From positions 1-64,000 of the IMG/VR virus record IMGVR_UViG_3300050015_000990: DNA of 64,000 nt, one strand, 5' to 3'. This DNA comes from a virus. Shown here in pieces: positions 1-64,000 of the stretch (position 1 is the first letter of the stretch; the number at the start of each line of letters is the position of its first letter). A model generated the notes under the pieces. It made no database searches, was not told the origin of the DNA, and worked only from the letters and a program-made list of their open reading frames with translations. A program made the position numbers and the translations under genes.

Positions 1-517
1 ATATGCAACTAATGCTTCTATTGGATTAGCTGGATTTGCAAAAGCAGCAAATTATTTACCACTTACGGGAGGCCTAATAAATGGGGGTGTTGGAATTATA
101 GGGGATTTTGCAGCAAACGGAACAATTATCAATTTCAATTCTGCCCCTCAAATAGTTACTTCCAATGTTGATATAACAGCTCATGGGACTACCCCAATTA
201 CAGATATGAATGGGATGAGCATAACATTTGTTCCTAAATCAACACAAGCATTTGTAATGTTTTCGGCTCCGTTCCATTCAAACATAACAGGTAGAGCATT
301 TGATCTTTACATTTATGTAAATGGCATAAATGTAAGACATGCACATGCTGCAATATATCAGCAGGATATGAACGTTGCATTTCAACATATTATAACAAAT
401 CTGATCCCGGGTGTTTCTGTTTTAATTAAAATAAGATGGACCGGGGATACAGCTATTCATCAAAGTGATTCTGCATCTGATTCAGAAAGAATTTTAACAG
501 TATTTGATCTATTCTAA
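1..517 (+). CDS. tail fibre or appendage protein, C-terminal part
   Basis: The reading frame is open from base 2 to the TAA at 515-517, so this is the last ~171 codons of a gene starting upstream of the window. The first visible residues include the YLPLTGG pattern followed by a glycine-rich stretch, which is common in repeated shaft segments of phage tail fibres. The rest is a beta-rich, His/Asn-containing C-terminal domain, as expected for a trimeric fibre tip. It is followed after 21 bases by another large structural gene on the same strand. Family membership is inferred from this local pattern only; the N-terminal attachment domain is not visible. Confidence 0.7.
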   Translation, partial: YATNASIGLAGFAKAANYLPLTGGLINGGVGIIGDFAANGTIINFNSAPQIVTSNVDITAHGTTPITDMNGMSITFVPKSTQAFVMFSAPFHSNITGRAFDLYIYVNGINVRHAHAAIYQQDMNVAFQHIITNLIPGVSVLIKIRWTGDTAIHQSDSASDSERILTVFDLF

Positions 518-538
518 TAAAATAAAAAACTTAATATA

Positions 539-2839
539 ATGGGAAATAATACAAATAGTTTCACTCAAACAGTAGTTGATTTAACAAGAAATGTTAATGT
601 TGCTTTAGAATTAATGTCGGGTATGAATCATTCAATGACTACTGAAGATGATGCTGTGGTTCTTACTGTTGAAGGCCAGGATCCTATCTCGGGGGATTCT
701 TCTACATATACTTATACAATGCCTTCTTATAGCTTTATTATAAACCAGTTAAATAGAATTACAAATACAGTTGATACATTTGTAAGTGGAAATGGTGTTG
801 TTCTTCTTAAAGATGGAACATATAGACAGGTAACAACAATTCCGGTAGCAAAATCTCCAGATCCAGTAATTGCTTTAGCAGCTCCAACAAAATTTAAAGT
901 AAGAGATAACTGGTTTTTTGAATCGATGATGTCTCCTCAACTTTTTGTAGAATTTGATCTTAAAGGAAAAATAGATGATCGTTCGGATAGAGCAGTTGTA
1001 AGAAGACTTATATTTGATAATTTTAATGATGAAGAAACTCAATGGTTCAAAGATAGTTTTATAGGACAGACATATAGTTATGAAGAAGCTACAAATATTC
1101 TTTCAATTAATGGAAAGAAATTCTGGGAAGATGAAGAAGTTCAAAATCTACCTCTTCAGCCAATGGAATATACTGGCGAATTTCTTATTACAAACAGAGC
1201 AGTTATTGAAAATGAGGAATGGTTTTATCTTGATACTCTTAATTTTGCATACACATCGGATCTAACAATCGTTAATGATCTTCAATTAAAAATAGGGGAT
1301 CAATTAAGATTTAATGATAGTTTATATAAAATTGCAAAAATAAATGTAACAGAAAATCGAGTTCAACTTACTCCTCTTGTTGGTCTCGGTAAACCTTCTC
1401 TTAATAATTATTTTAATATTTATACAACTCCATTCCAGGAAAAATTTCTGCAAATTCCAGTCGGATACAATGAATGCAATATTATTTTTATTAAAGGGGT
1501 CAATGATGATTTTAATATTATAGCAGATTCTTGGGGTGAGTGTGTTAATTTCTACACAAATGATCTTATTCTTAGTGGAAGTACAATAGATTTTGCAACT
1601 TATTATTTTAATTATATAGCTGATTTCGGAGTTCAACTTGAAGGTCAAGCAAAGGAAAAATTCATACCTGCTTTCTTTGGGCAAACTCCTTCAACCCCAG
1701 TTATTACAACTGATATGTTTGCTGTTAAGCAAATTAATACACAGATGAATGCTGCATTAGATACAGATGCTATTAAAAACACACAAACACAGATTGAAAG
1801 TACTAAAACAATTATTAACAGTCTAAAGACTACCATTGCTCAACAGAAAGCTCAACTTGTTGAATTAACTGATTCTGCAAGTAGATCAGATTTAAATTCT
1901 AAGATTACTGCAAACATAAATGATCTATCAAAGAAAACTATTGAATATCAATCCTTAGTTCGATCTCTTGCAACTGTTGCTTATGAGAATAGTGCTGTTA
2001 TGGCAGCTCCTAAATATCGTATTCGCGGATTCTTCCCAATACCGGATCCAGTAGGAATCCCTCTTCAGCAAATTATCCAATTTGAATATGCTTATCGTTA
2101 TCTTAAATTAGATAATACTGGAATAACTTTGAATACGTATGAACATGCTGATCCAAGTACAGGTCAAATTGTTAGAGGGGTATTCACTGATTGGAATGTT
2201 ATTCAGTCAGCAATTAAGCAAAAAGTATTTGATGCTTCAACACAAGCTTTTATTTGGCAAGAAGAAAATATTGCTGATGGAAATAAAAACAATATCAATC
2301 AAATTGATATTGCAATACAAAAAGGTGAAAAGGTTCAACTTAAAATTAGATCTATTTCTGAAGCTGGTTGGCCAAATAACCCTCTAAAATCTGATTGGTC
2401 CGAATCTGTAACTATTGAATTCCCTTCAAATCTTGAAGGATCAGATCAAATAGTTAATATTCTTTCTGATGCTGCAACTGAAGAAACAGCCATTAAATTA
2501 GATCAAACACTTAGTTCAGCTGGGGTTTATACTCACTTAGATGATAGTATTCCAAATCCAAATTCGGGATCGGGAACATATTTTAAACATCAAGCAGTTA
2601 ATCTTGCTTTTGATCTTAAAATTAAAAAAATTGATGGAATTATAACTGTAGTTAATACAACAGATTTGCAAACACAACTAGAAAGATTGTCAGAATATAC
2701 CTATGTAACTTTGACAAAACCTACAGCAGCAACCGATACAAATACATCAAAAACAGTTACTCTTCAGCAATTATTACAAGCAATGATCGATTCAAGTGCA
2801 TTTGGTGCAGCAATTTATGATCTTTTACCTATAATATAA
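539..2839 (+). CDS. large tail/baseplate structural protein with coiled coil and Fn3-like region
   Basis: A 766-residue protein of no family I recognise. Residues ~395-480 are rich in Gln, Lys, Thr and Ile in a heptad-like pattern and probably form a coiled coil. After it, a segment of the type KVQLKIRSISEAGW..SDWSE is typical of fibronectin-III or Ig-like beta-sandwiches. There is no signal peptide or membrane segment. It sits between a tail-fibre end and a 1556-residue structural protein with gaps of only 4-21 bases, so it belongs to the same transcript. A baseplate-to-fibre connector or tail protein is the most likely role; this is inferred from context. Confidence 0.6.
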   Translation: MGNNTNSFTQTVVDLTRNVNVALELMSGMNHSMTTEDDAVVLTVEGQDPISGDSSTYTYTMPSYSFIINQLNRITNTVDTFVSGNGVVLLKDGTYRQVTTIPVAKSPDPVIALAAPTKFKVRDNWFFESMMSPQLFVEFDLKGKIDDRSDRAVVRRLIFDNFNDEETQWFKDSFIGQTYSYEEATNILSINGKKFWEDEEVQNLPLQPMEYTGEFLITNRAVIENEEWFYLDTLNFAYTSDLTIVNDLQLKIGDQLRFNDSLYKIAKINVTENRVQLTPLVGLGKPSLNNYFNIYTTPFQEKFLQIPVGYNECNIIFIKGVNDDFNIIADSWGECVNFYTNDLILSGSTIDFATYYFNYIADFGVQLEGQAKEKFIPAFFGQTPSTPVITTDMFAVKQINTQMNAALDTDAIKNTQTQIESTKTIINSLKTTIAQQKAQLVELTDSASRSDLNSKITANINDLSKKTIEYQSLVRSLATVAYENSAVMAAPKYRIRGFFPIPDPVGIPLQQIIQFEYAYRYLKLDNTGITLNTYEHADPSTGQIVRGVFTDWNVIQSAIKQKVFDASTQAFIWQEENIADGNKNNINQIDIAIQKGEKVQLKIRSISEAGWPNNPLKSDWSESVTIEFPSNLEGSDQIVNILSDAATEETAIKLDQTLSSAGVYTHLDDSIPNPNSGSGTYFKHQAVNLAFDLKIKKIDGIITVVNTTDLQTQLERLSEYTYVTLTKPTAATDTNTSKTVTLQQLLQAMIDSSAFGAAIYDLLPII

Positions 2840-2843
2840 AAAT

Positions 2844-5800
2844 ATGAAGCAATTCAACAGTACAGCTATATTAACTTCTAAAAATCCAGAAGCATTTTTA
2901 AATTTTGTTCACGAAACAACCGATTATCTAATTATTCCGGAATGCTCTATTGGATTAAAAATACTTTACGTTAATGGGTTAGATGTGAATGCTTATTCAG
3001 CTTCTTTAGGATATGCTCTCCAACTTAATGCAGCTAATGATTTAGCTTCATTTAATATTTATACGAGTATAAACTCTTCTTTTGATGCTAACCTTGTATT
3101 TCATTTTTATGATTCTTTTTTAAATCCTGTTCCTTCTCAAGATGTTTCCATTTCAATTTGGAATAGACCATTTTTTGTTTCTTCAGGAGTAGTAAACACC
3201 TTTAATAATGAAGATATTCTTGTAGATGACGAAGCATCTTATTTGTTAATGAGAAGTAATCCTAAATTTACAGGAAATATTAAATTGCGTGTTAATGAAA
3301 AGAATGAACTATATTTAGACACTTTTAAAGTTTCTGATATTCTTTCAAATAAAAAATATCGTAAGCAAAAAGTTTCTGGAAATAGCGTTCTTTCAAGTGA
3401 TATAAGAAATACATTCCAAACATTACCTTTAGGAGAACTTTATCGAGTCGATGTAGATAATACTCTTTTGATTGGAGTTCCTAAAACTGATTATAAGAAT
3501 CAATATAATACAACTTATAATTACGGAGCATATCTTATTAAAGATGAATTATATACCGAGGATAATGCCCTATTAGCTCCCCTTTGGATTAATTCGAAAT
3601 TACCAAATTATTTTGCTATATTCAGATTAGATGGAGTTTATAATCAAGAAACTTATGATGTATCCTCTTTAACTAATTTGGCATTTAAATATTTTGAGCA
3701 AAGTGATATAGTAAAAAGCTGGAGTTTACGTCCGGAAGCTCCTTTAGGAAAATATTTAAATACTCACTTAAAAGATCTTGTAAAGATTCAAGCTCCTGTA
3801 TTTTTATCATTAACAGATCCTGATGCTTCTATAGCTGATTCCAATGACGATCCAAATACATGGTATGGAATAGCTGTTGATAAAGGCGTACTTACAGGAA
3901 GATCCGAAACTCCATATTTCTTTAATCAGAAAGCAAGCAACTTTACAGATTTAAATGCTTTCGTTTCCCAGGGATTTGAAAGACAATCATTATTAATTCC
4001 AAACATTATTAATCTTGAATATGTTTTTGATGATAATGATGTAAGCCTTTATTCTATGAAAAGATATTTCGGTCTTTACTTAACCGAAAATATTTTATAT
4101 AATATTGCATATTATTCTGATTCATCGAGCGGTCCTATTCAAATTTTATCTCTTGATGGCAATGATAGTAGTGTTTTCATGCATTCTTCTATTTTTGATT
4201 CAAGCGGAAATATTCTTTCAGATTATGCAAATAGAATTTTTGTGTTAAATGATGAAGTCCAGTTAAAAAGATTTAAAAATGTAAATGAAATTAATGAAAC
4301 TGTATTTAATGAATATGTAAGCAAACCTTATAAAAATTTATTTACTATTCCTGTTGAAAAAGTAAACATTAATCCTTTCATTACTTTAACTCTTAATAAT
4401 ACTCTCGAACAAGGAGAACATTTAAGAATTATAAATAAAACTCAAAACAAGATCTGGGAGATCTTTAGTGTTGATGCTTCTCAATTTAAGTGTGACAAAT
4501 ATTGTACAATTTCTGAAAATCCAGGTTATCCAACTGTTTATAGAACTTATTTTGACTTTAATGGAAATATTTCATATCAGATAAAACAAATTCAAGAAGC
4601 TTTTGATCTTTTTGGAGAATATGAAGGAGCTCAATTTAGAGCTGGGGTTAGAGGATCTAATTGGGTATCCCTTATCCTCAATGATGATGCAAGTACTACA
4701 GAAGAATGGGCATTCCAGAGAATTACATCTTCAACTTTAAATAATTTTGGTGATTCTTCTTCTGGATTTAATAATGCAGCATTCCCAGGAGATATTACAT
4801 TTTTTGGAAGACTTACACCAAATTCGAGTGATTTTGAAATAATCCCTCCTAATTCTTCTTATGGCCCTATTGATTTTGAATTATATGGGGCTCGCCAATC
4901 CATTAAGATTAATTTATTTAATAGAGGGTCTAGAAATCTTTATAGCTTTGATTCCTCTGATAATATTTTACATAAATTTACAAATCCTACTTTATACCAG
5001 GGAATGGATATGTGGTATAGAAAAATTCAGGGTTTTAATATAACAACTCAATCATCTTCAGATAATTATCAATATGTCAAAGATCCTTATCATATTATTG
5101 ATAGAGTTCTCGTTATGACAGATGTAGATATATTAACTCTTAAAGACCAGTGGAATGCTTCTAGCATTTATCCACTAAAAATCTCTTTAATGGGGGTTAA
5201 TCCGGTCAAAGATATTGATTATACAGTTTATGATGCATCCTTAGGATTCCAAAGCGAATACTGGTATGCAAGAAATGATGATGTTAGTAGTTATTATATT
5301 GTTGTTGATGTCTGTTCAAATTATATTGTTGATATTCCAGGATCCTATGTTATTAAATCAGGAACAGGAATTATTGAAAAAGATAATTCTTCTCTTTCAT
5401 ATGGGCCTCTTACTTTATTTAATACTTTTAATTCAAGTATAAATTTAGTGGCTGCATCTCAAACTTTAGTAACTTATGCTATTTTAGATGGGTCTTTTAA
5501 TTATAAATCTCTTAATAGTTCCACCAAAGAAGAAAATATTAACGATTATTATGCTTCTAATACTTTATTAAAATATGGGTTAACTATTCCTCAAGTTTCG
5601 AAATGGGTAGGCCTTGGAACCGATGTTCGAAATAATCCCCTTCGATTGATTTTAGATAGCTCTATTTTTGATGTTAGCACTAATTTTATTCCAACAAGTA
5701 CGAGCTTTTCACAAGAAATCTCTTATTCTTCTTTCAAATATCTTGGAACTAGCGGAAGAGCATGGGAGAGTTATGTATTCTATGATATAAATGATGTAAT

Positions 5801-7514
5801 CCCGGATGCAAGTTCTTTCATAACTCTCAAAGATGCTATGTTTAAGTATCCATATGTGGATTATTTTTCTAAGCTTTTATATTCTAATTATAATGTAGAT
5901 GCTACAAAGACTCGTTCTTCAATAGTTTATTACAATGGATATAAAAATACTATTGATACAATTTTGCTAGGGTTAAATTTATCCCTTAAAATTGAAAATG
6001 TTGCAAAGAGTGTTTTAGACATAAAGAACTATGATAGATATAGATTTTCTTTCATGTCCACAACTTCTAGAAATAAAGATAACAAACGTCCTATTGAAGT
6101 TATTATCAATGAAAACACCAAAACAATCTTAATGATTTGGTACCAGGGAAATGACGAGCTTAATTACAATATGAGATATTCTTCATTTCTTCCAGGAAAA
6201 GCTTTATTAGACCCTTCTGATAATGGTTTTATTTCAGGAGCAAACCAAGAATTATTTTCCTTTGTTAAAACCCCATATTATGTAAATAATTCTACAATTC
6301 AGAAATCTATTTTAAAATTTTATGATACTCTTGCCACATATGATTCTTCAACAGCTCGACTATATGCTCAATTAAATAAGAATTTAAATGGATTTAATTC
6401 TGCTTGGAATGCTCCTGGAGCAAACACTATTACTGGCAGTGTATTTACTGTAAATGGTGATAGCTATAATACCTTTTCTCAATATGTAGATTATATTTAT
6501 AACCAAAATGCTAATGCTTTTGGAGATTATGTAGAAAATTATGGATATAATTATAATAGCAATACCAACTGGTATGTAAACAATACTACAAATATTGACA
6601 CATTAAAATATTTTCTTTCATCATCTTTTAATTATGTGATGTATTACATATTGCGTGGGGATGAGGTTTATAATAGCTATGATTTTGGAATACTTAATCC
6701 TATGACTATCACAATTAATCCTCCGAGAACATATAGAAATATGTATACTTACAATGGATGGTTTAAACCAAAATTTAATTCCATTCTAGATTTTAAATCA
6801 GATGAAAATGCAGAATTAATTAATGCAGCTGATAAAGATTTTATATTCAGCAATACTAATTTAAGATTATATAATAGCATTCCTCAATTATGGTATAATA
6901 AAGTTGTAACTGCTGTTTCTGCCAATGATATTAGTATAGGAAATGCTATTTCATATGTTTCTAATTTTAATGTCTTTAAAGCTCTGTGGGATGCAGATTA
7001 TTATTTTAATTCGCAATTAGGCTCTTATATTGATGGCTATGAATCCCCAAATGAGCTTCCAGCTTTCTTTGGTTCAAAACTTGTAAAATTACCAGACCAA
7101 TTAACTCTTGAAAATTGGGATATTACTACAGCATCTTTTTCAAAGACAGCTACCGAAATTACTTTGTCCTTTAATTTATCAAGGATAATTTTGAATATGT
7201 TTAAAAATAATTCTGCTTTTACAAGTAACTGGAATGGATTATCAAATGCAGATAATATCATAGATTCCTATATCAGGAATACCATCATAACTTACTATAA
7301 TTTTAGTACTCCAAAGATTAGGGTAGATTTTTATTACAAACCATATATAACACAAACTCTATTCTATACTTATGATTCAAATTTTATTAATGACGGAAAA
7401 CAGAATTTTAATGGTCAATTAGTATATGAAAATGATGAATACATTTATCGAATGGTTGTTCCTATTACAGGAAACTATTCTTATTTTGCAAAATTTACAA
7501 TGACGGAGAAATAA
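2844..7514 (+). CDS. giant structural protein, probable tail/baseplate component
   Basis: A 1556-residue protein, the largest in the window, unusually rich in Ser, Asn, Tyr and Asp and poor in Cys, with no recognisable catalytic motif, signal peptide or membrane segment. The composition is that of an extended, beta-rich virion protein. It starts 4 bases after the previous stop and ends 3 bases before the next start. The start ATG has only A/T upstream. A large baseplate, fibre or tail-tip subunit is inferred from size, composition and neighbours. I do not recognise the family. Confidence 0.6.
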   Translation: MKQFNSTAILTSKNPEAFLNFVHETTDYLIIPECSIGLKILYVNGLDVNAYSASLGYALQLNAANDLASFNIYTSINSSFDANLVFHFYDSFLNPVPSQDVSISIWNRPFFVSSGVVNTFNNEDILVDDEASYLLMRSNPKFTGNIKLRVNEKNELYLDTFKVSDILSNKKYRKQKVSGNSVLSSDIRNTFQTLPLGELYRVDVDNTLLIGVPKTDYKNQYNTTYNYGAYLIKDELYTEDNALLAPLWINSKLPNYFAIFRLDGVYNQETYDVSSLTNLAFKYFEQSDIVKSWSLRPEAPLGKYLNTHLKDLVKIQAPVFLSLTDPDASIADSNDDPNTWYGIAVDKGVLTGRSETPYFFNQKASNFTDLNAFVSQGFERQSLLIPNIINLEYVFDDNDVSLYSMKRYFGLYLTENILYNIAYYSDSSSGPIQILSLDGNDSSVFMHSSIFDSSGNILSDYANRIFVLNDEVQLKRFKNVNEINETVFNEYVSKPYKNLFTIPVEKVNINPFITLTLNNTLEQGEHLRIINKTQNKIWEIFSVDASQFKCDKYCTISENPGYPTVYRTYFDFNGNISYQIKQIQEAFDLFGEYEGAQFRAGVRGSNWVSLILNDDASTTEEWAFQRITSSTLNNFGDSSSGFNNAAFPGDITFFGRLTPNSSDFEIIPPNSSYGPIDFELYGARQSIKINLFNRGSRNLYSFDSSDNILHKFTNPTLYQGMDMWYRKIQGFNITTQSSSDNYQYVKDPYHIIDRVLVMTDVDILTLKDQWNASSIYPLKISLMGVNPVKDIDYTVYDASLGFQSEYWYARNDDVSSYYIVVDVCSNYIVDIPGSYVIKSGTGIIEKDNSSLSYGPLTLFNTFNSSINLVAASQTLVTYAILDGSFNYKSLNSSTKEENINDYYASNTLLKYGLTIPQVSKWVGLGTDVRNNPLRLILDSSIFDVSTNFIPTSTSFSQEISYSSFKYLGTSGRAWESYVFYDINDVIPDASSFITLKDAMFKYPYVDYFSKLLYSNYNVDATKTRSSIVYYNGYKNTIDTILLGLNLSLKIENVAKSVLDIKNYDRYRFSFMSTTSRNKDNKRPIEVIINENTKTILMIWYQGNDELNYNMRYSSFLPGKALLDPSDNGFISGANQELFSFVKTPYYVNNSTIQKSILKFYDTLATYDSSTARLYAQLNKNLNGFNSAWNAPGANTITGSVFTVNGDSYNTFSQYVDYIYNQNANAFGDYVENYGYNYNSNTNWYVNNTTNIDTLKYFLSSSFNYVMYYILRGDEVYNSYDFGILNPMTITINPPRTYRNMYTYNGWFKPKFNSILDFKSDENAELINAADKDFIFSNTNLRLYNSIPQLWYNKVVTAVSANDISIGNAISYVSNFNVFKALWDADYYFNSQLGSYIDGYESPNELPAFFGSKLVKLPDQLTLENWDITTASFSKTATEITLSFNLSRIILNMFKNNSAFTSNWNGLSNADNIIDSYIRNTIITYYNFSTPKIRVDFYYKPYITQTLFYTYDSNFINDGKQNFNGQLVYENDEYIYRMVVPITGNYSYFAKFTMTEK

Positions 7515-7517
7515 AAT

Positions 7518-9452
7518 ATGAAATTTGAATATTCACCTGGTTTAATAGGATACGGGGCTAAAGGAGCTGATGGTTCTTCTGGCTTACAAGGATTGGCAAT
7601 TTACTTTACCGATTACAATCCTCTTAGTGATAGAATTACACTCAAAAGTGCAATAGAAAATAATGAAGTACTCTGGTCCACTGCTATCCCGGGAACAAAA
7701 CTTCCAGGTGAAAGAAAGTATGCTATTAATGATTTAACAGTTGATTCTAGAGGATTTGTTTATAGAATTACGGATTCGGTAAATGGTGATTATATCAATA
7801 CCGGAATGTCCCTAAACAAATCATCGTTTTTCCAATTGGGTACAGAATCGGATAATGGCTTTTCAAGATATTTTAATAAACTAGATACTTCTTTAAGATA
7901 TATTATTGATAATGTTTTTACAGATAGTTTAGGAATAAATTATATTTTATCCCCTTCGAAAATATATGGAATAGCTCCTAAGAATTTTGCAAGAATTGAA
8001 TATTCAAATGTTGATGCATCTTATTATAATGCTTTTTCTCTTTATTCATCAGGAGAAAATGTAAATTCCGATGATCATAAATCGTTAGCAATTGTTGAAG
8101 AAATTGCTTCAAATAAATTTCATATAGGAAATATAGATAGCAGTAATTTATTTAGAGATGTAGATTTGATATTAGATGTTTCTTCTTTGAGATATACAAG
8201 AGAAATCGGAAATCAATTTAATAAAAATACAATAGTTGGAACTGTTTTAACAAATGCTGAAAAAAATCCAAATACTTTATTTGATAATAGTTTTACATCT
8301 TTGCCTGCATCTTTTTCATGTATATCCGCTCCTACCCATGTAACTATTAATTGGGTACTATCTGATTTTTGCTCAGATCCATGCTCAGGTATACTTTATT
8401 TTTATAAAAAAGAGGATGCTTCGGGAAATTATACAATGGATCCTTCGATGCTAAGGCCTTTAGTATTTCATAATGTTGACCCCGTTGGAAATATAACCAT
8501 AAGCGCTTTAACACTAAATCAGACTTATGAATATTTCATGAGTGTTTGCAAAAATGGATGGGAAAGAAATTCAAAAATTCAGCCGATTGCCACTACTGAT
8601 ACTCTCGGCTTTTTTACTATTATTAATCCGGCTCCCCCAGCATTAATTCTTCCGGCAATTTCTTCTAAAAATGCAATATCTATTACAACAAATTCTTTTA
8701 CTGGATGGACTCTTGCAGTTGATAAAAATTGGATTTCTGCTCTTCAAAAAGATACGACAATTCCAATTACCGGAAATCCTGTTGCAGGACCTTATATTTT
8801 TGATGTAAGTCTTTCAGCATATAATGGATATACTCAGAGAACTGGAACTCTTACATTTAATTCAGAAGCAGGTATAAAAACAATTGGGATTACACAAAAT
8901 AGAAGATTGCCAATGTCGCATTCGGTTTATATGAGTTCCTATATTAATACTGTCTCCGATGCTAGGAGTCGAATTGTATTTGATCCTCCTTTAACTACAG
9001 GACAATCAGTAACGATTAATGCGTATATACATGCTAAATCTAGAGCAAGAGGGGGAAGTCATACTGCGGATACTCATACTCAAATTTCAGTTTATAAAAA
9101 TGGTATTTCAGTTGCAAATACATTAGCATATGCTCATTCAGCTACCAATACTAATCATTGTGAAACACAAGAACTATATTTTACTCTTGCTGGTATTACA
9201 AGTGCTGATATTATAGAAGTAAGACAAGGTCCTGCATTTGATTGTGTATATTGGACATCTGGAACAAATGGATGGGAAGAGGGGGCTGCTTATATAGAAC
9301 TAAATAGTGTAACTGATGGATATGATACATTTAATATCGACTCAACAAGAAAAATCTGGAATGTCACTAGAATATCTTGTAATTGTGGAACAAACTGTAA
9401 TTTTGTTTCCTGGATTGATTTAATTCCTACCGCACTTCCGACATGTACTTAA
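7518..9452 (+). CDS. tail protein with collagen-like start and BACON-like domain
   Basis: A 644-residue protein beginning with a short Gly-X-Y stretch (GAKGADGSSGLQG, residues ~12-25). It then has a domain shared with the next gene (FTDYNPLSDRI, a DNGF.RYFN segment, IYGI..NFARIE). Around residues 375-460 there is a BACON/Ig-like beta-sandwich: a Trp-containing strand, then RTGTLTFNSEAGIKTIGITQ, the characteristic end of that family. The C-terminus is a separate beta-rich domain with several Cys. BACON domains are typical of Bacteroidota and their phages and are thought to bind glycans or mucin. Host-surface adhesion is inferred. Confidence 0.65.
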   Translation: MKFEYSPGLIGYGAKGADGSSGLQGLAIYFTDYNPLSDRITLKSAIENNEVLWSTAIPGTKLPGERKYAINDLTVDSRGFVYRITDSVNGDYINTGMSLNKSSFFQLGTESDNGFSRYFNKLDTSLRYIIDNVFTDSLGINYILSPSKIYGIAPKNFARIEYSNVDASYYNAFSLYSSGENVNSDDHKSLAIVEEIASNKFHIGNIDSSNLFRDVDLILDVSSLRYTREIGNQFNKNTIVGTVLTNAEKNPNTLFDNSFTSLPASFSCISAPTHVTINWVLSDFCSDPCSGILYFYKKEDASGNYTMDPSMLRPLVFHNVDPVGNITISALTLNQTYEYFMSVCKNGWERNSKIQPIATTDTLGFFTIINPAPPALILPAISSKNAISITTNSFTGWTLAVDKNWISALQKDTTIPITGNPVAGPYIFDVSLSAYNGYTQRTGTLTFNSEAGIKTIGITQNRRLPMSHSVYMSSYINTVSDARSRIVFDPPLTTGQSVTINAYIHAKSRARGGSHTADTHTQISVYKNGISVANTLAYAHSATNTNHCETQELYFTLAGITSADIIEVRQGPAFDCVYWTSGTNGWEEGAAYIELNSVTDGYDTFNIDSTRKIWNVTRISCNCGTNCNFVSWIDLIPTALPTCT

Positions 9453-9473
9453 AATTAAATATATAAATAGAAT

Positions 9474-11519
9474 ATGACCGATAAATTTAAATATGCTCCA
9501 GGTATGCCAGGTTTTGGCACAAAAGGTTCCGATGGTTCCACCGGTAACCAGGGGCTTGCTATGTATTTTACTGATCTAGATCCAGTTACTGAAATAATTT
9601 TATTAAATACAAAAATAGAAAATGATTGGGTTCTTTGGGAAGGATCATCAACTTCATTACCAGATGGTAGACCTTATACTACTGGAGATTTATTTTTTGA
9701 TAGTAATGGAAAAGCATATGAAATAAATGCTGAGACAAATACATTTTCAAGTATAGGGGGTAATTTAAATATGGGGGGATTTTTTGTTCCTCTTGGAATA
9801 AATGCAGATAATGGATTTCAGAGATATTTTAATAGTAATAGTTCTCCTAAATATATTATAGATAATATTTATACAGAGGTCGGAGCCATTAATTATACAG
9901 GATCCCCATTAACTATTTATGGCATAACCTCAGAAAATTTTGCTAGAATAGAATTTAGTAATGTGGTTTTAGGCCAATATAATCCATTTACCGTTTATTC
10001 TTCTGGCGTAACTGGAGGAATAGACGATGCTTCAGCTATAGCTATTGTTAGAGATGTATCTCTCAATTTATTTAGAATTGGAAATCTTGATGATGCAGGT
10101 AATTTAAGAAATGTTAACTTAGTATTTGACGTTTCTTCATTAATCCACACAAAACAACCAGGAAATTATTTTAACCCAAGTACTGCTCAAGGTTCAATAT
10201 TAACTAATTATGAAATAGCTGCAAATTCGCTTTTTGATCCTAATTTTAATAGTAATCCTGCCAGCTTTATAGGAGTTATGGGAACGACCGATATATCAAT
10301 AAGTTGGAATTTATTAGATTTTACAAATGATTCATTAGTAACAGGGGATTTATATTTTTATGAAGATTTATTTCCTGTTTATAATGGGAGTACATTTAGA
10401 ATTGATTCATCTGCAGCAAGACCATTAATTTTTTCTCATTTAGATTCTTCTAGTTCAATTCATATAATTGGGGTATCTCCTATAAAAGCTTATGGATGTT
10501 ACATGAAGTTAACCAAAAATGGATGGACTAGAAATTCGGCTAGCAAAAATTTATTTGCATCAAGCTTAGCTGTTACCCCTTTGAGCTATTCTGATGTATC
10601 AGCTGCTGAAACTTCTATAGGTTTTAATGTTATTACTAATATTGGCTGGGATGTTTCTCTTTATAATAACCCAGGAAATTTTATGTCTATTTGGCAAGGT
10701 ATTTGCCCAAGTGGAGGTAATCTATCACATCCTTATGACGGATCTGTTTATATTCATCTTGCTTCCAATGCTTTATCTACGGTTTCAAGAACAGGTTATG
10801 TAAAAATCCTGAATCTCTTGGGGGGGACATTTCAGAATGTTTCTATACAGCAAAAATGGGGAATTCAACCTCAAACATTGCCAACTCTGATTTCTAGTTT
10901 TTACGCTATCCCTAGACAGAGTCCTACTATCCCATATCCAGGACAATCTGGAATACGATACATAACTGATTCAGGTAAATCCAATTATGTGTGGACTATA
11001 ACTCCTGATAGCGGAATGACTGTAGCTATTACAAGTGGTGGATTAACAACAGATAGTTCTATTACCGTAACTTGGGGAACCCCTGGGGGTGCAGAAGGAA
11101 CAGGATCAGTAACTGTTCATTATACTGATGGGGGAGGAATTTCTAGTAATAAAACTTTACCAGTTTCTATAGAACATTTTACAATAGTAGAAGATACAAA
11201 TGGAGCTTCTTATAAATATTATAATGCTACTACAGGTGCAGCATGTCAGGGAAATAATACTTTATCTGTATATATAAATCCCGGAAATACTTGGCATGCT
11301 AATGTAGTGGGTTCTAATAGTGCAAAAGTATTTTTATCTGCATATGATCATACTGACACGAGATATCCTAGTGTATCGGGGGAAACAAGCAATAGTTTCT
11401 TATCGGTTAATATAGATCCTCCTACTACATCTGGTAGTAGTTCGGATATTAAAATTTATTCGAAGCATTCTTTATCCCCAGAAATATCAATTGTTGCATT
11501 ATCATCTTGCCCAATATAA
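9474..11519 (+). CDS. paralogous tail protein with BACON-like and PKD-like domains
   Basis: A 681-residue paralog of the preceding gene. It has the same Gly-X-Y start (PGFGTKGSDGSTGNQG), the same DNGFQRYFN and IYGI..NFARIEFSN blocks, and the same order of domains over ~370 residues. The C-terminal half differs: a BACON-like segment (residues ~375-460) is followed by a PKD/Ig-like domain with YVWTITP and SITVTWG..GG..GTGSVTVHY, a pattern frequent in Bacteroidota surface proteins. It looks like a gene duplication with exchange of the distal receptor-binding part. The TATAAATA box 4 bases before the ATG is too close to be its promoter. Confidence 0.65.
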   Translation: MTDKFKYAPGMPGFGTKGSDGSTGNQGLAMYFTDLDPVTEIILLNTKIENDWVLWEGSSTSLPDGRPYTTGDLFFDSNGKAYEINAETNTFSSIGGNLNMGGFFVPLGINADNGFQRYFNSNSSPKYIIDNIYTEVGAINYTGSPLTIYGITSENFARIEFSNVVLGQYNPFTVYSSGVTGGIDDASAIAIVRDVSLNLFRIGNLDDAGNLRNVNLVFDVSSLIHTKQPGNYFNPSTAQGSILTNYEIAANSLFDPNFNSNPASFIGVMGTTDISISWNLLDFTNDSLVTGDLYFYEDLFPVYNGSTFRIDSSAARPLIFSHLDSSSSIHIIGVSPIKAYGCYMKLTKNGWTRNSASKNLFASSLAVTPLSYSDVSAAETSIGFNVITNIGWDVSLYNNPGNFMSIWQGICPSGGNLSHPYDGSVYIHLASNALSTVSRTGYVKILNLLGGTFQNVSIQQKWGIQPQTLPTLISSFYAIPRQSPTIPYPGQSGIRYITDSGKSNYVWTITPDSGMTVAITSGGLTTDSSITVTWGTPGGAEGTGSVTVHYTDGGGISSNKTLPVSIEHFTIVEDTNGASYKYYNATTGAACQGNNTLSVYINPGNTWHANVVGSNSAKVFLSAYDHTDTRYPSVSGETSNSFLSVNIDPPTTSGSSSDIKIYSKHSLSPEISIVALSSCPI

Positions 11520-11538
11520 TTATTAATACTAATATAAA

Positions 11539-12411
11539 ATGGAAACAATTAAAAAAATTTTTAAAGTAATCTGGACATTTATTAATTCCAAATTTTTCGG
11601 ATATGCTGTTGTTTTGGTACTGGTTCTTTTTATTGCACAAACGTGTCATAATTTAAGTAAAGCAAAACAGAAGGTGACTAATTCAGAGCAAAATATTATA
11701 GCTTTAACCGATACCATTCACAAAGAAAAACTCAAAACTGGAGAACTACAATTTAGCATTGCTGGATATATTGCTAGTGTTAAGGATCTCAAAAATGTAA
11801 ATAAAAGTCTTTATGATGAAGTAGAAAAGCAAAAAGGAACAGTGATAAATCTTAATCGTCTTACAATACTTTTACAACAGGATAAAGAAGATCTTAGTCA
11901 TTTTATTGACTCATTAAAAATGATTATTAATCAGCCAATGAAAGTTAATGATACAACCTATATTGTTCCTTGGACACTTCCATTCACTTATGATTCAACT
12001 AATTTTGATATTTGGAGTGGGCAAACAAAAATAGGATTAACATTATCAAAAACATCGCTTAAAACTTATACATTAAGAACCATTGGTAATACTATAGAAC
12101 TTCCTAGATTTGATTTTTCTCAGATAGCAGTTACTAATTTAGGATCTGAAATGATTTCTAGAAAAACCCAAATAGAATTAGTTTATGGCCAGAAATATGT
12201 AAATGGAAAATTGATAGTATTTGCTAATAGTAAATATCCTGGATTTAGCGTTCTAAATTTAGAAGGATGGACAGTTCCTGATCCCCCTAAAAAACATTGG
12301 TTTACAGGATTTAATGTAAGTTTGGGAATAATGCCAAGTTATGATTTTCTTTTGGCTAAACCTACAATTGTAGTAGGTCCTTGCATTGGGTACTCAATCT
12401 ATCAGTGGTAA
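11539..12411 (+). CDS. membrane-anchored coiled-coil protein, possible lysis/envelope protein
   Basis: A 290-residue protein with one N-terminal membrane helix (residues ~22-37, FGYAVVLVLVLFIAQTC). A long heptad-rich coiled coil follows (~40-135), then a soluble region and a hydrophobic, Tyr/Gly-rich C-terminus resembling an outer-membrane strand. An N-terminal anchor followed by a periplasmic coiled coil is the layout of inner-membrane spanins, and similar proteins occur in Bacteroidota and their phages. A lysis role is speculative, and no endolysin or holin was found beside it. It is cotranscribed with the tail genes. Confidence 0.5.
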   Translation: METIKKIFKVIWTFINSKFFGYAVVLVLVLFIAQTCHNLSKAKQKVTNSEQNIIALTDTIHKEKLKTGELQFSIAGYIASVKDLKNVNKSLYDEVEKQKGTVINLNRLTILLQQDKEDLSHFIDSLKMIINQPMKVNDTTYIVPWTLPFTYDSTNFDIWSGQTKIGLTLSKTSLKTYTLRTIGNTIELPRFDFSQIAVTNLGSEMISRKTQIELVYGQKYVNGKLIVFANSKYPGFSVLNLEGWTVPDPPKKHWFTGFNVSLGIMPSYDFLLAKPTIVVGPCIGYSIYQW

Positions 12412-12425
12412 AATAAATATAAATA

Positions 12426-14204
12426 ATGGCTACAAATCTCAGTAAATATATCCAATTAAATGATTTTCTCTTATTAGAATACGAATTCGATAAGAGCGGG
12501 ATCGATACCTCCCTTGGTTCCATTGGGATTTCCTCAGTGGTAGCAACAAATCTTTTTGGATCTTTACAATATTTCAATATCGGAGGGCAGGGTGTTACTA
12601 ATAATGATCTTAATCTGAATTCTGTTCCAACTAATGCAGCAAGATCATCGTGGTATTTTTCTTATGATACTTCTAACTATGGCTCACATTTTGACAGTTC
12701 TATCGCTATTTCTATTTCTGAATACCCTTTAGATACAATTCGAGTTCATATTGTTTCAGGATATAATTTTGATGACATTACAGGATTCTTATTACAGGTT
12801 AAAGCACAAGATATATCCAGTAATTTAGTTGACCTTGCTAATTTTACATGGGCAAAACAAATTCAGGGAAGTAATGATGTTTTAAAATTTAGCCCTAATA
12901 CTCTTCTTTTAGGAAATAGATTCTATGATAAGTATGTAGAATTTAAAGTACCCTCTGTTCAAAATTTAGGAGGGGATACAGGGACTTCATTAGGTCAAGC
13001 TTTAAATATAAAAACATTATCGGATATTTTCTTGACTTATAGTACTATTCCGGAAATGGATGTAGACACTTATATTATTTCAGAAGCTATTTCTCTTCAA
13101 CTTCCTGTTTCAAGTCCAGCAGATGATTTTAATTGCTTAATAGCTGAATCAACTGGAGGAGATTATATTGAATTTTATGCAACATTTAGGGATCTTATTA
13201 TTGGAGAAAATATCGGAGAAATAGAAAGCGGTCGAATTCCTCTTTATACTTCAAGTAATCCAAATGATAATTATCAGGATTTCGATAATCAATATGGAGC
13301 AAGAACAGCTAAATGGGTTCTTATGCATGAACTTTATGTTTATGAGCATATCGGCTTAACTACCTCATTGCTAACTCAAAAATATGTTTTTACACAAGAA
13401 GATAATTTTATGCTTCCTAATACATTTAGACCTGTTCTAAAAAATGCTGATATAGATTCATCATATACAATTCAATATGTTTGTAGATTAATGAATAGAA
13501 TGGATGGAACGCAAATTATTCGAAAAGCCTCTTTTGCTTCTCAAAATCCTAAAAAATATGGGTTATATTTTACAAGAATAAATGTTGATAATTATATTCC
13601 TTATAAAGTATTTAATAGATTAGCTGCTGAAGCAAGTCCTAATATTGGAGGAGCTGGGGCTCAAAGAACTAAATTTGTAAAAGTTTATTATGATTCTGTT
13701 GATGTTATGCTTAATATGAATAATGAAGTTCTTCCTCAAGGAACAGGGCCTTTATTCTTAAAACAATCTGATGGGGCTTACTTATTTAAATTTAATAAAG
13801 TAAATACGGATTCTGGTAATCAATCAACAAATGTAGATTTATCTGGTGCTTATAATTATGCTATTGTATTTGTTCTTGATGATTTAACCAAGATTGAAAT
13901 AAGCCCTACTTTTTCTGCAAATATGAATACTACTTTAGGACAGATTGAATTTAAAATTTTAGAATCCCAAGCTCAAAAGCTTCTTATTCAAAAGGGCAAT
14001 TCATATTCTATAGTAGTAAAAAATCCAGATGGAACTCAATATACGTTTTATGAAGGGATTTATTACTCATATAAGAATTTTAATCAAGTTGTAACTCAAT
14101 TTCAGAGTTTATTCGATGTAACCTCGCTTAATACTCAGATAGCAGCTCTTCAGACAGAAAATAAGATTTTATCAGATCGAATAAGTGCTTTAAAAATTAA
14201 ATAA
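12426..14204 (+). CDS. structural protein with C-terminal coiled coil
   Basis: A 592-residue, beta-rich protein (frequent Ser, Asn, Tyr, Asp) with no recognised enzymatic motif. The last ~30 residues (SLNTQIAALQTENKILSDRI) have a clear Leu/Ile heptad pattern and would form a coiled coil, probably for trimerisation or docking. The ATG directly abuts a TATAAATA sequence at 12418-12425, so that sequence cannot serve as its own -10 promoter. It is the last structural gene of the operon. A virion tail or appendage role is inferred from neighbourhood and composition; the family is unknown to me. Confidence 0.55.
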   Translation: MATNLSKYIQLNDFLLLEYEFDKSGIDTSLGSIGISSVVATNLFGSLQYFNIGGQGVTNNDLNLNSVPTNAARSSWYFSYDTSNYGSHFDSSIAISISEYPLDTIRVHIVSGYNFDDITGFLLQVKAQDISSNLVDLANFTWAKQIQGSNDVLKFSPNTLLLGNRFYDKYVEFKVPSVQNLGGDTGTSLGQALNIKTLSDIFLTYSTIPEMDVDTYIISEAISLQLPVSSPADDFNCLIAESTGGDYIEFYATFRDLIIGENIGEIESGRIPLYTSSNPNDNYQDFDNQYGARTAKWVLMHELYVYEHIGLTTSLLTQKYVFTQEDNFMLPNTFRPVLKNADIDSSYTIQYVCRLMNRMDGTQIIRKASFASQNPKKYGLYFTRINVDNYIPYKVFNRLAAEASPNIGGAGAQRTKFVKVYYDSVDVMLNMNNEVLPQGTGPLFLKQSDGAYLFKFNKVNTDSGNQSTNVDLSGAYNYAIVFVLDDLTKIEISPTFSANMNTTLGQIEFKILESQAQKLLIQKGNSYSIVVKNPDGTQYTFYEGIYYSYKNFNQVVTQFQSLFDVTSLNTQIAALQTENKILSDRISALKIK

Positions 14205-14205
14205 T

Positions 14206-14784
14206 ATGGGAAATAGTTTTTCTGGAATTTATAAAATACAATCCAAAATTAAACCAGAAAGAATTTATATCGGAAGTGCTGTTAATTTTAAAAATAGATG
14301 TTCTGTTCATATTATATGTTTGAGAAAAAATAAACATAATAAAAAACTGCAATCCCATTATAATGAATTTGGTGAAAATGATTTAGAATTTTCTATATTA
14401 CTAAAATGTGATCCAAAGAAATTAATAAAAAATGAACAAAATTTTATAAATGAATACAAACCATATTTTAATATATCTAAAAAAGCCGGGAGCACATTAG
14501 GTATAAATTATTCTGATGAAGTTAAATTAAAAATGAGTAAAGCACAAAAAGGGTTAAAACATCCTTGGAGAAAAAATCTTACAGAAGAAAGCAAATTAAA
14601 AATCAGTAATTCATTAAAAGGACATAAGGTATCTGAAGAAACTAGAAATAAATTAAGCAAAGCTAAGATTGGAAAACCTAGATCAGAAGAAACAAAAAGA
14701 AAAATAAGTCAAGCTACTACAGGGGAAAATAACCCAATGTATGGAAAAACCAAATTTAAATTATTCCAAAATCTTAGAAGCTAA
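14206..14784 (+). CDS. GIY-YIG homing endonuclease, free-standing
   Basis: A 192-residue protein with an N-terminal GIY-YIG nuclease domain. GIYKIQS and RIYIGSA are the two signature strands, with the conserved Arg (FKNRCSVH) and Glu (NEQNFINEY) following. Residues ~100-175 hold repeated DNA-binding segments of the type SDEVKLKMSKAQKG and SEETRNKLSKAKIG (NUMOD3-like). These enzymes cut at specific sites and spread their own gene by homing. It follows the structural operon by one base and has no intron around it, so it behaves as an independent mobile gene. Two other GIY-YIG genes occur in the window. Confidence 0.9.
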   Translation: MGNSFSGIYKIQSKIKPERIYIGSAVNFKNRCSVHIICLRKNKHNKKLQSHYNEFGENDLEFSILLKCDPKKLIKNEQNFINEYKPYFNISKKAGSTLGINYSDEVKLKMSKAQKGLKHPWRKNLTEESKLKISNSLKGHKVSEETRNKLSKAKIGKPRSEETKRKISQATTGENNPMYGKTKFKLFQNLRS

Positions 14785-14795
14785 CTAAAAACAGA

Positions 14796-14819
14796 AAACC
14801 TCTTAGAATTAGGAGGTTT
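14796..14819 (+). terminator. hairpin between convergent operons
   Basis: AAACCTC (14796-14802) pairs with GAGGTTT (14813-14819), extendable by two inner pairs. It lies 11 bases after the stop of the endonuclease gene and before the convergent - strand gene. The T-tract after it is weak (TTTCTT). The rest of the 148-base gap holds no gene I would call, only short open frames. Confidence 0.55.
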
Positions 14820-14932
14820 CTTGTGCAATATAGTTTGAAAGAGATTAGAGAGGATGTTTTTCTTAGACAATGGTTTATATAATAGGGAGATTAAAATTGA
14901 GCAGCAAGCTCCTTATGAGTTTCTGCAAGGTG

Positions 14933-15415
14933 TTAGAAGAGTCCTTTGATGGTATTAAAAAGCCAACTAAGGATAGGCCATTTTACAAGAACAAAAATCA
15001 GTGCTCCTGTGAAAAAAGCACGAGTTAAAACCCATTTTAAAGAAAGAGTATCAAAAGCAAATCTATAGATAACTCCATAAACTAAAGTTGGGGTTCCTTC
15101 ATCATCATAAAACTGATTAAACTCAGGAACAATAGATCCTGCAAACCCTAAATCTGAATCAAGATATTGGTGAAGAGGAGCAAGAATTTCCATTAACCGG
15201 AGTCGTTTAATATTTTCAGGTAAAACAGAATCTTCCATAGGAAGAGATACTGGAACATAAAGAACATAAAAGAAATTAAAATCCAATCCAAATTTATTAA
15301 ACTTGGATTGAGGATTATAAGCTTCAGCTTGAATAGTCTTTATCCAACTTCTATAATTAGATATATCTCTAATAACCCCAAGCACTGGAAATTTTTTCCA
15401 GAGAGGGGTTTTCAT
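14933..15415 (-). CDS. membrane-associated protein of unknown function
   Basis: Starting at the ATG at 15415 (MKTPLWKK, 4 bases after the sigma-factor stop) it encodes 160 residues. An ATG at 15454 would add 13 residues but overlap the sigma gene. The C-terminal ~35 residues hold two hydrophobic stretches (WVLTRAFFTGALIFVLV and WPILSWLFNTI), so it is probably anchored by one hairpin or one long helix. The N-terminal part is soluble and not recognised. It is cotranscribed with the ECF sigma gene, where a membrane partner could be a regulator of that sigma. That is speculation from position only. Confidence 0.6.
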   Translation of the reverse strand: MKTPLWKKFPVLGVIRDISNYRSWIKTIQAEAYNPQSKFNKFGLDFNFFYVLYVPVSLPMEDSVLPENIKRLRLMEILAPLHQYLDSDLGFAGSIVPEFNQFYDDEGTPTLVYGVIYRFAFDTLSLKWVLTRAFFTGALIFVLVKWPILSWLFNTIKGLF

Positions 15416-15419
15416 TTTT

Positions 15420-16052
15420 CTAATATTCTTCTTCTTCATCATAATAGGCTTCAATAAGATCCGGATGTTTTTCTCTCAACATTTCAGCTACATCTTTTCT
15501 TGCTTTTCTAAGACGAGTCTTAACTGTATTAAGATTCCAACCTAAATCTGCGGCAATATCCTGGAGTCTTTTGTTATTTATTTCTCTTTCTAAAATAACT
15601 GTTCTATAAGGTTCCTCGAGTTTTTCAATTTCCTCAAGAGTTTTTTCATAAAGAGCTAAAGTTAATTTTTCTCCGGATGGACCAATAACTTCAATATTGA
15701 TCGAGGTTAAAGGAGTATAAACTTTAAGAAGTTTTGAATGATTTTCTGAAAGTTTATCTCTTGAAAGAGTTTTGCTTTTTAGCCTTAGCTGACCTAAAGC
15801 TTCATTCTTAGCAATAGCATATACCCAAGTACTAAAATTATAGTCCTTGTTGTATTGATCTATTTTTTCCCAAACAGCAATAAATGTTTTCGATACAATT
15901 TCTCTTGCGAGATCTATATCATGAACATAATTATAAGTAAAAGAAATAAGACCTGGTTTAAGCCTCTTAATAAGATCTGAAAATGTTTTATTATCCTTTT
16001 TGTCTAAAAAATCAATCGCAAGCGATTGAATCGAAATGATTTCTCTATGCAT
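15420..16052 (-). CDS. ECF-type RNA polymerase sigma factor
   Basis: A 210-residue sigma-70 family protein of the small extracytoplasmic-function architecture. Region 2 is at residues ~20-90 (LIKRLKPGLISFTYNYV, DLAREIVSKTFIAVWEKID, FSTWVYAIAKNEALGQLR). Region 4 is at ~130-195 (EEPYRTVILEREINNKRLQDIA and NLNTVKTRLRKARKDV, the helix-turn-helix that reads the -35 element). It should redirect host RNA polymerase to a set of phage promoters. The window also encodes a gp55-like late sigma, so two phage sigma factors are present. The gene ends in TAG immediately before the next gene, which shows TAG works as a stop here. Upstream is a strong terminator. Confidence 0.9.
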   Translation of the reverse strand: MHREIISIQSLAIDFLDKKDNKTFSDLIKRLKPGLISFTYNYVHDIDLAREIVSKTFIAVWEKIDQYNKDYNFSTWVYAIAKNEALGQLRLKSKTLSRDKLSENHSKLLKVYTPLTSINIEVIGPSGEKLTLALYEKTLEEIEKLEEPYRTVILEREINNKRLQDIAADLGWNLNTVKTRLRKARKDVAEMLREKHPDLIEAYYDEEEEY

Positions 16053-16079
16053 ACGAATACAACAATTTTATTATTAGTT

Positions 16080-16110
16080 AAAAAAGATGTTGAGGATTTT
16101 ACTCCTCAAC
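16080..16110 (-). terminator. rho-independent terminator
   Basis: GTTGAGGA (16089-16096) pairs with TCCTCAAC (16103-16110). Read on the - strand the stem is followed by ATCTTTTTT. It overlaps the stop codon of the small gene at 16099-16419 and separates it from the sigma operon. Confidence 0.8.
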
Positions 16111-16419
16111 AATTTGTTCAACGTATGAATTAATATTCTGGAGAATTCCCGCAACCTGCTGGTATGGGAAATTTCCTAATACGTTTACGATTTGTTGGAA
16201 TGTGTTGTGGTCAACAACATCTACCTGAATTGCATTCATAATACCTGCAATTTGGTTAAAAGGATAAGTGCCAATAGCTTTTAAAACAGCTGCTTTAAAT
16301 TCTGGTTTTAAACGATATGTAGGAACATAGGCATTTGTTTCTACTACTTGTGCTGCATCAACTTTTGGACCTTCGGTTTTTGGAACTTCTGCGATTTCCT
16401 GTGGTTTTTGATCTTCCAT
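16099..16419 (-). CDS. small protein with two internal repeats
   Basis: A 106-residue protein when started at MEDQKP (16419), which has the usual A/T-rich leader. A frame extension to 16479 is possible but runs through a hairpin. After a Pro/Glu-rich linker the protein has two imperfect copies of the pattern FxxAVLKAIGTYPFNQIAGIMNAI and FQQIVNVLGNFPYQQVAGILQNI, so it is a duplicated helical module. It is not a family I recognise. It is flanked by hairpins on both sides, suggesting a single-gene transcript. Confidence 0.7.
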   Translation of the reverse strand: MEDQKPQEIAEVPKTEGPKVDAAQVVETNAYVPTYRLKPEFKAAVLKAIGTYPFNQIAGIMNAIQVDVVDHNTFQQIVNVLGNFPYQQVAGILQNINSYVEQIVEE

Positions 16420-16456
16420 AATTTTATAAGAATTTATTAATTTATTTTTATATATC

Positions 16457-16488
16457 CGAGCTTCTTTCAATATACTCATAAAAGCTCG
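16457..16488 (-). terminator. hairpin between two small genes
   Basis: CGAGCTT (16457-16463) and AAGCTCG (16482-16488) form a perfect 7-bp stem with an 18-base loop, in the gap between the 83-residue gene (ending 16519) and the start at 16419. No T-tract follows on the - strand, so it could equally be a leader structure. Confidence 0.35.
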
Positions 16489-16518
16489 TTAATTTTTCTC
16501 AAAAAAGTTAACTTAATG

Positions 16519-16770
16519 TTAAACCTTTACAAAACCATCTTTTTCATACATTTCTATTTGTCTTTCAAAATCCGGTTTGATGATCATACATTCATATGCG
16601 AGTACCCCTGTCTTAGTTTTAAAACGAACAATATTTATCATCCAATCATCTTTTGGATCTTCTAAAAGGAACCAAACTGAAAATGGTGAACGAGGTTTTT
16701 CCATCTTAATTAATGGAGTATACTTTGAATACAAAGAAATATTTTCTACTTTTTTTTCTTTTTTTTCCAT
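16519..16770 (-). CDS. small protein of unknown function
   Basis: An 83-residue basic/acidic protein (MEKKEKKVENISLY...) with no recognised domain, one base downstream of the thymidylate kinase stop. The central part (FSVWFLLEDPKDDWMINIVRF) is beta-like. The arrangement indicates cotranscription with the kinase. A frame on the opposite strand here is a shadow. No function can be assigned. Confidence 0.65.
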   Translation of the reverse strand: MEKKEKKVENISLYSKYTPLIKMEKPRSPFSVWFLLEDPKDDWMINIVRFKTKTGVLAYECMIIKPDFERQIEMYEKDGFVKV

Positions 16771-16771
16771 T

Positions 16772-17557
16772 TTATTTATCTATATAGCCGCCATCTTTCC
16801 ATGCGGCTATTTTTTCATCAAGAGTACTAAAATCAAAATCCGGATTTTCATCTCCAAATAAAGTATAATCTAGAAGGGGTTTTACATGCATTTTAAATAG
16901 ATCTTTCGGAGGAATAACTAAATATTTATCTTTCTGAGCAATGGTACAGGGAATAATTTTACTATTAACCCCTGCCATAATATCTAAATAATTTTGTCTT
17001 ACTCTTTCCTGAAATTCAAAATCTGCTTCGTGAATATCTTGTTTTCCATTGAGATAGTCTCTATCTGATCCTTCTCTTTTGGTTTCTAACCTTTCCTTTG
17101 TAATTTTTATAGGGACATCAAAGAATATATTTAAATCGGGATAAGGAAGATTTAAGAAATCAAATTCAAAATTCAAAATCCACGTTCTAATATCATCAGT
17201 TTCTTTTGACGCTAATGGATATTTAGCTGCTTGATAAGCAATATTTGAAAAAACATATCTATCTAAAAGAACAACGTCAACAGTTTTTAATGCTTCTTTA
17301 AGAATTGGGAGAAACATAAAACGATCCATAGCATAAATATTTGCCACAAAATAAGGAGAAACTTTATCTATACCTCCGAATTCGCCACGTAAAAATCTAG
17401 CAATAATATCACTAAATTCATTATGACCATACATCGGAAAATGAAAGAAGGAAAAAGATAATTTATGATTTTTAAAATATTTTTTGACAAGTTCTACTTG
17501 GGTACTTTTTCCTGCACCATCACAGCCTTCAATAGATATTAATTTACTCATTATCAA
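16772..17557 (-). CDS. tmk: thymidylate kinase
   Basis: A 261-residue P-loop kinase converting dTMP to dTDP. Visible are the Walker A loop GCDGAGKST (residues 11-19), the DRY motif (99-101, LLDRYVFSNIAYQ) binding the nucleotide monophosphate, and a LID-like segment with ETKREGSDRDYLNG. It is longer than typical bacterial enzymes (~210) by a C-terminal extension. Start at 17557 (MIMSK) or two codons later. It lies among small genes and supplies dTTP for a low-GC genome. Confidence in the family is high; specificity for dTMP over other dNMPs is inferred. Confidence 0.85.
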   Translation of the reverse strand: MIMSKLISIEGCDGAGKSTQVELVKKYFKNHKLSFSFFHFPMYGHNEFSDIIARFLRGEFGGIDKVSPYFVANIYAMDRFMFLPILKEALKTVDVVLLDRYVFSNIAYQAAKYPLASKETDDIRTWILNFEFDFLNLPYPDLNIFFDVPIKITKERLETKREGSDRDYLNGKQDIHEADFEFQERVRQNYLDIMAGVNSKIIPCTIAQKDKYLVIPPKDLFKMHVKPLLDYTLFGDENPDFDFSTLDEKIAAWKDGGYIDK

Positions 17558-17779
17558 TTAAATAAGATTATCAAATTTTTCTTTATATCTTTCAGTAAAT
17601 TGAATACTTTTATTATCAATTAATCTTTTTATGTCGGAATATAATAAAAGTTTTGGGGAACAGGTTAATTTATAAATTAATCCTTTATTATTACAAAAAA
17701 GTATTGCTGCTTCTTTTTTTAATTGAACTATTTTTGATCGGAATCTTCTAAATCTAAACTTAATGTTTCTTTCCAACAT
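17558..17779 (-). CDS. small basic protein of unknown function
   Basis: A 73-residue Lys/Arg/Ile-rich frame ending immediately before the thymidylate kinase start. Its only ATG (17779) makes it overlap the upstream gene by 52 bases, which is unusual here, so either the overlap is real or the start is a non-standard codon further in. The sequence after residue 20 (LFCNNKGLIYKL..LLLYSDIKRLI) looks protein-like. No family recognised. Confidence 0.45.
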   Translation of the reverse strand: MLERNIKFRFRRFRSKIVQLKKEAAILFCNNKGLIYKLTCSPKLLLYSDIKRLIDNKSIQFTERYKEKFDNLI

Positions 17780-17937
17780 TCACGCCACCTTGCGAATTCA
17801 AGCCAACGTGTTTCCCCAGCTATTGTAACAGGAACAAACAGAAATCTTTTGTGTTCGATATACCAGGTTCCTGTTGCTTCATCTTTATATTTTTTATCAT
17901 GCCACGCATATTTATAATACCTTAAATAAAAATCCAA
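17728..17937 (-). CDS. small Trp/Tyr-rich protein
   Basis: A 69-residue protein rich in aromatic residues (HDKKYKDEATGTWYIEH, TRWLEFARWRECW). No ATG exists in frame. The start drawn is TTG at 17937, which lies inside the end of a 28-residue membrane peptide gene, so initiation could be coupled to its translation. The pattern of alternating charged and aromatic residues suggests a small beta domain. Function unknown. Confidence 0.55.
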   Translation of the reverse strand: MDFYLRYYKYAWHDKKYKDEATGTWYIEHKRFLFVPVTIAGETRWLEFARWRECWKETLSLDLEDSDQK

Positions 17938-17998
17938 AGATTGAAATAAGAAGTATAATTCCCCCAGCAGGTCCTGCGTTTTTTATATTATCTTCCAT
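17912..17998 (-). CDS. single-span membrane micropeptide (28 aa)
   Basis: An ATG at 17998 opens a 28-codon frame (MEDNIKNAGPAGG then IILLISIFGFLFKVL) ending in TAA at 17912-17914. It is a short charged N-terminus followed by one membrane helix. It is preceded by the A/T-rich leader seen at other starts and overlaps the next gene by 26 bases. It is too short for confident calling, but composition and position favour a real micropeptide. Confidence 0.45.
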   Translation of the reverse strand: MEDNIKNAGPAGGIILLISIFGFLFKVL

Positions 17999-18021
17999 AT
18001 TTGTTCATTTATTTTTGCCTC

Positions 18022-18354
18022 TTATTTAAAAAATTTTAATCTTGAGATAAGAGAAAACATTTGATTTACAAAAAGACCAACCCCAAAAATTCCTAAAATA
18101 TTCCAATCTTTAGAAAGTAAAGTCATTAAACCAAGTCCATATAAGAGAGACATGATAGTTATTTCTCCAAAACTTAATAAAGATGATAAAAACATATAAC
18201 GCATTGAAGGAAATTTCGGAACTTCATAAAGTTGTTCTTGATTCATCACAAGAATCCCGGTAAGAGGATTTTGATTCTCAATAATTGGTTTAGGTATTTC
18301 TTTCCCCGCCTTTACCGCATTTAATCTATCTGCTAAAGATCTATTTTTAATCAT
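18022..18354 (-). CDS. small membrane protein
   Basis: A 110-residue protein with a soluble N-terminus (~50 residues, DRLNAVKAGKEIPKP) and two hydrophobic helices in the C-terminal half (YMFLSSLLSFGEITIMSLLYGLGLM and ILGIFGVGLFVNQMFSLI). It starts 2 bases after the stop of the 301-residue charged protein, so the two are coupled. No family recognised. It may be an inner-membrane protein of the infected cell. Confidence 0.65.
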   Translation of the reverse strand: MIKNRSLADRLNAVKAGKEIPKPIIENQNPLTGILVMNQEQLYEVPKFPSMRYMFLSSLLSFGEITIMSLLYGLGLMTLLSKDWNILGIFGVGLFVNQMFSLISRLKFFK

Positions 18355-18356
18355 TT

Positions 18357-19262
18357 TTATATTAATTCTGCAACATATCTTGCATCTGAATATCCTTCAG
18401 TTCTAACTAGAAAAGTAACCCCATCATCTTCTTCAACATTTGCAATAAAGAATTTTTTAAATGGAAAATCTTCTCCATAATCATCTAAGAAATCCTCATA
18501 AGTCTCAAAATTTACAACGGGAAGAAGAGATAAAATAGTTTCAAGCTGAGAATCTACTTGTATTTTTTTAGAATAATATAAATCATCCAACCCAGGTTTT
18601 CTTGTAAAAGGAAGGCTGCTAAGATAAGCTAAAGCCTCTGGTTCAAGATCCTGTGTTCCTTCTTGAACTATTTCTAGACCTTCGTTAACTTTTTTTTTAA
18701 AAGGTTTAAAGCCACCTTTCTTTTCTTCTTCCCCCTTTTTTTCTTCGTGTTCTTCGTGCTCTTCTTTTTTGTGTACTTTATGCTCTTCGTGTTCTTCTTT
18801 CTTGTGTACTTTATCTTCTTCTTTATGCACTTTATGTTCTTCGTGCTCGTGTTCTTCGTGCTCTTCTTTTTCTTCAGTTTCTGCAGCTTTTACCACTACA
18901 CCTTTTGGCTCTTTTTTTGCAGATTTTTCTCCCGAAGTTTTTGATGCATCCTGTCCTTCTTCTTTTTTTATACCACCTTCGGTATCTGAAGTTTTAACAT
19001 CTCCAAACATACCTGGTTTAAAGTCTTTAACACTTTTAAGATTAGTCTGAAGGTCATAGCCAGGTTCAAATTTTTGACCACCCATTTTCATTTCAACTTT
19101 GACCTCGGTTTTACCTTTTTGAAATTCTTTTTTCAGCCAATTAAAGGTTTTCTTGTTTTCTTCAGGCATAATAATTCCTTCAGCAGGAACCTTAGAATTA
19201 ACTTCCTTTTCTTCAGTAAGACGTTCTAGATAATCATCAAGTTTAAAAGATCCAGCTTTCAT
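18357..19262 (-). CDS. highly charged protein with His/Glu/Lys repeats
   Basis: A 301-residue protein in three parts. The first is a soluble N-terminus (KLDDYLERLTEEKEV). Then comes a low-complexity centre at residues ~130-180 built of EEHEEH, EHEEHK and KVHKKEEH units. The third is an ordered C-terminal domain (~205-301, LSSLPFTRKPGLDDLYYSKK..FLVRTEGYSDARYV). The repeat could bind metal ions or act as a flexible linker. The corresponding DNA contains imperfect tandem repeats around 18730-18880. No family recognised. Flexible charged linkers like this occur in virion and scaffold proteins, but there is no direct evidence here. Confidence 0.6.
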   Translation of the reverse strand: MKAGSFKLDDYLERLTEEKEVNSKVPAEGIIMPEENKKTFNWLKKEFQKGKTEVKVEMKMGGQKFEPGYDLQTNLKSVKDFKPGMFGDVKTSDTEGGIKKEEGQDASKTSGEKSAKKEPKGVVVKAAETEEKEEHEEHEHEEHKVHKEEDKVHKKEEHEEHKVHKKEEHEEHEEKKGEEEKKGGFKPFKKKVNEGLEIVQEGTQDLEPEALAYLSSLPFTRKPGLDDLYYSKKIQVDSQLETILSLLPVVNFETYEDFLDDYGEDFPFKKFFIANVEEDDGVTFLVRTEGYSDARYVAELI

Positions 19263-19307
19263 ATAGTGTAGTTTTATTTTATATATCTTTAATTAAAAAA
19301 ATATTCT

Positions 19308-19697
19308 TTAAAAAATTTTGAGTTCAATTTGATTCTTTGCTGCTGCCATAGGATCTACAATTCTAGTTATTTTTGGTTTCGATGGAAAAGAATATCGATT
19401 TATATGTTCAATCACTACATCAAAAAGAGTTTCAAAAGAACTATAAGGAATTTTTTCGGATTTATTTCTAACTGTAATAATATTATTTTCTTTATCTATT
19501 GATACAACAAATTGAGGTCTTAAAATTACATTATTAATAAGATTCTGATGCATATCATAGTCTCTTTCTCCTGGTTTTCTTTTTGGGAACAGGTCAATAA
19601 GTATTTGTTTAATATAATTCTGACCAATTCCCATAGAATGTTTAGGGTCTTGTCCTCTTTCAAAATTTAATATTTCATATATTTTTAGAGCTTTCAC
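19308..19697 (-). CDS. NFERG-tagged small protein
   Basis: A 129-residue member of the tagged family. The start is GTG at 19697, overlapping the previous stop as GTGA. The tag is MKALKIYEILNFERGQDPKH plus SMGIG. The body resembles the next gene upstream and the one at 34174-34554: an extended strand region, then FETLFDVVIEHINRY. It therefore belongs to a sub-family of at least three. No enzymatic motif is visible. Function unknown. Confidence 0.75.
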   Translation of the reverse strand: MKALKIYEILNFERGQDPKHSMGIGQNYIKQILIDLFPKRKPGERDYDMHQNLINNVILRPQFVVSIDKENNIITVRNKSEKIPYSSFETLFDVVIEHINRYSFPSKPKITRIVDPMAAAKNQIELKIF

Positions 19698-20080
19698 GAA
19701 TTTATATAAATATTTAGGGTATTATAAGTAGGATTATCCCAATGATAGGATTCGGTGTCATTATTTCTATTTATATTTGATACTAATTGTTCAAAAAAGA
19801 AAACATTAGTTAATGATTGGGGTAAAGTTATAACAATTCTTCCATCTCCGGGGGTATTTTCATGTTTCTTTTCAAATCTAACTTTAGTAGTAGGCTCCAT
19901 AATAATTTTAACCATGTATTTAAATTCAATTTTTTTATCCTCATCTGATGGATAAGTTGCCGGGTCAGCCATCATGGAGATAAGTTTTTTCTTTTCCCTA
20001 GCTTGCCCAATTTCCATAGCTTGTTTAGGATCCTGACCTCTTTCAAAGTCCATTTTTTCATATATTTTTATAGCTTTCAT
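19694..20080 (-). CDS. NFERG-tagged small protein
   Basis: A 128-residue protein started at ATG 20080, which overlaps the upstream stop as ATGA (a start two codons earlier is less likely). The tag is MKAIKIYEKMDFERGQDPKQ plus AMEIG, with Asp replacing the usual Asn. The body shares PTT.V.FE and the FFFEQLVSNINR helix with the protein at 34174-34554 (EPTTQISFE, FFFEGIQTII). It is a sub-family member with no recognised function, coupled on both sides to other tagged genes. Confidence 0.75.
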   Translation of the reverse strand: MKAIKIYEKMDFERGQDPKQAMEIGQAREKKKLISMMADPATYPSDEDKKIEFKYMVKIIMEPTTKVRFEKKHENTPGDGRIVITLPQSLTNVFFFEQLVSNINRNNDTESYHWDNPTYNTLNIYINS

Positions 20081-21651
20081 TTGCAAGAGGTTATTTTCTT
20101 AAATTCATCTAAACTAATATTTTCGTATTCCGAATCTTCAATATCATCAAATAAAATAATTCCTAATTCTTCTACATTTGTAAAATAAAGAGTATATGTT
20201 TCTTTAAAGGTCGGGGTTTTCTTATGAGTTTTTGTTGAAAAAATTATAAATTTAGGTTCGGGCTTATCCCAATCTATCTCTGAAACATCTTTAAAAATTG
20301 GGCACATTTTAGCTAATTGATGCATTTTTTTAAAGAGGTTTATTTTCGGAGCATCTGTTCTATAAGATCCAATATCTATGCTATCTTTAGGATCTAATCC
20401 TCGCTCAAAATTTATTGATTCTTTTAGATATATTTTATCTAAATATCCTTTAATTATATCTACATAAGTCATAAAAGCCCCGCCTTCTAGTATTAAAGTG
20501 AATAAGTTTCCTATAACCGATCTTGTACTATTAATTCCTTCTTTAAATGGATATTTTTTAATCTCTTCCGTAATAGTGTCTTCAAGTTCTTTTTCGGCGT
20601 CTTCTATTTCTTTAGTTTCGTGTTTGAATTTTTGGAAAGTATCAGATTTAGCATTATCATACTGATCGAGAATATAGCTATTATATTCTGATAGAGAACG
20701 AAACCCAACTTTTTTAACAGCTATTGTAATTTTTTTTATAATCGGCTTTGTTTTTTCCTCAATATCATCGATAATATGAATGGCTAATTCTTCAGCAGTC
20801 ATATCCCATTTCCATTTTCTCCCGACTCGTATAGAATCTTTAGGATCTATTCCTCTTTCAAAATTTACTGATTCTTTTATATAGGCTGGATCTAGTTTTT
20901 GCTTAATCATCTCTACATAAGTTTTGTGAGGACCTCCCTCAAGCTCTAAAGTAAAGAGATCCCCAATTAAATTCTTTTTAGCTTTTTCATCTCTGATTGG
21001 AAAATTTTCTACTTCAGATGCTATAGTTTCTTCTAATTCTTGTTCAGCATCGTCGATTTCTTTAGAGACAAAAGGAAACTTATCATCTTCGTCAAAGCGT
21101 AGATAAACATATTCTTGATATGTTTCTATATCTTTATACCCGGCTTTTTTGACAGCATCTTCTATTTTATTTAATATAGGCCTTACCTTATCACTTACAG
21201 TATCTAAAATATGGTTTGCTAATTCTTCAGCAGTCATATTCCAAATATGTTTTCGACCAATTCTTATTGAATCTTTTGGATCTATTCCTCGCTCGAAATT
21301 TTGGGATTCATTAAAATGATCAATTCCATTGATCTTTGCATAAAATTTATCAAAATGTTTTTTTGTAGGAATTAAATCCAGCGGAAAATCTTTTTCTTCT
21401 TCATCACAATGATAGCCCCATTCGGAAACTTTATATCCTCCATCTCTTTTAAGAGAAAATGCTCGATAAATTTTATTATTTTTAGGATCCTTAAACCACC
21501 AATAATAATCCCATCGAGGTATTTTTGAAAGATAAAGAACTCCTGAAATCATTTTATCCATGGCTCTTTTTCCAAGACGACCGATTTCCATAGAATCCTT
21601 GGGATCTATTCCTCTCTCAAATTTAATATTTTCTACAAGTTTAGCTCTCAC
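20077..21651 (-). CDS. four-module NFERG protein (polyprotein-like)
   Basis: A 524-residue protein with four copies of the tag: at the N-terminus (residues ~1-24), ~114-132, ~259-277 and ~411-428. Each has the form ES.NFERG[IL]DPKDS followed by M/I-x-[IV]-G. The second and third are followed by homologous ~130-residue helical modules (MTAEELA.HI.D..... and IG[DN]LFTL.LEGG...TYV), a clear tandem duplication. The first and last modules are different. Tags placed exactly between modules suggest either a fusion of formerly separate genes or a precursor cut at the tags. It overlaps the next gene by ATGA. Function unknown. Confidence 0.8.
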   Translation of the reverse strand: MRAKLVENIKFERGIDPKDSMEIGRLGKRAMDKMISGVLYLSKIPRWDYYWWFKDPKNNKIYRAFSLKRDGGYKVSEWGYHCDEEEKDFPLDLIPTKKHFDKFYAKINGIDHFNESQNFERGIDPKDSIRIGRKHIWNMTAEELANHILDTVSDKVRPILNKIEDAVKKAGYKDIETYQEYVYLRFDEDDKFPFVSKEIDDAEQELEETIASEVENFPIRDEKAKKNLIGDLFTLELEGGPHKTYVEMIKQKLDPAYIKESVNFERGIDPKDSIRVGRKWKWDMTAEELAIHIIDDIEEKTKPIIKKITIAVKKVGFRSLSEYNSYILDQYDNAKSDTFQKFKHETKEIEDAEKELEDTITEEIKKYPFKEGINSTRSVIGNLFTLILEGGAFMTYVDIIKGYLDKIYLKESINFERGLDPKDSIDIGSYRTDAPKINLFKKMHQLAKMCPIFKDVSEIDWDKPEPKFIIFSTKTHKKTPTFKETYTLYFTNVEELGIILFDDIEDSEYENISLDEFKKITSCK

Positions 21652-21654
21652 CTT

Positions 21655-22041
21655 TTATATATTTGATTTTTTAAGAATGAAAATTTTACTGTAAAAAATT
21701 TCAAACAAAATAGTAAATGAACAATAGAAAATAAGAAAATCAGTCCACCAATTAATTAATGGATGATAAAAAACAAGAGCAAACATAATGCAAATTAACA
21801 TCAGAAATTTGCAGAAATGCCAAAAATCCGTAGTCCAGACTAAAACTGTACTAGATCCCCAAAATTTTTCTCCAGACCATACCCCATCAATATATTTCCA
21901 TTTATTCTGGGAGCTGATAGCAGGATTTATCCATTGCTGATTTTTCCAACTAGAAAAAATCGAAGCATTAAATTTAAATCTTAGAACATCCATGCAAGCA
22001 TTAAAGATACCTGCAATGATAAGAAGAATAGCAGAGATCAT
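21655..22041 (-). CDS. multi-span membrane protein
   Basis: A 128-residue, Trp/Phe-rich protein with an N-terminal hydrophobic helix (MISAILLIIAGIFNACMDVL), a soluble middle (WKYIDGVWSGEKFWG), and two or three further hydrophobic helices (FLMLICIMFALVFYHPLI, FLIFYCSFTILFEIFY). It overlaps the upstream membrane gene by ATGA and ends 3 bases before the four-module tagged gene. No family recognised; likely in the inner membrane. Confidence 0.65.
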   Translation of the reverse strand: MISAILLIIAGIFNACMDVLRFKFNASIFSSWKNQQWINPAISSQNKWKYIDGVWSGEKFWGSSTVLVWTTDFWHFCKFLMLICIMFALVFYHPLINWWTDFLIFYCSFTILFEIFYSKIFILKKSNI

Positions 22042-22283
22042 TTTTCTTTTTTGGTTAAGTCCCTAATTGTATTAACTATTCCTGCAATAATAAAAGTTAA
22101 AATAGTTAAAATTAGATATGCTGCAAATGTTAATCCCACTATATTAAAAATATCTGTAAGAATAGGGGAATGTGTATTTCTAACTATTAATGCTGAGATT
22201 ATTATCAAAGCAAATGATACAAGAATTTTTATTAGTCCATTTTTTTGAAACCAATTTTTTAAAAATTCAATTATTTTTTTCAT
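22038..22283 (-). CDS. small two-span membrane protein
   Basis: An 81-residue protein with a basic start (MKKIIEFLKNWFQKNGL), two hydrophobic helices (ILVSFALIIISALIV and IVGLTFAAYLILTILTFIIAGIV) and a charged tail (RDLTKKEK). It is the first gene after the terminator at 22309-22337, with a leader containing GATAAATAAAG. It could be a holin-like or envelope protein by topology alone; there is no sequence evidence for that. Confidence 0.65.
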   Translation of the reverse strand: MKKIIEFLKNWFQKNGLIKILVSFALIIISALIVRNTHSPILTDIFNIVGLTFAAYLILTILTFIIAGIVNTIRDLTKKEK

Positions 22284-22308
22284 GGGATTCTTTTCTTTAT
22301 TTATCCCA

Positions 22309-22337
22309 CAAAAAAAGCTCGCATTGAGGCTGCGGGC
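22309..22337 (-). terminator. rho-independent terminator after GIY-YIG gene
   Basis: GCTCGCA (22317-22323) pairs with TGCGGGC (22331-22337, one G-U). On the - strand it is followed by a run of seven T. It closes the transcript of the endonuclease gene ending at 22343. Confidence 0.75.
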
Positions 22338-22342
22338 AAATC

Positions 22343-22843
22343 TTATTTTATACCATGTTTTTTCTTATACATTCCATTAAGAGGCCCAGCAACTAAACTT
22401 CCGTTATTTTTCATTCCATTATTTTGACTCCTTTTTTGTCTTGTCTCTAAAGAATGAATCATTCCAAGATTTTTTGATTGGCCCATTTCACTTTTACTAA
22501 TTTTTATTTTGGATTCTGCTGAATGAAATTTTCCCTTCATTGGGGATCTTCGGCCTTTTGGGGAACCCCCCTTACCTCCAGGATTTATATTATAGCAAAG
22601 TGGATTTTTCAATATTTCTTTAGTAATAAATTTAAATTCGAATTCTAATGCTTTCTTAAAATCTTCAAGTTCATGCAAAATTTCTTTTTTAAAATTTTCT
22701 CTTCCATATTTTTTAATAGCTCTTAGAATCATTTTTCCCGAGCCAAGATATTTATCATTTAAACTATTTGACGCATGAACTCCATAATAAAATTTTTCAT
22801 TTATTAAATTGGTGGTTTTATAAAAATAGTTAAATTTTTTCAT
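22343..22843 (-). CDS. GIY-YIG homing endonuclease beside tmRNA
   Basis: A 166-residue protein started at ATG 22843 (MKKFNYFYK); a GTG five codons upstream lies inside the tmRNA terminator and is rejected. The GIY-YIG variant is YFYKTTN...FYYGVHAS, followed by the conserved helix (LRAIKKYGRENFKKEIL), the Glu-containing segment (EFEFITKEIL) and a C-terminal NUMOD3-like repeat region (SAESKIKISKSEMG). It lies immediately downstream of the tmRNA gene. A second GIY-YIG gene is likewise adjacent to a tRNA-like sequence at 35 kb, which suggests RNA genes as landing sites. Confidence 0.85.
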   Translation of the reverse strand: MKKFNYFYKTTNLINEKFYYGVHASNSLNDKYLGSGKMILRAIKKYGRENFKKEILHELEDFKKALEFEFKFITKEILKNPLCYNINPGGKGGSPKGRRSPMKGKFHSAESKIKISKSEMGQSKNLGMIHSLETRQKRSQNNGMKNNGSLVAGPLNGMYKKKHGIK

Positions 22844-22871
22844 AAAAAAAGCTGGCACTTAGGCTGCCAGC
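22844..22871 (-). terminator. terminator of the tmRNA gene
   Basis: GCTGGCA (22851-22857) pairs perfectly with TGCCAGC (22865-22871). On the - strand it is followed by seven T. It lies just after the coding piece of the tmRNA and just before the endonuclease start at 22843. Confidence 0.85.
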
Positions 22872-23109
22872 AAGTCTCCTGAGAAATAGTGCTTCTTAAG
22901 CAGCCATTTTCATTTCTAAACTATTTTCGCCGTTTATTGCGTTTATTGGAATAATCATCATTTCCCTCAACGTGAAGTCAAAGCTAAGTCATCCCCAAAA
23001 AACCGTACTAACGCGACGGATTAGCGAATCTTAAGGCAATTGTGGAGATGCTGGGTTCTGCCCCCAGGTGTTTCACGCCTACTCTATAATTAGCTCTTTC
23101 GAGCACTCC
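22872..23109 (-). ncRNA. ssrA: circularly permuted (two-piece) tmRNA
   Basis: On the - strand the acceptor piece comes first. It has a GCTC-GAAA-GAGC hairpin (23093-23104), a T-arm with CTGGG/CCCAG (23063-23067 and 23051-23055), and then the 3' acceptor strand CATCTCC (23044-23050). A ~47-base intervening segment follows. The coding piece begins with GGGGATGACTTAGCTTTGAC (from 22996), close to the universal tmRNA 5' consensus. GGGGATG and CATCTCC pair over 7 bp (one G-U). TTCACG (22971-22976) and CGTGAA (23072-23077) form helix P2. A tag frame runs from GCA at 22940 to TAA at 22896: AINGENSLEMKMAA. Two-piece tmRNAs of bacteria have this gene order. The T-loop (GGCAGAA) is atypical and CCA is not encoded. 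The RNA should rescue stalled ribosomes and tag nascent proteins; maturation into two pieces is inferred. Confidence 0.85.
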
Positions 23110-23141
23110 CAATATCTTTTTCCTATTTTAACTTCTTTTTA

Positions 23142-23408
23142 TTATTTATTCTTCATCAAAGTAGTATCTTCAGGACTTACTGCTTTAGTTTTAGGTCCTT
23201 TTGAAATCATGTAAATAAGTACTCCAATAACTAAGAGATCAATCAAAAAACCTATTCCTCGAACAGAATTTTCATCTCCTCCATTAGCTCCAACTAGAAA
23301 ACCAATTGAAACCCCAGTAATTAATCCTATACCCATAGGAAGTAAAGATGACCATTTCCAGCCTTTTCTCCAAGCAAAAATAGTTAAAAGAATTTCAGCA
23401 ATCCACAT
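23142..23408 (-). CDS. small membrane protein
   Basis: An 88-residue protein with hydrophobic segments at residues ~1-12, ~20-40 (SLLPMGIGLITGVSIGFLVGA) and ~52-68 (GIGFLIDLLVIGVLIYMIS) and a charged tail (KTKAVSPEDTTLMKNK). It is preceded by a good promoter-like element (23449-23479) and lies directly upstream of the tmRNA, which may be on the same transcript because no terminator is seen between them. No family recognised. Confidence 0.65.
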   Translation of the reverse strand: MWIAEILLTIFAWRKGWKWSSLLPMGIGLITGVSIGFLVGANGGDENSVRGIGFLIDLLVIGVLIYMISKGPKTKAVSPEDTTLMKNK

Positions 23409-23448
23409 TTTTTAAAGAATTAGAAAGACAAATATACGAAATATACTT

Positions 23449-23479
23449 TAATTATATGTCTAGAGAATGTTAAGGTTTT
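23449..23479 (-). promoter_or_regulatory. phage promoter-like element
   Basis: AAAACCT (complement of 23473-23479), 16-base spacer, TATAATTA (complement of 23449-23456), about 40 bases before the ATG at 23408. It matches the element found upstream of the replication genes. Confidence 0.6.
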
Positions 23480-23487
23480 GTTAAAAA

Positions 23488-23994
23488 TTATCTTAAATAA
23501 GAAAGAGTTAAACTATCGAGATAGACTTTAATCTCATTTAATCTATCAAGTTCTTTTTGCTTAGCAATAATACGAGCTTTTAAGCTTAAACCAAAAAGTC
23601 TTTTAGCAAACCATTTGATTATTTGATTAACATTTGTTGTTGGTTCAATAATAATATCTCCATCCGAATCTGCAATTGAAAAACCATAATAATTTTTCCA
23701 ATTAGATTCTTCAGCCCATCCTTCTTCTTCAGCAGCTTTTTTTGAAACATAAGAAAGCTGAACACCAGCAATATCTTCTTCATCATCTTTATCCATAATA
23801 TTTTCAAATTCAAAATCAAATACTGGTCCAGCATAATGCTCATCTTGATGAGCTTTAGCTACTATACCAATCTTTTTCAATCCTGCAATAACATCCTGGA
23901 TATGTTTTTTATAAGTAAGCCCAATATCCATAGCTTCCTTAGGATCTAATCCTCGTTCAAAATTTTGAACTTCATTAATAGTTTTAGCTTTCAT
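23488..23994 (-). CDS. NFERG-tagged small protein
   Basis: Started at MKAKTINEV (23994), giving 168 residues; the frame extends 16 codons further up but that part overlaps the previous gene and is not tag-like. The tag is MKAKTINEVQNFERGLDPKE plus AMDIG. The body is acidic (FDFEFENIMDKDDEEDIAG), contains a Trp-rich strand (ESNWKNYYGFSI) and ends in a helical segment (AKRLFGLSLKARIIAKQKELDRLNEI). No catalytic motif. It is part of a three-gene tagged cluster. Confidence 0.75.
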   Translation of the reverse strand: MKAKTINEVQNFERGLDPKEAMDIGLTYKKHIQDVIAGLKKIGIVAKAHQDEHYAGPVFDFEFENIMDKDDEEDIAGVQLSYVSKKAAEEEGWAEESNWKNYYGFSIADSDGDIIIEPTTNVNQIIKWFAKRLFGLSLKARIIAKQKELDRLNEIKVYLDSLTLSYLR

Positions 23995-24376
23995 TTCTTT
24001 GAAATATTTTAAATCTATTTTCCATTTGCATTCTTGTTCCATACATTCTTTTCTGCGGTAATATATCTAGTGATTCATTTCTTCTTTTTAAAGCTTCCGG
24101 TAAATTCCAGCATTTAAAATATTCTAAATGTATAATATGTTTAACTTCTTGAGGGTCATAAAATTTTTGAACCTTTAATATTAGAACAATCATATCTGGC
24201 CAAATAATATCCTGGGAACTTCTACCAGCAACACTGCTAACAAATGCACCTTTGCCATCGATATTAACTTCTTTTTTGGGTAAAAGAATATCTCCAATTT
24301 TAATATTATCCCAGGTTCTTAATCCGATATCCATAGCTTCTTTAGGATCTTGTCCTCTTATGAATTGTGCTCTCAT
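23984..24376 (-). CDS. NFERG-family protein, GDIL module
   Basis: A 130-residue protein with a shortened tag, MRAQFIRGQDPKEAMDIG, in which the central ERG is reduced to RG. The following module (TWDNIKIGDILLPKKEV) is homologous to both modules of the upstream gene (TWDKLKPGDILQNKKTV and KWTRIKVGDMIECIRRT), so it belongs to a GDIL sub-family. It overlaps the upstream gene by ATGA. The C-terminal 30 residues are basic. Function unknown. Confidence 0.75.
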   Translation of the reverse strand: MRAQFIRGQDPKEAMDIGLRTWDNIKIGDILLPKKEVNIDGKGAFVSSVAGRSSQDIIWPDMIVLILKVQKFYDPQEVKHIIHLEYFKCWNLPEALKRRNESLDILPQKRMYGTRMQMENRFKIFQRNES

Positions 24377-25191
24377 AATACTTTAAAATATTTTGACCAA
24401 GTATCTATTGGAGCTGTTCCCTTTACAGGAGAATATAGGGATGAGAATTTATTGATGTTGATACTTATAGCTTCCTTTTTTGTTTCAAAGGGAATAATAG
24501 TAATTCGAAGTCCTACTTCTTGAAGATCCACAATTGTTTTTATAACTCCTATATTGCCAGGATCAAAAGAATAATCACTATCCCCTAAATATTGTCCGTT
24601 AATATAATCTTTAAAAGTAAGAAAATCCTGATTACTTTTTTCTTCTACAACAGTTCTTCTTATACATTCAATCATATCTCCAACTTTAATACGAGTCCAC
24701 TTATTTCCAATATCCATGGAAATTTTAGGATCCTGTCCTCTCTCAAAATTTTGAGTTTCCTGGACTTTATTGTATTCTTTTGGCTGAATAATTTTAAAAT
24801 AATCATCCCACTCTTCAATAGAATGATCGACTGTATATGATGGTGGAAGATTTTTAGATGCAAGATCGCCAATAGGCTGTTTAATTCTTTCAGCCATAGA
24901 AAGAGCATGACGAAAAATCCCTGCCCAAACCAATTCAATTTCTAAGCTAGAAGTTCTATCCAATTCATTGCTCGAACGAATGGATTTAATAATCCAATAT
25001 TTTTCGGGGCTTATTCTATCTAAAAAAGTATCATTTGAAACAAATGAAATTTTATTAATATGAAGATATACAGTTTTTTTATTCTGAAGTATATCCCCAG
25101 GCTTTAGCTTATCCCATGTTAAAATACCGATATTTAATCGTTTAAGAGGAGAACCCTCCCTTTCAAAATCCAATGACTCTCTTACTATCAT
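24373..25191 (-). CDS. two-module NFERG protein, GDIL modules
   Basis: A 272-residue protein with a divergent N-terminal tag (MIVRESLDFEREGSPLKRLN then IG) and a canonical internal tag (ETQNFERGQDPKISMDIG, ~residues 146-163). Each tag precedes a homologous ~110-130-residue module that starts W..[IL]K.GD[IM][IL] and ends in D.W..YFK. This is a tandem duplication of the same unit that occurs alone in the next gene. The canonical ERG and DPK residues are partly lost in the first tag. Preceded by a terminator hairpin. Function unknown. Confidence 0.75.
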   Translation of the reverse strand: MIVRESLDFEREGSPLKRLNIGILTWDKLKPGDILQNKKTVYLHINKISFVSNDTFLDRISPEKYWIIKSIRSSNELDRTSSLEIELVWAGIFRHALSMAERIKQPIGDLASKNLPPSYTVDHSIEEWDDYFKIIQPKEYNKVQETQNFERGQDPKISMDIGNKWTRIKVGDMIECIRRTVVEEKSNQDFLTFKDYINGQYLGDSDYSFDPGNIGVIKTIVDLQEVGLRITIIPFETKKEAISININKFSSLYSPVKGTAPIDTWSKYFKVL

Positions 25192-25194
25192 AAC

Positions 25195-25232
25195 AAAAAA
25201 TTCCAGTATAGAATATCTATCTGGAATTTTTT
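25195..25232 (-). terminator. rho-independent terminator
   Basis: AAAAAATTCCAG (25195-25206) pairs with CTGGAATTTTTT (25221-25232). It lies between the stop of the gene ending at 25258 and the start at 25191, with T-rich flanks on both strands. Confidence 0.75.
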
Positions 25233-25257
25233 TTACTAGTTTTTTATTAGTTTAATA

Positions 25258-25659
25258 CTAAGCCTTTGCTTTTAATACTAAGGTAACTGGAACTACTCCT
25301 TTTCTTTTTGCAATCCAAGCTAGAATAACCCCAACTGCTAAATCAATAGCTCCCCTGAAAATAAGACCTTCTGATGTCTCATCTAATCCAGGAATATCTA
25401 CTAAGCTGTTAATTAAATTAGCTGATAATGTTTTAACTAATTCAATATCTTCAGCAAAAGCAGCATCTACGATACCAGCTAATTGAATCTTGACGTCTTC
25501 TTTTAGCTTATCAACAACTTTATCGTCTAAAAGTGTGATAAGGACTTTTGCAAGATATCCATCAACAAGCTCTAGAATAACATTTTTAAATACAAGAACA
25601 TCATCAGCCATTTGAGATAATTTTTGTTCTTGATCCTTTGTTAAAATTCCACTTTCCAT
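25258..25659 (-). CDS. small protein with hydrophobic C-terminal helix
   Basis: A 133-residue mainly helical protein (LTKDQEQKLSQMADDV, LLDDKVVDKLKEDVKIQL) with a hydrophobic segment near the end (IFRGAIDLAVGVILAWIAK), so possibly membrane-associated. A direct repeat TAGTTTA (25675-25693) lies in its leader. It lies downstream of the portal gene and a 37-residue membrane peptide, and upstream of a terminator, so it ends the head-gene transcript. Family unknown. Confidence 0.6.
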   Translation of the reverse strand: MESGILTKDQEQKLSQMADDVLVFKNVILELVDGYLAKVLITLLDDKVVDKLKEDVKIQLAGIVDAAFAEDIELVKTLSANLINSLVDIPGLDETSEGLIFRGAIDLAVGVILAWIAKRKGVVPVTLVLKAKA

Positions 25660-25674
25660 AATTATTTTTATTTT

Positions 25675-25697
25675 AGTTTATAGTTTATAGTTTATAT
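25675..25697 (-). repeat. three tandem TAGTTTA units
   Basis: TAGTTTA is repeated three times in a row just upstream of the ATG at 25659. It is a simple A/T-rich leader repeat that may affect ribosome access or be neutral. Confidence 0.5.
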
Positions 25698-25707
25698 ATT
25701 CATTAAA

Positions 25708-25821
25708 TTATTTGTTTTTCTTTCTTATCCTACAAATAATTAAGACGAACACGATACTAGTCACTATTAATATAATCGGCCATAGTAAATGCCATAGATC
25801 CAATAATACTCCTGTTTTCAT
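25708..25821 (-). CDS. single-span membrane micropeptide (37 aa)
   Basis: ATG at 25821 opens a 37-codon frame ending in TAA at 25708-25710. MKTGVLLDLWHLLW precedes a hydrophobic helix (PIILIVTSIVFVLIIC) and a basic end (RIRKKNK), the classical topology of a small inner-membrane peptide with its C-terminus in the cytoplasm. It lies 18 bases downstream of the portal stop. It is too small for homology, but its composition is coding-like. Confidence 0.55.
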   Translation of the reverse strand: MKTGVLLDLWHLLWPIILIVTSIVFVLIICRIRKKNK

Positions 25822-25839
25822 TTGATTTTTATATTAAAT

Positions 25840-27672
25840 TTATATTCCTAATTCTTCACCACCTCCAGCACCGGCTTCAGCTCCAGCTGCTCCAGCTTCC
25901 CCAGCTCCTGCTTCCCCGCCTAATCCTAAATCTTCTCCTCCAGTTTCACCCCCTAAATCAGCTTCTCCGCCTCCGAATAATCCTCCGCCTCCGCCAAGTC
26001 CCCCAGCATCCCCACCTCCTCCGAGTCCTCCTTCACCACCAGCTCCACCAGCTTGTCCAAGACCCATTCTTTGATAAGCACGAAGAAGTTTTTTAATTTC
26101 TTCTAATCTTTCATTTTTATATTTGGTGTTAAGCTTCATATCAATTTCTGAAAATTCCATAAATTTCTCAACTAAGAATTTTGGATCAAAGAAATTTGCT
26201 TCGCCAGGAGTTCCATCAGGATTAACTGTAGGTTCTTTAACCCCCATAAGAGTAGTAACTGTAGTTGCTCCTTTTTCTGCAATACTCCTTTCCTTCATCA
26301 TTTTAAAGAAGTTTTCTTCGATGAATTTAAGGCCAACAGAAGCTTTTAGAGTTTCATCTTCTTTAAACTCAGGATGCATTAAAAGAAATTGGATCCAAAG
26401 AGGTTTAAGAAGTATTTCTTGGAATATAGAACGAATACGAGTAATAAAATTGCTAAATCTTAATTCTTCTCTTGCTATACCTTCACTTCCGGATCCCCAT
26501 TGTGCTTGTGGTCCCTGTGTTGAATCCCCACCAAATCTAGAAGAAGGAACTTTTGTTTCGATGATAAATCTCTGCCAAAAATAGGAAAGGGATTTTGTAT
26601 CCGATAGGTCATATCCTTCTGTTTTGATTCCGTCAATTTCAGTTTGAGTTCCATCACGTGTAGGGATAATAAAAGTTTTAGCAAAATTAAATTGAGTACT
26701 TCCATTATAAGTTACTTCCCCAGAATGATCGTCAATATTAAGCTCTTCTTTGTACATACCTCTTAATTCTGAAAGTCTTGTACGAGCTTTAGCATCTGAT
26801 TGAGTTCCAATTGGGACAAGAATCTTAATTCTCATCTGAGCATTCCAAACGTTCCAAATAATACGTGAATTTTCTAAGGTTCTCATCATATTAAATGAAC
26901 GAACTAATCTTTCAACGTAAGATAATCTAGAAATAAAGTTACCACGTGCCCAAGACATATAGATTAAGTTGGCATCAAGTAATTCTCTTTGTTTACGAGA
27001 ATCTCCTCTATACTGAATCCAAACACGATATTCATGACCATCTTCTCCAATACGAACTTCTGGTTCAAGACTAATTGGATCAACTTCTTTAAGAGCTATA
27101 ATATTCTTGGCATCGTTTTCTTCTTCACCATCAAAAATAATTTCAAAGGCAAGAAATCCATCAATAAGGAATTTCTTAAAATAGTGCCAAGCATCATGGG
27201 ATTGATTAAATTTAGAAGCATAGTAAACTTTTCTAAATGCTTTATTTAAATCATCAACAAGCTCTTTAGCTTTTTCTTGTTTTAATACACTTTTTAAATT
27301 TTGAGTGTTAGGATAGGCAAAGTAATTATTTTCATCATAGATAATAGATTCATCTGCTATGATTTCAAGAATGTTTTCAATTTCCCCGTTCATGGCAAAT
27401 TTACGTAAGAAATCTCTTCTTGTAGGATATTCCTTATCGAAAAATGCAATAAATTCTTTTTGACCATAATCTGTACCAGCATAGTTACCCTGATAATAGA
27501 GGCCATACATGGAATCCAGCTGACTCTCGGCAATACCAACAGACTTAGATTGTTTTATAACTTTCTCATCCCATTTCATTCCTATGGAAGAAAGATTTCG
27601 GATATTTCTCTGTATATTTTTAATAAAGCCTAGTCGTCTTGCATCTAGGTTTCTCATGGTGAATCCAGCCAT
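25840..27672 (-). CDS. 20: portal protein (T4 gp20-like)
   Basis: A 610-residue protein with hallmarks of T4-type portals: EIENILEIIADESIIYDENN (N-terminal region), IALKEVDPISLEP, YVERLVRSFNMMRTLENSRIIWNV, a GTQTEIDGIKTEGYDLSDTKSLSYF segment, and IIETKVPSSRFGG..TQGPQAQWGSGSEGIAREELRFSNFI. Twelve copies form the ring at the head vertex through which DNA is packaged. The last ~75 residues are an unusual Gly/Ala/Glu low-complexity tail (GGGG, LGGE, GEAGAGE) absent from T4 gp20. The gene heads the group gp4/gp55/portal, an order like that of a T4-type head module. Confidence 0.9.
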   Translation of the reverse strand: MAGFTMRNLDARRLGFIKNIQRNIRNLSSIGMKWDEKVIKQSKSVGIAESQLDSMYGLYYQGNYAGTDYGQKEFIAFFDKEYPTRRDFLRKFAMNGEIENILEIIADESIIYDENNYFAYPNTQNLKSVLKQEKAKELVDDLNKAFRKVYYASKFNQSHDAWHYFKKFLIDGFLAFEIIFDGEEENDAKNIIALKEVDPISLEPEVRIGEDGHEYRVWIQYRGDSRKQRELLDANLIYMSWARGNFISRLSYVERLVRSFNMMRTLENSRIIWNVWNAQMRIKILVPIGTQSDAKARTRLSELRGMYKEELNIDDHSGEVTYNGSTQFNFAKTFIIPTRDGTQTEIDGIKTEGYDLSDTKSLSYFWQRFIIETKVPSSRFGGDSTQGPQAQWGSGSEGIAREELRFSNFITRIRSIFQEILLKPLWIQFLLMHPEFKEDETLKASVGLKFIEENFFKMMKERSIAEKGATTVTTLMGVKEPTVNPDGTPGEANFFDPKFLVEKFMEFSEIDMKLNTKYKNERLEEIKKLLRAYQRMGLGQAGGAGGEGGLGGGGDAGGLGGGGGLFGGGEADLGGETGGEDLGLGGEAGAGEAGAAGAEAGAGGGEELGI

Positions 27673-27692
27673 TACTTCAGTATTTTATCTAT

Positions 27693-28370
27693 TTATCTTG
27701 CTCTATTATATAATTTATAGATTTCTGCTTGATTAAGTTTTCGAAAAGCATCCTTAGGCTCATAGAAAGGAATAAATTTCCATTCACTATATTCCACCAT
27801 TCTAAATCTATTAACTTTTTGGATAAGGTATTTTCTATAAGCAAAATTAAAATTTGCTCCATTTTTTTGATTAAAAAGTTTTAACATAGTCTGTCCACCT
27901 CCAGATTTCATTAAGCTAATAAATCTTTTATTAAAAGCTTCTTTGTTGTTCTCAGCTAAAATATCTGCTTCCTTTTCTAAAAAATCCTGAAATGTTTCAT
28001 AAAAGGAACCTAGGAATTTTAGACGAGCATCCGGAGGTAAAAGATTTAAATTAATTCCAGAAAAATTTCCTATGTCATTATTCATGCAGAAGAGTAGAGG
28101 AACAAGATCGGTATATTCAAATCTCTTATTTTTTATTTCAACAATAACATTAGCTCCTTTATAAAGAAAAGTATAAATAAATCCAGGAACAGGGTAGCCC
28201 CCATTTCTTTTACCTATTACGGTTTCCTGATCGGTAGAATCTATCTCAATAAGCTTATCTTCTCCTTTAAGATTTTGAATAATATATTTCTCAAACAAGG
28301 TAAAGTAGGCTTGATCCCCTATATTATTAACGTTCTTTAAAATTTTAAATTCATCGCGCGGATGTATCAT
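27693..28370 (-). CDS. head/neck-region protein of unknown function
   Basis: 225 residues if started at ATG 28370 (MIHPRDEFKIL), which overlaps the upstream gp4-like gene by 20 bases; an ATG at 28466 would overlap it by 116 bases. Visible segments are GKRNGGYPVPGFIYTFLYKGAN, LLFCMNNDIGNFSGINLNLLPP and FAYRKYLIQKVNRFRMVEYSEW. It is not a family I can name. It sits between the gp4-like and portal genes, so a head-assembly or connector role is plausible. Confidence 0.65.
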   Translation of the reverse strand: MIHPRDEFKILKNVNNIGDQAYFTLFEKYIIQNLKGEDKLIEIDSTDQETVIGKRNGGYPVPGFIYTFLYKGANVIVEIKNKRFEYTDLVPLLFCMNNDIGNFSGINLNLLPPDARLKFLGSFYETFQDFLEKEADILAENNKEAFNKRFISLMKSGGGQTMLKLFNQKNGANFNFAYRKYLIQKVNRFRMVEYSEWKFIPFYEPKDAFRKLNQAEIYKLYNRAR

Positions 28371-28983
28371 ATCTTCCTCCAATAATTCCAAATCTATGTA
28401 ACTGATCTTCGGTAAAAATATAAAAGAAAGCTCCGTTTCTTTTTGCCCATTCTCCAATAGCTGCAAATTTAGCTTCGTTAATAAGATATTCTTTTACAGC
28501 ATTATTATATCTTTTGATTACTCCAATAGGAGCATTTTTTTCTGGTTGTTTTGGTTTTCCAAGTTTATGCTGAGGTTTTATTTCTACAAACCATTTTTCA
28601 GTAATCCCATCCGCTTTTTTTACTGTCAGCCAAAAATCGGTATTATAAAATTTAGTAACCCAGTTTTTAGGATTATTAGGATCAAGATTAAGTTTTTTGC
28701 ATTCTTCTAATTTTGAAACTCGATCATAATAGGGGATTCTTACCGGTTCAGAACTCCATCTAAGAATTGATGGAGATGAATCACACCATCTGCAAAATGA
28801 GAGTTCCCATCCACTACGATAAATTATTAGATTCGGATTTCCCATATATTTTTCTGGGAATTGCAATTTATATTTCTCATGGAGATAACCTTGAAGAGTT
28901 TGTCCCTTCTTAAGATTACCCCTTTCATCAAAAGTATTCTTGATTGGAACGTGCCACAATTTATATTGTTCGTTATTAGACAT
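28351..28983 (-). CDS. 4: head completion protein (T4 gp4/gp50-like)
   Basis: A 210-residue protein matching T4 gp4 over its length: YMGNPNLIIYRSGWELSFCRWCD, SSPSILRWSSEPVRIPYYD, FYNTDFWLTVKK..GITEKWFVEIKPQHK, NEAKFAAIGEWAKRNGAFFYIFTEDQL. In T4 this protein is needed to finish filled heads. The D..........EIK pattern resembles a PD-(D/E)XK nuclease core, suggesting DNA-end processing. It is ~60 residues longer than T4 gp4, mostly at the N-terminus. It lies 6 bases after the gp55-like gene. Confidence 0.85.
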   Translation of the reverse strand: MSNNEQYKLWHVPIKNTFDERGNLKKGQTLQGYLHEKYKLQFPEKYMGNPNLIIYRSGWELSFCRWCDSSPSILRWSSEPVRIPYYDRVSKLEECKKLNLDPNNPKNWVTKFYNTDFWLTVKKADGITEKWFVEIKPQHKLGKPKQPEKNAPIGVIKRYNNAVKEYLINEAKFAAIGEWAKRNGAFFYIFTEDQLHRFGIIGGRYDTSAR

Positions 28984-28989
28984 TTAGAT

Positions 28990-29337
28990 TTAAATAGAAT
29001 AAATTTTATTTTGAGAAATGGATACCTTTTTGCTCTTTGGCATATTTCCATAGAGTTTTCGCCATCCTTTAGCAAATCCATTTTTAATTATTTGTGTAAT
29101 ATAGGCGAAAGCATTAGCACTTTTTTCTGGATTGTATCCTCTCCAATATTGATAGCAATCCATAATTGCAAAAGAAATACAATCCTCCTTATCTTCTACA
29201 TAAATATATTTAAATTTTGTGCTGAATTTATGAGCCATTAAAATAAACATGTCAAGTGCTATTGGAGTTAATTTATCGGCTGCTTTAGATTTGATAAGTT
29301 CTTCTCTCAAATCCCTATTTTTCACATGCTGAGGCAT
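28990..29337 (-). CDS. 55: late sigma factor (T4 gp55-like)
   Basis: A 115-residue protein similar to the N-terminal two thirds of T4 gp55: PIALDMFILMAHKFSTKFKYIYV, KEDCISFAIMDCYQYWRGYNPEK, NAFAYITQIIKNGFAKGWRKLYG. gp55 recognises the TATAAATA late promoter and works with the sliding clamp. The protein is shorter than T4 gp55 (185). I see no obvious clamp-binding C-terminal motif, so that function may reside elsewhere or be lost. Its own promoter-like element (29372-29402) has TATAAATA in the -10 position, which allows autoregulation. Confidence 0.75.
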   Translation of the reverse strand: MPQHVKNRDLREELIKSKAADKLTPIALDMFILMAHKFSTKFKYIYVEDKEDCISFAIMDCYQYWRGYNPEKSANAFAYITQIIKNGFAKGWRKLYGNMPKSKKVSISQNKIYSI

Positions 29338-29371
29338 AATTCAAAGAAATTTTAATGAAATTTTATACAGT

Positions 29372-29402
29372 ATTTATACAAAAAAAAGTACAACGAGTTT
29401 TG
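29372..29402 (-). promoter_or_regulatory. promoter-like element upstream of gp55 gene
   Basis: AAAACTC (complement of 29396-29402), 16-base spacer, TATAAATA (complement of 29372-29379). The -10 part equals the T4 late-promoter consensus. The element overlaps the terminator of the preceding gene. Confidence 0.6.
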
Positions 29403-29411
29403 TTGTACTTC
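29381..29411 (-). terminator. rho-independent terminator
   Basis: AAGTACAAC (29387-29395) pairs perfectly with GTTGTACTT (29403-29411). A run of eight T follows on the - strand. It ends the transcript of the gene finishing at 29445. Confidence 0.8.
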
Positions 29412-29444
29412 TAAGATATTAGATAAAATTATTTATTTTTTAAA

Positions 29445-30056
29445 TTAGATGGATAAAGTTCTTATTTGTCCTTTAGCTAAAGTTCCAAAGACTGGAGTAT
29501 CGCTATCTATTCCTCTTATAATTCTAACGGGATCTGCATCTCCAATAATAGATGTATAATCTCCAGCATGAATCATAATATTGGCTGTAGCTTCTCCTGT
29601 TTGAGTATCTACTTCAACCCCCTCAACATAATCTTGGGGATTAGCAAAATTCTGAGGATCTTCCAAAACCTGAACCTGATCCCTAGGAACTATATTTAAA
29701 GCTCCTTCTATAAGAATATTTACATTTGTTCCTGGAGTAGATTTTAAATAATCAGAATATCGTATATAGCATCCATTAGTTCTTATAGGAACTGCTTTAT
29801 AAAAAATCCCACATTTAACATATTGTTCAAAAAGAAGTTTCTGAGTTTTTTCATTAAAATTCATAAGAAGAGCTTTGGTGTTCGGAGTATTCTGAGCAAG
29901 ACCTCTTAAAACTTTTAACTCTTTGTCCTTAGCAAACCTAGTTGATCCCTGAATTTGAACAATCCATTGACCATCTGAAGTTTGACCAATAAGAAATCCT
30001 CTCTCTTTTCCGAGAAGAACCTTATCACCTATTTGGGCTTCGTTTAGTTTTGCCAT
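29445..30056 (-). CDS. beta-rich protein of head module
   Basis: A 203-residue protein beginning MAKLNEAQIGDKVLLGKERGFLIGQTSDGQWIV, reminiscent of an SH3-like barrel, followed by mixed alpha/beta segments (LMNFNEKTQKLLFEQYV, NILIEGALNIVPRDQVQVLED) and a C-terminal strand region. It has no catalytic or membrane features. It is located between the gp55-like gene and a large acidic protein and is bounded by a terminator. A virion or assembly role is inferred by position only. Confidence 0.55.
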   Translation of the reverse strand: MAKLNEAQIGDKVLLGKERGFLIGQTSDGQWIVQIQGSTRFAKDKELKVLRGLAQNTPNTKALLMNFNEKTQKLLFEQYVKCGIFYKAVPIRTNGCYIRYSDYLKSTPGTNVNILIEGALNIVPRDQVQVLEDPQNFANPQDYVEGVEVDTQTGEATANIMIHAGDYTSIIGDADPVRIIRGIDSDTPVFGTLAKGQIRTLSI

Positions 30057-30081
30057 GTTTGTATTTTATGCTTAATTTTAT

Positions 30082-32283
30082 TTAACTCTTTTTTGCATCA
30101 GATTTTAATTTTTCACGAAAAATCTCCATATTCTTATCTTCTGCGGTTTTATGTTCCCCTGCTTTTATTTTTGCTTGTAACCCCTTACTCTTTTCTGCTG
30201 CTGTTTTTTTCTTTGTTGCTGTTTCGACTACTAAATCTTCTTTAAGAGCTTTCTTTTTTTTTAAAAATACTTTACGTTTTTTAGGAACTTCAGTTTTTTC
30301 AGCTGTCGAATCTTCAATTGGGGATTTTTTCTTTTTTTCTTCGTCATCTTCATCATCCTTTTCCCCTTCCTCATCACTATCTGATTTATCTTCAATTTTT
30401 ATTTCATCTTCTTCACCACCTTCAAGATCTTCTGGACCACCTTCTTCACCTTCTGGTTTTACTTCATCTCCTCCTTCTTCACCTTCTTTTCCCTTAGCTT
30501 TTTCTTCAGCTTCTTTCTTATCTGCATCAGCCTCAGCTTCATCACCACCAAGATTAACAGTATCAGTAGCTATGGTTGGAGTATCTCCAAGTAATTCAGT
30601 TTGATCTTGATCAAAAGTTACTGCAGAAGCAGGTTGAACATCCATATCTTCTTTTCCAACTTCAGCTCCACCTTCTTCACCATTTCCCCCTTCTATAGAT
30701 CCTTCCCCACCGCCTTCTTTTGGAATAGGAACAGTATATTTCTTTCCATCAACATCAACTGTAACAGTAATAGCTTCTCCCAAAGGACGAGTATATTTTT
30801 CGGCTTTTGCTAAATAGTCCTTATATTCATTTTGAACATCATCATGTTCTTCCTGAAGAGCTTCAATAACTTGATTACTCATTTCAGTTCCATAAGGATT
30901 TTGTTTAAAATCAGACATCTTAGTTTCTAGAAGTTGAATATAATCCCTATAATCTTTTTTAGTTTCTTCAATTTCTTCAATGATTTTCTCATCTTCCGGA
31001 AGAAGTCCTTCAAATAATCTTGAAATATCATAGCGAAGATGTTCCATCATAATACTTTTAGCCTGAATAGGATTAATATTACGATAGAAAGTACTCTTTC
31101 CGTCGGTGCTATTATGAGTAGCTACATATACATTACCACGTAGCTTAAATACATCTGCTGCATGATTTTCATCTTCTTTTAAGAATACTCTCTTGGCGAA
31201 ATCAATTTCTGCAATTTCATTGAAATTTTTTCTCAAAGTTTCAACAAGTACAAGAAGATGACCCTTACCTGTCCAATGAGCTATTTCAGCGCTATTAGAA
31301 AATTCCTCATTAGTAATATCTTTTCCGTTTATAGAAATTTTATCTTCTGTAATAATAGCTTTATCGGTTTTATCATAAATAGAAATAGATTTACCATCGA
31401 TAACAACATTAGGATTATTAATAGCTTCGCATAGAGAAACGAAGGTTGGATCTAATTTCTTAGAATCTTTTTCGGTTAATCTAGAAACTACATTACCTTT
31501 CTTAACATAATAAAGACCTTTGACAGCAAATACTGCTTCGTTTTCTCCTAAATAAAGTATTGGAGAATAAACCTTCTCAATACCGCAAGAAGCATTTGCA
31601 TGTTCAAGTTGAAGCTCAGTAGCATCAAGGGTTACTAAATTTATAATATCTCTAATAAAAGGATCATAAGAAAACTTGATAAGACATTCCTTTACAAAAC
31701 TTTGAGTTTGCGGGTTTTTATCATCAAGATAATTCTGAATAGTATCTTCAATCAGGGGAACTAGATAACTGCTTTTAGATTCTTTCATAGTATCTACAAT
31801 CTTTGTTATTACAACATCAGTTTTGTAGGTCTTGACCTGATCCTCTATAGCTTTAATAGCATTTCCAACTTTTGGAAAATATGAAAATGATTGCATAGCT
31901 GTTAAGAAAGATTCATATAAACGAACTTCCAGAACTCCTTCATTAATACTTTCTTTGAAATATTCAAGAGTAGATTTTAAAGCATAATTATCTTTTCCTT
32001 CTGTTAAAGAAAGATTTGAAATTGATTCCCTAACTCCCAGGTTTTTTACTGCCCAAGCTCTTTTTTCTCTTTCAAGCCATTTCTTAGTATCAAGATCCTG
32101 CGATTTGCTTAATCCTTCAAAAAGCTTAGTTATAGAAAATTTTTCAATTTCATATTTAGCTTCTGGAGTCATACTATTGTACATAGTTGAATTTAATCCT
32201 GCAAGTGCAATTTCGCATAGAGCTTTAACTTCAGTAGAAGTTGTTTTGCTTTTTAGTTGGTTGATTTTTTCTATCATTGCCAT
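30082..32283 (-). CDS. large protein with acidic low-complexity C-terminus
   Basis: A 733-residue protein. Residues ~1-530 are ordered and mostly helical, containing several short ES/E-rich segments (GVRESISNLSLTEG, YFKESINEGVLEVRLYESFL) that resemble the tag region of neighbouring proteins. Residues ~530-660 are Glu/Gly/Asp low complexity and the last ~70 are Lys-rich. An acidic then basic tail is seen in head-core or internal proteins of T4-type phages, and it lies in the head module. I do not recognise the family, so a scaffold or internal-head role is an inference. Confidence 0.6.
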   Translation of the reverse strand: MAMIEKINQLKSKTTSTEVKALCEIALAGLNSTMYNSMTPEAKYEIEKFSITKLFEGLSKSQDLDTKKWLEREKRAWAVKNLGVRESISNLSLTEGKDNYALKSTLEYFKESINEGVLEVRLYESFLTAMQSFSYFPKVGNAIKAIEDQVKTYKTDVVITKIVDTMKESKSSYLVPLIEDTIQNYLDDKNPQTQSFVKECLIKFSYDPFIRDIINLVTLDATELQLEHANASCGIEKVYSPILYLGENEAVFAVKGLYYVKKGNVVSRLTEKDSKKLDPTFVSLCEAINNPNVVIDGKSISIYDKTDKAIITEDKISINGKDITNEEFSNSAEIAHWTGKGHLLVLVETLRKNFNEIAEIDFAKRVFLKEDENHAADVFKLRGNVYVATHNSTDGKSTFYRNINPIQAKSIMMEHLRYDISRLFEGLLPEDEKIIEEIEETKKDYRDYIQLLETKMSDFKQNPYGTEMSNQVIEALQEEHDDVQNEYKDYLAKAEKYTRPLGEAITVTVDVDGKKYTVPIPKEGGGEGSIEGGNGEEGGAEVGKEDMDVQPASAVTFDQDQTELLGDTPTIATDTVNLGGDEAEADADKKEAEEKAKGKEGEEGGDEVKPEGEEGGPEDLEGGEEDEIKIEDKSDSDEEGEKDDEDDEEKKKKSPIEDSTAEKTEVPKKRKVFLKKKKALKEDLVVETATKKKTAAEKSKGLQAKIKAGEHKTAEDKNMEIFREKLKSDAKKS

Positions 32284-32309
32284 AAATTTATTTGATAAAA
32301 TATGTTTTT

Positions 32310-32804
32310 CTATATATTATTTAAAGCGCTTTCTTTTTTTCCTTTTTCAGGTATTAAAACTTTTACCCCTGTTAATTTTTCAATGCCATCATATATTTCC
32401 TGAACACTTTTTAGATTTCTTGACTCTGTCAATCCCCGAAGAACAATTTCATTTTCTTCCTCGGTTAATTTTCGAATATTTTCTGAGTGAAAAACTATAT
32501 TAAAACTACTAAAGCCATGAGGAAAAAACGTTGAAAGCTTATTCCTTCCCTTTCCAAAAGCATCCTCTATTAGATCCTGAAGTAATCCTACTTCATAAGA
32601 TAAGACATTATTTCTTTTAAAAGAATCCCTAGGATCCCATCGTCTAAGATCCTCTTTGGTTGGAGCTCGTAAAAATACTTCAATCATTATTGAAGTTCCA
32701 TTCCATCTTCGATCAGTTGTAACCAGAGTTCCGGGTCGAATCCCAAAAATAGCTTCCTTAGGATCTATTCCTCTTTCAAAATTAATAGATTCCCTAACAA
32801 TCAT
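32310..32804 (-). CDS. NFERG-tagged protein
   Basis: A 164-residue protein with the tag MIVRESINFERGIDPKEAIF plus G at its N-terminus; the usual M.IG end is changed. The body (PGTLVTTDRRWNGTSIMIEVF, SYEVGLLQDLIEDAF, LTEEENEIVLRGLTESRNL) has no recognised domain. Its ATG overlaps the stop of the gp15-like gene as TAATG. It is an isolated tagged gene inside the virion module, consistent with the tag being linked to particle assembly. Confidence 0.7.
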   Translation of the reverse strand: MIVRESINFERGIDPKEAIFGIRPGTLVTTDRRWNGTSIMIEVFLRAPTKEDLRRWDPRDSFKRNNVLSYEVGLLQDLIEDAFGKGRNKLSTFFPHGFSSFNIVFHSENIRKLTEEENEIVLRGLTESRNLKSVQEIYDGIEKLTGVKVLIPEKGKKESALNNI

Positions 32805-34132
32805 TACACAATAGTAATATTTTCTACAACTCCAAAATGATCTTCCGGGTGATTACTATCAACAATTTCAATCTTTATATTGGAATAATCCAATATTCCA
32901 GGAAATAAAATAGATGAATCTACTGTGAATGGAGCAGAAGGATCGAGTTCGTTCCATTTAATATTAGCATGAATAGCACCATCAGGACTATATTGTATTT
33001 GTCCTGAAGAAGCATCTTTCATTTCAAGTTGGATATTGATAGAAGCATCATTTGAACCCCCAGTTAAAAAATATCCTGATGAAAAAATAATAAATGAATT
33101 AGCATTTATTAAATTTGTACTTAAATCCGGAATAATTTTAACCACTGGTTCTCTAAAAACAGACACCAAAGAAGTATCTTCCCAAATCATTGTTGGAGGA
33201 ACATAAGCTGTAAAAGTTTCAGGAATATTCCAAATATAATATTCGGTATTTGGCTGAAATCGATCTATTTCTTGTCTATCATTAGTTCCGGTATAAAGCC
33301 AATAAAGATCTACTTTAGGAATAATATAATTTTCTCTTGTATAAGTCCATTGAATCCAAAGAGGAATTCCTTTAGGAACAACAGCTCCTTCTTGGGGAGT
33401 AGTTATTACAAATTGTGTTTGGGTATTTTTTGCTCCTATTGGATGAATATCATAATTAAATCCCTTAATTTTGGTTGTAGCTTTCATCTCTGTAGTCTTA
33501 TCAAAAACAGGTTGATATGATTCAATTTCTAGAGAAAAATTTAATTTGACTTTATTATCAACTTCAAAACTATATTGAATATTTTTATCAATAGCAATAT
33601 CTTCTGGAAATCCTACCGTACATCCAACTCGAAGTCCTTTGTAATAAACATAATAGGTAACATTTTTATAAAAAGTTTCTCTGATTTCTTGTTCTAATTT
33701 AAGAGCTGTAACCTGTCTATCAATCCACATTTCACAATCAATACGAATCTGAAGAGGAATTGAATAGAGAAATGAAACATAACTTTCAAGTTTGCCATCT
33801 ACTTCTTTAACATATCGACCCTGAACAAATCGAGAAGTAATTCTTTGAGCATTTATTGTGGATCCTGTATAAGTAATGATCCCTCTAGGAATCATATCAA
33901 AATTGCCATCTACAGGTCTAGGGGGAAGACATTCTGCATAGTGAGTATAAAAATCTTGCATAAATCTTTCATCTCCGGATTGATTATAAAACCAAGGGAC
34001 CTTAACAATTTCTATATCCTCATTCCCCCAAACTTGTTTATATTCAATATGATTATTAAGAATATCCAAGAGTCCTGCAAGAACCGCCCTTATCAAGATA
34101 TCCTCGTTGTTATACTTCTGATATAGTGCCAT
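32804..34132 (-). CDS. possible tail terminator/neck protein (gp15-like N-terminal domain)
   Basis: A 442-residue protein. The N-terminal ~215 residues have the layout of the T4 gp15 tail-terminator family: a start with LLDILNNHIEY, a strand EIVKVPWFYNQSGDERFMQDF, an R...F.YSIPLQIRIDCEMWIDRQVTALKLEQEI block, and a helix-strand end. The second half (ITTPQEGAVVPKGIPLWIQWTY, EYYIWNIPE) looks like a beta-sandwich domain not present in T4 gp15. The assignment is by local pattern and genomic context and is moderate at best. It is coupled to a tagged gene. Confidence 0.5.
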   Translation of the reverse strand: MALYQKYNNEDILIRAVLAGLLDILNNHIEYKQVWGNEDIEIVKVPWFYNQSGDERFMQDFYTHYAECLPPRPVDGNFDMIPRGIITYTGSTINAQRITSRFVQGRYVKEVDGKLESYVSFLYSIPLQIRIDCEMWIDRQVTALKLEQEIRETFYKNVTYYVYYKGLRVGCTVGFPEDIAIDKNIQYSFEVDNKVKLNFSLEIESYQPVFDKTTEMKATTKIKGFNYDIHPIGAKNTQTQFVITTPQEGAVVPKGIPLWIQWTYTRENYIIPKVDLYWLYTGTNDRQEIDRFQPNTEYYIWNIPETFTAYVPPTMIWEDTSLVSVFREPVVKIIPDLSTNLINANSFIIFSSGYFLTGGSNDASINIQLEMKDASSGQIQYSPDGAIHANIKWNELDPSAPFTVDSSILFPGILDYSNIKIEIVDSNHPEDHFGVVENITIV

Positions 34133-34173
34133 ATTTTATATATTATGTTAGTCCTATTTTTGTTTTTATTATG

Positions 34174-34554
34174 CTAATCATAATAATAAAAAAGCATTTC
34201 TTTATCATCATATTTTAAACCTTGTATAATCTTAGGACTATGAGCATCAATAATGGTTTGAATCCCTTCAAAAAAGAAATAATTCATTTTATGTTCTGGA
34301 AGAATAAGTCTAATACGAGTCTTGTTTGTACCATGATATAGATATAAAGTAGTTAAATCTGGTTCAAAAGAAATTTGAGTTGTAGGTTCCTGTATAATTT
34401 CTTTAATTTTTTTCCAACTATTTGAAAATCCCCCACCAAGGCTTTTTGGAAATAATTGGATGAATTTATTTTTTAAACCAAGATTCATCGCTTCTTTAGG
34501 ATCCTGTCCTCTCTCAAAATTATTCATTTTTTCTGATACCAAGTAAGCTTTCAT
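34174..34554 (-). CDS. NFERG-tagged small protein
   Basis: A 126-residue protein with tag MKAYLVSEKMNNFERGQDPK followed by EAMNLG. The body shares EPTTQISFE and the FFFEGIQTIIDAH helix with the proteins at 19694-20080 and 19308-19697. It is coupled to the upstream tagged gene by ATGA. The tag and the domain have thus spread together to two distant loci. Function unknown. Confidence 0.75.
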   Translation of the reverse strand: MKAYLVSEKMNNFERGQDPKEAMNLGLKNKFIQLFPKSLGGGFSNSWKKIKEIIQEPTTQISFEPDLTTLYLYHGTNKTRIRLILPEHKMNYFFFEGIQTIIDAHSPKIIQGLKYDDKEMLFYYYD

Positions 34555-34892
34555 TTTTTAAATATTTTTTTAATAAATATAGTAAATTTAATATCTTTTA
34601 GTGCTTCTTTTGGATTTCTATAATTTTGAGTTTGATAATTAGTTGTTGTTGCAAAATATCTTTTATTTTCAGTATCATCATTTTTTCTTAATACTAAGAT
34701 TGGAAACCCTCTATAATTTTTAATTAAATCGATAACAGTAACTGCATCTCGAATCTCATTAAAAGGAAAATCCCACGGGGTTTCTTCAATAAATTTTGTA
34801 TCTAAATAAGTTTGGCCAATATCCATAGTAGTTCTAGGATTCCCTCCTCTTTCAAAATTATGCAATTTTTCTGATACAAAGTAAGCTTTCAT
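34551..34892 (-). CDS. NFERG-tagged small protein
   Basis: A 113-residue protein with tag MKAYFVSEKLHNFERGGNPR then TTMDIG; Asp-Pro-Lys is changed to Asn-Pro-Arg. The body has a strand-rich region (GFPILVLRKNDD, RYFATTTNYQTQNYRN) and a C-terminal helix (EALKDIKFTIFIKKIF). Its first residues are near identical to the next gene (MKAY[LF]VSEK), pointing to recent duplication of the 5' part. The gene follows the tRNA-like element by about 24 bases. Confidence 0.7.
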   Translation of the reverse strand: MKAYFVSEKLHNFERGGNPRTTMDIGQTYLDTKFIEETPWDFPFNEIRDAVTVIDLIKNYRGFPILVLRKNDDTENKRYFATTTNYQTQNYRNPKEALKDIKFTIFIKKIFKK

Positions 34893-34916
34893 GCTATCAT
34901 TATTTTAATTAAAATA

Positions 34917-34990
34917 AGGTTAGGTTTTGCGGAACTTCAATCCACACTCTCCATTTGGAGCGTTCTGTCATTAAACTATCCACCCAACCT
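34917..34990 (-). ncRNA. tRNA-like cloverleaf, degenerate
   Basis: A ~74-base stretch read on the - strand starts AGGTTGGGTGGATAG and ends CCTAACCT. It contains a D-arm-like GTTTAATGACAGAAC, a hairpin CTCC-AAAT-GGAG in the anticodon-arm position, and a T-arm-like GTGGA-TTGAAGT-TCCGC with a 7-base loop. The outer AGGTT pairs with AACCT. Standard spacing is violated: an insertion before the D-arm and no clear 7-base anticodon loop. I therefore read it as a degenerate tRNA or another cloverleaf RNA; no anticodon is assigned. It sits directly downstream of a GIY-YIG gene. Confidence 0.35.
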
Positions 34991-35027
34991 CAGGCGAATA
35001 GTTAGTCGCGATTCTTCACCATTCAGA

Positions 35028-35864
35028 CTATTTATCCAAATAAATCCAATCAGGAAAGTTTTTATTTATTAATCTATTTCTAATGGTCATCAAAGGAATG
35101 TTTAAAATTCTGAAAGCTTCATGTAAACTCTCATATTCCTTATTTTCGATAAATATTTTTCGACCCGGGATTTTTCTTCCAGCGCTAGCTTTACCTATAT
35201 TATCTCTATGGCTTTTTGTAAATGGGGGTTTTGGTTTCCCTTTAAGCAATTTGGATAAGGTGAATTTTCCTATATCGGATCTATTATAATCAGATAATCT
35301 TTCTGCATTTGATATTTGAGCTAATATTTCTTTTTTGGAAAATCCCGATATTTCGATTCTCTTTATTCTTGAATCTGCAATCTTTCTTCCTCTTTCATTT
35401 TCCTCCTCTTGAGAAAGAGAAGAATGAATATTTATTTGTATTTCAGAAAATTTTTGGCAAATTTCGAAACTTCTTTTTTTCCCTTTATTGCTATTTGTTC
35501 TTTTTTTAATAATGAATTGTTTATTAGGATTATTTGTTAATGTATCTCCTCCATCTCCTCCATTAATCATATTATATCCATATTTTGGATTTAATGATTC
35601 GCTCAAATTAATAAAATAGATTTCTAATCTATTTAATTCTTTAGCAATATTATCAGCTGGCAAATAAATTTCTTTTATCTTATGAACAGAAAAATTTTCA
35701 TATCCATAATAATTCATAGCATCATATAATCTTCTATTTATTTTTTTAGAAGCATTTAAAAGATGACTTTGCCATCTTCTTTCAATATAAAATGTTTTTC
35801 CATAATAATATTTTCCATTAATATGATTAATGATAATATAAATATATCCTTTTCGCAAATTCAT
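35028..35864 (-). CDS. GIY-YIG homing endonuclease with NUMOD-type C-terminus
   Basis: A 278-residue protein. The catalytic domain has GYIYIIIN and KYYYGKT, the Arg in YIERRWQSHL, and a Glu in NRLEIYFI. The remainder has NUMOD-like DNA-binding repeats (TKSHRDNIGKASAG) and a C-terminal helix-turn-helix-like segment (YESLHEAFRILNIPLMTIRNRL, NUMOD1-like). It is free-standing, next to a tRNA-like sequence and the DinG-type helicase. It likely spreads by cutting sites in related phages lacking it. Its N-terminal leader contains TATATATAA. Confidence 0.88.
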   Translation of the reverse strand: MNLRKGYIYIIINHINGKYYYGKTFYIERRWQSHLLNASKKINRRLYDAMNYYGYENFSVHKIKEIYLPADNIAKELNRLEIYFINLSESLNPKYGYNMINGGDGGDTLTNNPNKQFIIKKRTNSNKGKKRSFEICQKFSEIQINIHSSLSQEEENERGRKIADSRIKRIEISGFSKKEILAQISNAERLSDYNRSDIGKFTLSKLLKGKPKPPFTKSHRDNIGKASAGRKIPGRKIFIENKEYESLHEAFRILNIPLMTIRNRLINKNFPDWIYLDK

Positions 35865-35901
35865 TTTTATTATATATACGATTCCTTTTCAGATATACCA
35901 A

Positions 35902-37632
35902 TTATTTGTCAACAACTATAAATCTATTTAATACTTCTGGGGGAAATGCCTTTCTATTATAATGAATTAAATCTGAAAGAGAAGCATCTAAAACATAGGT
36001 AACAGCCCAGTCATTTTCATTTCTAACTGAACGCCCAATTCCCTGTAAAAATCCCAAAATAGCACGCCACCGATACCACGCGGGATTAATTGCTAATTTT
36101 GCTTTAACAAAACGATCTCCTAAACTTAAATAAGGAACTTTTGCAAATATTGCAAATCTACTCCAATCATCCTTTAGATCCAATCCTTCAAGGAGAGAAG
36201 GGCCAATTAAAACTTTATCTTTTGAAAATTTAAGAAGCTCTAATGTTTTCCTTTTTTCTTCGGTTCCATTATAAACAAGAACTCTCTTTCTATTTTTTGG
36301 AGTTAGGTTTTGAAATATTTTCATAGAAAGATCATAGGAAGCTGAATGGATAATTCCGCTCTCTCCCTTATGCTTATCCAAAATATCATTTACCTGTTCG
36401 TATAGCCAGGGTAAATTCTCACTTATATGATTATAAGACATTTTTCTTTTATTATAAAAATAAATAGGGCTTTTGGAAAAATCAAAAGAACTATCCACTT
36501 TGATATATTTAGCTCCTCGTAGAGAAATACTTAAAAGATAATCTGTTGGATCTGCAAAGGTTGCACTCATAAAAACTCTAAACCCTGTCCACCGATGGAA
36601 ATATTTGTGCATTAAATAGGATTCCTTAAGGCAATTAAAAACCAAGGTATCCTCTCCTTGGGGATTTTTTACTAAATTTCTTATTGATGTTTTTTGAATA
36701 ATATCTACATAATCAGCAAATTTATATTCCATATCTGTAAGCCAACTGGAAATCCATAAAGCTTCTCTCCATTCTTTTGGAGGATTATCTTTTGGATAAT
36801 CTTCCTTAACCCTATCTTTTAATTTAGATACAGAACCTAAATAGGATGTAAAAATAATTTGAATTTGATCAAGAATATTAAGAAGTTTATCCTGATCCTC
36901 TTCAACCCATAACGATTGAATAAGCTCTTTTATTTTTACAAAATCTACTGAATGATTACGAACTTTATAAATCTGAAAGAAATCAGTTAGTTTTCTGATT
37001 TTTTCTATAGTTTTATCATCTATCCTTGGACTGTAATTATTTTGAACAATATCTAATATTTTATGTCCTTCATCACAAATAGTAAAGTCTCTGGGCTTAA
37101 ATAGTTGTCTGTCCTCACTCATATTCATATTGACATAGTTCATATGGACTAACCAATAAGCATAGTTTAACAATGACGTATTTGAGTGTGACGCACGATC
37201 TCGAGCACTATAATAAGGACAATCCCCAAAGCAATCCATATTATATGGATTTAGATTTTTTATTCGGCATGTCCCCATACTATTTCTATCCAAATTGTCC
37301 ATACAAATATAATTATCAACCCCTTTTACACTTCCCCAGGATAGATTGAATCTCTGAAAATCTTTTTCGTATTGATCTTGCAAAGCTATATCAGAAGCAA
37401 GAATATATCCTTTCTTTCCTTCTCTGGTTAGAATCCAAGCACTACACATAGCTATAATTGACTTTCCCGAACCAACTGGAGCATCTAAAATAACTGTATC
37501 GCAATCAGGATCAAAATAAGCATCTATAATTCCTTCAACTGCTTCTCTTTGCCCTCTTCTCCATTCAAATTCTTTGGGAAGAAATGTTTCTTTAAATTCT
37601 TTAAAATATAATTCAAGCTGAGTTTTATCCAT
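35902..37632 (-). CDS. DinG/XPD-type SF2 DNA helicase with Fe-S cluster
   Basis: A 576-residue helicase. Walker A APVGSGKS (51-58), four cysteines at 110, 122, 134 and 138 (iron-sulphur cluster position), DEGH box (187-190), motif III MSATF, motif V-like IGPSLLEGLDL, motif VI QGIGRSVRN. XPD/DinG enzymes unwind DNA 5' to 3', including R-loops and branched structures. A role in replication restart or recombination is inferred. It is the first gene after a terminator that overlaps a promoter-like element. T4 itself encodes helicases of other families, so this is an accessory gene. Confidence 0.88.
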   Translation of the reverse strand: MDKTQLELYFKEFKETFLPKEFEWRRGQREAVEGIIDAYFDPDCDTVILDAPVGSGKSIIAMCSAWILTREGKKGYILASDIALQDQYEKDFQRFNLSWGSVKGVDNYICMDNLDRNSMGTCRIKNLNPYNMDCFGDCPYYSARDRASHSNTSLLNYAYWLVHMNYVNMNMSEDRQLFKPRDFTICDEGHKILDIVQNNYSPRIDDKTIEKIRKLTDFFQIYKVRNHSVDFVKIKELIQSLWVEEDQDKLLNILDQIQIIFTSYLGSVSKLKDRVKEDYPKDNPPKEWREALWISSWLTDMEYKFADYVDIIQKTSIRNLVKNPQGEDTLVFNCLKESYLMHKYFHRWTGFRVFMSATFADPTDYLLSISLRGAKYIKVDSSFDFSKSPIYFYNKRKMSYNHISENLPWLYEQVNDILDKHKGESGIIHSASYDLSMKIFQNLTPKNRKRVLVYNGTEEKRKTLELLKFSKDKVLIGPSLLEGLDLKDDWSRFAIFAKVPYLSLGDRFVKAKLAINPAWYRWRAILGFLQGIGRSVRNENDWAVTYVLDASLSDLIHYNRKAFPPEVLNRFIVVDK

Positions 37633-37634
37633 AA

Positions 37635-37665
37635 ACGTTTTACAACAAAAAAGGTGCTAAGTTTT
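37635..37665 (-). promoter_or_regulatory. promoter-like element overlapping a terminator
   Basis: AAAACTT (complement of 37659-37665), 16-base spacer, TAAAACGT (complement of 37635-37642). It resembles the clamp promoter, but its -10 lies only 2 bases before the helicase ATG. The transcript would be leaderless or start inside the gene, so the call is weak. Confidence 0.3.
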
Positions 37666-37676
37666 ATTAGCACCTT
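37645..37676 (-). terminator. rho-independent terminator
   Basis: AAGGTGCTAA (37651-37660) pairs perfectly with TTAGCACCTT (37667-37676). A T run follows on the - strand. It ends the transcript of the 407-residue gene at 37695. Confidence 0.85.
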
Positions 37677-37694
37677 GTTAAATGTTTTATAGGA

Positions 37695-38918
37695 TTATGG
37701 ATTAATTAAAAGACCATATTTTTCTTTTATCTGTCTCATAACTTGAAACATTGCAAGCATTGTATCTGTCATTTTTTCTCTAATTACTGCTGGATAAACC
37801 TCGGAAGAAGAAATTTTTTGTAATTCTTCAGTTAAATCTAATAAAGTTCCCATAGGATTTGGATCTGACATATTTGCATGTTCTTCTTTTCCATCACCAT
37901 CAACATCAGAATCTTCAACAAACCATTCATTAACAGATTCATTTTTAGAGCCAAAACCTAGGTCCTTTAATTTTTTAGAGGCTTTAGCTGAATCAGAAGT
38001 CCCGCTGGGTTCAATAGCATCATAAGCTTCTGAGAATTTTTTAATTTCAGTCATATCAACCCCTGTCATAAGAGTTTCTCCTATTTTTTTTGAATCCATG
38101 TTCCAGGAATATCCTCTTCTCATATCATAGATAATTTTTTCCATAGATTTATCAAAATTATCTATAAGCTGTTGTTTGAAATTGTCCAAAACCTTATCAA
38201 GTTGCTTATCCAATACAGCTCTTTTCTTTTCAGCAAAAATTTCATATCTATCTTTTTGAGATTGAGATTTATCATCACGATACGTACTATTTCCCCCTGC
38301 AAGAGGATCTTCGATACTTCGTATTGAATTCCTCTCCTGTCTTTTCTTTATTCTTTGAGGGTCTTTAAAGATAAGAAAAATTTGATAATTTGAATTTGGC
38401 TGTGCTTTTTTCTGGTTTTCTAACCATTCTTGTAATTGGGGAACAGACATTTCTCCAACATCAGCCGAATCATAACCTCTTTGATTTCTTCTTCCCCCAT
38501 GTCCCCATCTTTCATTTATTTCATCGACTTTTGGGGGATTAAAAGATTCATTCTGTTTAGTTTCTTTAGCTTGTTTTTCAGCTTCTATAGCTTTTTCCTT
38601 TTCCCTTCTCTTTTTTATCTCAGAATATTCTCCAGCGGCTTTTTTAACTTGAAATTTATTAGGAGAAATCTTTTCAATCATATATGTAGATTTACCATCC
38701 ACTTTAATGATAGCAATTAAAAGGGTTTCATCTTTTAATTTTTTTAAAAAAGTTTTATAATCTGAACTAGCTGGAAGTTCATCCACTATTGATTCTCTTC
38801 CTCCTTGTTTACCTGGTTCAAGAAGTTTTTTCTTCCATTCATCCGGAATATCTGCAAATTGTTTTAGGGTTCCTAAATTTTCATTTAAAAATTGATCTAA
38901 TGATTCAAATACAATCAT
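37695..38918 (-). CDS. head-associated-like charged protein
   Basis: A 407-residue, Lys/Glu-rich, mostly helical protein (KKRREKEKAIEAEKQAKE, VLDKQLDKVLDNFKQQLIDNF). Its N-terminus MIVFESLDQFLNENL resembles the first part of the NFERG tag (MIVRES in two tagged proteins). Similar ES.N.E segments recur inside (NESFNPPKVDEINERW, KNESVNEWFVED). No enzymatic motif. The protein may be a substrate of the same processing or targeting system. Family unknown. Confidence 0.55.
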   Translation of the reverse strand: MIVFESLDQFLNENLGTLKQFADIPDEWKKKLLEPGKQGGRESIVDELPASSDYKTFLKKLKDETLLIAIIKVDGKSTYMIEKISPNKFQVKKAAGEYSEIKKRREKEKAIEAEKQAKETKQNESFNPPKVDEINERWGHGGRRNQRGYDSADVGEMSVPQLQEWLENQKKAQPNSNYQIFLIFKDPQRIKKRQERNSIRSIEDPLAGGNSTYRDDKSQSQKDRYEIFAEKKRAVLDKQLDKVLDNFKQQLIDNFDKSMEKIIYDMRRGYSWNMDSKKIGETLMTGVDMTEIKKFSEAYDAIEPSGTSDSAKASKKLKDLGFGSKNESVNEWFVEDSDVDGDGKEEHANMSDPNPMGTLLDLTEELQKISSSEVYPAVIREKMTDTMLAMFQVMRQIKEKYGLLINP

Positions 38919-38938
38919 TGAGTAAATTATTTTATTTT

Positions 38939-39517
38939 TTATATCCCTGATTTCAAAATCTGAATAGCAACCTTTTCTGAAGAAACTCCTGTATCAAAAA
39001 GATTTTGTAGATCCCATAAATCCTGATTTTCTTTTATATAATCAATAAGATCCTGATCATCTTCTCCTAAGTAAACTTCTGTTTTTATATAATCAGCAAT
39101 TTCCTGAATATAATCAGAAAAAGTATATTCAGAATCAAAATTCTCATTTATTTCTTCTTCAAGTTCTGGTGTAAAATCTAATCCTAGAATTTGATTTAAT
39201 CTAATTTTCTTTATTTGGCCGTCAATTTTAAAAAGAAAATCCCCCGAATTTAATTCACCCATAGGAATCCCATCAATTACTAATCCGTCTTTTAGCATGA
39301 CAGATAAGGATTTTCTAGAATATTCAGGTATATTAAGTTCTGATCTAATTGTTTGTATAATTTCATCCTCAGGGATTTCATAATCAATATCTTCTTCTCC
39401 GCTTTCACCTGTGGTAAATTCATCATCCTCTACAGCTTCAATAGCAGAAAGTTCAGGATCCTCTTCCGGATTCATGAAATCATGAACATTTTCAGATACC
39501 ATATTTTTCATTGACAA
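38939..39517 (-). CDS. acidic protein of unknown function
   Basis: A 192-residue protein, very acidic in its first 60 residues (NPEEDPELSAIEAVEDDEF). An ordered domain follows: SVMLKDGLVIDGIPMGELNSGDFLFKIDGQIKKI looks like a small beta-barrel, and then a helical, acidic C-terminus. It is translated 4 bases after the upstream acidic protein. The MSMKNMVSENVHDFM start again has an Glu/Phe-rich head like other proteins here. No family recognised. Confidence 0.55.
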   Translation of the reverse strand: MSMKNMVSENVHDFMNPEEDPELSAIEAVEDDEFTTGESGEEDIDYEIPEDEIIQTIRSELNIPEYSRKSLSVMLKDGLVIDGIPMGELNSGDFLFKIDGQIKKIRLNQILGLDFTPELEEEINENFDSEYTFSDYIQEIADYIKTEVYLGEDDQDLIDYIKENQDLWDLQNLFDTGVSSEKVAIQILKSGI

Positions 39518-39521
39518 TTTA

Positions 39522-40385
39522 TTATTTTACTTTGGATTCGGATTCTGTATCAAAATCCTCTTCTCCGGATTCCTTATTGAAAAAATCAACATCATCAAAA
39601 GTTAATTGATCTTCTTCCTCTGGCTTTGGCATTGGCATATCTCCTCTAGCTTCTCCAGCTTTAATTTCTCCAGGTTCAGTTTCAAAATCCCCTAATGAAG
39701 GCATTTCAAATTCAGAATCATCTAAATCCGGTTCTTCAATTTCGTCTTCTTCACCCTCTTCTCCAGATAATTCATCTTCACCTGGTAGATCCTCTTCTTC
39801 TTCTTCTTCTTCACCCTCTTCTCCAGATAATTTATCTTCATTTGATAGATCTTCTTCACCTGGTAAATCTTCTTCTCCGGATAATTCATTCTCACCTGGT
39901 AAATCTTCTTCTCCGGATAATTCATTCTCACCTGGTAAATCTTCTTCCCCAGATAATTCAGGTCCTTCTATTTCATTTCCTGAATCCTTGGTTAAATCAG
40001 TTGCAGGAGTTTCCTCTGCATCTGGATCATATCCTGAAATAGGAGGCATAGGTTCTGGCAATAAAGTATTTGCGGGTTTTATCCCTGTCTCATCTCCAAG
40101 ATCATCTCCGGGTTCTTCTACTTCAGATGGTTGAAGAATAGTAGATTCCTCATCTCCCTCCTCATCTTCATCTTGTCCAAAAACAACATATTTTTTAACC
40201 GAATCAAGATAATCGTCAGCTTTTGTAAGATAACTCTGAACCCATGCATCAAGTTCTTCACAAGTTTCAATTTTCTCTAAAAGCTCTTCAACATTAGCTT
40301 GTATATTCTTAAGCTGCATTTTAGCCATTTTAACTTCTTCATTACACTGTTTCCAGGCATCTTCAAAAAGACGATTCTTTTCCAT
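39522..40385 (-). CDS. acidic repeat protein with helical head
   Basis: A 287-residue protein. Residues 1-75 are helical (NRLFEDAWKQCNEEVKMAKMQLKNIQANVEELLEKI). The rest is extremely acidic and low-complexity, with a 12-residue unit of the type SGEEDLPGENEL repeated in tandem. This looks like an intrinsically disordered protein with an anchoring helical domain; such acidic proteins can serve as scaffolds, DNA mimics or histone-like competitors. None of these is proven here. It is followed by two other acidic proteins in the same operon. Confidence 0.6.
   Translation of the reverse strand: MEKNRLFEDAWKQCNEEVKMAKMQLKNIQANVEELLEKIETCEELDAWVQSYLTKADDYLDSVKKYVVFGQDEDEEGDEESTILQPSEVEEPGDDLGDETGIKPANTLLPEPMPPISGYDPDAEETPATDLTKDSGNEIEGPELSGEEDLPGENELSGEEDLPGENELSGEEDLPGEEDLSNEDKLSGEEGEEEEEEEDLPGEDELSGEEGEEDEIEEPDLDDSEFEMPSLGDFETEPGEIKAGEARGDMPMPKPEEEDQLTFDDVDFFNKESGEEDFDTESESKVK
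39860..39960 (-). repeat. 36-bp tandem coding repeat
   Basis: Three near-identical 36-base units (core TTCTCCGGATAATTCATTC on the + strand) encode the 12-residue acidic repeats. The unit length is a multiple of three, so copy number can change without breaking the frame. Confidence 0.7.
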
Positions 40386-40414
40386 AATACAATAATTTTA
40401 TTTATATATTAATG

Positions 40415-40442
40415 CACAAAAAAGTAGAATATATTAATATTC
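40415..40442 (-). terminator. A/T-rich hairpin with T-tract
   Basis: GAATATATTAATATTC (40427-40442) is self-complementary. On the - strand it is followed by TACTTTTTTG. It lies between the gp46 gene stop and the next start; its AT-rich stem makes it a weak terminator. Confidence 0.5.
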
Positions 40443-40452
40443 CATATTAGCA

Positions 40453-42159
40453 TTATCCAGAAAAATCTTCATCAAGTTTTTCAACCGTTAAATCTGAAAA
40501 ACCAGCATTTTTTGCAATTTCTATTTTATATGAAAAATATTCTACAGGGAGGGGAGAGTGATTTATAATAAAGATATTCATAGAAAGTTCTTTAGCAGTC
40601 TTTTGAAGAATACCAATAATGTCATAAATTCCATCACCATCTATAGAGGAAAGAACTTCATCAAGCATAAAAATATTCAAAGAAGGATATTTACGCTTAA
40701 GCATACGAATAATTGATATAAGAACTGCTAAATCTACTCTTTTCTTTTCACCTGTAGATAATGTTTCTACACCTACTTCAATACCTAATTGATGCAATTG
40801 AGGTTCAAAATCTGAGTTAAAGTGAAGTTCATAAGGAAAGTGAAGTTCATTAAGAGTGTATTCAATCTCCTTATTTAAAGTAGGAAGATAAGATTCTAGA
40901 ATTTTTTTCTTTACTCCATTATCACTATATAAATCCCCGAGTATTGCCATATACTTATATTTGTCATCCAGCTCTACCTTTTCTTCTTCCTTTGTTTTAA
41001 TAGTTTCGGAATTTTTAGATATGATATTTTCAATACTCTGAAATTCCTTAGGCTTATCTGCTTTAAGCTTATCATATTCTTTTTGGAGAGTAGAAAATGC
41101 AGAACGAACTTGGACAATATATTCGTTAATCTTTCCAAGAGTTTCTTGAATTTTTACTAAAGCTTCATCATATTTTGATTCCCCAGCTGTAAGAATATCC
41201 AATTCACCTTTCTTTTTATGAATAAGCTCATCCAATTCCCCGCGAACAAGTTCAAATCTATTATCATTAAATGGGGTTTCACAAGTAGGACATTTATCAT
41301 GATGATAAAGTTCAATTTTTTTATTTAATTCTTTAATAGAAGATTGCAGTTTACTTTTTTGATCTAAAAAAGCTCTCTGGGTTCTTCTTATTTCTTCTTG
41401 CTTAATTTGATAAGTAGTTTGTTTTTTATAAGCATCCTCTAACTTTGGCTTAAACTCCGCCATTTTGGCCAATATAAATTCAATTTTTTTTGTATTATCT
41501 TCAGCTACTTCTTTTTTAAGATTTTCAAGTTCCCTTTCAGCTCCTTTTATAGCACTTTGAAGAGAAAGAATTTCTCTATCGAAAAGATCTATATTTATTT
41601 TAGCATCACGTAAATCCTTCCTAACAAGATCATTCATTCTATTAATAATTTCCATAGCAAAAAGCTTATCGATAATAATACGCTTATCACTTGGGGTCAT
41701 TGAAATAAATGACTTGAAATCATTAACAGACAAAGAAATAATATTAGAAAAAATATGATAGGGAAGACCCGTTACTTCAAGATCAATATAATCTTGATAG
41801 TTTTTAATCCCTGCTTTACCAATATCATTATCGTCATTAGGTTCTTCTCCAGCAAAATATTTCCATACTTTAAGATCCGATGGAGATATATTTCTTTCAA
41901 TAGTTACAAGAGTTCCTGGCGAAGTTTCTACTTCCATCTTTATAAAACCATGTTTATTATTCCGGTTAGATATATCTTCTTTTTTGAATTTATCCATTCT
42001 ACCATAAAAAGCTACTTTAGGAAGATTTATCAAAGTTGATTTTCCCGCTCCATTTTTTCCAAGAACCATCCACAATCCTCCTTCATCAGAAAATGTGAGA
42101 TTCTGTAATTTGTTCCCAAAACTACCGATATTCCGAAATTCAATAGAATTTATGTGCAT
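40453..42159 (-). CDS. 46: recombination endonuclease subunit gp46 (SbcC/Rad50-like ATPase)
   Basis: A 568-residue SMC-type ATPase. Walker A GKNGAGKS (34-41), long coiled-coil arms, zinc-hook CPTC (290-293), ABC signature LSTGEKKR, Walker B IFMLDEVLSSID and a terminal H-loop-like INHS. With gp47 it processes double-strand ends for recombination-dependent replication. Length agrees with T4 gp46 (560). The ordering here (46 downstream of 47, separated by 4 kb) differs from the tight 47-46 pair of T4. It is preceded by a promoter-like element. Confidence 0.93.
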   Translation of the reverse strand: MHINSIEFRNIGSFGNKLQNLTFSDEGGLWMVLGKNGAGKSTLINLPKVAFYGRMDKFKKEDISNRNNKHGFIKMEVETSPGTLVTIERNISPSDLKVWKYFAGEEPNDDNDIGKAGIKNYQDYIDLEVTGLPYHIFSNIISLSVNDFKSFISMTPSDKRIIIDKLFAMEIINRMNDLVRKDLRDAKINIDLFDREILSLQSAIKGAERELENLKKEVAEDNTKKIEFILAKMAEFKPKLEDAYKKQTTYQIKQEEIRRTQRAFLDQKSKLQSSIKELNKKIELYHHDKCPTCETPFNDNRFELVRGELDELIHKKKGELDILTAGESKYDEALVKIQETLGKINEYIVQVRSAFSTLQKEYDKLKADKPKEFQSIENIISKNSETIKTKEEEKVELDDKYKYMAILGDLYSDNGVKKKILESYLPTLNKEIEYTLNELHFPYELHFNSDFEPQLHQLGIEVGVETLSTGEKKRVDLAVLISIIRMLKRKYPSLNIFMLDEVLSSIDGDGIYDIIGILQKTAKELSMNIFIINHSPLPVEYFSYKIEIAKNAGFSDLTVEKLDEDFSG

Positions 42160-42182
42160 TATTTATGAATTTAAATGTATGT

Positions 42183-42210
42183 ATTTTATAACAAAAAGAT
42201 TAAAAGTTTT
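42183..42210 (-). promoter_or_regulatory. promoter-like element upstream of gp46 gene
   Basis: AAAACTT (complement of 42204-42210) and TATAAAAT (complement of 42183-42190) with a 13-base spacer, shorter than the 16 of the others. About 25 bases before the ATG at 42159. Confidence 0.5.
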
Positions 42211-42211
42211 A

Positions 42212-42241
42212 TAAAAAGAAAGGAGCGTTAACGCTCCTTTC
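42212..42241 (-). terminator. rho-independent terminator
   Basis: GAAAGGAGCGTT (42218-42229) and AACGCTCCTTTC (42230-42241) form a perfect palindrome. On the - strand it is followed by TTTTTATAAAAC. It ends the zinc-ribbon gene transcript before gp46. Confidence 0.85.
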
Positions 42242-42300
42242 TATAACCTTATGAAGATAATTTTTTGATGTGTTGCTGGCTCTCAAAGAAAACCAGAGAG

Positions 42301-43167
42301 TTATAAAAATTTCTGTCCGCAATTTGGACAGAACTTATGAGAAGATTTTCTTCTCTTCATACCGCAACTTGTACAAAAAACTGCTAGGTCTTCACTAACA
42401 AGTGGTCTTTCAGAATCTGGAAGAATTTTCCATGTAGTTTTCCAAGTATGATAACTATTGAATGTTGTGTTATCATAAGCAAAAGATTGATTTGAACTGG
42501 ATCCTTTTTCAATTCTTCCTGTTTCTTTTACATCTCTAGAAAGTTTCTGAGAAATTCGCTGGGGATTAACGGAATCAAGAGAACATGACGACCAATTAAA
42601 TGCATGTACTTCTCCTGATAAATTTTCGTTTGCTTCAAAACTCTTAGCATTATTATCCATTGTAAAAGAAGGGCTTGCATTCGGAACTTCTCCAGTATGA
42701 TTATAATAAATTCCTGGCTGATAAATACCTGGTTGGGTTACCCCAGGGTTCCACTGATAATCATTTCCCCCCGAATAAGTAACCGTATATGGGATTTGTT
42801 TAAATTCTTCAAAGAATTCAACTTCTACAAGTCCATTTAAACGAATTGCTTGTTCTACATTGGGATTATTTGCTTCAACCACATAAGTTTCAAATAGAAA
42901 TTTCTTAGCTTCATCAAAATATCTCTCAAGAAATACTCTTTCTGCAGGACGCAAAATAATGCCTGAACCGAAAGATTTCCCGTTCAAATTAATTTTAGCT
43001 AAAACTTTACTGGTTGTTGGATTAAAGAGTTCTATTTCAAACTCATCGCCATTTTTAAGATAGACGGAGCCGTTACCGTATCCGCTAAGCTGTTTTACTC
43101 GTTGATGACCTTTGGTCACAAATGCTGTGGGTACAGTTACCCTTTGGGTGTAATAATTTACTGTCAT
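42301..43167 (-). CDS. beta-rich protein with C-terminal double zinc ribbon
   Basis: A 288-residue protein. The N-terminal half starts with a stretch of YGNGSVYLKNGDEFEIELFNPTTSKVLAKINLNG (beta-sandwich). A Pro/Tyr/Gly linker follows (GVTQPGIYQPGIYYNHTG), and residues ~263-288 have CTSCGMKRRKSSHKFCPNCG, a pair of zinc-binding CxxC knuckles. A protein with this C-terminus might bind nucleic acid or another protein. It is not a T4 protein I can name. A three-way-junction leader and a promoter-like element precede it, suggesting individual regulation. Confidence 0.6.
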   Translation of the reverse strand: MTVNYYTQRVTVPTAFVTKGHQRVKQLSGYGNGSVYLKNGDEFEIELFNPTTSKVLAKINLNGKSFGSGIILRPAERVFLERYFDEAKKFLFETYVVEANNPNVEQAIRLNGLVEVEFFEEFKQIPYTVTYSGGNDYQWNPGVTQPGIYQPGIYYNHTGEVPNASPSFTMDNNAKSFEANENLSGEVHAFNWSSCSLDSVNPQRISQKLSRDVKETGRIEKGSSSNQSFAYDNTTFNSYHTWKTTWKILPDSERPLVSEDLAVFCTSCGMKRRKSSHKFCPNCGQKFL

Positions 43168-43185
43168 TCCTTACGTTATTTTTAT

Positions 43186-43249
43186 TTGAGGATTTATTTG
43201 TTGGTCTTTCCCCCAACTCAAATGTTCCTAAAGAACACTAAAGCCTCAA
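43186..43249 (-). ncRNA. three-way-junction leader RNA (putative cis element)
   Basis: The outer stem is TTGAGG (43186-43191)/CCTCAA (43244-43249). Inside are hairpins GTTGG (43200-43204)/CCAAC (43213-43217) and TGTTC (43223-43227)/GAACA (43233-43237). Together they form a compact 64-base three-helix junction within the transcribed leader of the zinc-ribbon gene (start 43167), downstream of a promoter-like element. I do not recognise it as a known riboswitch class; it may be a regulatory leader or fortuitous. Confidence 0.45.
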
Positions 43250-43261
43250 TCACAAGGTTAT

Positions 43262-43292
43262 ATTTTATATATCACAAAAAGCAAAAAGTTTT
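43262..43292 (-). promoter_or_regulatory. promoter-like element
   Basis: AAAACTT (complement of 43286-43292), 16-base spacer, TATAAAAT (complement of 43262-43269). It lies just upstream of the three-way-junction leader and overlaps the stop of the preceding gene. Confidence 0.65.
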
Positions 43293-43923
43293 ACAAATTT
43301 CGTTCTTCATCTTTTAATTCTTTAAGCGTTTTATCATAAACTTCTATAATTGCTTTTATACCATTTTCATTTATTTCTCTAGTTCCAATTCCAGCATAAT
43401 TTTTAGTTAATATCGGAGTATCAATTTCACTAAATAACCCTCCGTATATTATGCCAAATAAATTAGTATTTGTTTTCCAAATAAACCATTTATTTTTAAC
43501 TTGATCAAAAACATATGTTGGCTTATTGTGTTGAATAGCCATTTCAACCGCATATCCTGTACCTCCAGCAACTATTTCTTTTTTAGTTTTATTTACATAT
43601 CCTTTTGGATCTATTCCTCCAGGAGCAACTATAACTCCAATAGCAAAGATAGCATCAGCATTTTTAACTTGAAACCAATTTCTGCCATGTAAATTATAGT
43701 ATTTAGATATATCAGGTCTCCCTAAAATCCCATAGGTTTTTTTAACTTCAATAATTCCTTCTTCTAATTCAATTTTAGATAATTCGGTATTACCGATAGG
43801 GGTTTTATTACCACTCCAATAATGTTTATGATTTAAAAATCCTTTAGATTTACCAATAGAATCCCATTTACTATCTCCTCCTATTGCTCCTCCGGAATGA
43901 TTTATATAATTATCGAGATTCAT
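43291..43923 (-). CDS. SLOG-family nucleotide-binding protein
   Basis: 210 residues when started at MNLDNYINHSGG (43923), with a 14-base overlap of the zinc-ribbon gene; a start further up would overlap more. Motifs are typical of a SLOG/Rossmann fold: HSGGAIGGDSKWD, the K.ADAIFAIG strand, GGTGYAVEMAIQHNKPTYVFDQ and a C-terminal YAGIGTRE. Related proteins bind nucleotides or nucleotide-derived second messengers, or hydrolyse nucleoside phosphates. Neighbours also include a deoxyribosyltransferase-like enzyme, so a nucleotide-metabolism or anti-defence role is plausible; the exact ligand is unknown. Confidence 0.65.
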   Translation of the reverse strand: MNLDNYINHSGGAIGGDSKWDSIGKSKGFLNHKHYWSGNKTPIGNTELSKIELEEGIIEVKKTYGILGRPDISKYYNLHGRNWFQVKNADAIFAIGVIVAPGGIDPKGYVNKTKKEIVAGGTGYAVEMAIQHNKPTYVFDQVKNKWFIWKTNTNLFGIIYGGLFSEIDTPILTKNYAGIGTREINENGIKAIIEVYDKTLKELKDEERNL

Positions 43924-44251
43924 TTTTCCTATATTTTTCCATATCTTTAAACATAGTTCCACATTTCTTGCAAACAAAATATTCATCAATTATCCAAGAA
44001 GAATACCCAGGGCCATAAATACCATTATCGTCTCTTTTTTCAATATGATCTTTACTTGTAGATTTACAAGAAGGACATTTAATTATTCTACTTCGATCCC
44101 CTTCTTCTTTACGAGTTTTTTCTTCGGCTTTTCTTTTTGCTTCGAGCTGCTTTTCATACCAATCTGGATCAATTTTTACAGGAGTAAATAGCCCTTTTTT
44201 TCGAAATTCCTCTTCTACTGATATTAATTTTGGTTTTTTTATTTTTCCCAT
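43910..44251 (-). CDS. zinc-ribbon protein
   Basis: A 113-residue protein with a basic helix (KQLEAKRKAEEKTRKEEGDRS) and a four-Cys zinc ribbon (CPSC ... CKKC, ~36 residues apart). Such ribbons usually bind DNA or RNA or stabilise interactions. It overlaps the upstream gene by 13 bases and the downstream SLOG gene by 14 bases. No specific family recognised. Three further small zinc-ribbon genes occur in this window. Confidence 0.65.
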   Translation of the reverse strand: MGKIKKPKLISVEEEFRKKGLFTPVKIDPDWYEKQLEAKRKAEEKTRKEEGDRSRIIKCPSCKSTSKDHIEKRDDNGIYGPGYSSWIIDEYFVCKKCGTMFKDMEKYRKNESR

Positions 44252-44724
44252 TGGGACAAAGTATTCATTACAATAAATAATGCTTCAGACATTTCTTCCA
44301 AAGAATCTGCAATTGCCGTATCCGGTCTTGAAAGTTGAGTTTGTATTACTACATCCTGTTTTCTTTCATATTGAGGATCTACCCCAACAATAATTGGTCG
44401 ATTTCCTGAAAGACCATATCTGCCAAGTTCTAAAAGAACAATAGGATTTAAAGATCCCCGAGCAAACCAAAATAAAAGTATATCTGCATTTAAGAGATGA
44501 ATAAATTCCCAGGTAATTTGTGCTTCAGCAGCTTTTGGATCTCCTATTGGGAAATCTTTTCGTCGAGGATTATAAATTGTAAGTTTGGGAAGTTCTTTAA
44601 TATCTTCTAAAAGAACTGATTGCCAATCAGGGCAATTCGTAATTCCGCCTGCTAAAAAGAGTTTAAAGTTTTCATTATTCTCAAGAGAATAAATTTCATT
44701 TGGTGCTTCAATTATTAGTGCCAT
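44239..44724 (-). CDS. nucleoside 2-deoxyribosyltransferase-like protein
   Basis: A 161-residue protein with FLAGGITNCPDWQ (start of the fold), YNPRRKDFP, ADILLFWFARGSLNPIVLLELGRYG (the Glu-containing motif of the family) and NRPIIVGVD. These match the nucleoside deoxyribosyltransferase-2 type family, which transfers or removes the base of deoxynucleosides. In phages these proteins occur near nucleotide enzymes. A salvage or modified-base role is inferred. It overlaps the following gene by 13 bases. Confidence 0.75.
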   Translation of the reverse strand: MALIIEAPNEIYSLENNENFKLFLAGGITNCPDWQSVLLEDIKELPKLTIYNPRRKDFPIGDPKAAEAQITWEFIHLLNADILLFWFARGSLNPIVLLELGRYGLSGNRPIIVGVDPQYERKQDVVIQTQLSRPDTAIADSLEEMSEALFIVMNTLSQWEK

Positions 44725-44727
44725 ATT

Positions 44728-45078
44728 TTAACTTTTTCTACTTAATTTTATTTTTCCCCCGCAAACCGGGCATTTATATTTTAACTTTTTTGCACATTCT
44801 TTACAAAAATAAGTTTCATTAACCATCCAACAATCCCATAATTCTTTCATGTGATGGAGTACTTTTAAAGGTTTTCCATAGCATTCAATAATATATTTCA
44901 GAGTAGGGGGTTCATTATTATATTGAGTATGCTTTCCAAAATGATAATGCTCGGTTTTTTTCCAAGCTTTTCCAGTACATTGATATTCATCATGATACTG
45001 CATATTATCACCAAATCCAGACCAGAAAGCTAAATTCTTATTACATTTTTTACAATATACGTCGTGTGTGCTGTGCAT
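44728..45078 (-). CDS. Cys-rich zinc-binding protein
   Basis: A 116-residue protein with paired Cys motifs: CKKC near the N-terminus, an isolated Cys (YQCTGK), then FCKECAKKLKYKCPVCGG at the C-terminus. It is rich in His and Trp. At least one zinc ribbon is expected at the C-terminus. Its ATG overlaps the previous stop as TAATG, and the gene ends 3 bases before the deoxyribosyltransferase-like gene. Function unknown. Confidence 0.65.
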   Translation of the reverse strand: MHSTHDVYCKKCNKNLAFWSGFGDNMQYHDEYQCTGKAWKKTEHYHFGKHTQYNNEPPTLKYIIECYGKPLKVLHHMKELWDCWMVNETYFCKECAKKLKYKCPVCGGKIKLSRKS

Positions 45079-45257
45079 TATTGATTATCATTATAAACAT
45101 ATCCTGAATTGGGATTACCCCAGAATCCATGCCTCAAATCTTTTTCAATAGATTGAATAGAAGAGGAATAGCAAGTAGGAACATCCTCCTCTTGCATTTT
45201 TAGCTCTTTTTTTTCCTTTTTACTGAGCTTCGATTTTTGCAATTGCTTTGTTTTCAT
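45078..45257 (-). CDS. small protein, start uncertain
   Basis: 59 residues from ATG 45257 (MKTKQLQKSKLSKKEKKELK), overlapping the upstream gene by 38 bases; an ATG at 45200 (MQEEDVPTCYSSS) would give 39 residues without overlap. The stop overlaps the next start (TAATG), supporting expression. The C-terminal half (DLRHGFWGNPNSGYVYNDNQ) is the conserved-looking part. No family recognised. Confidence 0.5.
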   Translation of the reverse strand: MKTKQLQKSKLSKKEKKELKMQEEDVPTCYSSSIQSIEKDLRHGFWGNPNSGYVYNDNQ

Positions 45258-45591
45258 AAAGTTTAAAGGCTTGATCTTCATTTTCAAAACGAGCATCCAT
45301 TTCATAAAGAACATAAAGAGGTTCCGCAAGAGCTGTTGCTATTTGCTGAAGTTTCTCCGTATCGAGGGTTAAATCTAAATCCCCATACCAAATTTTTCCT
45401 CTGGATCTGGTGACAATATTTGCATTAAATACCACTTTATTATCCGGATATTTTTCTTTGTATCCGCTTTTGGATCCTGAGATCATTCTTCCCATCATAA
45501 ATCCAAAATTATCAAAAAGCTTATACATATCACCATCTGACATAAATTCGGATGGGAATGTAGGTAAGATTTTAATTTCATCTTTTTTCAT
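45220..45591 (-). CDS. small phage protein of unknown function
   Basis: A 123-residue protein. Key parts are DMYKLFDNFGFMMGRMISGSK, VVFNANIVTRSRGKIWYGDLDLT and ATALAEPLYVLYEMDARFENE. It has an alpha/beta layout without a catalytic signature. The start ATG overlaps the stop of a 49-residue gene as ATGA. It is part of the run of small genes downstream of gp47. I do not recognise the family. Confidence 0.65.
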   Translation of the reverse strand: MKKDEIKILPTFPSEFMSDGDMYKLFDNFGFMMGRMISGSKSGYKEKYPDNKVVFNANIVTRSRGKIWYGDLDLTLDTEKLQQIATALAEPLYVLYEMDARFENEDQAFKLYENKAIAKIEAQ

Positions 45592-45737
45592 CGATTTGGT
45601 GGTTTAAATTTATCATAAATAAATTCTATTTCAACTTGTCTTTTTTGATGGCATAGTTTCTCAAGTTTTCGTAAATCCTTTTTGGAGATAGATCCTCCTC
45701 CTTCATGAGTTGTACAAACCCTTATTTTTATTTTCAT
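45588..45737 (-). CDS. 49-residue small protein
   Basis: ATG at 45737 to TGA at 45588-45590 gives 49 residues: MKIKIRVCTTHEGGGSISKK then DLRKLEKLCHQKRQ and a basic/aromatic end. Both ends overlap the neighbours as ATGA (gp47 gene upstream, 123-residue gene downstream). That is strong evidence for a real, translationally coupled gene. A short beta strand, a glycine turn and a helix are expected. Function unknown. Confidence 0.7.
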   Translation of the reverse strand: MKIKIRVCTTHEGGGSISKKDLRKLEKLCHQKRQVEIEFIYDKFKPPNR

Positions 45738-46858
45738 ATTATATCAATTACTTCATTTTCTTTTTGAGCTTTCTCATAATATTCTCTATTTAAGAGCTTT
45801 AATTTAACTAAGAATTCCATTTGATGACCCAAATCATCGATAGATTTTTCAAGTAAGGAAATAATATCCTTAATCTCTTCTCCATCCATAAGCTCTCCAA
45901 ATGTATCATCAAGCTTCTTCTTTTCACCAACTGTCTCTACCTTCTTATAGGCGCAACCCTCTAAAAGTTCTGTAAAACGAGTTAAATTAAATAAATGAAT
46001 GTACTTATCTGGAACTATTATATCTGTATAATTATTCTCAAGGATCTTATGAGCTTTTTCTAAGGTCCATTCTATAAGATCTTCTAATAAAATTCTTTGG
46101 AAAATCGGAGATGTTTTATTAGTAATAAATTCAATCTTATTTTCTTGAGGATAAAAAGTATAATATCCCTTCTTATTTCCTATATCACTTCTCTTTGTAG
46201 AATATGGGGATCCCAAATAAAGGGAATCCCTTAATTCCTGTCTTTTATGAACGTGACCAGAGATAACTTTTTTAACCCCTTTAATTCCTCTTAATTTGGA
46301 TCCTCTCGTGATTTGTCTTCCGTTGTCATATTTTAAGCCCATTATATCTGCATGGGCAAAGATAAAATCGCAGGGATTTGATTTTCCAAACATTTCTTCT
46401 TTTTCAGGATTACCTATCCAAGGAAGAACCAAAATCCTTGTTTTTCCGTTTGTAATAACAGCAGGTTGTTCGTAAATTTTAACATTTGGAATAAAGCGAA
46501 AAGCAGCTAACGAATTAACATCTGTATCATGTTTTTTATAAATATCATGATTCCCAGTAAGCATATAGACGGGAATAATATCTGCAAGGTCAAAAACCAA
46601 ATCTATAGATTTGTTCATAACATTAATATCCAATAGCTGTCTATTATCAAACCAGTCTCCTAGAATAAAAAGAATATCTCCTTCCTTTTTCGTTTCTTTT
46701 AAATAGAGAATATAAATTTTATAAAAAAAATCTAATTGGTTTTGAAGCCATTCGAGAGAGTTTGCTCTGACCCCAAAATGAAGGTCAGAGATAAGATAGA
46801 TTTTATTATATGTTATTTGTTCTGTAGGAACTTCATACTCAAATAATTCTACATCCAT
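45734..46858 (-). CDS. 47: recombination endonuclease subunit gp47 (SbcD/Mre11-like)
   Basis: A 374-residue calcineurin-type phosphoesterase. Metal-binding motifs are visible in order: SDLHFG, LGDWFDN, TGNHD, FAHADI and SGHVHKR. The C-terminal part is the helical capping/ATPase-binding region (DLIEWTLEKAHKIL, ISLLEKSIDDLGHQMEFLVKLK). With gp46 it resects DNA ends. Length fits T4 gp47 (339) with a slightly longer tail. Promoter-like element and terminator lie upstream. Confidence 0.92.
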   Translation of the reverse strand: MDVELFEYEVPTEQITYNKIYLISDLHFGVRANSLEWLQNQLDFFYKIYILYLKETKKEGDILFILGDWFDNRQLLDINVMNKSIDLVFDLADIIPVYMLTGNHDIYKKHDTDVNSLAAFRFIPNVKIYEQPAVITNGKTRILVLPWIGNPEKEEMFGKSNPCDFIFAHADIMGLKYDNGRQITRGSKLRGIKGVKKVISGHVHKRQELRDSLYLGSPYSTKRSDIGNKKGYYTFYPQENKIEFITNKTSPIFQRILLEDLIEWTLEKAHKILENNYTDIIVPDKYIHLFNLTRFTELLEGCAYKKVETVGEKKKLDDTFGELMDGEEIKDIISLLEKSIDDLGHQMEFLVKLKLLNREYYEKAQKENEVIDII

Positions 46859-46884
46859 AAGTCGTTATAAGTAGATTTTTGTAA

Positions 46885-46915
46885 ATATTATAGAACAAAA
46901 AAGACCAAGAGTTTT
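46885..46915 (-). promoter_or_regulatory. promoter-like element upstream of gp47 gene
   Basis: AAAACTC (complement of 46909-46915), 16-base spacer, TATAATAT (complement of 46885-46892). ATG is 27 bases further at 46858. Confidence 0.65.
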
Positions 46916-46935
46916 TTATTCTTTTGGCCTTTTTT
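46897..46935 (-). terminator. hairpin terminator
   Basis: AAAAAAGACCAA (46897-46908) and TTGGCCTTTTTT (46924-46935) pair with one mismatch. T-rich on the - strand after the stem. It ends the transcript of the gene stopping at 46949 and overlaps the gp47 promoter-like element. Confidence 0.65.
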
Positions 46936-46948
46936 AAAATTAATTAGG

Positions 46949-47317
46949 TTAAGCTTCTTTCCGCCAAACCTTATGTCTTATCTCTACCAGATTTTGTAAT
47001 TCTTTTAATGAAACTTCAACATTTCCCAAATTAGTCTTAAAAATTACAATTTCATTTTTCTGATTGTAATTATTAATTGAAAAATCCTCTTCTAATTCTA
47101 GATCTTTTACTTCTTTATAATTCAATCCCAGTTTCTTTAAAAGAAATTCATCTAAAATCATCGGATCAATTGACTCGTTGGATAACTCTTCAGTATCTTC
47201 TTCAGAAACTTGAACTTTAGTAATAAGATTTATTCCTCCAAACATATTCATCTGAAATTCAGTCCAACTAGAATCTTCTTCACTAGGATAATTTTCAAAA
47301 ATTTTATTAGCTTTCAT
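46949..47317 (-). CDS. small protein with tag-like N-terminus
   Basis: A 122-residue acidic protein beginning MKANKIFENYPSEEDSSW, which resembles the first half of the NFERG tag (MKA....E) but lacks NFERG.DPK. The rest has ESIDPMILDEFLLKKLGLNYKEV and EIVIFKTNLGNVEVSLKELQNLVE (alpha/beta). It may represent a more divergent member of the tagged set. Followed by a terminator. Function unknown. Confidence 0.6.
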   Translation of the reverse strand: MKANKIFENYPSEEDSSWTEFQMNMFGGINLITKVQVSEEDTEELSNESIDPMILDEFLLKKLGLNYKEVKDLELEEDFSINNYNQKNEIVIFKTNLGNVEVSLKELQNLVEIRHKVWRKEA

Positions 47318-47319
47318 TT

Positions 47320-47691
47320 CTAAATATAAATTATTAATTCATCTTCATTAGATTCTTCTAAATCAAATAAATAAGTTCCTTCTGGAATTTTTTGATGTAC
47401 CTTAAAATTAATAACTGTAGATCCCGGTCGTTTTTTATAAGTTAAACCTACATAAGATAAAATAGGTTTTTTAAAAGAAAGAATGTTTTTTTCTTCATTA
47501 TACTTAATGATAAAATCCTCATTATTATTAAACCAATCAGGATAATTTGTTATTTTTATTTCGGATCCACTTGAAGTACTATGTTTTACCTGGTTTTTAT
47601 AGTTAAAACTTTGAGTTAAGTGTTCATAATGAGATATAATAATTTTACTTTGCTCTAAAGTTTTAGATCCCTGGATTAATTTTGCTCTCAT
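47320..47691 (-). CDS. small protein with tag-like N-terminus
   Basis: A 123-residue protein starting MRAKLIQGSKTLEQSK, again sharing M[KR]A with tagged proteins but not the NFERG core. The C-terminal half is beta-rich (FIIKYNEEKNILSFKKP, STVINFKVHQKIPEGTYLFDLEE). It lies 2 bases upstream of the previous gene in the same operon. Its leader has AAATAAATAAAAAC. Function unknown. Confidence 0.6.
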   Translation of the reverse strand: MRAKLIQGSKTLEQSKIIISHYEHLTQSFNYKNQVKHSTSSGSEIKITNYPDWFNNNEDFIIKYNEEKNILSFKKPILSYVGLTYKKRPGSTVINFKVHQKIPEGTYLFDLEESNEDELIIYI

Positions 47692-47709
47692 AGTTTTTAT
47701 TTATTTATT

Positions 47710-48159
47710 CTAAAAGAGTTTTCGAGTTTTAATTTTGTTTTTAACTTTTCCTTTTTCAGAAAGCTCTTTAAGCAATCCTTCTTTATCAAGAACACCTATT
47801 TCTGCATACAATTGATCATAATTAACTTGAAAGAATTCTGCAAAACTAATAAAAATTTGCATACCTGAATAACTTTTACTTTTATTTAGTTCTCCCTTAA
47901 AATAATAATACATTTTAGACATATCTCCTTTATCAACTCTTTTGGGATTTTTATATTTTAAATAAAAAGGAGAATTTTGAAATAGTTTATAAAGGTCCTC
48001 ATCTAATCTTTTTTCAGTTCTAACATCAATAAGATTATCTGAGAGCTGATCATCATATAAAGATGAAATTCTATCATCGATTTTCATTGGAGCCGTAAAT
48101 GCTTCATAATCAATATCCCCGGTATTGTAAGAATTATTGAGGATTTTATCTTCTCTCAT
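47710..48159 (-). CDS. small basic/acidic protein of unknown function
   Basis: A 149-residue protein: acidic N-terminus (NTGDIDYEAFTAPMKIDDR), central helical region (RTEKRLDEDLYKLFQNSPF), and a C-terminal MQIFISFAEFFQVNYDQLYAEI and a Lys-rich tail (KGKVKNKIKTRKLF). No family recognised. It is 58 bases downstream of the replicative helicase gene and thus in the replication module. Confidence 0.6.
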   Translation of the reverse strand: MREDKILNNSYNTGDIDYEAFTAPMKIDDRISSLYDDQLSDNLIDVRTEKRLDEDLYKLFQNSPFYLKYKNPKRVDKGDMSKMYYYFKGELNKSKSYSGMQIFISFAEFFQVNYDQLYAEIGVLDKEGLLKELSEKGKVKNKIKTRKLF

Positions 48160-48217
48160 GGCTTAATTGTATTAAAATTTTCATATTATAAAAAAAATAT
48201 CGTTTTGATACTATTTA

Positions 48218-49726
48218 TTAAAATAGCATCGCTGCGGTTTGTACAGTTTCTTCTGGCTCCCCAGTTAAACTTAATTCCTGATTTGGATTTGGATAATTAC
48301 TTATTTTAGCAGCAATTATACTTTCTCCAGATGGAAAATTATCTGGTCCATTTCCTTTAAAATTGCTGGTAGATCCTCTCTTTTGATATTTATTATTAAC
48401 AGTATGAGCCATAATATATTCCATGTCTTCAATCTGACTGTTGGGATCCTCTTCGATGCGAGAATATTTTCTATCGAAGGTATACAATTTTCGTGTATTT
48501 TCCATTCCTGAAACCCTATCAGCTAAATATTTCAAATAATTTAACCCTTGAGCTTTCATTACTGGATTAGTGACAATACCAAATAAACCATCAACAGTAT
48601 GCAATAAAGCTGCAGATTCAGATACATTTGAAATTGATAAGTCTGATGTATCCCAGCCCCCACGATTTGTTTGAGTAGCTGTAATAATAGCCCAGTTTTC
48701 TTCTTGAGCAATAGCACGTAAGTCTTCACTGATTTGTTTAATCTTCATGTAAAGGTTCTCAGTGTTAGGATTACGCCAGTTCTTCATAATGTTAATATAA
48801 TCAACAAAAACATTTTCAAATTTGTATCCCAATATTTCTTGAGCTTTTACAAGGTAGGCACGAAGGTCGGTGGTTCCCATTGTTGAAGAAGGGAATTCTT
48901 GAATGTGGAATTTTCCAAGTGGTTTAAAAGCGGTTGATTGTAACTGATTGAGTTTTGTTCTCATCCGATCAGTATCTTTGGTAGCTTCCTTATATTCATC
49001 CATAGGAATTGAAAGCATATTACTTCCAATACGCATGGCTATAATTTCTTTTTGAAGTTCAACAGTTATGTAAGCAGTATTGAATCCATTATAAACAGAA
49101 TGAGCTGCTAGGTTACCAAGCCAAGTTGACTTACCGCATTTTGGGCCAGACAAGAATACAAATAAAGCTCCTTTCCACCATCCACCATCAAGACATTTGT
49201 CAATAAATGGATAACCAGTTGGTGTTGTAGCTAATCGATCCTGCTTATGAGACATCGGATCGAAGAAGTCATTACCAATTTTAAAAGAAAAATCAATAGC
49301 TGTTTCTGTGGAAAGCATATGTCGAACTTTCTCGACAACTTCTGCTGTATTTTCAACAGTTAATGTAGAGGTTTTGAGGAATGCAACGGATTTTCTCATA
49401 ACGTATTCCAGATTCTTCATTCGAATCCAGGGACCCACGTTTTCTTCAAGCCAGTCCGGAGTATAATTTAAAAGTTCAACTTTCGTATTGTAAAGAGCGA
49501 TAATAACATCTTCACTTATTTTATCCGAAACACCCTTAATACGAACTAATTCCCATAGTTGTTCTTTTGATGGGGGTCCTAAATATTTAAGAGAATGATC
49601 CTTAGCTATTTCAAACAACTCTCTTATATTAGGATTTGAAAAGAATTCTTGTTTGCATACATTAAGAAATATTGGATTCCCTAAAATATAGTGAAAAAAT
49701 ATAGTTTCTTGATAAGCACCTATCAT
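48218..49726 (-). CDS. 41: replicative DNA helicase (T4 gp41/DnaB-like)
   Basis: A 502-residue DnaB-type helicase. N-terminal helical domain (1-110), then the RecA-fold ATPase: Walker A GPKCGKST (194-201), TAYITVELQKEIIAMRIGSN, Walker B FENVFVDYINIM, and the IITATQTNRGG sensor segment followed by LSISNVSESAALLHTVDGLFGI. Hexameric 5'-3' helicase of the replisome. Length agrees with T4 gp41 (475). Start ATG at 49726 follows the gp21-like gene by 3 bases. Confidence 0.92.
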   Translation of the reverse strand: MIGAYQETIFFHYILGNPIFLNVCKQEFFSNPNIRELFEIAKDHSLKYLGPPSKEQLWELVRIKGVSDKISEDVIIALYNTKVELLNYTPDWLEENVGPWIRMKNLEYVMRKSVAFLKTSTLTVENTAEVVEKVRHMLSTETAIDFSFKIGNDFFDPMSHKQDRLATTPTGYPFIDKCLDGGWWKGALFVFLSGPKCGKSTWLGNLAAHSVYNGFNTAYITVELQKEIIAMRIGSNMLSIPMDEYKEATKDTDRMRTKLNQLQSTAFKPLGKFHIQEFPSSTMGTTDLRAYLVKAQEILGYKFENVFVDYINIMKNWRNPNTENLYMKIKQISEDLRAIAQEENWAIITATQTNRGGWDTSDLSISNVSESAALLHTVDGLFGIVTNPVMKAQGLNYLKYLADRVSGMENTRKLYTFDRKYSRIEEDPNSQIEDMEYIMAHTVNNKYQKRGSTSNFKGNGPDNFPSGESIIAAKISNYPNPNQELSLTGEPEETVQTAAMLF

Positions 49727-49729
49727 ATT

Positions 49730-50182
49730 TTACTGATTATTTTTAAAAGCATCTGTTTCTTTTGGAACAATATCAAAAGAAATAATTTTATAATTCACGA
49801 CTTCTTTATTTTCATTTACCTCGCCGGTTCCTCTTGGCCTTACTACAAAAAAAGTTGTAAATTTTGTCATATCATTCTTGATTAAACCCAAAAGTTTATG
49901 ACCATTAGGTGTATCAAGAATTTCGAGAGTCCCTTCTATAGCGTGTGATTCGGGATTGATATGAATTTCTTTAATTTTATGCGAAACATCACCTAATTTT
50001 CCTTTGAAATCCTCAGCTTCGGGATATCCTAGTTGTCCTACCATTGGAAATCTGTGATCTAGTTCTTCAAATTGTTTTACAATGTCTTCAGCACACTCTT
50101 TGGTGTACATTCTACCATTTTCATTGACGGTATCGTAATAAATAAATTTTCCTTTTAGATTCATTTTTTCAAATTTTTTCAT
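49730..50182 (-). CDS. gp21-like prohead-protease homolog lacking catalytic residues
   Basis: 150 residues from ATG 50182 (ATGA overlap; an ATG two codons up is possible). The pattern matches the T4 gp21/S78 peptidase family: ENGRMYTKECAEDIVKQF, VGQLGYPEAE, LGDVSHKI, IEGTLEILDTPNGHKLLGLI and a C-terminal YKIISFDIVPKETDAF. The catalytic His of the family (LGHP or LNHP) is Tyr (residue ~53) and the VSSRG Ser segment is replaced by TTFFVVRPRG. It is therefore probably inactive as a protease. It sits in the replication operon between UvsX-side genes and gp41, not among head genes. It could be a regulator or decoy; a separate active protease would be expected elsewhere. Confidence 0.6.
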   Translation of the reverse strand: MKKFEKMNLKGKFIYYDTVNENGRMYTKECAEDIVKQFEELDHRFPMVGQLGYPEAEDFKGKLGDVSHKIKEIHINPESHAIEGTLEILDTPNGHKLLGLIKNDMTKFTTFFVVRPRGTGEVNENKEVVNYKIISFDIVPKETDAFKNNQ

Positions 50183-50451
50183 TGCCATGGGTGTTTTAAT
50201 AAATGATATTTAGTCCATCCTTTATGCTCTATGTAGCCTAAATCCTGTAGTTTTGATAAATCATCTTCAAGATTTTCTCCAATACGACATCGAGTTTTTA
50301 GACTCACTTCATATTTAATAAAGTCTTCTTCTAATCGTGATTCTTTTTCTAAGAAGTTTACTATTTCAAAAAGAAGATCCTCATGAGTAGGTTCATCAAC
50401 AATACCGAGAAGATTTTTTATCTTTATTTTCTTTTTATTGATTCCTTTCAT
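50179..50451 (-). CDS. small protein, winged-helix-like
   Basis: A 90-residue protein with a basic N-terminus (MKGINKKKIKIKNLL) followed by HEDLLFEIVNFLEKESRLEED, CRIGENLEDDLSKLQDLGYIEHKG. The arrangement of a helix, a second helix and a beta hairpin with a glycine turn resembles a winged helix. It overlaps uvsX and the gp21-like gene by ATGA-type junctions. DNA binding is a weak inference; no family name. Confidence 0.5.
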   Translation of the reverse strand: MKGINKKKIKIKNLLGIVDEPTHEDLLFEIVNFLEKESRLEEDFIKYEVSLKTRCRIGENLEDDLSKLQDLGYIEHKGWTKYHLLKHPWQ

Positions 50452-51752
50452 TCTTTTGGAAGTTCATCTGGTATTTCTTCACCAATAATTTCTGTTAATT
50501 CTTCGAGATCTTCTAAGGAATTAATATCAGGTAATTGAAAAGCAGGCTTGATAATTTTTTCATCAAGTTCAACAAGAATATCATGAGTAAGAACCTTTTC
50601 GGTAAAAAGATCAAGAAGAGAAGTTTCACCTCCTAGATGTTTGCAAATAAGTTGTCTTGCAGTTGCTTTAGGCTGAGCCCAGATAAATTTATTAGGAATT
50701 TGCTCCATTTTTTCGGTTACTTTATTCTTAACAAGATCCCATCCCTGAAATGGAATACAACCTACTTTATCTTCAGTAGTAAGTTTATTATATTCCTTTT
50801 CTGTTAACATATTTCCTCTCATAATTCCACATACATCCCAAGTAACAAATTTTTCAAGGCCAACAAAAGGATTAGGTGATTTATAAAAAGGAATATGAAG
50901 TTGAACCTTAATTGGACGAGCAAATCTTTGTTTAACGGGGGTAACATAAATAGTAACCCCAACTCTTACAGGATCGATATTTTTTTTCTTTTGTTTTTCT
51001 TCTTCTTCAGCATCATCAAGTTTACCTTTTGAAAGAACAAGAATGATTGAAGCATTATATTTTACCCCACCCCCTCCGGAAATTTCTTTTGCAGTAAACA
51101 TACTCATTGCATCGTAAACATGGTTATTTATAATGAAAGGAATTCCCAATTTGGCAAACTTAAGGCCATTAACCCTAAAAAGTTTTCTGATTTGCTGCTG
51201 TTTAGTCATATCTCTTTTATTTGATCCCGAAGTACTATCTTCAACTTCTTTTTCAGAAGATAAATTTCCAAGAGAATCTAAAACAACCATTGTTTTAGGA
51301 GGTTGTTCTCCCTTAGCAATCATTGCTTCAAACATTGCAGTTATTTGAGCAGCAATATGATTAAATTCTTCAACTGTGTTTACCGGTTGAAGACGGACAT
51401 GAGATGTATCTACACCAAGACGAGTTATGAAATCTATATCAATAGATCCTTCCGAATCAAAATAAATAACATCATATCCTTGATTTTTTATTCCCTGCCG
51501 ACAAATAGAAAGAGCTATATAAGTTTTGCCTGTTGACTCTTCCCCAGCAAGAACTAATGATCTTCGATTAGGAAGACCTCCAAATATTGAACCTGAAAGA
51601 CAAGCATTTAAAATATAGGATCCTGTACCAATCCATTCATCTATTTTTGCAATGGGGTTAATTTCGATCATTTCCCCATCTGGAGCAATCTTATTCAACA
51701 TATCATTAAGTGTTGAAAATGAAGCTTGTCCAGTAATTTTTTTCTTACCCAT
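50448..51752 (-). CDS. uvsX: UvsX-like RecA-family recombinase
   Basis: A 434-residue RecA-fold protein. Walker A GEESTGKT (70-77), VIYFDSEGSID, Walker B KTMVVLDSLG, and the L2-like FIINNHVYDAM... and SGGGGVKYNAS. It drives strand exchange and origin-independent replication, and works with gp46/47 products. Length is longer than T4 UvsX (391), mainly at the C-terminus (EELTEIIGEEIPDELPKE). A promoter-like element precedes it, and its start codon lies in a hairpin. Confidence 0.92.
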   Translation of the reverse strand: MGKKKITGQASFSTLNDMLNKIAPDGEMIEINPIAKIDEWIGTGSYILNACLSGSIFGGLPNRRSLVLAGEESTGKTYIALSICRQGIKNQGYDVIYFDSEGSIDIDFITRLGVDTSHVRLQPVNTVEEFNHIAAQITAMFEAMIAKGEQPPKTMVVLDSLGNLSSEKEVEDSTSGSNKRDMTKQQQIRKLFRVNGLKFAKLGIPFIINNHVYDAMSMFTAKEISGGGGVKYNASIILVLSKGKLDDAEEEEKQKKKNIDPVRVGVTIYVTPVKQRFARPIKVQLHIPFYKSPNPFVGLEKFVTWDVCGIMRGNMLTEKEYNKLTTEDKVGCIPFQGWDLVKNKVTEKMEQIPNKFIWAQPKATARQLICKHLGGETSLLDLFTEKVLTHDILVELDEKIIKPAFQLPDINSLEDLEELTEIIGEEIPDELPKE

Positions 51753-51779
51753 AAAATTATTTATTTATTAATTTTATGG
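51749..51779 (-). promoter_or_regulatory. start-codon hairpin of uvsX
   Basis: CCATAAAATT (51749-51758) and AATTTTATGG (51770-51779) form a 10-bp stem that includes the ATG at 51752-51750. If the transcript starts upstream of 51779 the start codon would be sequestered. If the promoter-like element at 51769-51799 is used, only half the stem is transcribed. Confidence 0.4.
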
Positions 51780-51799
51780 TAAAAATTGTTAAAAGTTTT
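51769..51799 (-). promoter_or_regulatory. promoter-like element upstream of uvsX
   Basis: AAAACTT (complement of 51793-51799), 16-base spacer, TAAAATTA (complement of 51769-51776), with the ATG 17 bases further at 51752. Confidence 0.6.
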
Positions 51800-51830
51800 A
51801 CATTAAAACTGATAGAAGTCGTTAATTATT

Positions 51831-52367
51831 CTATAATCCAAATTCTCCTCCACCCTCTTCTTCGGCTGGTTTTTCTTCGGCCGGCTTTTCTTCTTCTGTA
51901 GGAGTTTCTTTTACTTCTTCAATTTCGTCAAGAATAGGTTTTAGTCTCCAGAAAATTCTTTGTTCAGCTTTATCTTTTAAGATAAATCCAGCCCAATCAA
52001 TTTCTTTTTTATCGGGATCCAGAGCATCAGAAGAAATAGGCTCTGGCGGATTTACTATAAAATAATAAACTCTCTTATAAACTTTACCGGATTTATCTTT
52101 ATAATCAATATTTCTTGGTTCTGTATCTTTAACATCTTTGGGATCAATACTTAGTCCTATCTCTTCTCTAGTTTCACGTATAGCTGCAGTTAAAAGATCT
52201 TCTCCTTTTTCTACTTCCCCTTTTGGAATGCTATAAGTTCCATACCATTTTGAACCGGTTGGATGACCAAGAAGAATACTACCGTTTTGAATTATAGCTA
52301 ATCCTGCGGATAATTTAATAGGATCATTAATTTCTTGTTCAAAGATACTTTCTCTAATTACTTTCAT
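51831..52367 (-). CDS. Nudix hydrolase with tag-like head
   Basis: A 178-residue protein with a complete Nudix box (residues ~50-72: G..EKGEDLLTAAIRETREEIGL), which binds Mg2+ and hydrolyses nucleoside diphosphate linkages. The fold around it is canonical (LSAGLAIIQNGSILLG, KWYGTYSIPKG). The N-terminus (MKVIRESIFEQEINDP) resembles the first part of the NFERG tag, and the C-terminus is an acidic EEKPAEEKPAEEE repeat. Substrate cannot be told from sequence. It lies just downstream of the second tagged cluster. Confidence 0.85.
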   Translation of the reverse strand: MKVIRESIFEQEINDPIKLSAGLAIIQNGSILLGHPTGSKWYGTYSIPKGEVEKGEDLLTAAIRETREEIGLSIDPKDVKDTEPRNIDYKDKSGKVYKRVYYFIVNPPEPISSDALDPDKKEIDWAGFILKDKAEQRIFWRLKPILDEIEEVKETPTEEEKPAEEKPAEEEGGGEFGL

Positions 52368-52372
52368 ATTTT

Positions 52373-53128
52373 TTATAATTTTTTATACCAGTATTTCATC
52401 TTATTTATCGCATCTTCTAAAGAATCATATGGTATTTCATCTGTCTGAGAATTAGGAAACAATCTGGAGATTTCATATCCTGCTGCCCAATTTGCTCCTC
52501 CGTTATCTGGATCTGGTTCTGGAACATAAGCTAGATAATAAAAATATGTTGTTGCTCCATCTGTTCTTTCAATTCCTATCTCAATAAAAAGCTTTTGATT
52601 AAGCTCTTTAATTCTCATATAGGGATTATCTTCATACTCAAGAATATCCGGACCCCACCATTCAACAGCCATTTCTTCAATAGCTTTTCTTAATTGCTTA
52701 TAAGCTATTTTCATTTTTCTTCCTTGAACATCACCAAGTTCCATAGCATCTATAGGTTCTATTCCTCTCTCGAAGTTTACAGATTCCTTTAGCTTTGTTT
52801 CAGCATAATCTTTTAATCTTTCTTTTGTACTTTCATCTGTATTTGGCCATAAATCCTGGAGGGCATCTTCAACTTCTTTTATTCTTGGCTTTTCTTTGTC
52901 TATCCAATCCCCGAAAATAGAAGATGAACTAGTAGTTAAATGACCCCTTTTAACACAAAATTCAATATATTTTCTATATCCTTTAGAAGTTCCGGGAGTC
53001 ATAGCATGATCAATCCATCTTTGATATTTTTTTATATCATCCTCATCAGCCCATGTTTTATGACCAATTAATTCCTTAGCCGATGGAATCTTATAAATTC
53101 CAATATTCATAGAATCTTTAGGATCCAT
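52373..53128 (-). CDS. two-module NFERG protein, start ambiguous
   Basis: From ATG 53128 (MDPKDSMNIG) it has 251 residues, but the tag core continues upstream in the same frame as KANESVNFERGMDPKDSMNI without an ATG, back to a TAG at 53192-53194, the stop of the gene upstream. The true product may therefore arise by read-through or an alternative start. A second tag (LKESVNFERGIEPIDAMELG) sits near the middle (~residue 118) and is followed by DVQGRKMKIAYKQLRKA and a C-terminal helix (SLEDAINKMKYWYKKL) shared with other members. Function unknown. Confidence 0.65.
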   Translation of the reverse strand: MDPKDSMNIGIYKIPSAKELIGHKTWADEDDIKKYQRWIDHAMTPGTSKGYRKYIEFCVKRGHLTTSSSSIFGDWIDKEKPRIKEVEDALQDLWPNTDESTKERLKDYAETKLKESVNFERGIEPIDAMELGDVQGRKMKIAYKQLRKAIEEMAVEWWGPDILEYEDNPYMRIKELNQKLFIEIGIERTDGATTYFYYLAYVPEPDPDNGGANWAAGYEISRLFPNSQTDEIPYDSLEDAINKMKYWYKKL

Positions 53129-53191
53129 TCCTCTTTCGAAATTTACGGATTCATTGGCTTTTAAAGGAGGAATAAGTTTAGCTGTCCAATC

Positions 53192-53545
53192 CTATTTATT
53201 AAGAAAGATTCTTGTTTTTAACATTGCTTTTTCTAGAGTTCCAGCAGGATTTTGATCCTCAATATTGTCGGTTTTAATATTAGAATATCCTGCCCAATAA
53301 TGTTCTCTTTCTTTGTCATAATAAATCCAATATTTATAAGGATGAACAAGATTTGGTTGTTTGCCATTAAATTCCACTAAAATACCTTCTTCTTTCAGTT
53401 GTGTTTGAATTGTCTTTAAATCAAGATTATAGTCTCGGCAAATTATTCGAACTCCTTGTTCCATTCGATCTCTAATTCGAAGAAATTTATTGCCAATATC
53501 CATAGCAGTTTTAGGATCTTCGCCTCTTATAAAATGTGCTCTCAT
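53192..53545 (-). CDS. NFERG-family protein, followed by in-frame TAG
   Basis: A 117-residue protein with the short tag MRAHFIRGEDPKTAMDIG. The body (RIICRDYNLDLKTIQTQLKE, YKYWIYYDKEREHYWAGYS) ends in the family C-terminal helix (GTLEKAMLKTRIFLNK). The TAG after it is followed in the same frame by DWTAKLIPPLKANESVNFERG, i.e. the missing N-terminus of the next gene. So the two are one frame broken by a single amber codon. It overlaps the upstream gene by ATGA. Confidence 0.7.
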   Translation of the reverse strand: MRAHFIRGEDPKTAMDIGNKFLRIRDRMEQGVRIICRDYNLDLKTIQTQLKEEGILVEFNGKQPNLVHPYKYWIYYDKEREHYWAGYSNIKTDNIEDQNPAGTLEKAMLKTRIFLNK

Positions 53546-53952
53546 ATATTTTCAATCCATCCTTTTAGTTTAGAAACAGCCGGGTCTAAATTCCTATAGG
53601 TACTCATGTCCGATGCCCCCCTTGCAACTTTAGCCCATTTGGCAACAAATTTTTGGGGTACCTCCTCATTTAAAGGATTTCCTACCCAATTCAAAGAAAA
53701 ATAATATTCTTTATATTCTAAGTTCACATCAATTGCATCTGTTTCCCATTGCCCTCTATTTGCAAATCCCTGATTTATTTCTCGATATTCTATTTCAAAT
53801 TTTGGTTTAAAATATGTTTGTATTGAGTTTTCTATAAGCTTTTCGAATTCCTTTACAAGAATATCTGCAATACGTTTTAGTTTTCTTCCTCTAACATCTC
53901 CGAGATTCATTGCATCCATAGGGTCTTCCCCTCTTATAAAATGTGCTCTCAT
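53542..53952 (-). CDS. NFERG-family small protein
   Basis: A 136-residue protein with tag MRAHFIRGEDPMDAMNLG followed by DVRGRKLKRIADILVKE, a helix shared with the DVQGRKMK, DVGGRECK and DIEGRKIK segments of relatives. A beta-rich middle (KFEIEYREINQGFANRGQW, YKEYYFSLNWVGN) and a C-terminal YRNLDPAVSKLKGWIENI complete the module. Start ATG coupled (ATGA) to the upstream member. Function unknown. Confidence 0.75.
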   Translation of the reverse strand: MRAHFIRGEDPMDAMNLGDVRGRKLKRIADILVKEFEKLIENSIQTYFKPKFEIEYREINQGFANRGQWETDAIDVNLEYKEYYFSLNWVGNPLNEEVPQKFVAKWAKVARGASDMSTYRNLDPAVSKLKGWIENI

Positions 53953-54347
53953 ATTATATTAGAATTTTTTTCGTAAAATTCTATTTGTTTAATAAGTGTG
54001 TCAATAGTTTCAAATGCTAAATGATCTTCTCGCCCCCTACTAGAAATAAGAGTCATTTCATATCTTGGAGCAAAATATGTTACTTCTAAGGTATAAGTGT
54101 TCATATGTTTTGTTCTAAAATTTACTTTATAAAAAGAAATATCATCCCTGGTTGTTATATTTTGAGTTTTTCGAGAAAATCTAGAAGATAATTCTTTAGC
54201 TGCATTATAGATTTCATCTCTTCTTATACTAAATTCTGCTTTTTTTCTCTTACACTCTCTTCCTCCTACATCACCAATCCCCATAGCATCTTTAGGATCT
54301 TGTCCTCTTTCAAAGTTAATATTTTCAAATACTTTCGAAGCTCTCAT
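53949..54347 (-). CDS. NFERG-tagged small protein
   Basis: Starting at ATG 54347 (MRASKVFENINFERGQDPKD then AMGIG) it has 132 residues; a frame start 7 codons further up is not tag-like. Followed by DVGGRECKRKKAEF and a short beta/alpha body ending in AFETIDTLIKQIEFYEK. The ATG overlaps the stop of the broken gene upstream as TAATG. It is a full-length, canonical tag in the middle of the cluster. Function unknown. Confidence 0.75.
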   Translation of the reverse strand: MRASKVFENINFERGQDPKDAMGIGDVGGRECKRKKAEFSIRRDEIYNAAKELSSRFSRKTQNITTRDDISFYKVNFRTKHMNTYTLEVTYFAPRYEMTLISSRGREDHLAFETIDTLIKQIEFYEKNSNII

Positions 54348-54727
54348 TATTTTTTTTGATTTAACCAATTTTCTAATCTATAAGTAGAATCGTCTATTGT
54401 TTCATCTAAAGATTCTTCGACATCATTTAATTCTTCTACTCCCTTGTTATTATAATCAACATCTTTATACCCAGAATAGAAACGATCTTTCATTGTATCA
54501 TATCCCATATACCAAAAGTAACCCCGGTAATAAAACCCGCATTCAATATATGGACCTTATTGTCCTGTACGATCCTCTATTGGAAACCTTCCATTCAAAT
54601 TTATGGTTAAATCCTTTAAAGCAGCAATAATCGGTCTTTTCCAAGCAAGAGATTTTCTTTGTTCGGCTCTCCCTATATCTAAAGAATCTAATGGATTTTC
54701 ATTATGTCTTATAAATTGAGCTCTCAT
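54347..54727 (-). pseudogene. NFERG-family gene broken by an in-frame TAA
   Basis: ATG 54727 opens MRAQFIRHNENPLDSLDIGR, runs 56 codons and meets TAA at 54557-54559. The frame then continues open for 69 codons (GPYIECGFYYRGYFWYMGYD ... LDETIDDSTYRLENWL) to a TAA that overlaps the next ATG. The part after the stop has the strand plus C-terminal-helix layout of its relatives, and the distal stop is at the normal gene boundary. So the gene was whole until a single nonsense change, or is read through. A sequencing error is the alternative. Confidence 0.7.
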
Positions 54728-55140
54728 ATTCCTTCTTTGATCCATTTTTTTATCTGTTCTAAACAATCCTCAAGTTTCCCAAGAGTAGAAGGACTCGAAC
54801 CTTCACGTCTTTCCCAAATCCAATTTCCATCTCCTAAATTATATCCACACAAAAACATTTTAAATCCTCTATTTCCCTCTGAATATCCTATAATATATTC
54901 GCATTCTTTCTTTTTCATTGTTTCCATAAAGTTCAATCCTACATTTTCTATATTTGATTTTTCATCTTTGTAATAAAAATCCCTTATCTCTCTAGGATTA
55001 AATTTATTTTTTTTCATAAAGGGAATGATAACATCGTTTTTTAATTCTGAAAAGTATTTTCTCATTTTTCTCTCTTCTACTCGACCTATATCTAGAGTAT
55101 CCAAAGGATTTTCATTATGTCTTATAAATTGAGCTCTCAT
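54724..55140 (-). CDS. NFERG-family small protein
   Basis: 138 residues from ATG 55140 (MRAQFIRHNENPLDTLDIGR; ATGA overlap with the upstream stop). The tag variant RHNENPLD[TS]L[DN][IL]G is shared with two neighbours and replaces RG.DPK..M.IG. Body: VEERKMRKYFSEL, then strands (CEYIIGYSEGNRGFKMFLCGY) and a C-terminal STLGKLEDCLEQIKKWI helix. Recent tandem duplication with the genes on both sides is evident. Function unknown. Confidence 0.75.
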   Translation of the reverse strand: MRAQFIRHNENPLDTLDIGRVEERKMRKYFSELKNDVIIPFMKKNKFNPREIRDFYYKDEKSNIENVGLNFMETMKKKECEYIIGYSEGNRGFKMFLCGYNLGDGNWIWERREGSSPSTLGKLEDCLEQIKKWIKEGI

Positions 55141-55571
55141 TGGCATTTTTTGTTTTTGCTGTCTTTAGAGTTTTTTTTCGAATTTGCAGTTATATAACTC
55201 TTGATCCTCGATTTTAATATTTTAGTAATATTTTGAATACTATTATCATCTGTCCATTTATTTGATTGCCATTCTAAAGTTCCCGATGTCTCATCATCAT
55301 ATCTATACCATTGAAGAAAATGTTTATATTTTCCAGCTGGATCATCCGCTAAGTCAAAATGCATTTCAAAAATATATTTTCCTTTTTTAAATATTATTTT
55401 TGGATCCAATACATTTTTCATATTATTTTTAACTTCCTTATATTCTAAAAAAATAAATCCCGGAAAAGATTCAACAGTAGTTTTGATTAATTTTATTTTT
55501 CTACCCTCAATATCGCCAAGATTTAAAGTATCTAAAGGATTTTCATTATGTCTTACAAATTGAGCTCTCAC
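55137..55571 (-). CDS. NFERG-family small protein, GTG start
   Basis: A 144-residue protein whose start is GTG at 55571 (MRAQFVRHNENPLDTLNLGD); no ATG is available and the tag dictates the start. It has the DIEGRKIK segment, strands (YIFEMHFDLADDPAGKYKHF) and a C-terminal SIQNITKILKSRIKSYI helix plus a Lys-rich end. First gene of the cluster, with the leader AATAAATAAATAAAAT. Function unknown. Confidence 0.75.
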   Translation of the reverse strand: MRAQFVRHNENPLDTLNLGDIEGRKIKLIKTTVESFPGFIFLEYKEVKNNMKNVLDPKIIFKKGKYIFEMHFDLADDPAGKYKHFLQWYRYDDETSGTLEWQSNKWTDDNSIQNITKILKSRIKSYITANSKKNSKDSKNKKCQ

Positions 55572-55594
55572 AAGAAGATTTTATTTATTTATTC

Positions 55595-55622
55595 AATAAA
55601 AAAAGGGAGTGTTATTCCCTTT
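55595..55622 (-). terminator. rho-independent terminator overlapping a stop codon
   Basis: AAAGGGA (55602-55608) pairs with TCCCTTT (55616-55622); a run of T follows on the - strand. It ends the phosphoesterase gene and includes its TAA (55612-55614). Confidence 0.8.
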
Positions 55623-56349
55623 CGCCAATTCCATAATCAATTGCTATTTTTTCATCTCCAATATTAGTAGCTTTATTTTGCATAATCTGACAGACCTCAT
55701 AGAGATTTATCGGTCTCCATCCCCCTCCTGGAAATTGATGTATTTCTGAATTATCTATACCTACATCAAAGGCAAGGCCAGGAAGCTTGTATCGACCATG
55801 TACGTGACCGTATAAGTGCCATGCACCGTGAGGTTTTCTATTCCATGATGCAAGGGGATAATGGGATAATACAATGTGTATATTTAAACCAAATTGGGAA
55901 AATGTAAAATCTTTTATTTGGGTAATTTGAGCAAACTGAGGTAAACCTGCAGCACTTTTATCATGGTTACCCAATATCATGAATTTTTCTCCATTAAGTC
56001 TATTGATGAATTTTTCGGTAGTAACCCTATTTGCAAAGGAAAGATCCCCAAGAATATAAACTGTATGTTTTCTCTGAATCCATTTATTCCAAACTTCTTT
56101 AATAAGCCATTCTTCATGAGCAATATCAATCATTTCCTTATACCACTTATTATTCATATTTCTTTGATCCTCCGGAATTCCAGCAAGATCCTGAGATGAT
56201 AAGTATACGGGGCGATTACAGATACTCACTATTTTTGGATGTGCATAATGTAAATCTGCAGTAAACCAGATGGTTTCCATAACCCTCTGTGCTTCTGGTG
56301 TTATTAATGATAAAATTTTAGAGGTTGAATGATCCATTTTTAAATGCAT
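55612..56349 (-). CDS. calcineurin-type metallophosphoesterase
   Basis: Up to 245 residues (ATG 56349; alternative starts at 56337 or at METIWFTADLH 56280). Metal-binding motifs in order: TADLHYAHP, YILGDLSF, ILGNHD, LSHYPL and LYGHVHGR. This is a small phosphoesterase similar to phage and bacterial YfcE-like enzymes, distinct from gp47. It could cleave cyclic or 2',3'-phosphates, or other phosphodiesters; the substrate is unknown. It overlaps the gene upstream if the first ATG is used. Confidence 0.8.
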   Translation of the reverse strand: MHLKMDHSTSKILSLITPEAQRVMETIWFTADLHYAHPKIVSICNRPVYLSSQDLAGIPEDQRNMNNKWYKEMIDIAHEEWLIKEVWNKWIQRKHTVYILGDLSFANRVTTEKFINRLNGEKFMILGNHDKSAAGLPQFAQITQIKDFTFSQFGLNIHIVLSHYPLASWNRKPHGAWHLYGHVHGRYKLPGLAFDVGIDNSEIHQFPGGGWRPINLYEVCQIMQNKATNIGDEKIAIDYGIGERE

Positions 56350-56677
56350 GTATTATTTCAATATGTCCGATAATGTTTTTATTAAATTCATTTAGATCCT
56401 CGGCCGGAATCCAATATTCAGTATGTATATCAGCACCAACTTTCTGGACAGAATATTTTTTCAAAAAATTTTCATTAACTTTAAATCGAAGAGTATAACC
56501 AGCACCATAAGCATTTACATTCCAGCATAATGTTATATGATCCGCATATTCTCTATTTGTAATGGGATAAAAAAAGGGTTGTTCTGGCAGTCTTGGGGGA
56601 AAAGCCTCCCACCTTAATGCTGCGATTAAATCCAATTCCGCTTTATTAACGGGTCTATATAATATTTTTGTCTTCAG
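56318..56677 (-). CDS. conserved small protein with CTG start
   Basis: No ATG opens this frame. A TTG at 56635 would cut the conserved N-terminus. Reading on upstream, the frame continues as KTKILYRPVNKAELDLI... to a CTG at 56677 that overlaps the previous TGA as CTGA, giving 119 residues. The pattern LYRP...EL.LI....AFPPRLP.QPFFYPI.N..YA.....WN and the C-terminal WIPAEDLNEFNKNIIGHIE is that of a bacterial hypothetical family I recall but cannot name. It is a likely transfer from a bacterium. Function unknown. Confidence 0.65.
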   Translation of the reverse strand: MKTKILYRPVNKAELDLIAALRWEAFPPRLPEQPFFYPITNREYADHITLCWNVNAYGAGYTLRFKVNENFLKKYSVQKVGADIHTEYWIPAEDLNEFNKNIIGHIEIIHAFKNGSFNL

Positions 56678-57594
56678 TTGATTAATCGTGGATAAAATGA
56701 TTCATTGGCAGTAGATTCTGCATAATCCTCTTGCGAGTATTCTTGTTCGGATCTATAAGGTATTTCATCCTTTGGTTCTGATAAAGTTTCTGGTTCTTCT
56801 ACTTTTGGAGCAAGATCTTTTAGTCTGCTTATGATTGTTTGTTTTTCTCCTCTGAATTCATTATAATCCTTTATTGTAAAAACACAATCGTGAAATTCTT
56901 CTTTATCAATAAATGGAGGATAAGGTCCCTTTAAAGTAAAAGTATTATCCTCTTCATCTACAAATTTCGTAATATTAAAATCACCCCATTGAGTATCTCC
57001 GACTCGTCTTGTAAATATCAATTTAATTTTTCTACGTATTTTATCTCCTTTATTTCCAAAAAAATCTGATTTTTCAGCTGACCTAGCTTGTTCTTCTGCC
57101 CAACCTTCTTTTTTCTTAGCATAGTCATAATCCTTCTTAGAAAATAATTGATCTTTATATTCTAAAATAAGCCCTTTTTCTAAAAGTATAGATTGTATCT
57201 TTTGAAAGAATTCCTCATCCTTTTCTTTTCTTTGTATCTTATTAGCATTCCAAAACCATATAGAATAACTTTTGACCCTTTCATTATCCCAATCCATATA
57301 TCGGATATCCTGATCTCTAAATTGACCAAATTGCCACTTCCAAGCTTTATCTGGATCCTTAGCTTTTCTAGTTATTTCTTTTAAAGGAGCAGAGTTAACT
57401 TCAAAATCAGTATTGCCTAAGTATTCTTCAGCTTTTTTCTTTGCTTCTTCTAAATCTGTACTTAAAACCTTAACAAGATTATCAAATGGATAATTACCTG
57501 AAGCATATCCTCTAAGGCCTTTAACTCTCAGAACATACATTTTCTCCTTTGCTCCAGGAGTTATATAATATCTTTTGTTGATAATTCCAGCCAT
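56674..57594 (-). CDS. protein with OB-fold-like C-terminal region
   Basis: A 306-residue protein. Residues ~190-270 have a strand pattern (IKLIFTRRVGDTQWGDFNITKFVDE, NTFTLKG, EEFHDCVFTIKDYNEFRGEKQTIISRL) that resembles OB-fold single-strand DNA-binding modules, including the typical EYRG-K-QT-I-SR ending. The N-terminal part is not recognised, and the C-terminal ~35 residues are acidic (EPETLSEPKDEIPYRSEQE), as in single-strand binding proteins. A DNA-binding accessory role is inferred. Leader: AAATAGATAAAAT. Confidence 0.5.
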   Translation of the reverse strand: MAGIINKRYYITPGAKEKMYVLRVKGLRGYASGNYPFDNLVKVLSTDLEEAKKKAEEYLGNTDFEVNSAPLKEITRKAKDPDKAWKWQFGQFRDQDIRYMDWDNERVKSYSIWFWNANKIQRKEKDEEFFQKIQSILLEKGLILEYKDQLFSKKDYDYAKKKEGWAEEQARSAEKSDFFGNKGDKIRRKIKLIFTRRVGDTQWGDFNITKFVDEEDNTFTLKGPYPPFIDKEEFHDCVFTIKDYNEFRGEKQTIISRLKDLAPKVEEPETLSEPKDEIPYRSEQEYSQEDYAESTANESFYPRLIN

Positions 57595-57673
57595 AAAGTA
57601 ATAGATTATTTTATCTATTTATTTAAGACAAATATACAAATAAAATCCTAATCTATTATAAAATATGGAATTT

Positions 57674-57997
57674 TTATCGGTTATCACCAGATCCGTGTTG
57701 AACATTTCTGTTTAATCTATCCCTAATTTTTTCTAAATTAAGAATAGCAATTTCATCTAAGGTACATTCTAAATTGCCAGCCATTTTTGCAATATACCAC
57801 ATAATATCGCCTAATTCTTTTTTTAAGAGATTTTTTCTTCCTTCGGTTAATATACCGTCGTCATCTCTCCACATTTTTTTAACATGATCAGCTACTTCTC
57901 CTGCTTCTCCTGTTATTCCTAAAGCACAATAGGTAACATCATCTCCTTCATAAAATGCTGTTTTTTCTGCTGCTTCTTGATACTCGTTTAGCGTCAT
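57674..57997 (-). CDS. MazG-like nucleotide pyrophosphohydrolase
   Basis: A 107-residue protein with the MazG-type EExxE/ExxD arrangement: GITGEAGEVADHVKKM and LKKELGDIMWYIAKMAGNLECTL. These enzymes hydrolyse (d)NTPs to the monophosphate and in phages are thought to alter the nucleotide pool or alarmone level. Length is that of single-domain phage members. It sits 3 bases after a small gene and after the DNA polymerase fragment, among replication genes. Confidence 0.85.
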   Translation of the reverse strand: MTLNEYQEAAEKTAFYEGDDVTYCALGITGEAGEVADHVKKMWRDDDGILTEGRKNLLKKELGDIMWYIAKMAGNLECTLDEIAILNLEKIRDRLNRNVQHGSGDNR

Positions 57998-58000
57998 AAT

Positions 58001-58240
58001 TTAATAATATTCTGATTCAAGATTATATGTATAATTATCTAAAGTTGTTTTTTGAATAATATAGCAACCATAAATAACCTCAGAAGCATTTGATAAATTT
58101 TGAAGTTGCTCAATTATTTCTTCTTTTCGTTCTTTTACAGCTTGTTCCATTGCTAACAATGCAATGCTATTCCAACTTTGGCAATTATCTTTTGCAGCTT
58201 GTTTAGAAATTTCTTCTAATATTTCTTCTAATTTTCTCAT
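58001..58240 (-). CDS. small helical protein
   Basis: A 79-residue, mostly helical acidic protein (KLEEILEEISKQAAKDNCQSWNSIALLAMEQAV, ERKEEIIEQLQNLSNASEVI) between the polymerase fragment and the MazG-like gene, with gaps of 2 and 3 bases. No recognised domain. A role as a partner of one of its neighbours is possible but unsupported. Confidence 0.65.
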   Translation of the reverse strand: MRKLEEILEEISKQAAKDNCQSWNSIALLAMEQAVKERKEEIIEQLQNLSNASEVIYGCYIIQKTTLDNYTYNLESEYY

Positions 58241-58242
58241 TT

Positions 58243-59469
58243 TTAAAATAAGCTTTTTGCGTAAATAAGATTTCCTGGAACTGGACTATAGCCAAGAGCT
58301 TCAATAAATCTATTGAATGGTTCTACTATAGTTTTTTCAAATTGCAAATCATAATTTATTTCCGGAGCAAATTCATGTGGAAAATTGCCTGGCAAAAATC
58401 CAAATACCTCATCATCGGATTTACAATAATAAAACTTAATTTTATCTCCAGTTTTTATTAAATTGTATTTTCCTTTCCATTTTGAATTCTGAAGTTTGTG
58501 ATTATAGACTGCTCCAGATCTAATGTTTATAGGACATTTTTCAGCAAGTGTTATTTGCTTTTTGTCTTCCAAACAATATTTTTCGTATTCCCCAATTCCC
58601 ATTCCTTTACAAATATCATCGGGTTTTTGTAATATGAATTGCTGTTTATATTCTTTAAGTTTTTTCACAGCATCACTATAATTTAATCCTTTTCCTTTTT
58701 CAAAAATATATTTTGTTAAATCCTTAAGAACTTTACGAGCAAATTTCGGAGTTGAACTTTGAACAATTTCTACTCCAGTTGAAGATATTTTTTCTTGTGG
58801 TTTAAATTCTACCCCAGGATCTTTCCAAGCCAGATCAAGAACATATTTCTTTTTAGCCATCATTAAAGCATTATAAGAAATCTTTTCAAGTTCAAGATTT
58901 TGTAAATTTACTGTATTAAATTTTTTAGCATATTCCCCAAATCTTTCTTTAAAATAGCCATTTAGGCGAAGCTTTTTAATTTGGAGAATAAATTCAACAG
59001 GATTGCCATTCCAGTCACATGATTTAAGAACTGGTTCAAAAGTAACATAAGTAGAATCAGTATCATTGTAAATAACTAAGCTCTTATTAGTAATTTGTTG
59101 AACTTTTGTTAATCCCAATTCCTTATGGAGTTGAGTATCCTTATGCCATATATTAAGAAAATAATCATCCAAAATATTATTTGTATAGTGTATAATATCT
59201 TGTCCTTGAAGAGTTACAGCTTCTGCAACATAAATGTTATATCCAACAAAATAAGGAGAAGCACAAGCTCCATAAATGCTATTTATAAATATCTTTATTG
59301 AATGCTGCAATCCGTTATATTCATCTACAATTGATCTTAATTTTTGGATTTCTTTTTTAAGTTCTTCTGTAGTACAATTGGTAGGATCAATCTTTGATAA
59401 TTTGAATTCATATGCCATACAAGATTTATTATTTGTATGTTTTGAGAAATGGATAGTTTTAATTTTCAC
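58243..59469 (-). CDS. 43: family-B DNA polymerase, C-terminal half (split gp43)
   Basis: A 408-residue protein corresponding to the C-terminal part of T4 gp43. Motif B begins early (GLQHSIKIFINSIYGA, ~54-69), then VAEAVTLQGQDIIHY, motif C YNDTDSTYV (136-139 DTDS), KKKYVLDL, and the palm/thumb end. The exonuclease domain and motif A (DxxSLYPS) are absent and are not encoded immediately upstream: that gap holds only a possible 39-residue frame and a terminator. So the polymerase is split and the N-terminal half must be elsewhere. The start may be ATG 59418 instead (MAYEFKL). Confidence 0.85.
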   Translation of the reverse strand: MKIKTIHFSKHTNNKSCMAYEFKLSKIDPTNCTTEELKKEIQKLRSIVDEYNGLQHSIKIFINSIYGACASPYFVGYNIYVAEAVTLQGQDIIHYTNNILDDYFLNIWHKDTQLHKELGLTKVQQITNKSLVIYNDTDSTYVTFEPVLKSCDWNGNPVEFILQIKKLRLNGYFKERFGEYAKKFNTVNLQNLELEKISYNALMMAKKKYVLDLAWKDPGVEFKPQEKISSTGVEIVQSSTPKFARKVLKDLTKYIFEKGKGLNYSDAVKKLKEYKQQFILQKPDDICKGMGIGEYEKYCLEDKKQITLAEKCPINIRSGAVYNHKLQNSKWKGKYNLIKTGDKIKFYYCKSDDEVFGFLPGNFPHEFAPEINYDLQFEKTIVEPFNRFIEALGYSPVPGNLIYAKSLF

Positions 59470-59486
59470 AAACCATTAACGAGCTA

Positions 59487-59606
59487 TTAATTAATGACTT
59501 TATAAACTGATTTCCACATTTGTTTAATAGAAAGTCTGGATTCTTTAAGTTTACGAGTTACCCATGCAAACCAAATAAAAGCTTCAATTCTTCTAAATAT
59601 TTTCAC
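59487..59606 (-). CDS. 39-residue basic peptide, tentative
   Basis: A GTG at 59606 opens MKIFRRIEAFIWFAWVTRKL then KESRLSIKQMWKSVYKVIN, ending in TAA at 59487-59489. It is basic and Trp-rich. It lies between the clamp terminator and the polymerase fragment. Length and composition are compatible with a small protein, but it lacks independent support. Confidence 0.4.
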   Translation of the reverse strand: MKIFRRIEAFIWFAWVTRKLKESRLSIKQMWKSVYKVIN

Positions 59607-59624
59607 TTATTTAAACTTTATATT

Positions 59625-59653
59625 TAAAAAATTAGGGGCTCAACACCCCTAAT
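59625..59653 (-). terminator. rho-independent terminator of the clamp gene
   Basis: ATTAGGGG (59631-59638) pairs perfectly with CCCCTAAT (59646-59653), with a T run on the - strand after it. Located 26 bases past the clamp gene stop. Confidence 0.85.
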
Positions 59654-59678
59654 TCAAAAATAAAATAATTTATCTACT

Positions 59679-60476
59679 TTAAAAATCCGTGATGGATTCG
59701 TCATATTTTTCGTCTTTTACAACCATCGAAGTAACGGTTATGGTTTGACTATCTTTTGATTTATAAATAATTTTTTCATCAGATAAATCAACATCATAAT
59801 TTTCTAAGTCGATCTTTTCAAATTGTAACTTATAAATTGATATACCTGCTTCTGCTTCACCTGAATCCCCTAAAGCAAATTCAAAGGTTTTTCCTCTAAC
59901 ATTTAATTTATTTCCCTTAGTTTTAAAATCTAGAAATTTATATTCATTATCCAAAGCACAAAGAGAATTAATCTTTTCTATTTTGAGACTAGGAAGTTCA
60001 AATGAAACTTCTGGAGCAATTTGAGCAATATTATTGAGAAAAAGATTATCCGAAATATATTTAAAAATGTGAAGAGGAGTACAATTGAGATTCATTTTAA
60101 GGGTAGGATTTTTAAGAAGAATGCTTGTTCCAACAAATCCTGCATCTTCTCCAATAACCTCATCATATTTAAATCCTAAATAAAATTCTTCGGAAACAAA
60201 ATGTTCAAGGGATTTCATAAGCCTCGGAATATGATAAATACCTACTTTTATTCGGGTTTTAAGCGAGGGCTTACTGGTAATCTCAAGACCAGCATCTTCA
60301 AAAGATATTCTGGAAAACTTAACTACACTTTTTTCAGGATTATTGGATTTGGCTAAAAATTCTTGAGCTGTTTCATCAATCTCCAAGAGGAGAGAATTGT
60401 CAATAGAAGAAAATCTTTTTAACCATGAAGTAAAAGGTCGAATATTCTTCGCCTTGAACTCTAATACTTTTGCCAT
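59679..60476 (-). CDS. 45: sliding clamp, gp45-like (probable)
   Basis: A 265-residue protein with no strong single motif but the right length, order and charge pattern for a processivity clamp: two similar alpha/beta halves (EFKAKNIRPFTSWLKRFSSID ... VGIYHIPRLMKSLEHFV and LKMNLNCTPLHIFKYISDNLF ... KLQFEKIDLE), ending in Asp-Phe as T4 gp45 does. It precedes the polymerase fragment and has its own promoter-like element and terminator. It is the natural partner of the gp55-like sigma. Assigned by context and architecture, not by a signature. Confidence 0.65.
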   Translation of the reverse strand: MAKVLEFKAKNIRPFTSWLKRFSSIDNSLLLEIDETAQEFLAKSNNPEKSVVKFSRISFEDAGLEITSKPSLKTRIKVGIYHIPRLMKSLEHFVSEEFYLGFKYDEVIGEDAGFVGTSILLKNPTLKMNLNCTPLHIFKYISDNLFLNNIAQIAPEVSFELPSLKIEKINSLCALDNEYKFLDFKTKGNKLNVRGKTFEFALGDSGEAEAGISIYKLQFEKIDLENYDVDLSDEKIIYKSKDSQTITVTSMVVKDEKYDESITDF

Positions 60477-60507
60477 AGTAATTTTATTTGTAATTATTAT
60501 ATTTTGT

Positions 60508-60538
60508 ATGTTTTATGATGATAGGATAAAGAAGTTTT
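60508..60538 (-). promoter_or_regulatory. promoter-like element upstream of clamp gene
   Basis: AAAACTT (complement of 60532-60538), 16-base spacer, TAAAACAT (complement of 60508-60515), about 30 bases before the ATG at 60476. Confidence 0.6.
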
Positions 60539-60543
60539 AATTA

Positions 60544-61065
60544 TTATCCCTTAAATTTTAATTCTGTATGATCTATTCTATAAACTCCGGAATTAAACCA
60601 TTTTATCATCATACTTTCAAAATTATCTTCAAACCATTCTTCAGTCATTTCATAAAACCATATTTTAGCTTTTGCTGGATCTAATAACCGATCAATTATT
60701 TTATTAAAAACCTCCGGATTATCCCAAAATGTTGCTTCTTCTTTGTTAAACATATTGGTAGGTTTATTCTGCATATTGTTTAGGGAGAATGGAATTCCTC
60801 TAAATTTCCAGTCTCCAATAAGTCCTTCCCCGTGAAAATATATTGAATCTGCTCTTTGAGATTCATTTTTGGTAGAATAATAAAGATGGGTCCAATAAGT
60901 ATACTTATTTTTGAATGAATCTACAACATAGCAGAAATAGGTAAAGAGAATCTTGCCATCATGATCCTCCCTCCATTTTCTATGGAGAATACCTATGCTC
61001 ATTGCTGTTTTAGGATCCTGACCTCTTTCGAAGTTTAGAACTTCATTAACCTCTTTGGCTTTCAT
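60544..61065 (-). CDS. NFERG-tagged protein
   Basis: A 173-residue protein with canonical tag MKAKEVNEVLNFERGQDPKT then AMSIG. The body is aromatic-rich (ILFTYFCYVVDSFKNKYTYW, MTEEWFEDNFESMMIKWFNSG) without a known signature, and different from other members' bodies. It overlaps the DUF3008-type gene upstream by 20 bases. It is the last tagged gene in the window and is close to the clamp gene. Function unknown. Confidence 0.75.
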   Translation of the reverse strand: MKAKEVNEVLNFERGQDPKTAMSIGILHRKWREDHDGKILFTYFCYVVDSFKNKYTYWTHLYYSTKNESQRADSIYFHGEGLIGDWKFRGIPFSLNNMQNKPTNMFNKEEATFWDNPEVFNKIIDRLLDPAKAKIWFYEMTEEWFEDNFESMMIKWFNSGVYRIDHTELKFKG

Positions 61066-61768
61066 AAAGAAATTCTTCTAATGTTACTGGAGAATAATGC
61101 TCATTTACAGATTCATTATTCACATAACTTAATAAAAATTCTCGAACAATTTGTTTATAGACAGTTGATTCAAAACCAGGATTCCAATCCTCCCGATGTT
61201 CTTCTTCAAGAAATTTTGAAAAATCTACAATTATTTTATCTTCAGATTCAGGATCATCCAAATCAAATTCCGGCAAATTAGTAAATTTATTAACAAAGAA
61301 TCCTTTCTCTGGAAGATATTGATTAAAGAAAAACTCAGAAGCTTTTTCATAATCCCCTTCTGGAATTTTAATACTTTCGCTAATAACTTCTATTTGTGTT
61401 GTCTTAAGTTCCTTTGCAACTAATATAGGATTGATTCCATGAGTTTCAGCATTTTTAATAGCGTCCTCATTTTCTGGATCATTAAGAATAGCATCAATTT
61501 CATGTTCTGCATATCCTTGACCCTCAAACCATCTCCATATAATATTTAAATAAATATCTAATTTTTGACCAAAAGCTTCATTGACTTTTTTCTTACCTTT
61601 CTTTTGAGGAAGACCTTTATGTTTAGTTTTAGCAAATTTTTCTAGTTCCCCTTTGGACATTTTAACCATTTTAGCAGAAGCAGTTCCTGCTTTAGGTTTT
61701 TTACCTTCTTTTTTAGCTTTTAAAGCTATGGCAGAGGCAATTTGTTGATTTCGGCTGGTTGATGGCAT
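61046..61768 (-). CDS. DUF3008-like protein with extended C-terminus
   Basis: A 240-residue protein whose first ~65 residues (MPSTSRNQQIASAIALKAKK, GTASAKMVKMSKGELEKFAK, KHKGLPQKK) match the small DUF3008 family of phage and bacterial proteins, normally ~60-70 residues. The remaining ~175 residues (DIYLNIIWRWFEGQGYAEHEIDAIL, EDWNPGFESTVYKQIVREFLLSY) are extra and end in NEHYSPVTLEEFLYESQRG. KVNEAFGQK after the DUF resembles the ES/NE-type segments of other proteins here. Function of the family is unknown. Confidence 0.75.
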   Translation of the reverse strand: MPSTSRNQQIASAIALKAKKEGKKPKAGTASAKMVKMSKGELEKFAKTKHKGLPQKKGKKKVNEAFGQKLDIYLNIIWRWFEGQGYAEHEIDAILNDPENEDAIKNAETHGINPILVAKELKTTQIEVISESIKIPEGDYEKASEFFFNQYLPEKGFFVNKFTNLPEFDLDDPESEDKIIVDFSKFLEEEHREDWNPGFESTVYKQIVREFLLSYVNNESVNEHYSPVTLEEFLYESQRG

Positions 61769-61787
61769 GACGAATAATTTTATTTAT

Positions 61788-63206
61788 TTATTCGACCTCC
61801 TCTTCAAGATCTTCAACTTTTTCTCCTCCTTTATCAAAAGGATCTTCTCCATCCCATATAAGGACTCCATTTACCTCTGTTAAATCTTCTGAATCAAATA
61901 GATCAACAGTATTCTTTTTAGAGGAAATTCCTCGAACAAGGGTGGGATCCTTTGCTTTATCAAATGCAATTTTGACTTTAATAAGATCTTTTTCCTTAGC
62001 CTTAAGATCCCTTTCAAGTTCTTTTATTTTTTCTTTTGTAGCAATAAGTTCATCCTTAGTAAATTTCTTAGAGGTAAGTCCTTCGAGACGGCTTTTAATT
62101 TCTGGTTGATATGGTTTTAAAAACTGATCCAATTCATCAACTGTTCTCTTTTTAAGAAGAATAAAGTTTATAAATTCTTCTTTAGCCCGATTAAAAATTA
62201 ATTCTGCTGATAACCAATTCCTTTCATATTCTATATTTTTCCAAAGAAGTCTTTTTACCTGCCATTTATAATCATCAAGATATTGTTCAATATTTTCATA
62301 AACTAGAACCTGTCCGTCTTTAACAAAAACCGGGGATTCCGTAACTATAATCGAAAAAGCTTTTTCAACATATTCCTGAATTTCTTTCCATTCTTTGGCA
62401 TTTTTTCCTGTATAGATTATATCAATATTAACTTTTTTCTTAGAATTGTTTAATATTTTTATAAGTCCCTCATATCGGTTAAAGAGATAATCAAGGCGTT
62501 TAAGGACAGAAGTATAGTTAAGAATTGGAGGTAGTTCCCTAATTTCTAATCTTTTCTCATTTACATCTATTTTAGAAGAGAGCATCCAGGAATTTTCTAA
62601 ACCTTTATGCTTATGAATAGTTCCTTTAAAGTCATGAAAATGAGGGGGAACTTTATCTCTCTTACCTTCGAGATATTCTTTTATATCAGAGAGCTTACGA
62701 GGTAAAATAGTGGTTTTATATCCTACTGCAATACCTACAATAGAAGTAGTTAAGCCAAGGGGAACATCTAGCCAAAATGGATCATAGGGTCCATCAATTT
62801 TTCTTGTGGTTAAATATTTGTATTTTTTAAGGATTTCTGCTGTTTCTTTTGAAAGCTTTACTGAAGTATATCTAGCAGCAGCTGGATCTGGGCAAACTTC
62901 ACTTCCAAAGAATCCATATCCTTCAAGTATTTGAAGAGAAGATCCAAATGGTCTTGCAAGTTTAGAAATAGCTTTTCCCAAACTTAAATCCCCATGATGA
63001 TAACCATCTTTAATACTATCTCCGACAACAGATAGAGTTTTTGTTGATCCCTGGGGACAGTTCATAAGAATATATCTTTGAACCGGGGTTAAAGCATCAT
63101 AAAATGAAGGGATGCCCCGGGATTCAAGAACATAAACAGAATAATCCCTAAATTTAGTATCTATAAATTTAGAAATAGGGAGTCTAACTATTTTGGTCTT
63201 CACCAT
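61788..63206 (-). CDS. 52: type II DNA topoisomerase subunit (T4 gp52/GyrA-like)
   Basis: A 472-residue protein with the DNA-cleavage core of type II topoisomerase: SRGIPSFYDALTPVQRYIL, DSIKDGYHHGDLSLGKAI, EGYGFFGSEVCPDPAAARYTS with the catalytic Tyr at ~113, and PYDPFWLDVPLGLTTSIVGIAVGYKTTILP. Length matches T4 gp52 (442). It lacks the C-terminal wrapping domain of GyrA, as in T4. Its partners (gp39/gp60) are not in the window. Located in the replication module. Confidence 0.92.
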   Translation of the reverse strand: MVKTKIVRLPISKFIDTKFRDYSVYVLESRGIPSFYDALTPVQRYILMNCPQGSTKTLSVVGDSIKDGYHHGDLSLGKAISKLARPFGSSLQILEGYGFFGSEVCPDPAAARYTSVKLSKETAEILKKYKYLTTRKIDGPYDPFWLDVPLGLTTSIVGIAVGYKTTILPRKLSDIKEYLEGKRDKVPPHFHDFKGTIHKHKGLENSWMLSSKIDVNEKRLEIRELPPILNYTSVLKRLDYLFNRYEGLIKILNNSKKKVNIDIIYTGKNAKEWKEIQEYVEKAFSIIVTESPVFVKDGQVLVYENIEQYLDDYKWQVKRLLWKNIEYERNWLSAELIFNRAKEEFINFILLKKRTVDELDQFLKPYQPEIKSRLEGLTSKKFTKDELIATKEKIKELERDLKAKEKDLIKVKIAFDKAKDPTLVRGISSKKNTVDLFDSEDLTEVNGVLIWDGEDPFDKGGEKVEDLEEEVE

Positions 63207-63372
63207 TTCTTTTTAAATCTTCAAGTTTCTGAGAAATTTCTCTACAGTCATCATTTAAAATATTCCAGTAAAGAGCTCCACCCATTTGATCCCTAAGACT
63301 ATAAGCTTCTTTTAAATTTTTTTCTCCTTGTTCAATTGTTTTAAAATCCCCAAATCTTTCTAAATAATTCAT
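63184..63372 (-). CDS. small helical protein
   Basis: A 62-residue protein (FGDFKTIEQGEKNLKEAYSL, NDDCREISQKLEDLKRNGED) predicted helical, overlapping the topoisomerase start by 23 bases. No domain recognised. The leader has TATATTTG, compatible with a Bacteroidota -7 box, but no -33 element at normal distance is seen. Confidence 0.6.
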   Translation of the reverse strand: MNYLERFGDFKTIEQGEKNLKEAYSLRDQMGGALYWNILNDDCREISQKLEDLKRNGEDQNS

Positions 63373-63423
63373 AGATATATTATTAGTAGTACAAATATAC
63401 TAATAATTTCTCAAATAGAAAAA

Positions 63424-63609
63424 TTATTCATGAACAATATACGGATATCTTACAGAATAAGTTTGTTCGTAAGCGCATTTTGTACATTTATGAGGATATT
63501 GAGGGGGATTACTTAAAAGGGTAATTCCTGTTGGACGCATCCATCCTTGTCCACATACGGGACAACGTTCATCGACTTGAGATGTTTCCACTTTTCTAAC
63601 TTCAGTCAT
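63424..63609 (-). CDS. small zinc-ribbon protein
   Basis: A 61-residue protein with CPVCGQGWMRPTG ... HKCTKCAYEQ, two CxxC pairs ~30 residues apart, typical of a zinc ribbon. It is the fourth small zinc-ribbon gene in the window. Possible nucleic-acid or protein binding. It lies 5 bases after the next gene upstream. Confidence 0.7.
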   Translation of the reverse strand: MTEVRKVETSQVDERCPVCGQGWMRPTGITLLSNPPQYPHKCTKCAYEQTYSVRYPYIVHE

Positions 63610-63614
63610 ATTTT

Positions 63615-63965
63615 TTAGTTTTTATTTAATAGATTATTATTTTTACAATATTCTAAGCAGTCATCGGTACTCCCTTCTATCCAATCTTTAGCTCCTTCTT
63701 CTAAATGTTTATCAACTTCACAAAGAGGACAATATGGATTTTCGTTTTCATCTAATCCCATAATTCCTATACCTGCATCCTTTATTGAAGCTGCAGCAAT
63801 AGCAAGATTAGCTGCCATTAGTGGGTCATAAGTAGTTAATTCCTTATTAATTTCCTTTTTAAGTCTATCGGCTAATTCTTCCCCGCTTTTAGAAATTAAA
63901 TGAGACATTCCTTTTTGATTAATAGCTTCTTTTAATTGATCCCAGTGAGTTTGACAGATTTTCAT
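63615..63965 (-). CDS. small Cys-containing protein
   Basis: A 116-residue protein starting MKICQTHWDQLKEAINQKGM, with NPYCPLCEVDKHLEEGAKDW (C-x2-C) and DDCLEYC toward the end. The CQTHW plus CPLC pattern could form a zinc site. Alanine-rich helical centre (MAANLAIAAASIKDAGIGIM). Family resembles short phage/bacterial proteins I cannot name. The last gene in the window; the final ~35 bases hold nothing. Confidence 0.65.
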   Translation of the reverse strand: MKICQTHWDQLKEAINQKGMSHLISKSGEELADRLKKEINKELTTYDPLMAANLAIAAASIKDAGIGIMGLDENENPYCPLCEVDKHLEEGAKDWIEGSTDDCLEYCKNNNLLNKN

Positions 63966-64000
63966 TTATAAGTTTGTTAAATTCAAGGCTGTAAAATATC

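Follow-up and report, generated by a model that had tools for sequence, protein, structure and literature searches.

In phage T4, the internal proteins IPI, IPII, IPIII and Alt enter the head via N-terminal capsid-targeting sequences, and the prohead protease gp21 cuts after L/I-x-E (PMC9026906). Lak phages decode TAG as glutamine with a CTA tRNA (PMC6784885). The virus described here is represented by a linear, incomplete record of 65.9 kb, of which 64 kb (the window) were analysed. Its portal is T4-like (PF07230, 3.4e-54), and the nearest portal relatives in the phage collection are Lak megaphages, at 41–43% identity. Among its genes are many that share a short peptide tag, and one of these tags lies behind an amber codon with no start codon of its own. 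Most likely the amber is ordinary and the oddity is a tagged gene without a start, at one junction that has decayed or been altered.

The tag has the consensus (L/I/V)-x-E-S-(V/I/L)-N-F-E-R-G-x-D-P-K-x-x-M-x-I-G. Seventeen records including this one carry it, with 151 copies, 104 of them distinct. A pattern search of viral_contigs returned 26 stretches, none of which re-covers the amber site, and the same pattern had no match in genome_contigs; an artificial tag peptide found no match among isolated phages, and the relatives found through the RecA-like neighbour are without tags. Sixty-nine of the distinct tags are N-terminal with their own start, 33 lie in open polyproteins, one (the amber site) is start-less behind a stop, and the last (G002:46892), which opens with its own ATG, is a questionable match. 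The N-terminal tags sit on dissimilar proteins. Over 75 tagged proteins only F12, P18 and G25 are invariant, and the only domains recognised are ankyrin repeats (two members), one GNAT-containing fusion and a few unnamed PHROGs. Within the internal tags, E occupies position -4 in 32 of 33 cases; the residue two places ahead of this E is L, I, V or F in 27, and the one that follows it is S in 24. The cleavage motif is matched by 46 of the 69 N-terminal tags. Nearly all internal tags of the multi-tag polyproteins carry (L/I/V)-x-E↓S, where the arrow marks the presumed cut. Further multi-tag polyproteins, besides those of the window (Table 1), occur at L118:2220-4334, with six tags, and at L102:5724-7694. 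A subset of tagged genes begins MNFERG, MNFVRG or MNFTRG, without the cleavage half (L051:4130-5135, L097:6666-7838 and L124:7824-8273).

The (L/I/V)-x-E↓S of the internal tags fits the site rule of the T4 gp21 prohead protease, and because of this match the tagged genes look like those of internal head proteins. Judged by its sequence, the tag is most likely a T4-like capsid-targeting and prohead-protease cleavage sequence, which would be cut after the E of the motif. There is good motivation for supposing that tagged modules, whether single or joined in a polyprotein, would be packaged into the head, cleaved and so become internal head proteins. The relatives G006 and G002 encode a full gp21-like protease with GELDHP and SISSR motifs (S77, 3.7e-14 for G006), whose H and S would be the catalytic residues. 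In G006 the protease is an 844-aa protein (L099:768-3299) with a gp21-like N-terminus; the remainder holds several (L/I/V)-x-E sites and is probably the scaffold. The only gp21-like gene in the present, incomplete record is a short homologue in which the H and S motifs are replaced, and an active protease may be encoded outside the recovered sequence.

All genes at the amber site lie on the minus strand, a point on which the first-pass annotation was silent. It had described the gene ending at the TAG as continuing in frame into the next ORF, and this proved exact: the 117-aa tagged ORF, ending in RIFLNK, is followed past the TAG by 21 sense codons and then by ATG 53128, the first start codon of a 251-aa ORF. 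The frame beyond the TAG stays open for 272 codons. It had also described the interval as free of ATG, GTG and TTG, which holds for all 21 codons. The tag that spans ATG 53128 is not a chance similarity, since its coding DNA is 91% identical over 47 bases to the tag copy at 20831-20877 (E 2.6e-13) and its ESVNFERG agrees with the family consensus at every position; its motif is A-N-E, which is off the (L/I/V)-x-E rule. If the two ORFs are separate genes, their sharing one frame is a one-in-three coincidence. The single-module neighbour genes finish at about the position of the TAG, and in a low-confidence structure model of the upstream module (pLDDT 60) the last helix covers residues 100-116 of 117, that is, up to the stop. 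This model gave no fold match with E <= 0.001. Pfam and PHROGs gave neither ORF a match above the cut-off, no homologue of either was found beyond the tag itself in viral_contigs or phage records, and the collections searched held no second sequence of the site.

Table 1 Features of the amber site and of the tag system in the window (window coordinates)
Feature	Position	Strand	Remark
Polyprotein with four tags (one N-terminal, three internal); intact counterpart of the multi-tag frame	20077..21651	-	
Second polyprotein, one internal tag and a divergent N-terminal tag	24373..25191	-	
Short homologue of T4 gp21 (Peptidase S77), H and S motifs of the relatives' enzyme replaced	49730..50188	-	
Intact two-module ORF downstream, 251 aa from ATG 53128	52373..53128	-	Context score of the ATG typical of an internal Met
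Second, internal tag ESVNFERGIEPIDAMELG, preceded by LK (motif LKE↓S)	52733..52786	-	
Full tag ESVNFERGMDPKDSMNIG, spanning ATG 53128	53099..53152	-	
Leader without a start and first half of the tag (DWTAKLIPPLKANESVNFERG; 21 codons)	53129..53191	-	Leader-like
TAG stop codon	53192..53194	-	TAG is an ordinary stop in this genome
Upstream tagged gene, 117 aa, MRAHFIRGEDPKTAMDIG..., stand-alone module	53192..53545	-	Last helix reaches the stop in a low-confidence model
Neighbouring tagged gene, 4-base overlap with the next	53542..53952	-	
Neighbouring tagged gene, MRASKVFENINFERGQDPKDAMGIG	53949..54335	-	
Two neighbouring tagged genes, variant MRAQF(I/V)RHNENPLDTL	54724..55571	-	

TAG is an ordinary stop in this genome. 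It terminates 9 of the record's 81 genes, and coding density is 94% under the standard code 11. After the other eight TAG codons the frame closes again within 1–26 codons, as it does after most TAA and TGA; only the amber site stays open. The sigma-like gene (15420-16052) is properly ended by TAG, as had been observed in the first pass, and its frame closes 16 codons later. Wholesale recoding (code 15), previously called unlikely, can be excluded on these counts. No tRNA gene was found in the 64-kb window, nor in the record's final 1.9 kb. The check for suppressor tRNAs that had been proposed thus gave nothing in this record itself and, in the relative G006 (L096:3442-3517) and again in G003, a lone tRNA with a CUA anticodon (amber suppressor type; 57.8 bits, one mismatch at the end of the anticodon stem). 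In G006 ordinary ORFs are still terminated by TAG and no tag is split by an amber. RNA structure 3' of the TAG was not significant, with 13 of 200 shuffles folding as well (z -1.6).

The record also carries a permuted (two-piece) tmRNA on the minus strand (22859-23100; Rfam RF04321, 48.8 bits) with the readable tag AINGENSLEMKMAA, and a GIY-YIG-like ORF (22343-22858) comes directly after it. Two-piece tmRNAs are present in the relatives G011 and G016 too, and have reportedly been seen in phage before.

ATG 53128 is probably not a true start. Start contexts were scored with a cross-validated matrix built from 443 long ORFs, which separates starts from internal ATGs with an AUC of 0.93. The score of ATG 53128 is -4.8; 97.7% of the 443 starts score higher, and 58% of internal ATGs, whose median is -4.0, score equal or higher. 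Shine-Dalgarno sequences precede 3 of 60 gene starts, equal to the background (6%). Instead, the starts of this group are preceded by A/T-rich DNA, and across the whole window the bases from about -17 to -9 are strongly enriched in A, with no Shine-Dalgarno signal. The best start context in the stretch lies directly after the TAG, at 53188 (+1.7), a recovery due in part to the A/T-rich end of the first gene. A start just after the TAG is to be expected for this operon, as the tagged genes are closely packed: of 67 genes with an N-terminal tag, 49 have their start between -20 and +15 bases from the preceding stop, 26 of these with a 4-base overlap.

The peptide encoded after the TAG resembles a leader. 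Matched against the N-terminal leaders of tagged genes, its 13 residues beat 99.5% of shuffles, sharing KLIPP with MKLIPESLEESLNFERG and TAKLI with MRAKLVENIKFERG; the match is short, eight start positions were tried (as in the shuffles), and 1 of the 33 internal tags scores higher. Matched against the sequences that precede internal tags, the peptide does no better than shuffles, 35% of which reach its score. At no post-TAG codon with a good context is ATG a single base change away. Among these codons only TGG 53188 could become TTG by one change; the tag's F would then be preceded by 16 residues, against 2–13 in most intact genes.

As TAG is ordinary here, ATG 53128 is a poor start, the post-TAG peptide is leader-like and tagged genes start near the previous stop, we favour a normal amber stop followed by a lost start. 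On balance, it is probable that the amber is the normal end of the first gene, that the second is a tandem tagged gene without its former start, and that the tag is a T4-like targeting and cleavage sequence. The two genes would lie end to end, like the rest of the operon, with the amber truly ending the first. The second would have begun less than about 10 bases past the amber, with an N-terminal leader and tag reading approximately ...AKLIPPLKANE↓SVNFERGMDPKDSMNIG. A recent loss of its start codon would leave a leader with no start, ahead of a downstream ORF that is still intact. Any initiation at the internal ATG 53128 would be weak at best, and its product would lack the SVNFERG half of the tag. 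The absence of the start is observed directly, as are the ordinary role of TAG, the poor context of ATG 53128 and the uniqueness of the case: across 17 contigs only 1 of 104 distinct tags has neither a start nor an open upstream frame, which argues for a lost start. We infer the position of the old start, its loss (as opposed to replacement by a near-cognate codon) and the function of the tag.

Two kinds of simpler option were missing from the first-pass annotation, namely recent decay (a lost start codon or a nonsense change) and sequence error. A recent point mutation could have placed the TAG at the junction of a once-continuous polyprotein with an internal tag. The common frame would then need no coincidence, ATG 53128 resembles a gene interior, both halves are otherwise intact, and there are precedents: 33 distinct tags are internal to open polyproteins, and the 524-aa ORF of the window accounts for three of these. 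The TAG sits, however, where stand-alone modules end, and the peptide after it is like an N-terminal leader and unlike other linkers; we regard a nonsense change as unlikely, while granting it a real chance. Either a lost start or a nonsense change would make the site recent, because the 272 codons past the TAG are still open. A sequence or assembly error, in the TAG codon or in a real start codon just 3' of it, has a small probability. The site is known from a single record, the near-identical contig G001 stopping at window position 47,624, but the two assemblies of the virus show a single base difference and no indel over 47,415 bases. Other duplicate contigs agree as closely, so that an error in any particular codon has a low prior probability.

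According to the first-pass annotation, the complete tag could be made only by read-through, suppression or a non-canonical start. Ordinary initiation indeed cannot make it; the evidence does not support the further step, that read-through is needed or used. Functional read-through or suppression would make a certain amount of a two-gene fusion whose internal tag is complete, and is favoured by the open codons across the TAG, by the CUA tRNA of the related tag-bearing phage G006 (also of G003), by the portal's kinship with Lak phages, in which TAG is read as glutamine (PMC6784885), and by the incompleteness of the record, so that virus tRNAs may sit elsewhere. Yet the arrangement is unique among the 104 tags, G006 has no amber-split tag, the contigs counted use TAG as an ordinary stop, no tRNA was found in this record, and the RNA fold past the TAG is unremarkable. 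We therefore consider read-through quite improbable. It is highly improbable, too, that a suppressor tRNA reads a small share of the ambers between tagged modules, so that one operon would give the single module as well as a precursor of two fused modules that the protease could cleave. Near-cognate initiation, for example at ATT 53173, would be logically sufficient for a complete tag, and the relative G013/G004 has ATT at the Met position of a tagged leader, but there the upstream frame is open. With a context score of -2.8, ATT 53173 falls below 95% of starts, and 70 of 70 listed N-terminal tags use ATG, GTG or TTG (the only starts looked for), leaving such initiation extremely unlikely.

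The amber itself is of little weight; the tag system around it is the better lead. The amber site does hint at how arrays of tagged genes may become polyproteins. Since these genes overlap or nearly touch, the loss of one start and one stop fuses neighbours; at the amber site the start seems to have been lost and the stop kept. In G013 (L127:1011-1634), and also in G004, an acetyltransferase ORF is fused in frame to the tag leader IKAKFVYENINFERG. This second Met-less leader has ATT in place of the ATG of other leaders, and its frame is open to the upstream acetyltransferase domain. If confirmed, dozens of dissimilar modules that share one tag, with a T4-like motif both N-terminally and within polyproteins, would extend T4 capsid targeting to a modular, head-packaged set.

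With genes of programmed stop-codon read-through, the amber site shares a single stop separating two in-frame ORFs; unlike them, it exists in one copy only, the stop-interrupted arrangement is not conserved in relatives (1 of 104 distinct tags), and the downstream structure is not significant. Among code-15 phages, the Lak megaphages (PMC6784885) are the source of the closest portal homologues, and a relative has a CUA tRNA, whereas TAG here is an ordinary stop in a genome densely coding under code 11. The T4 internal proteins offer the third comparison. Unlike theirs, the conservation of the present tag runs past the presumed cut (SxNFERGxDPKxxMxIG), tags also lie inside long ORFs as polyproteins, some tagged genes start at MNFERG without the cut motif, and about 20 tag copies occur in this one record. 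Like the T4 system, this one combines a short N-terminal sequence shared by small proteins that are otherwise unrelated, (L/I/V)-x-E where the cut is expected, a T4-like portal in the same record and, in G006 and G002, a gp21-type protease with intact H and S motifs.
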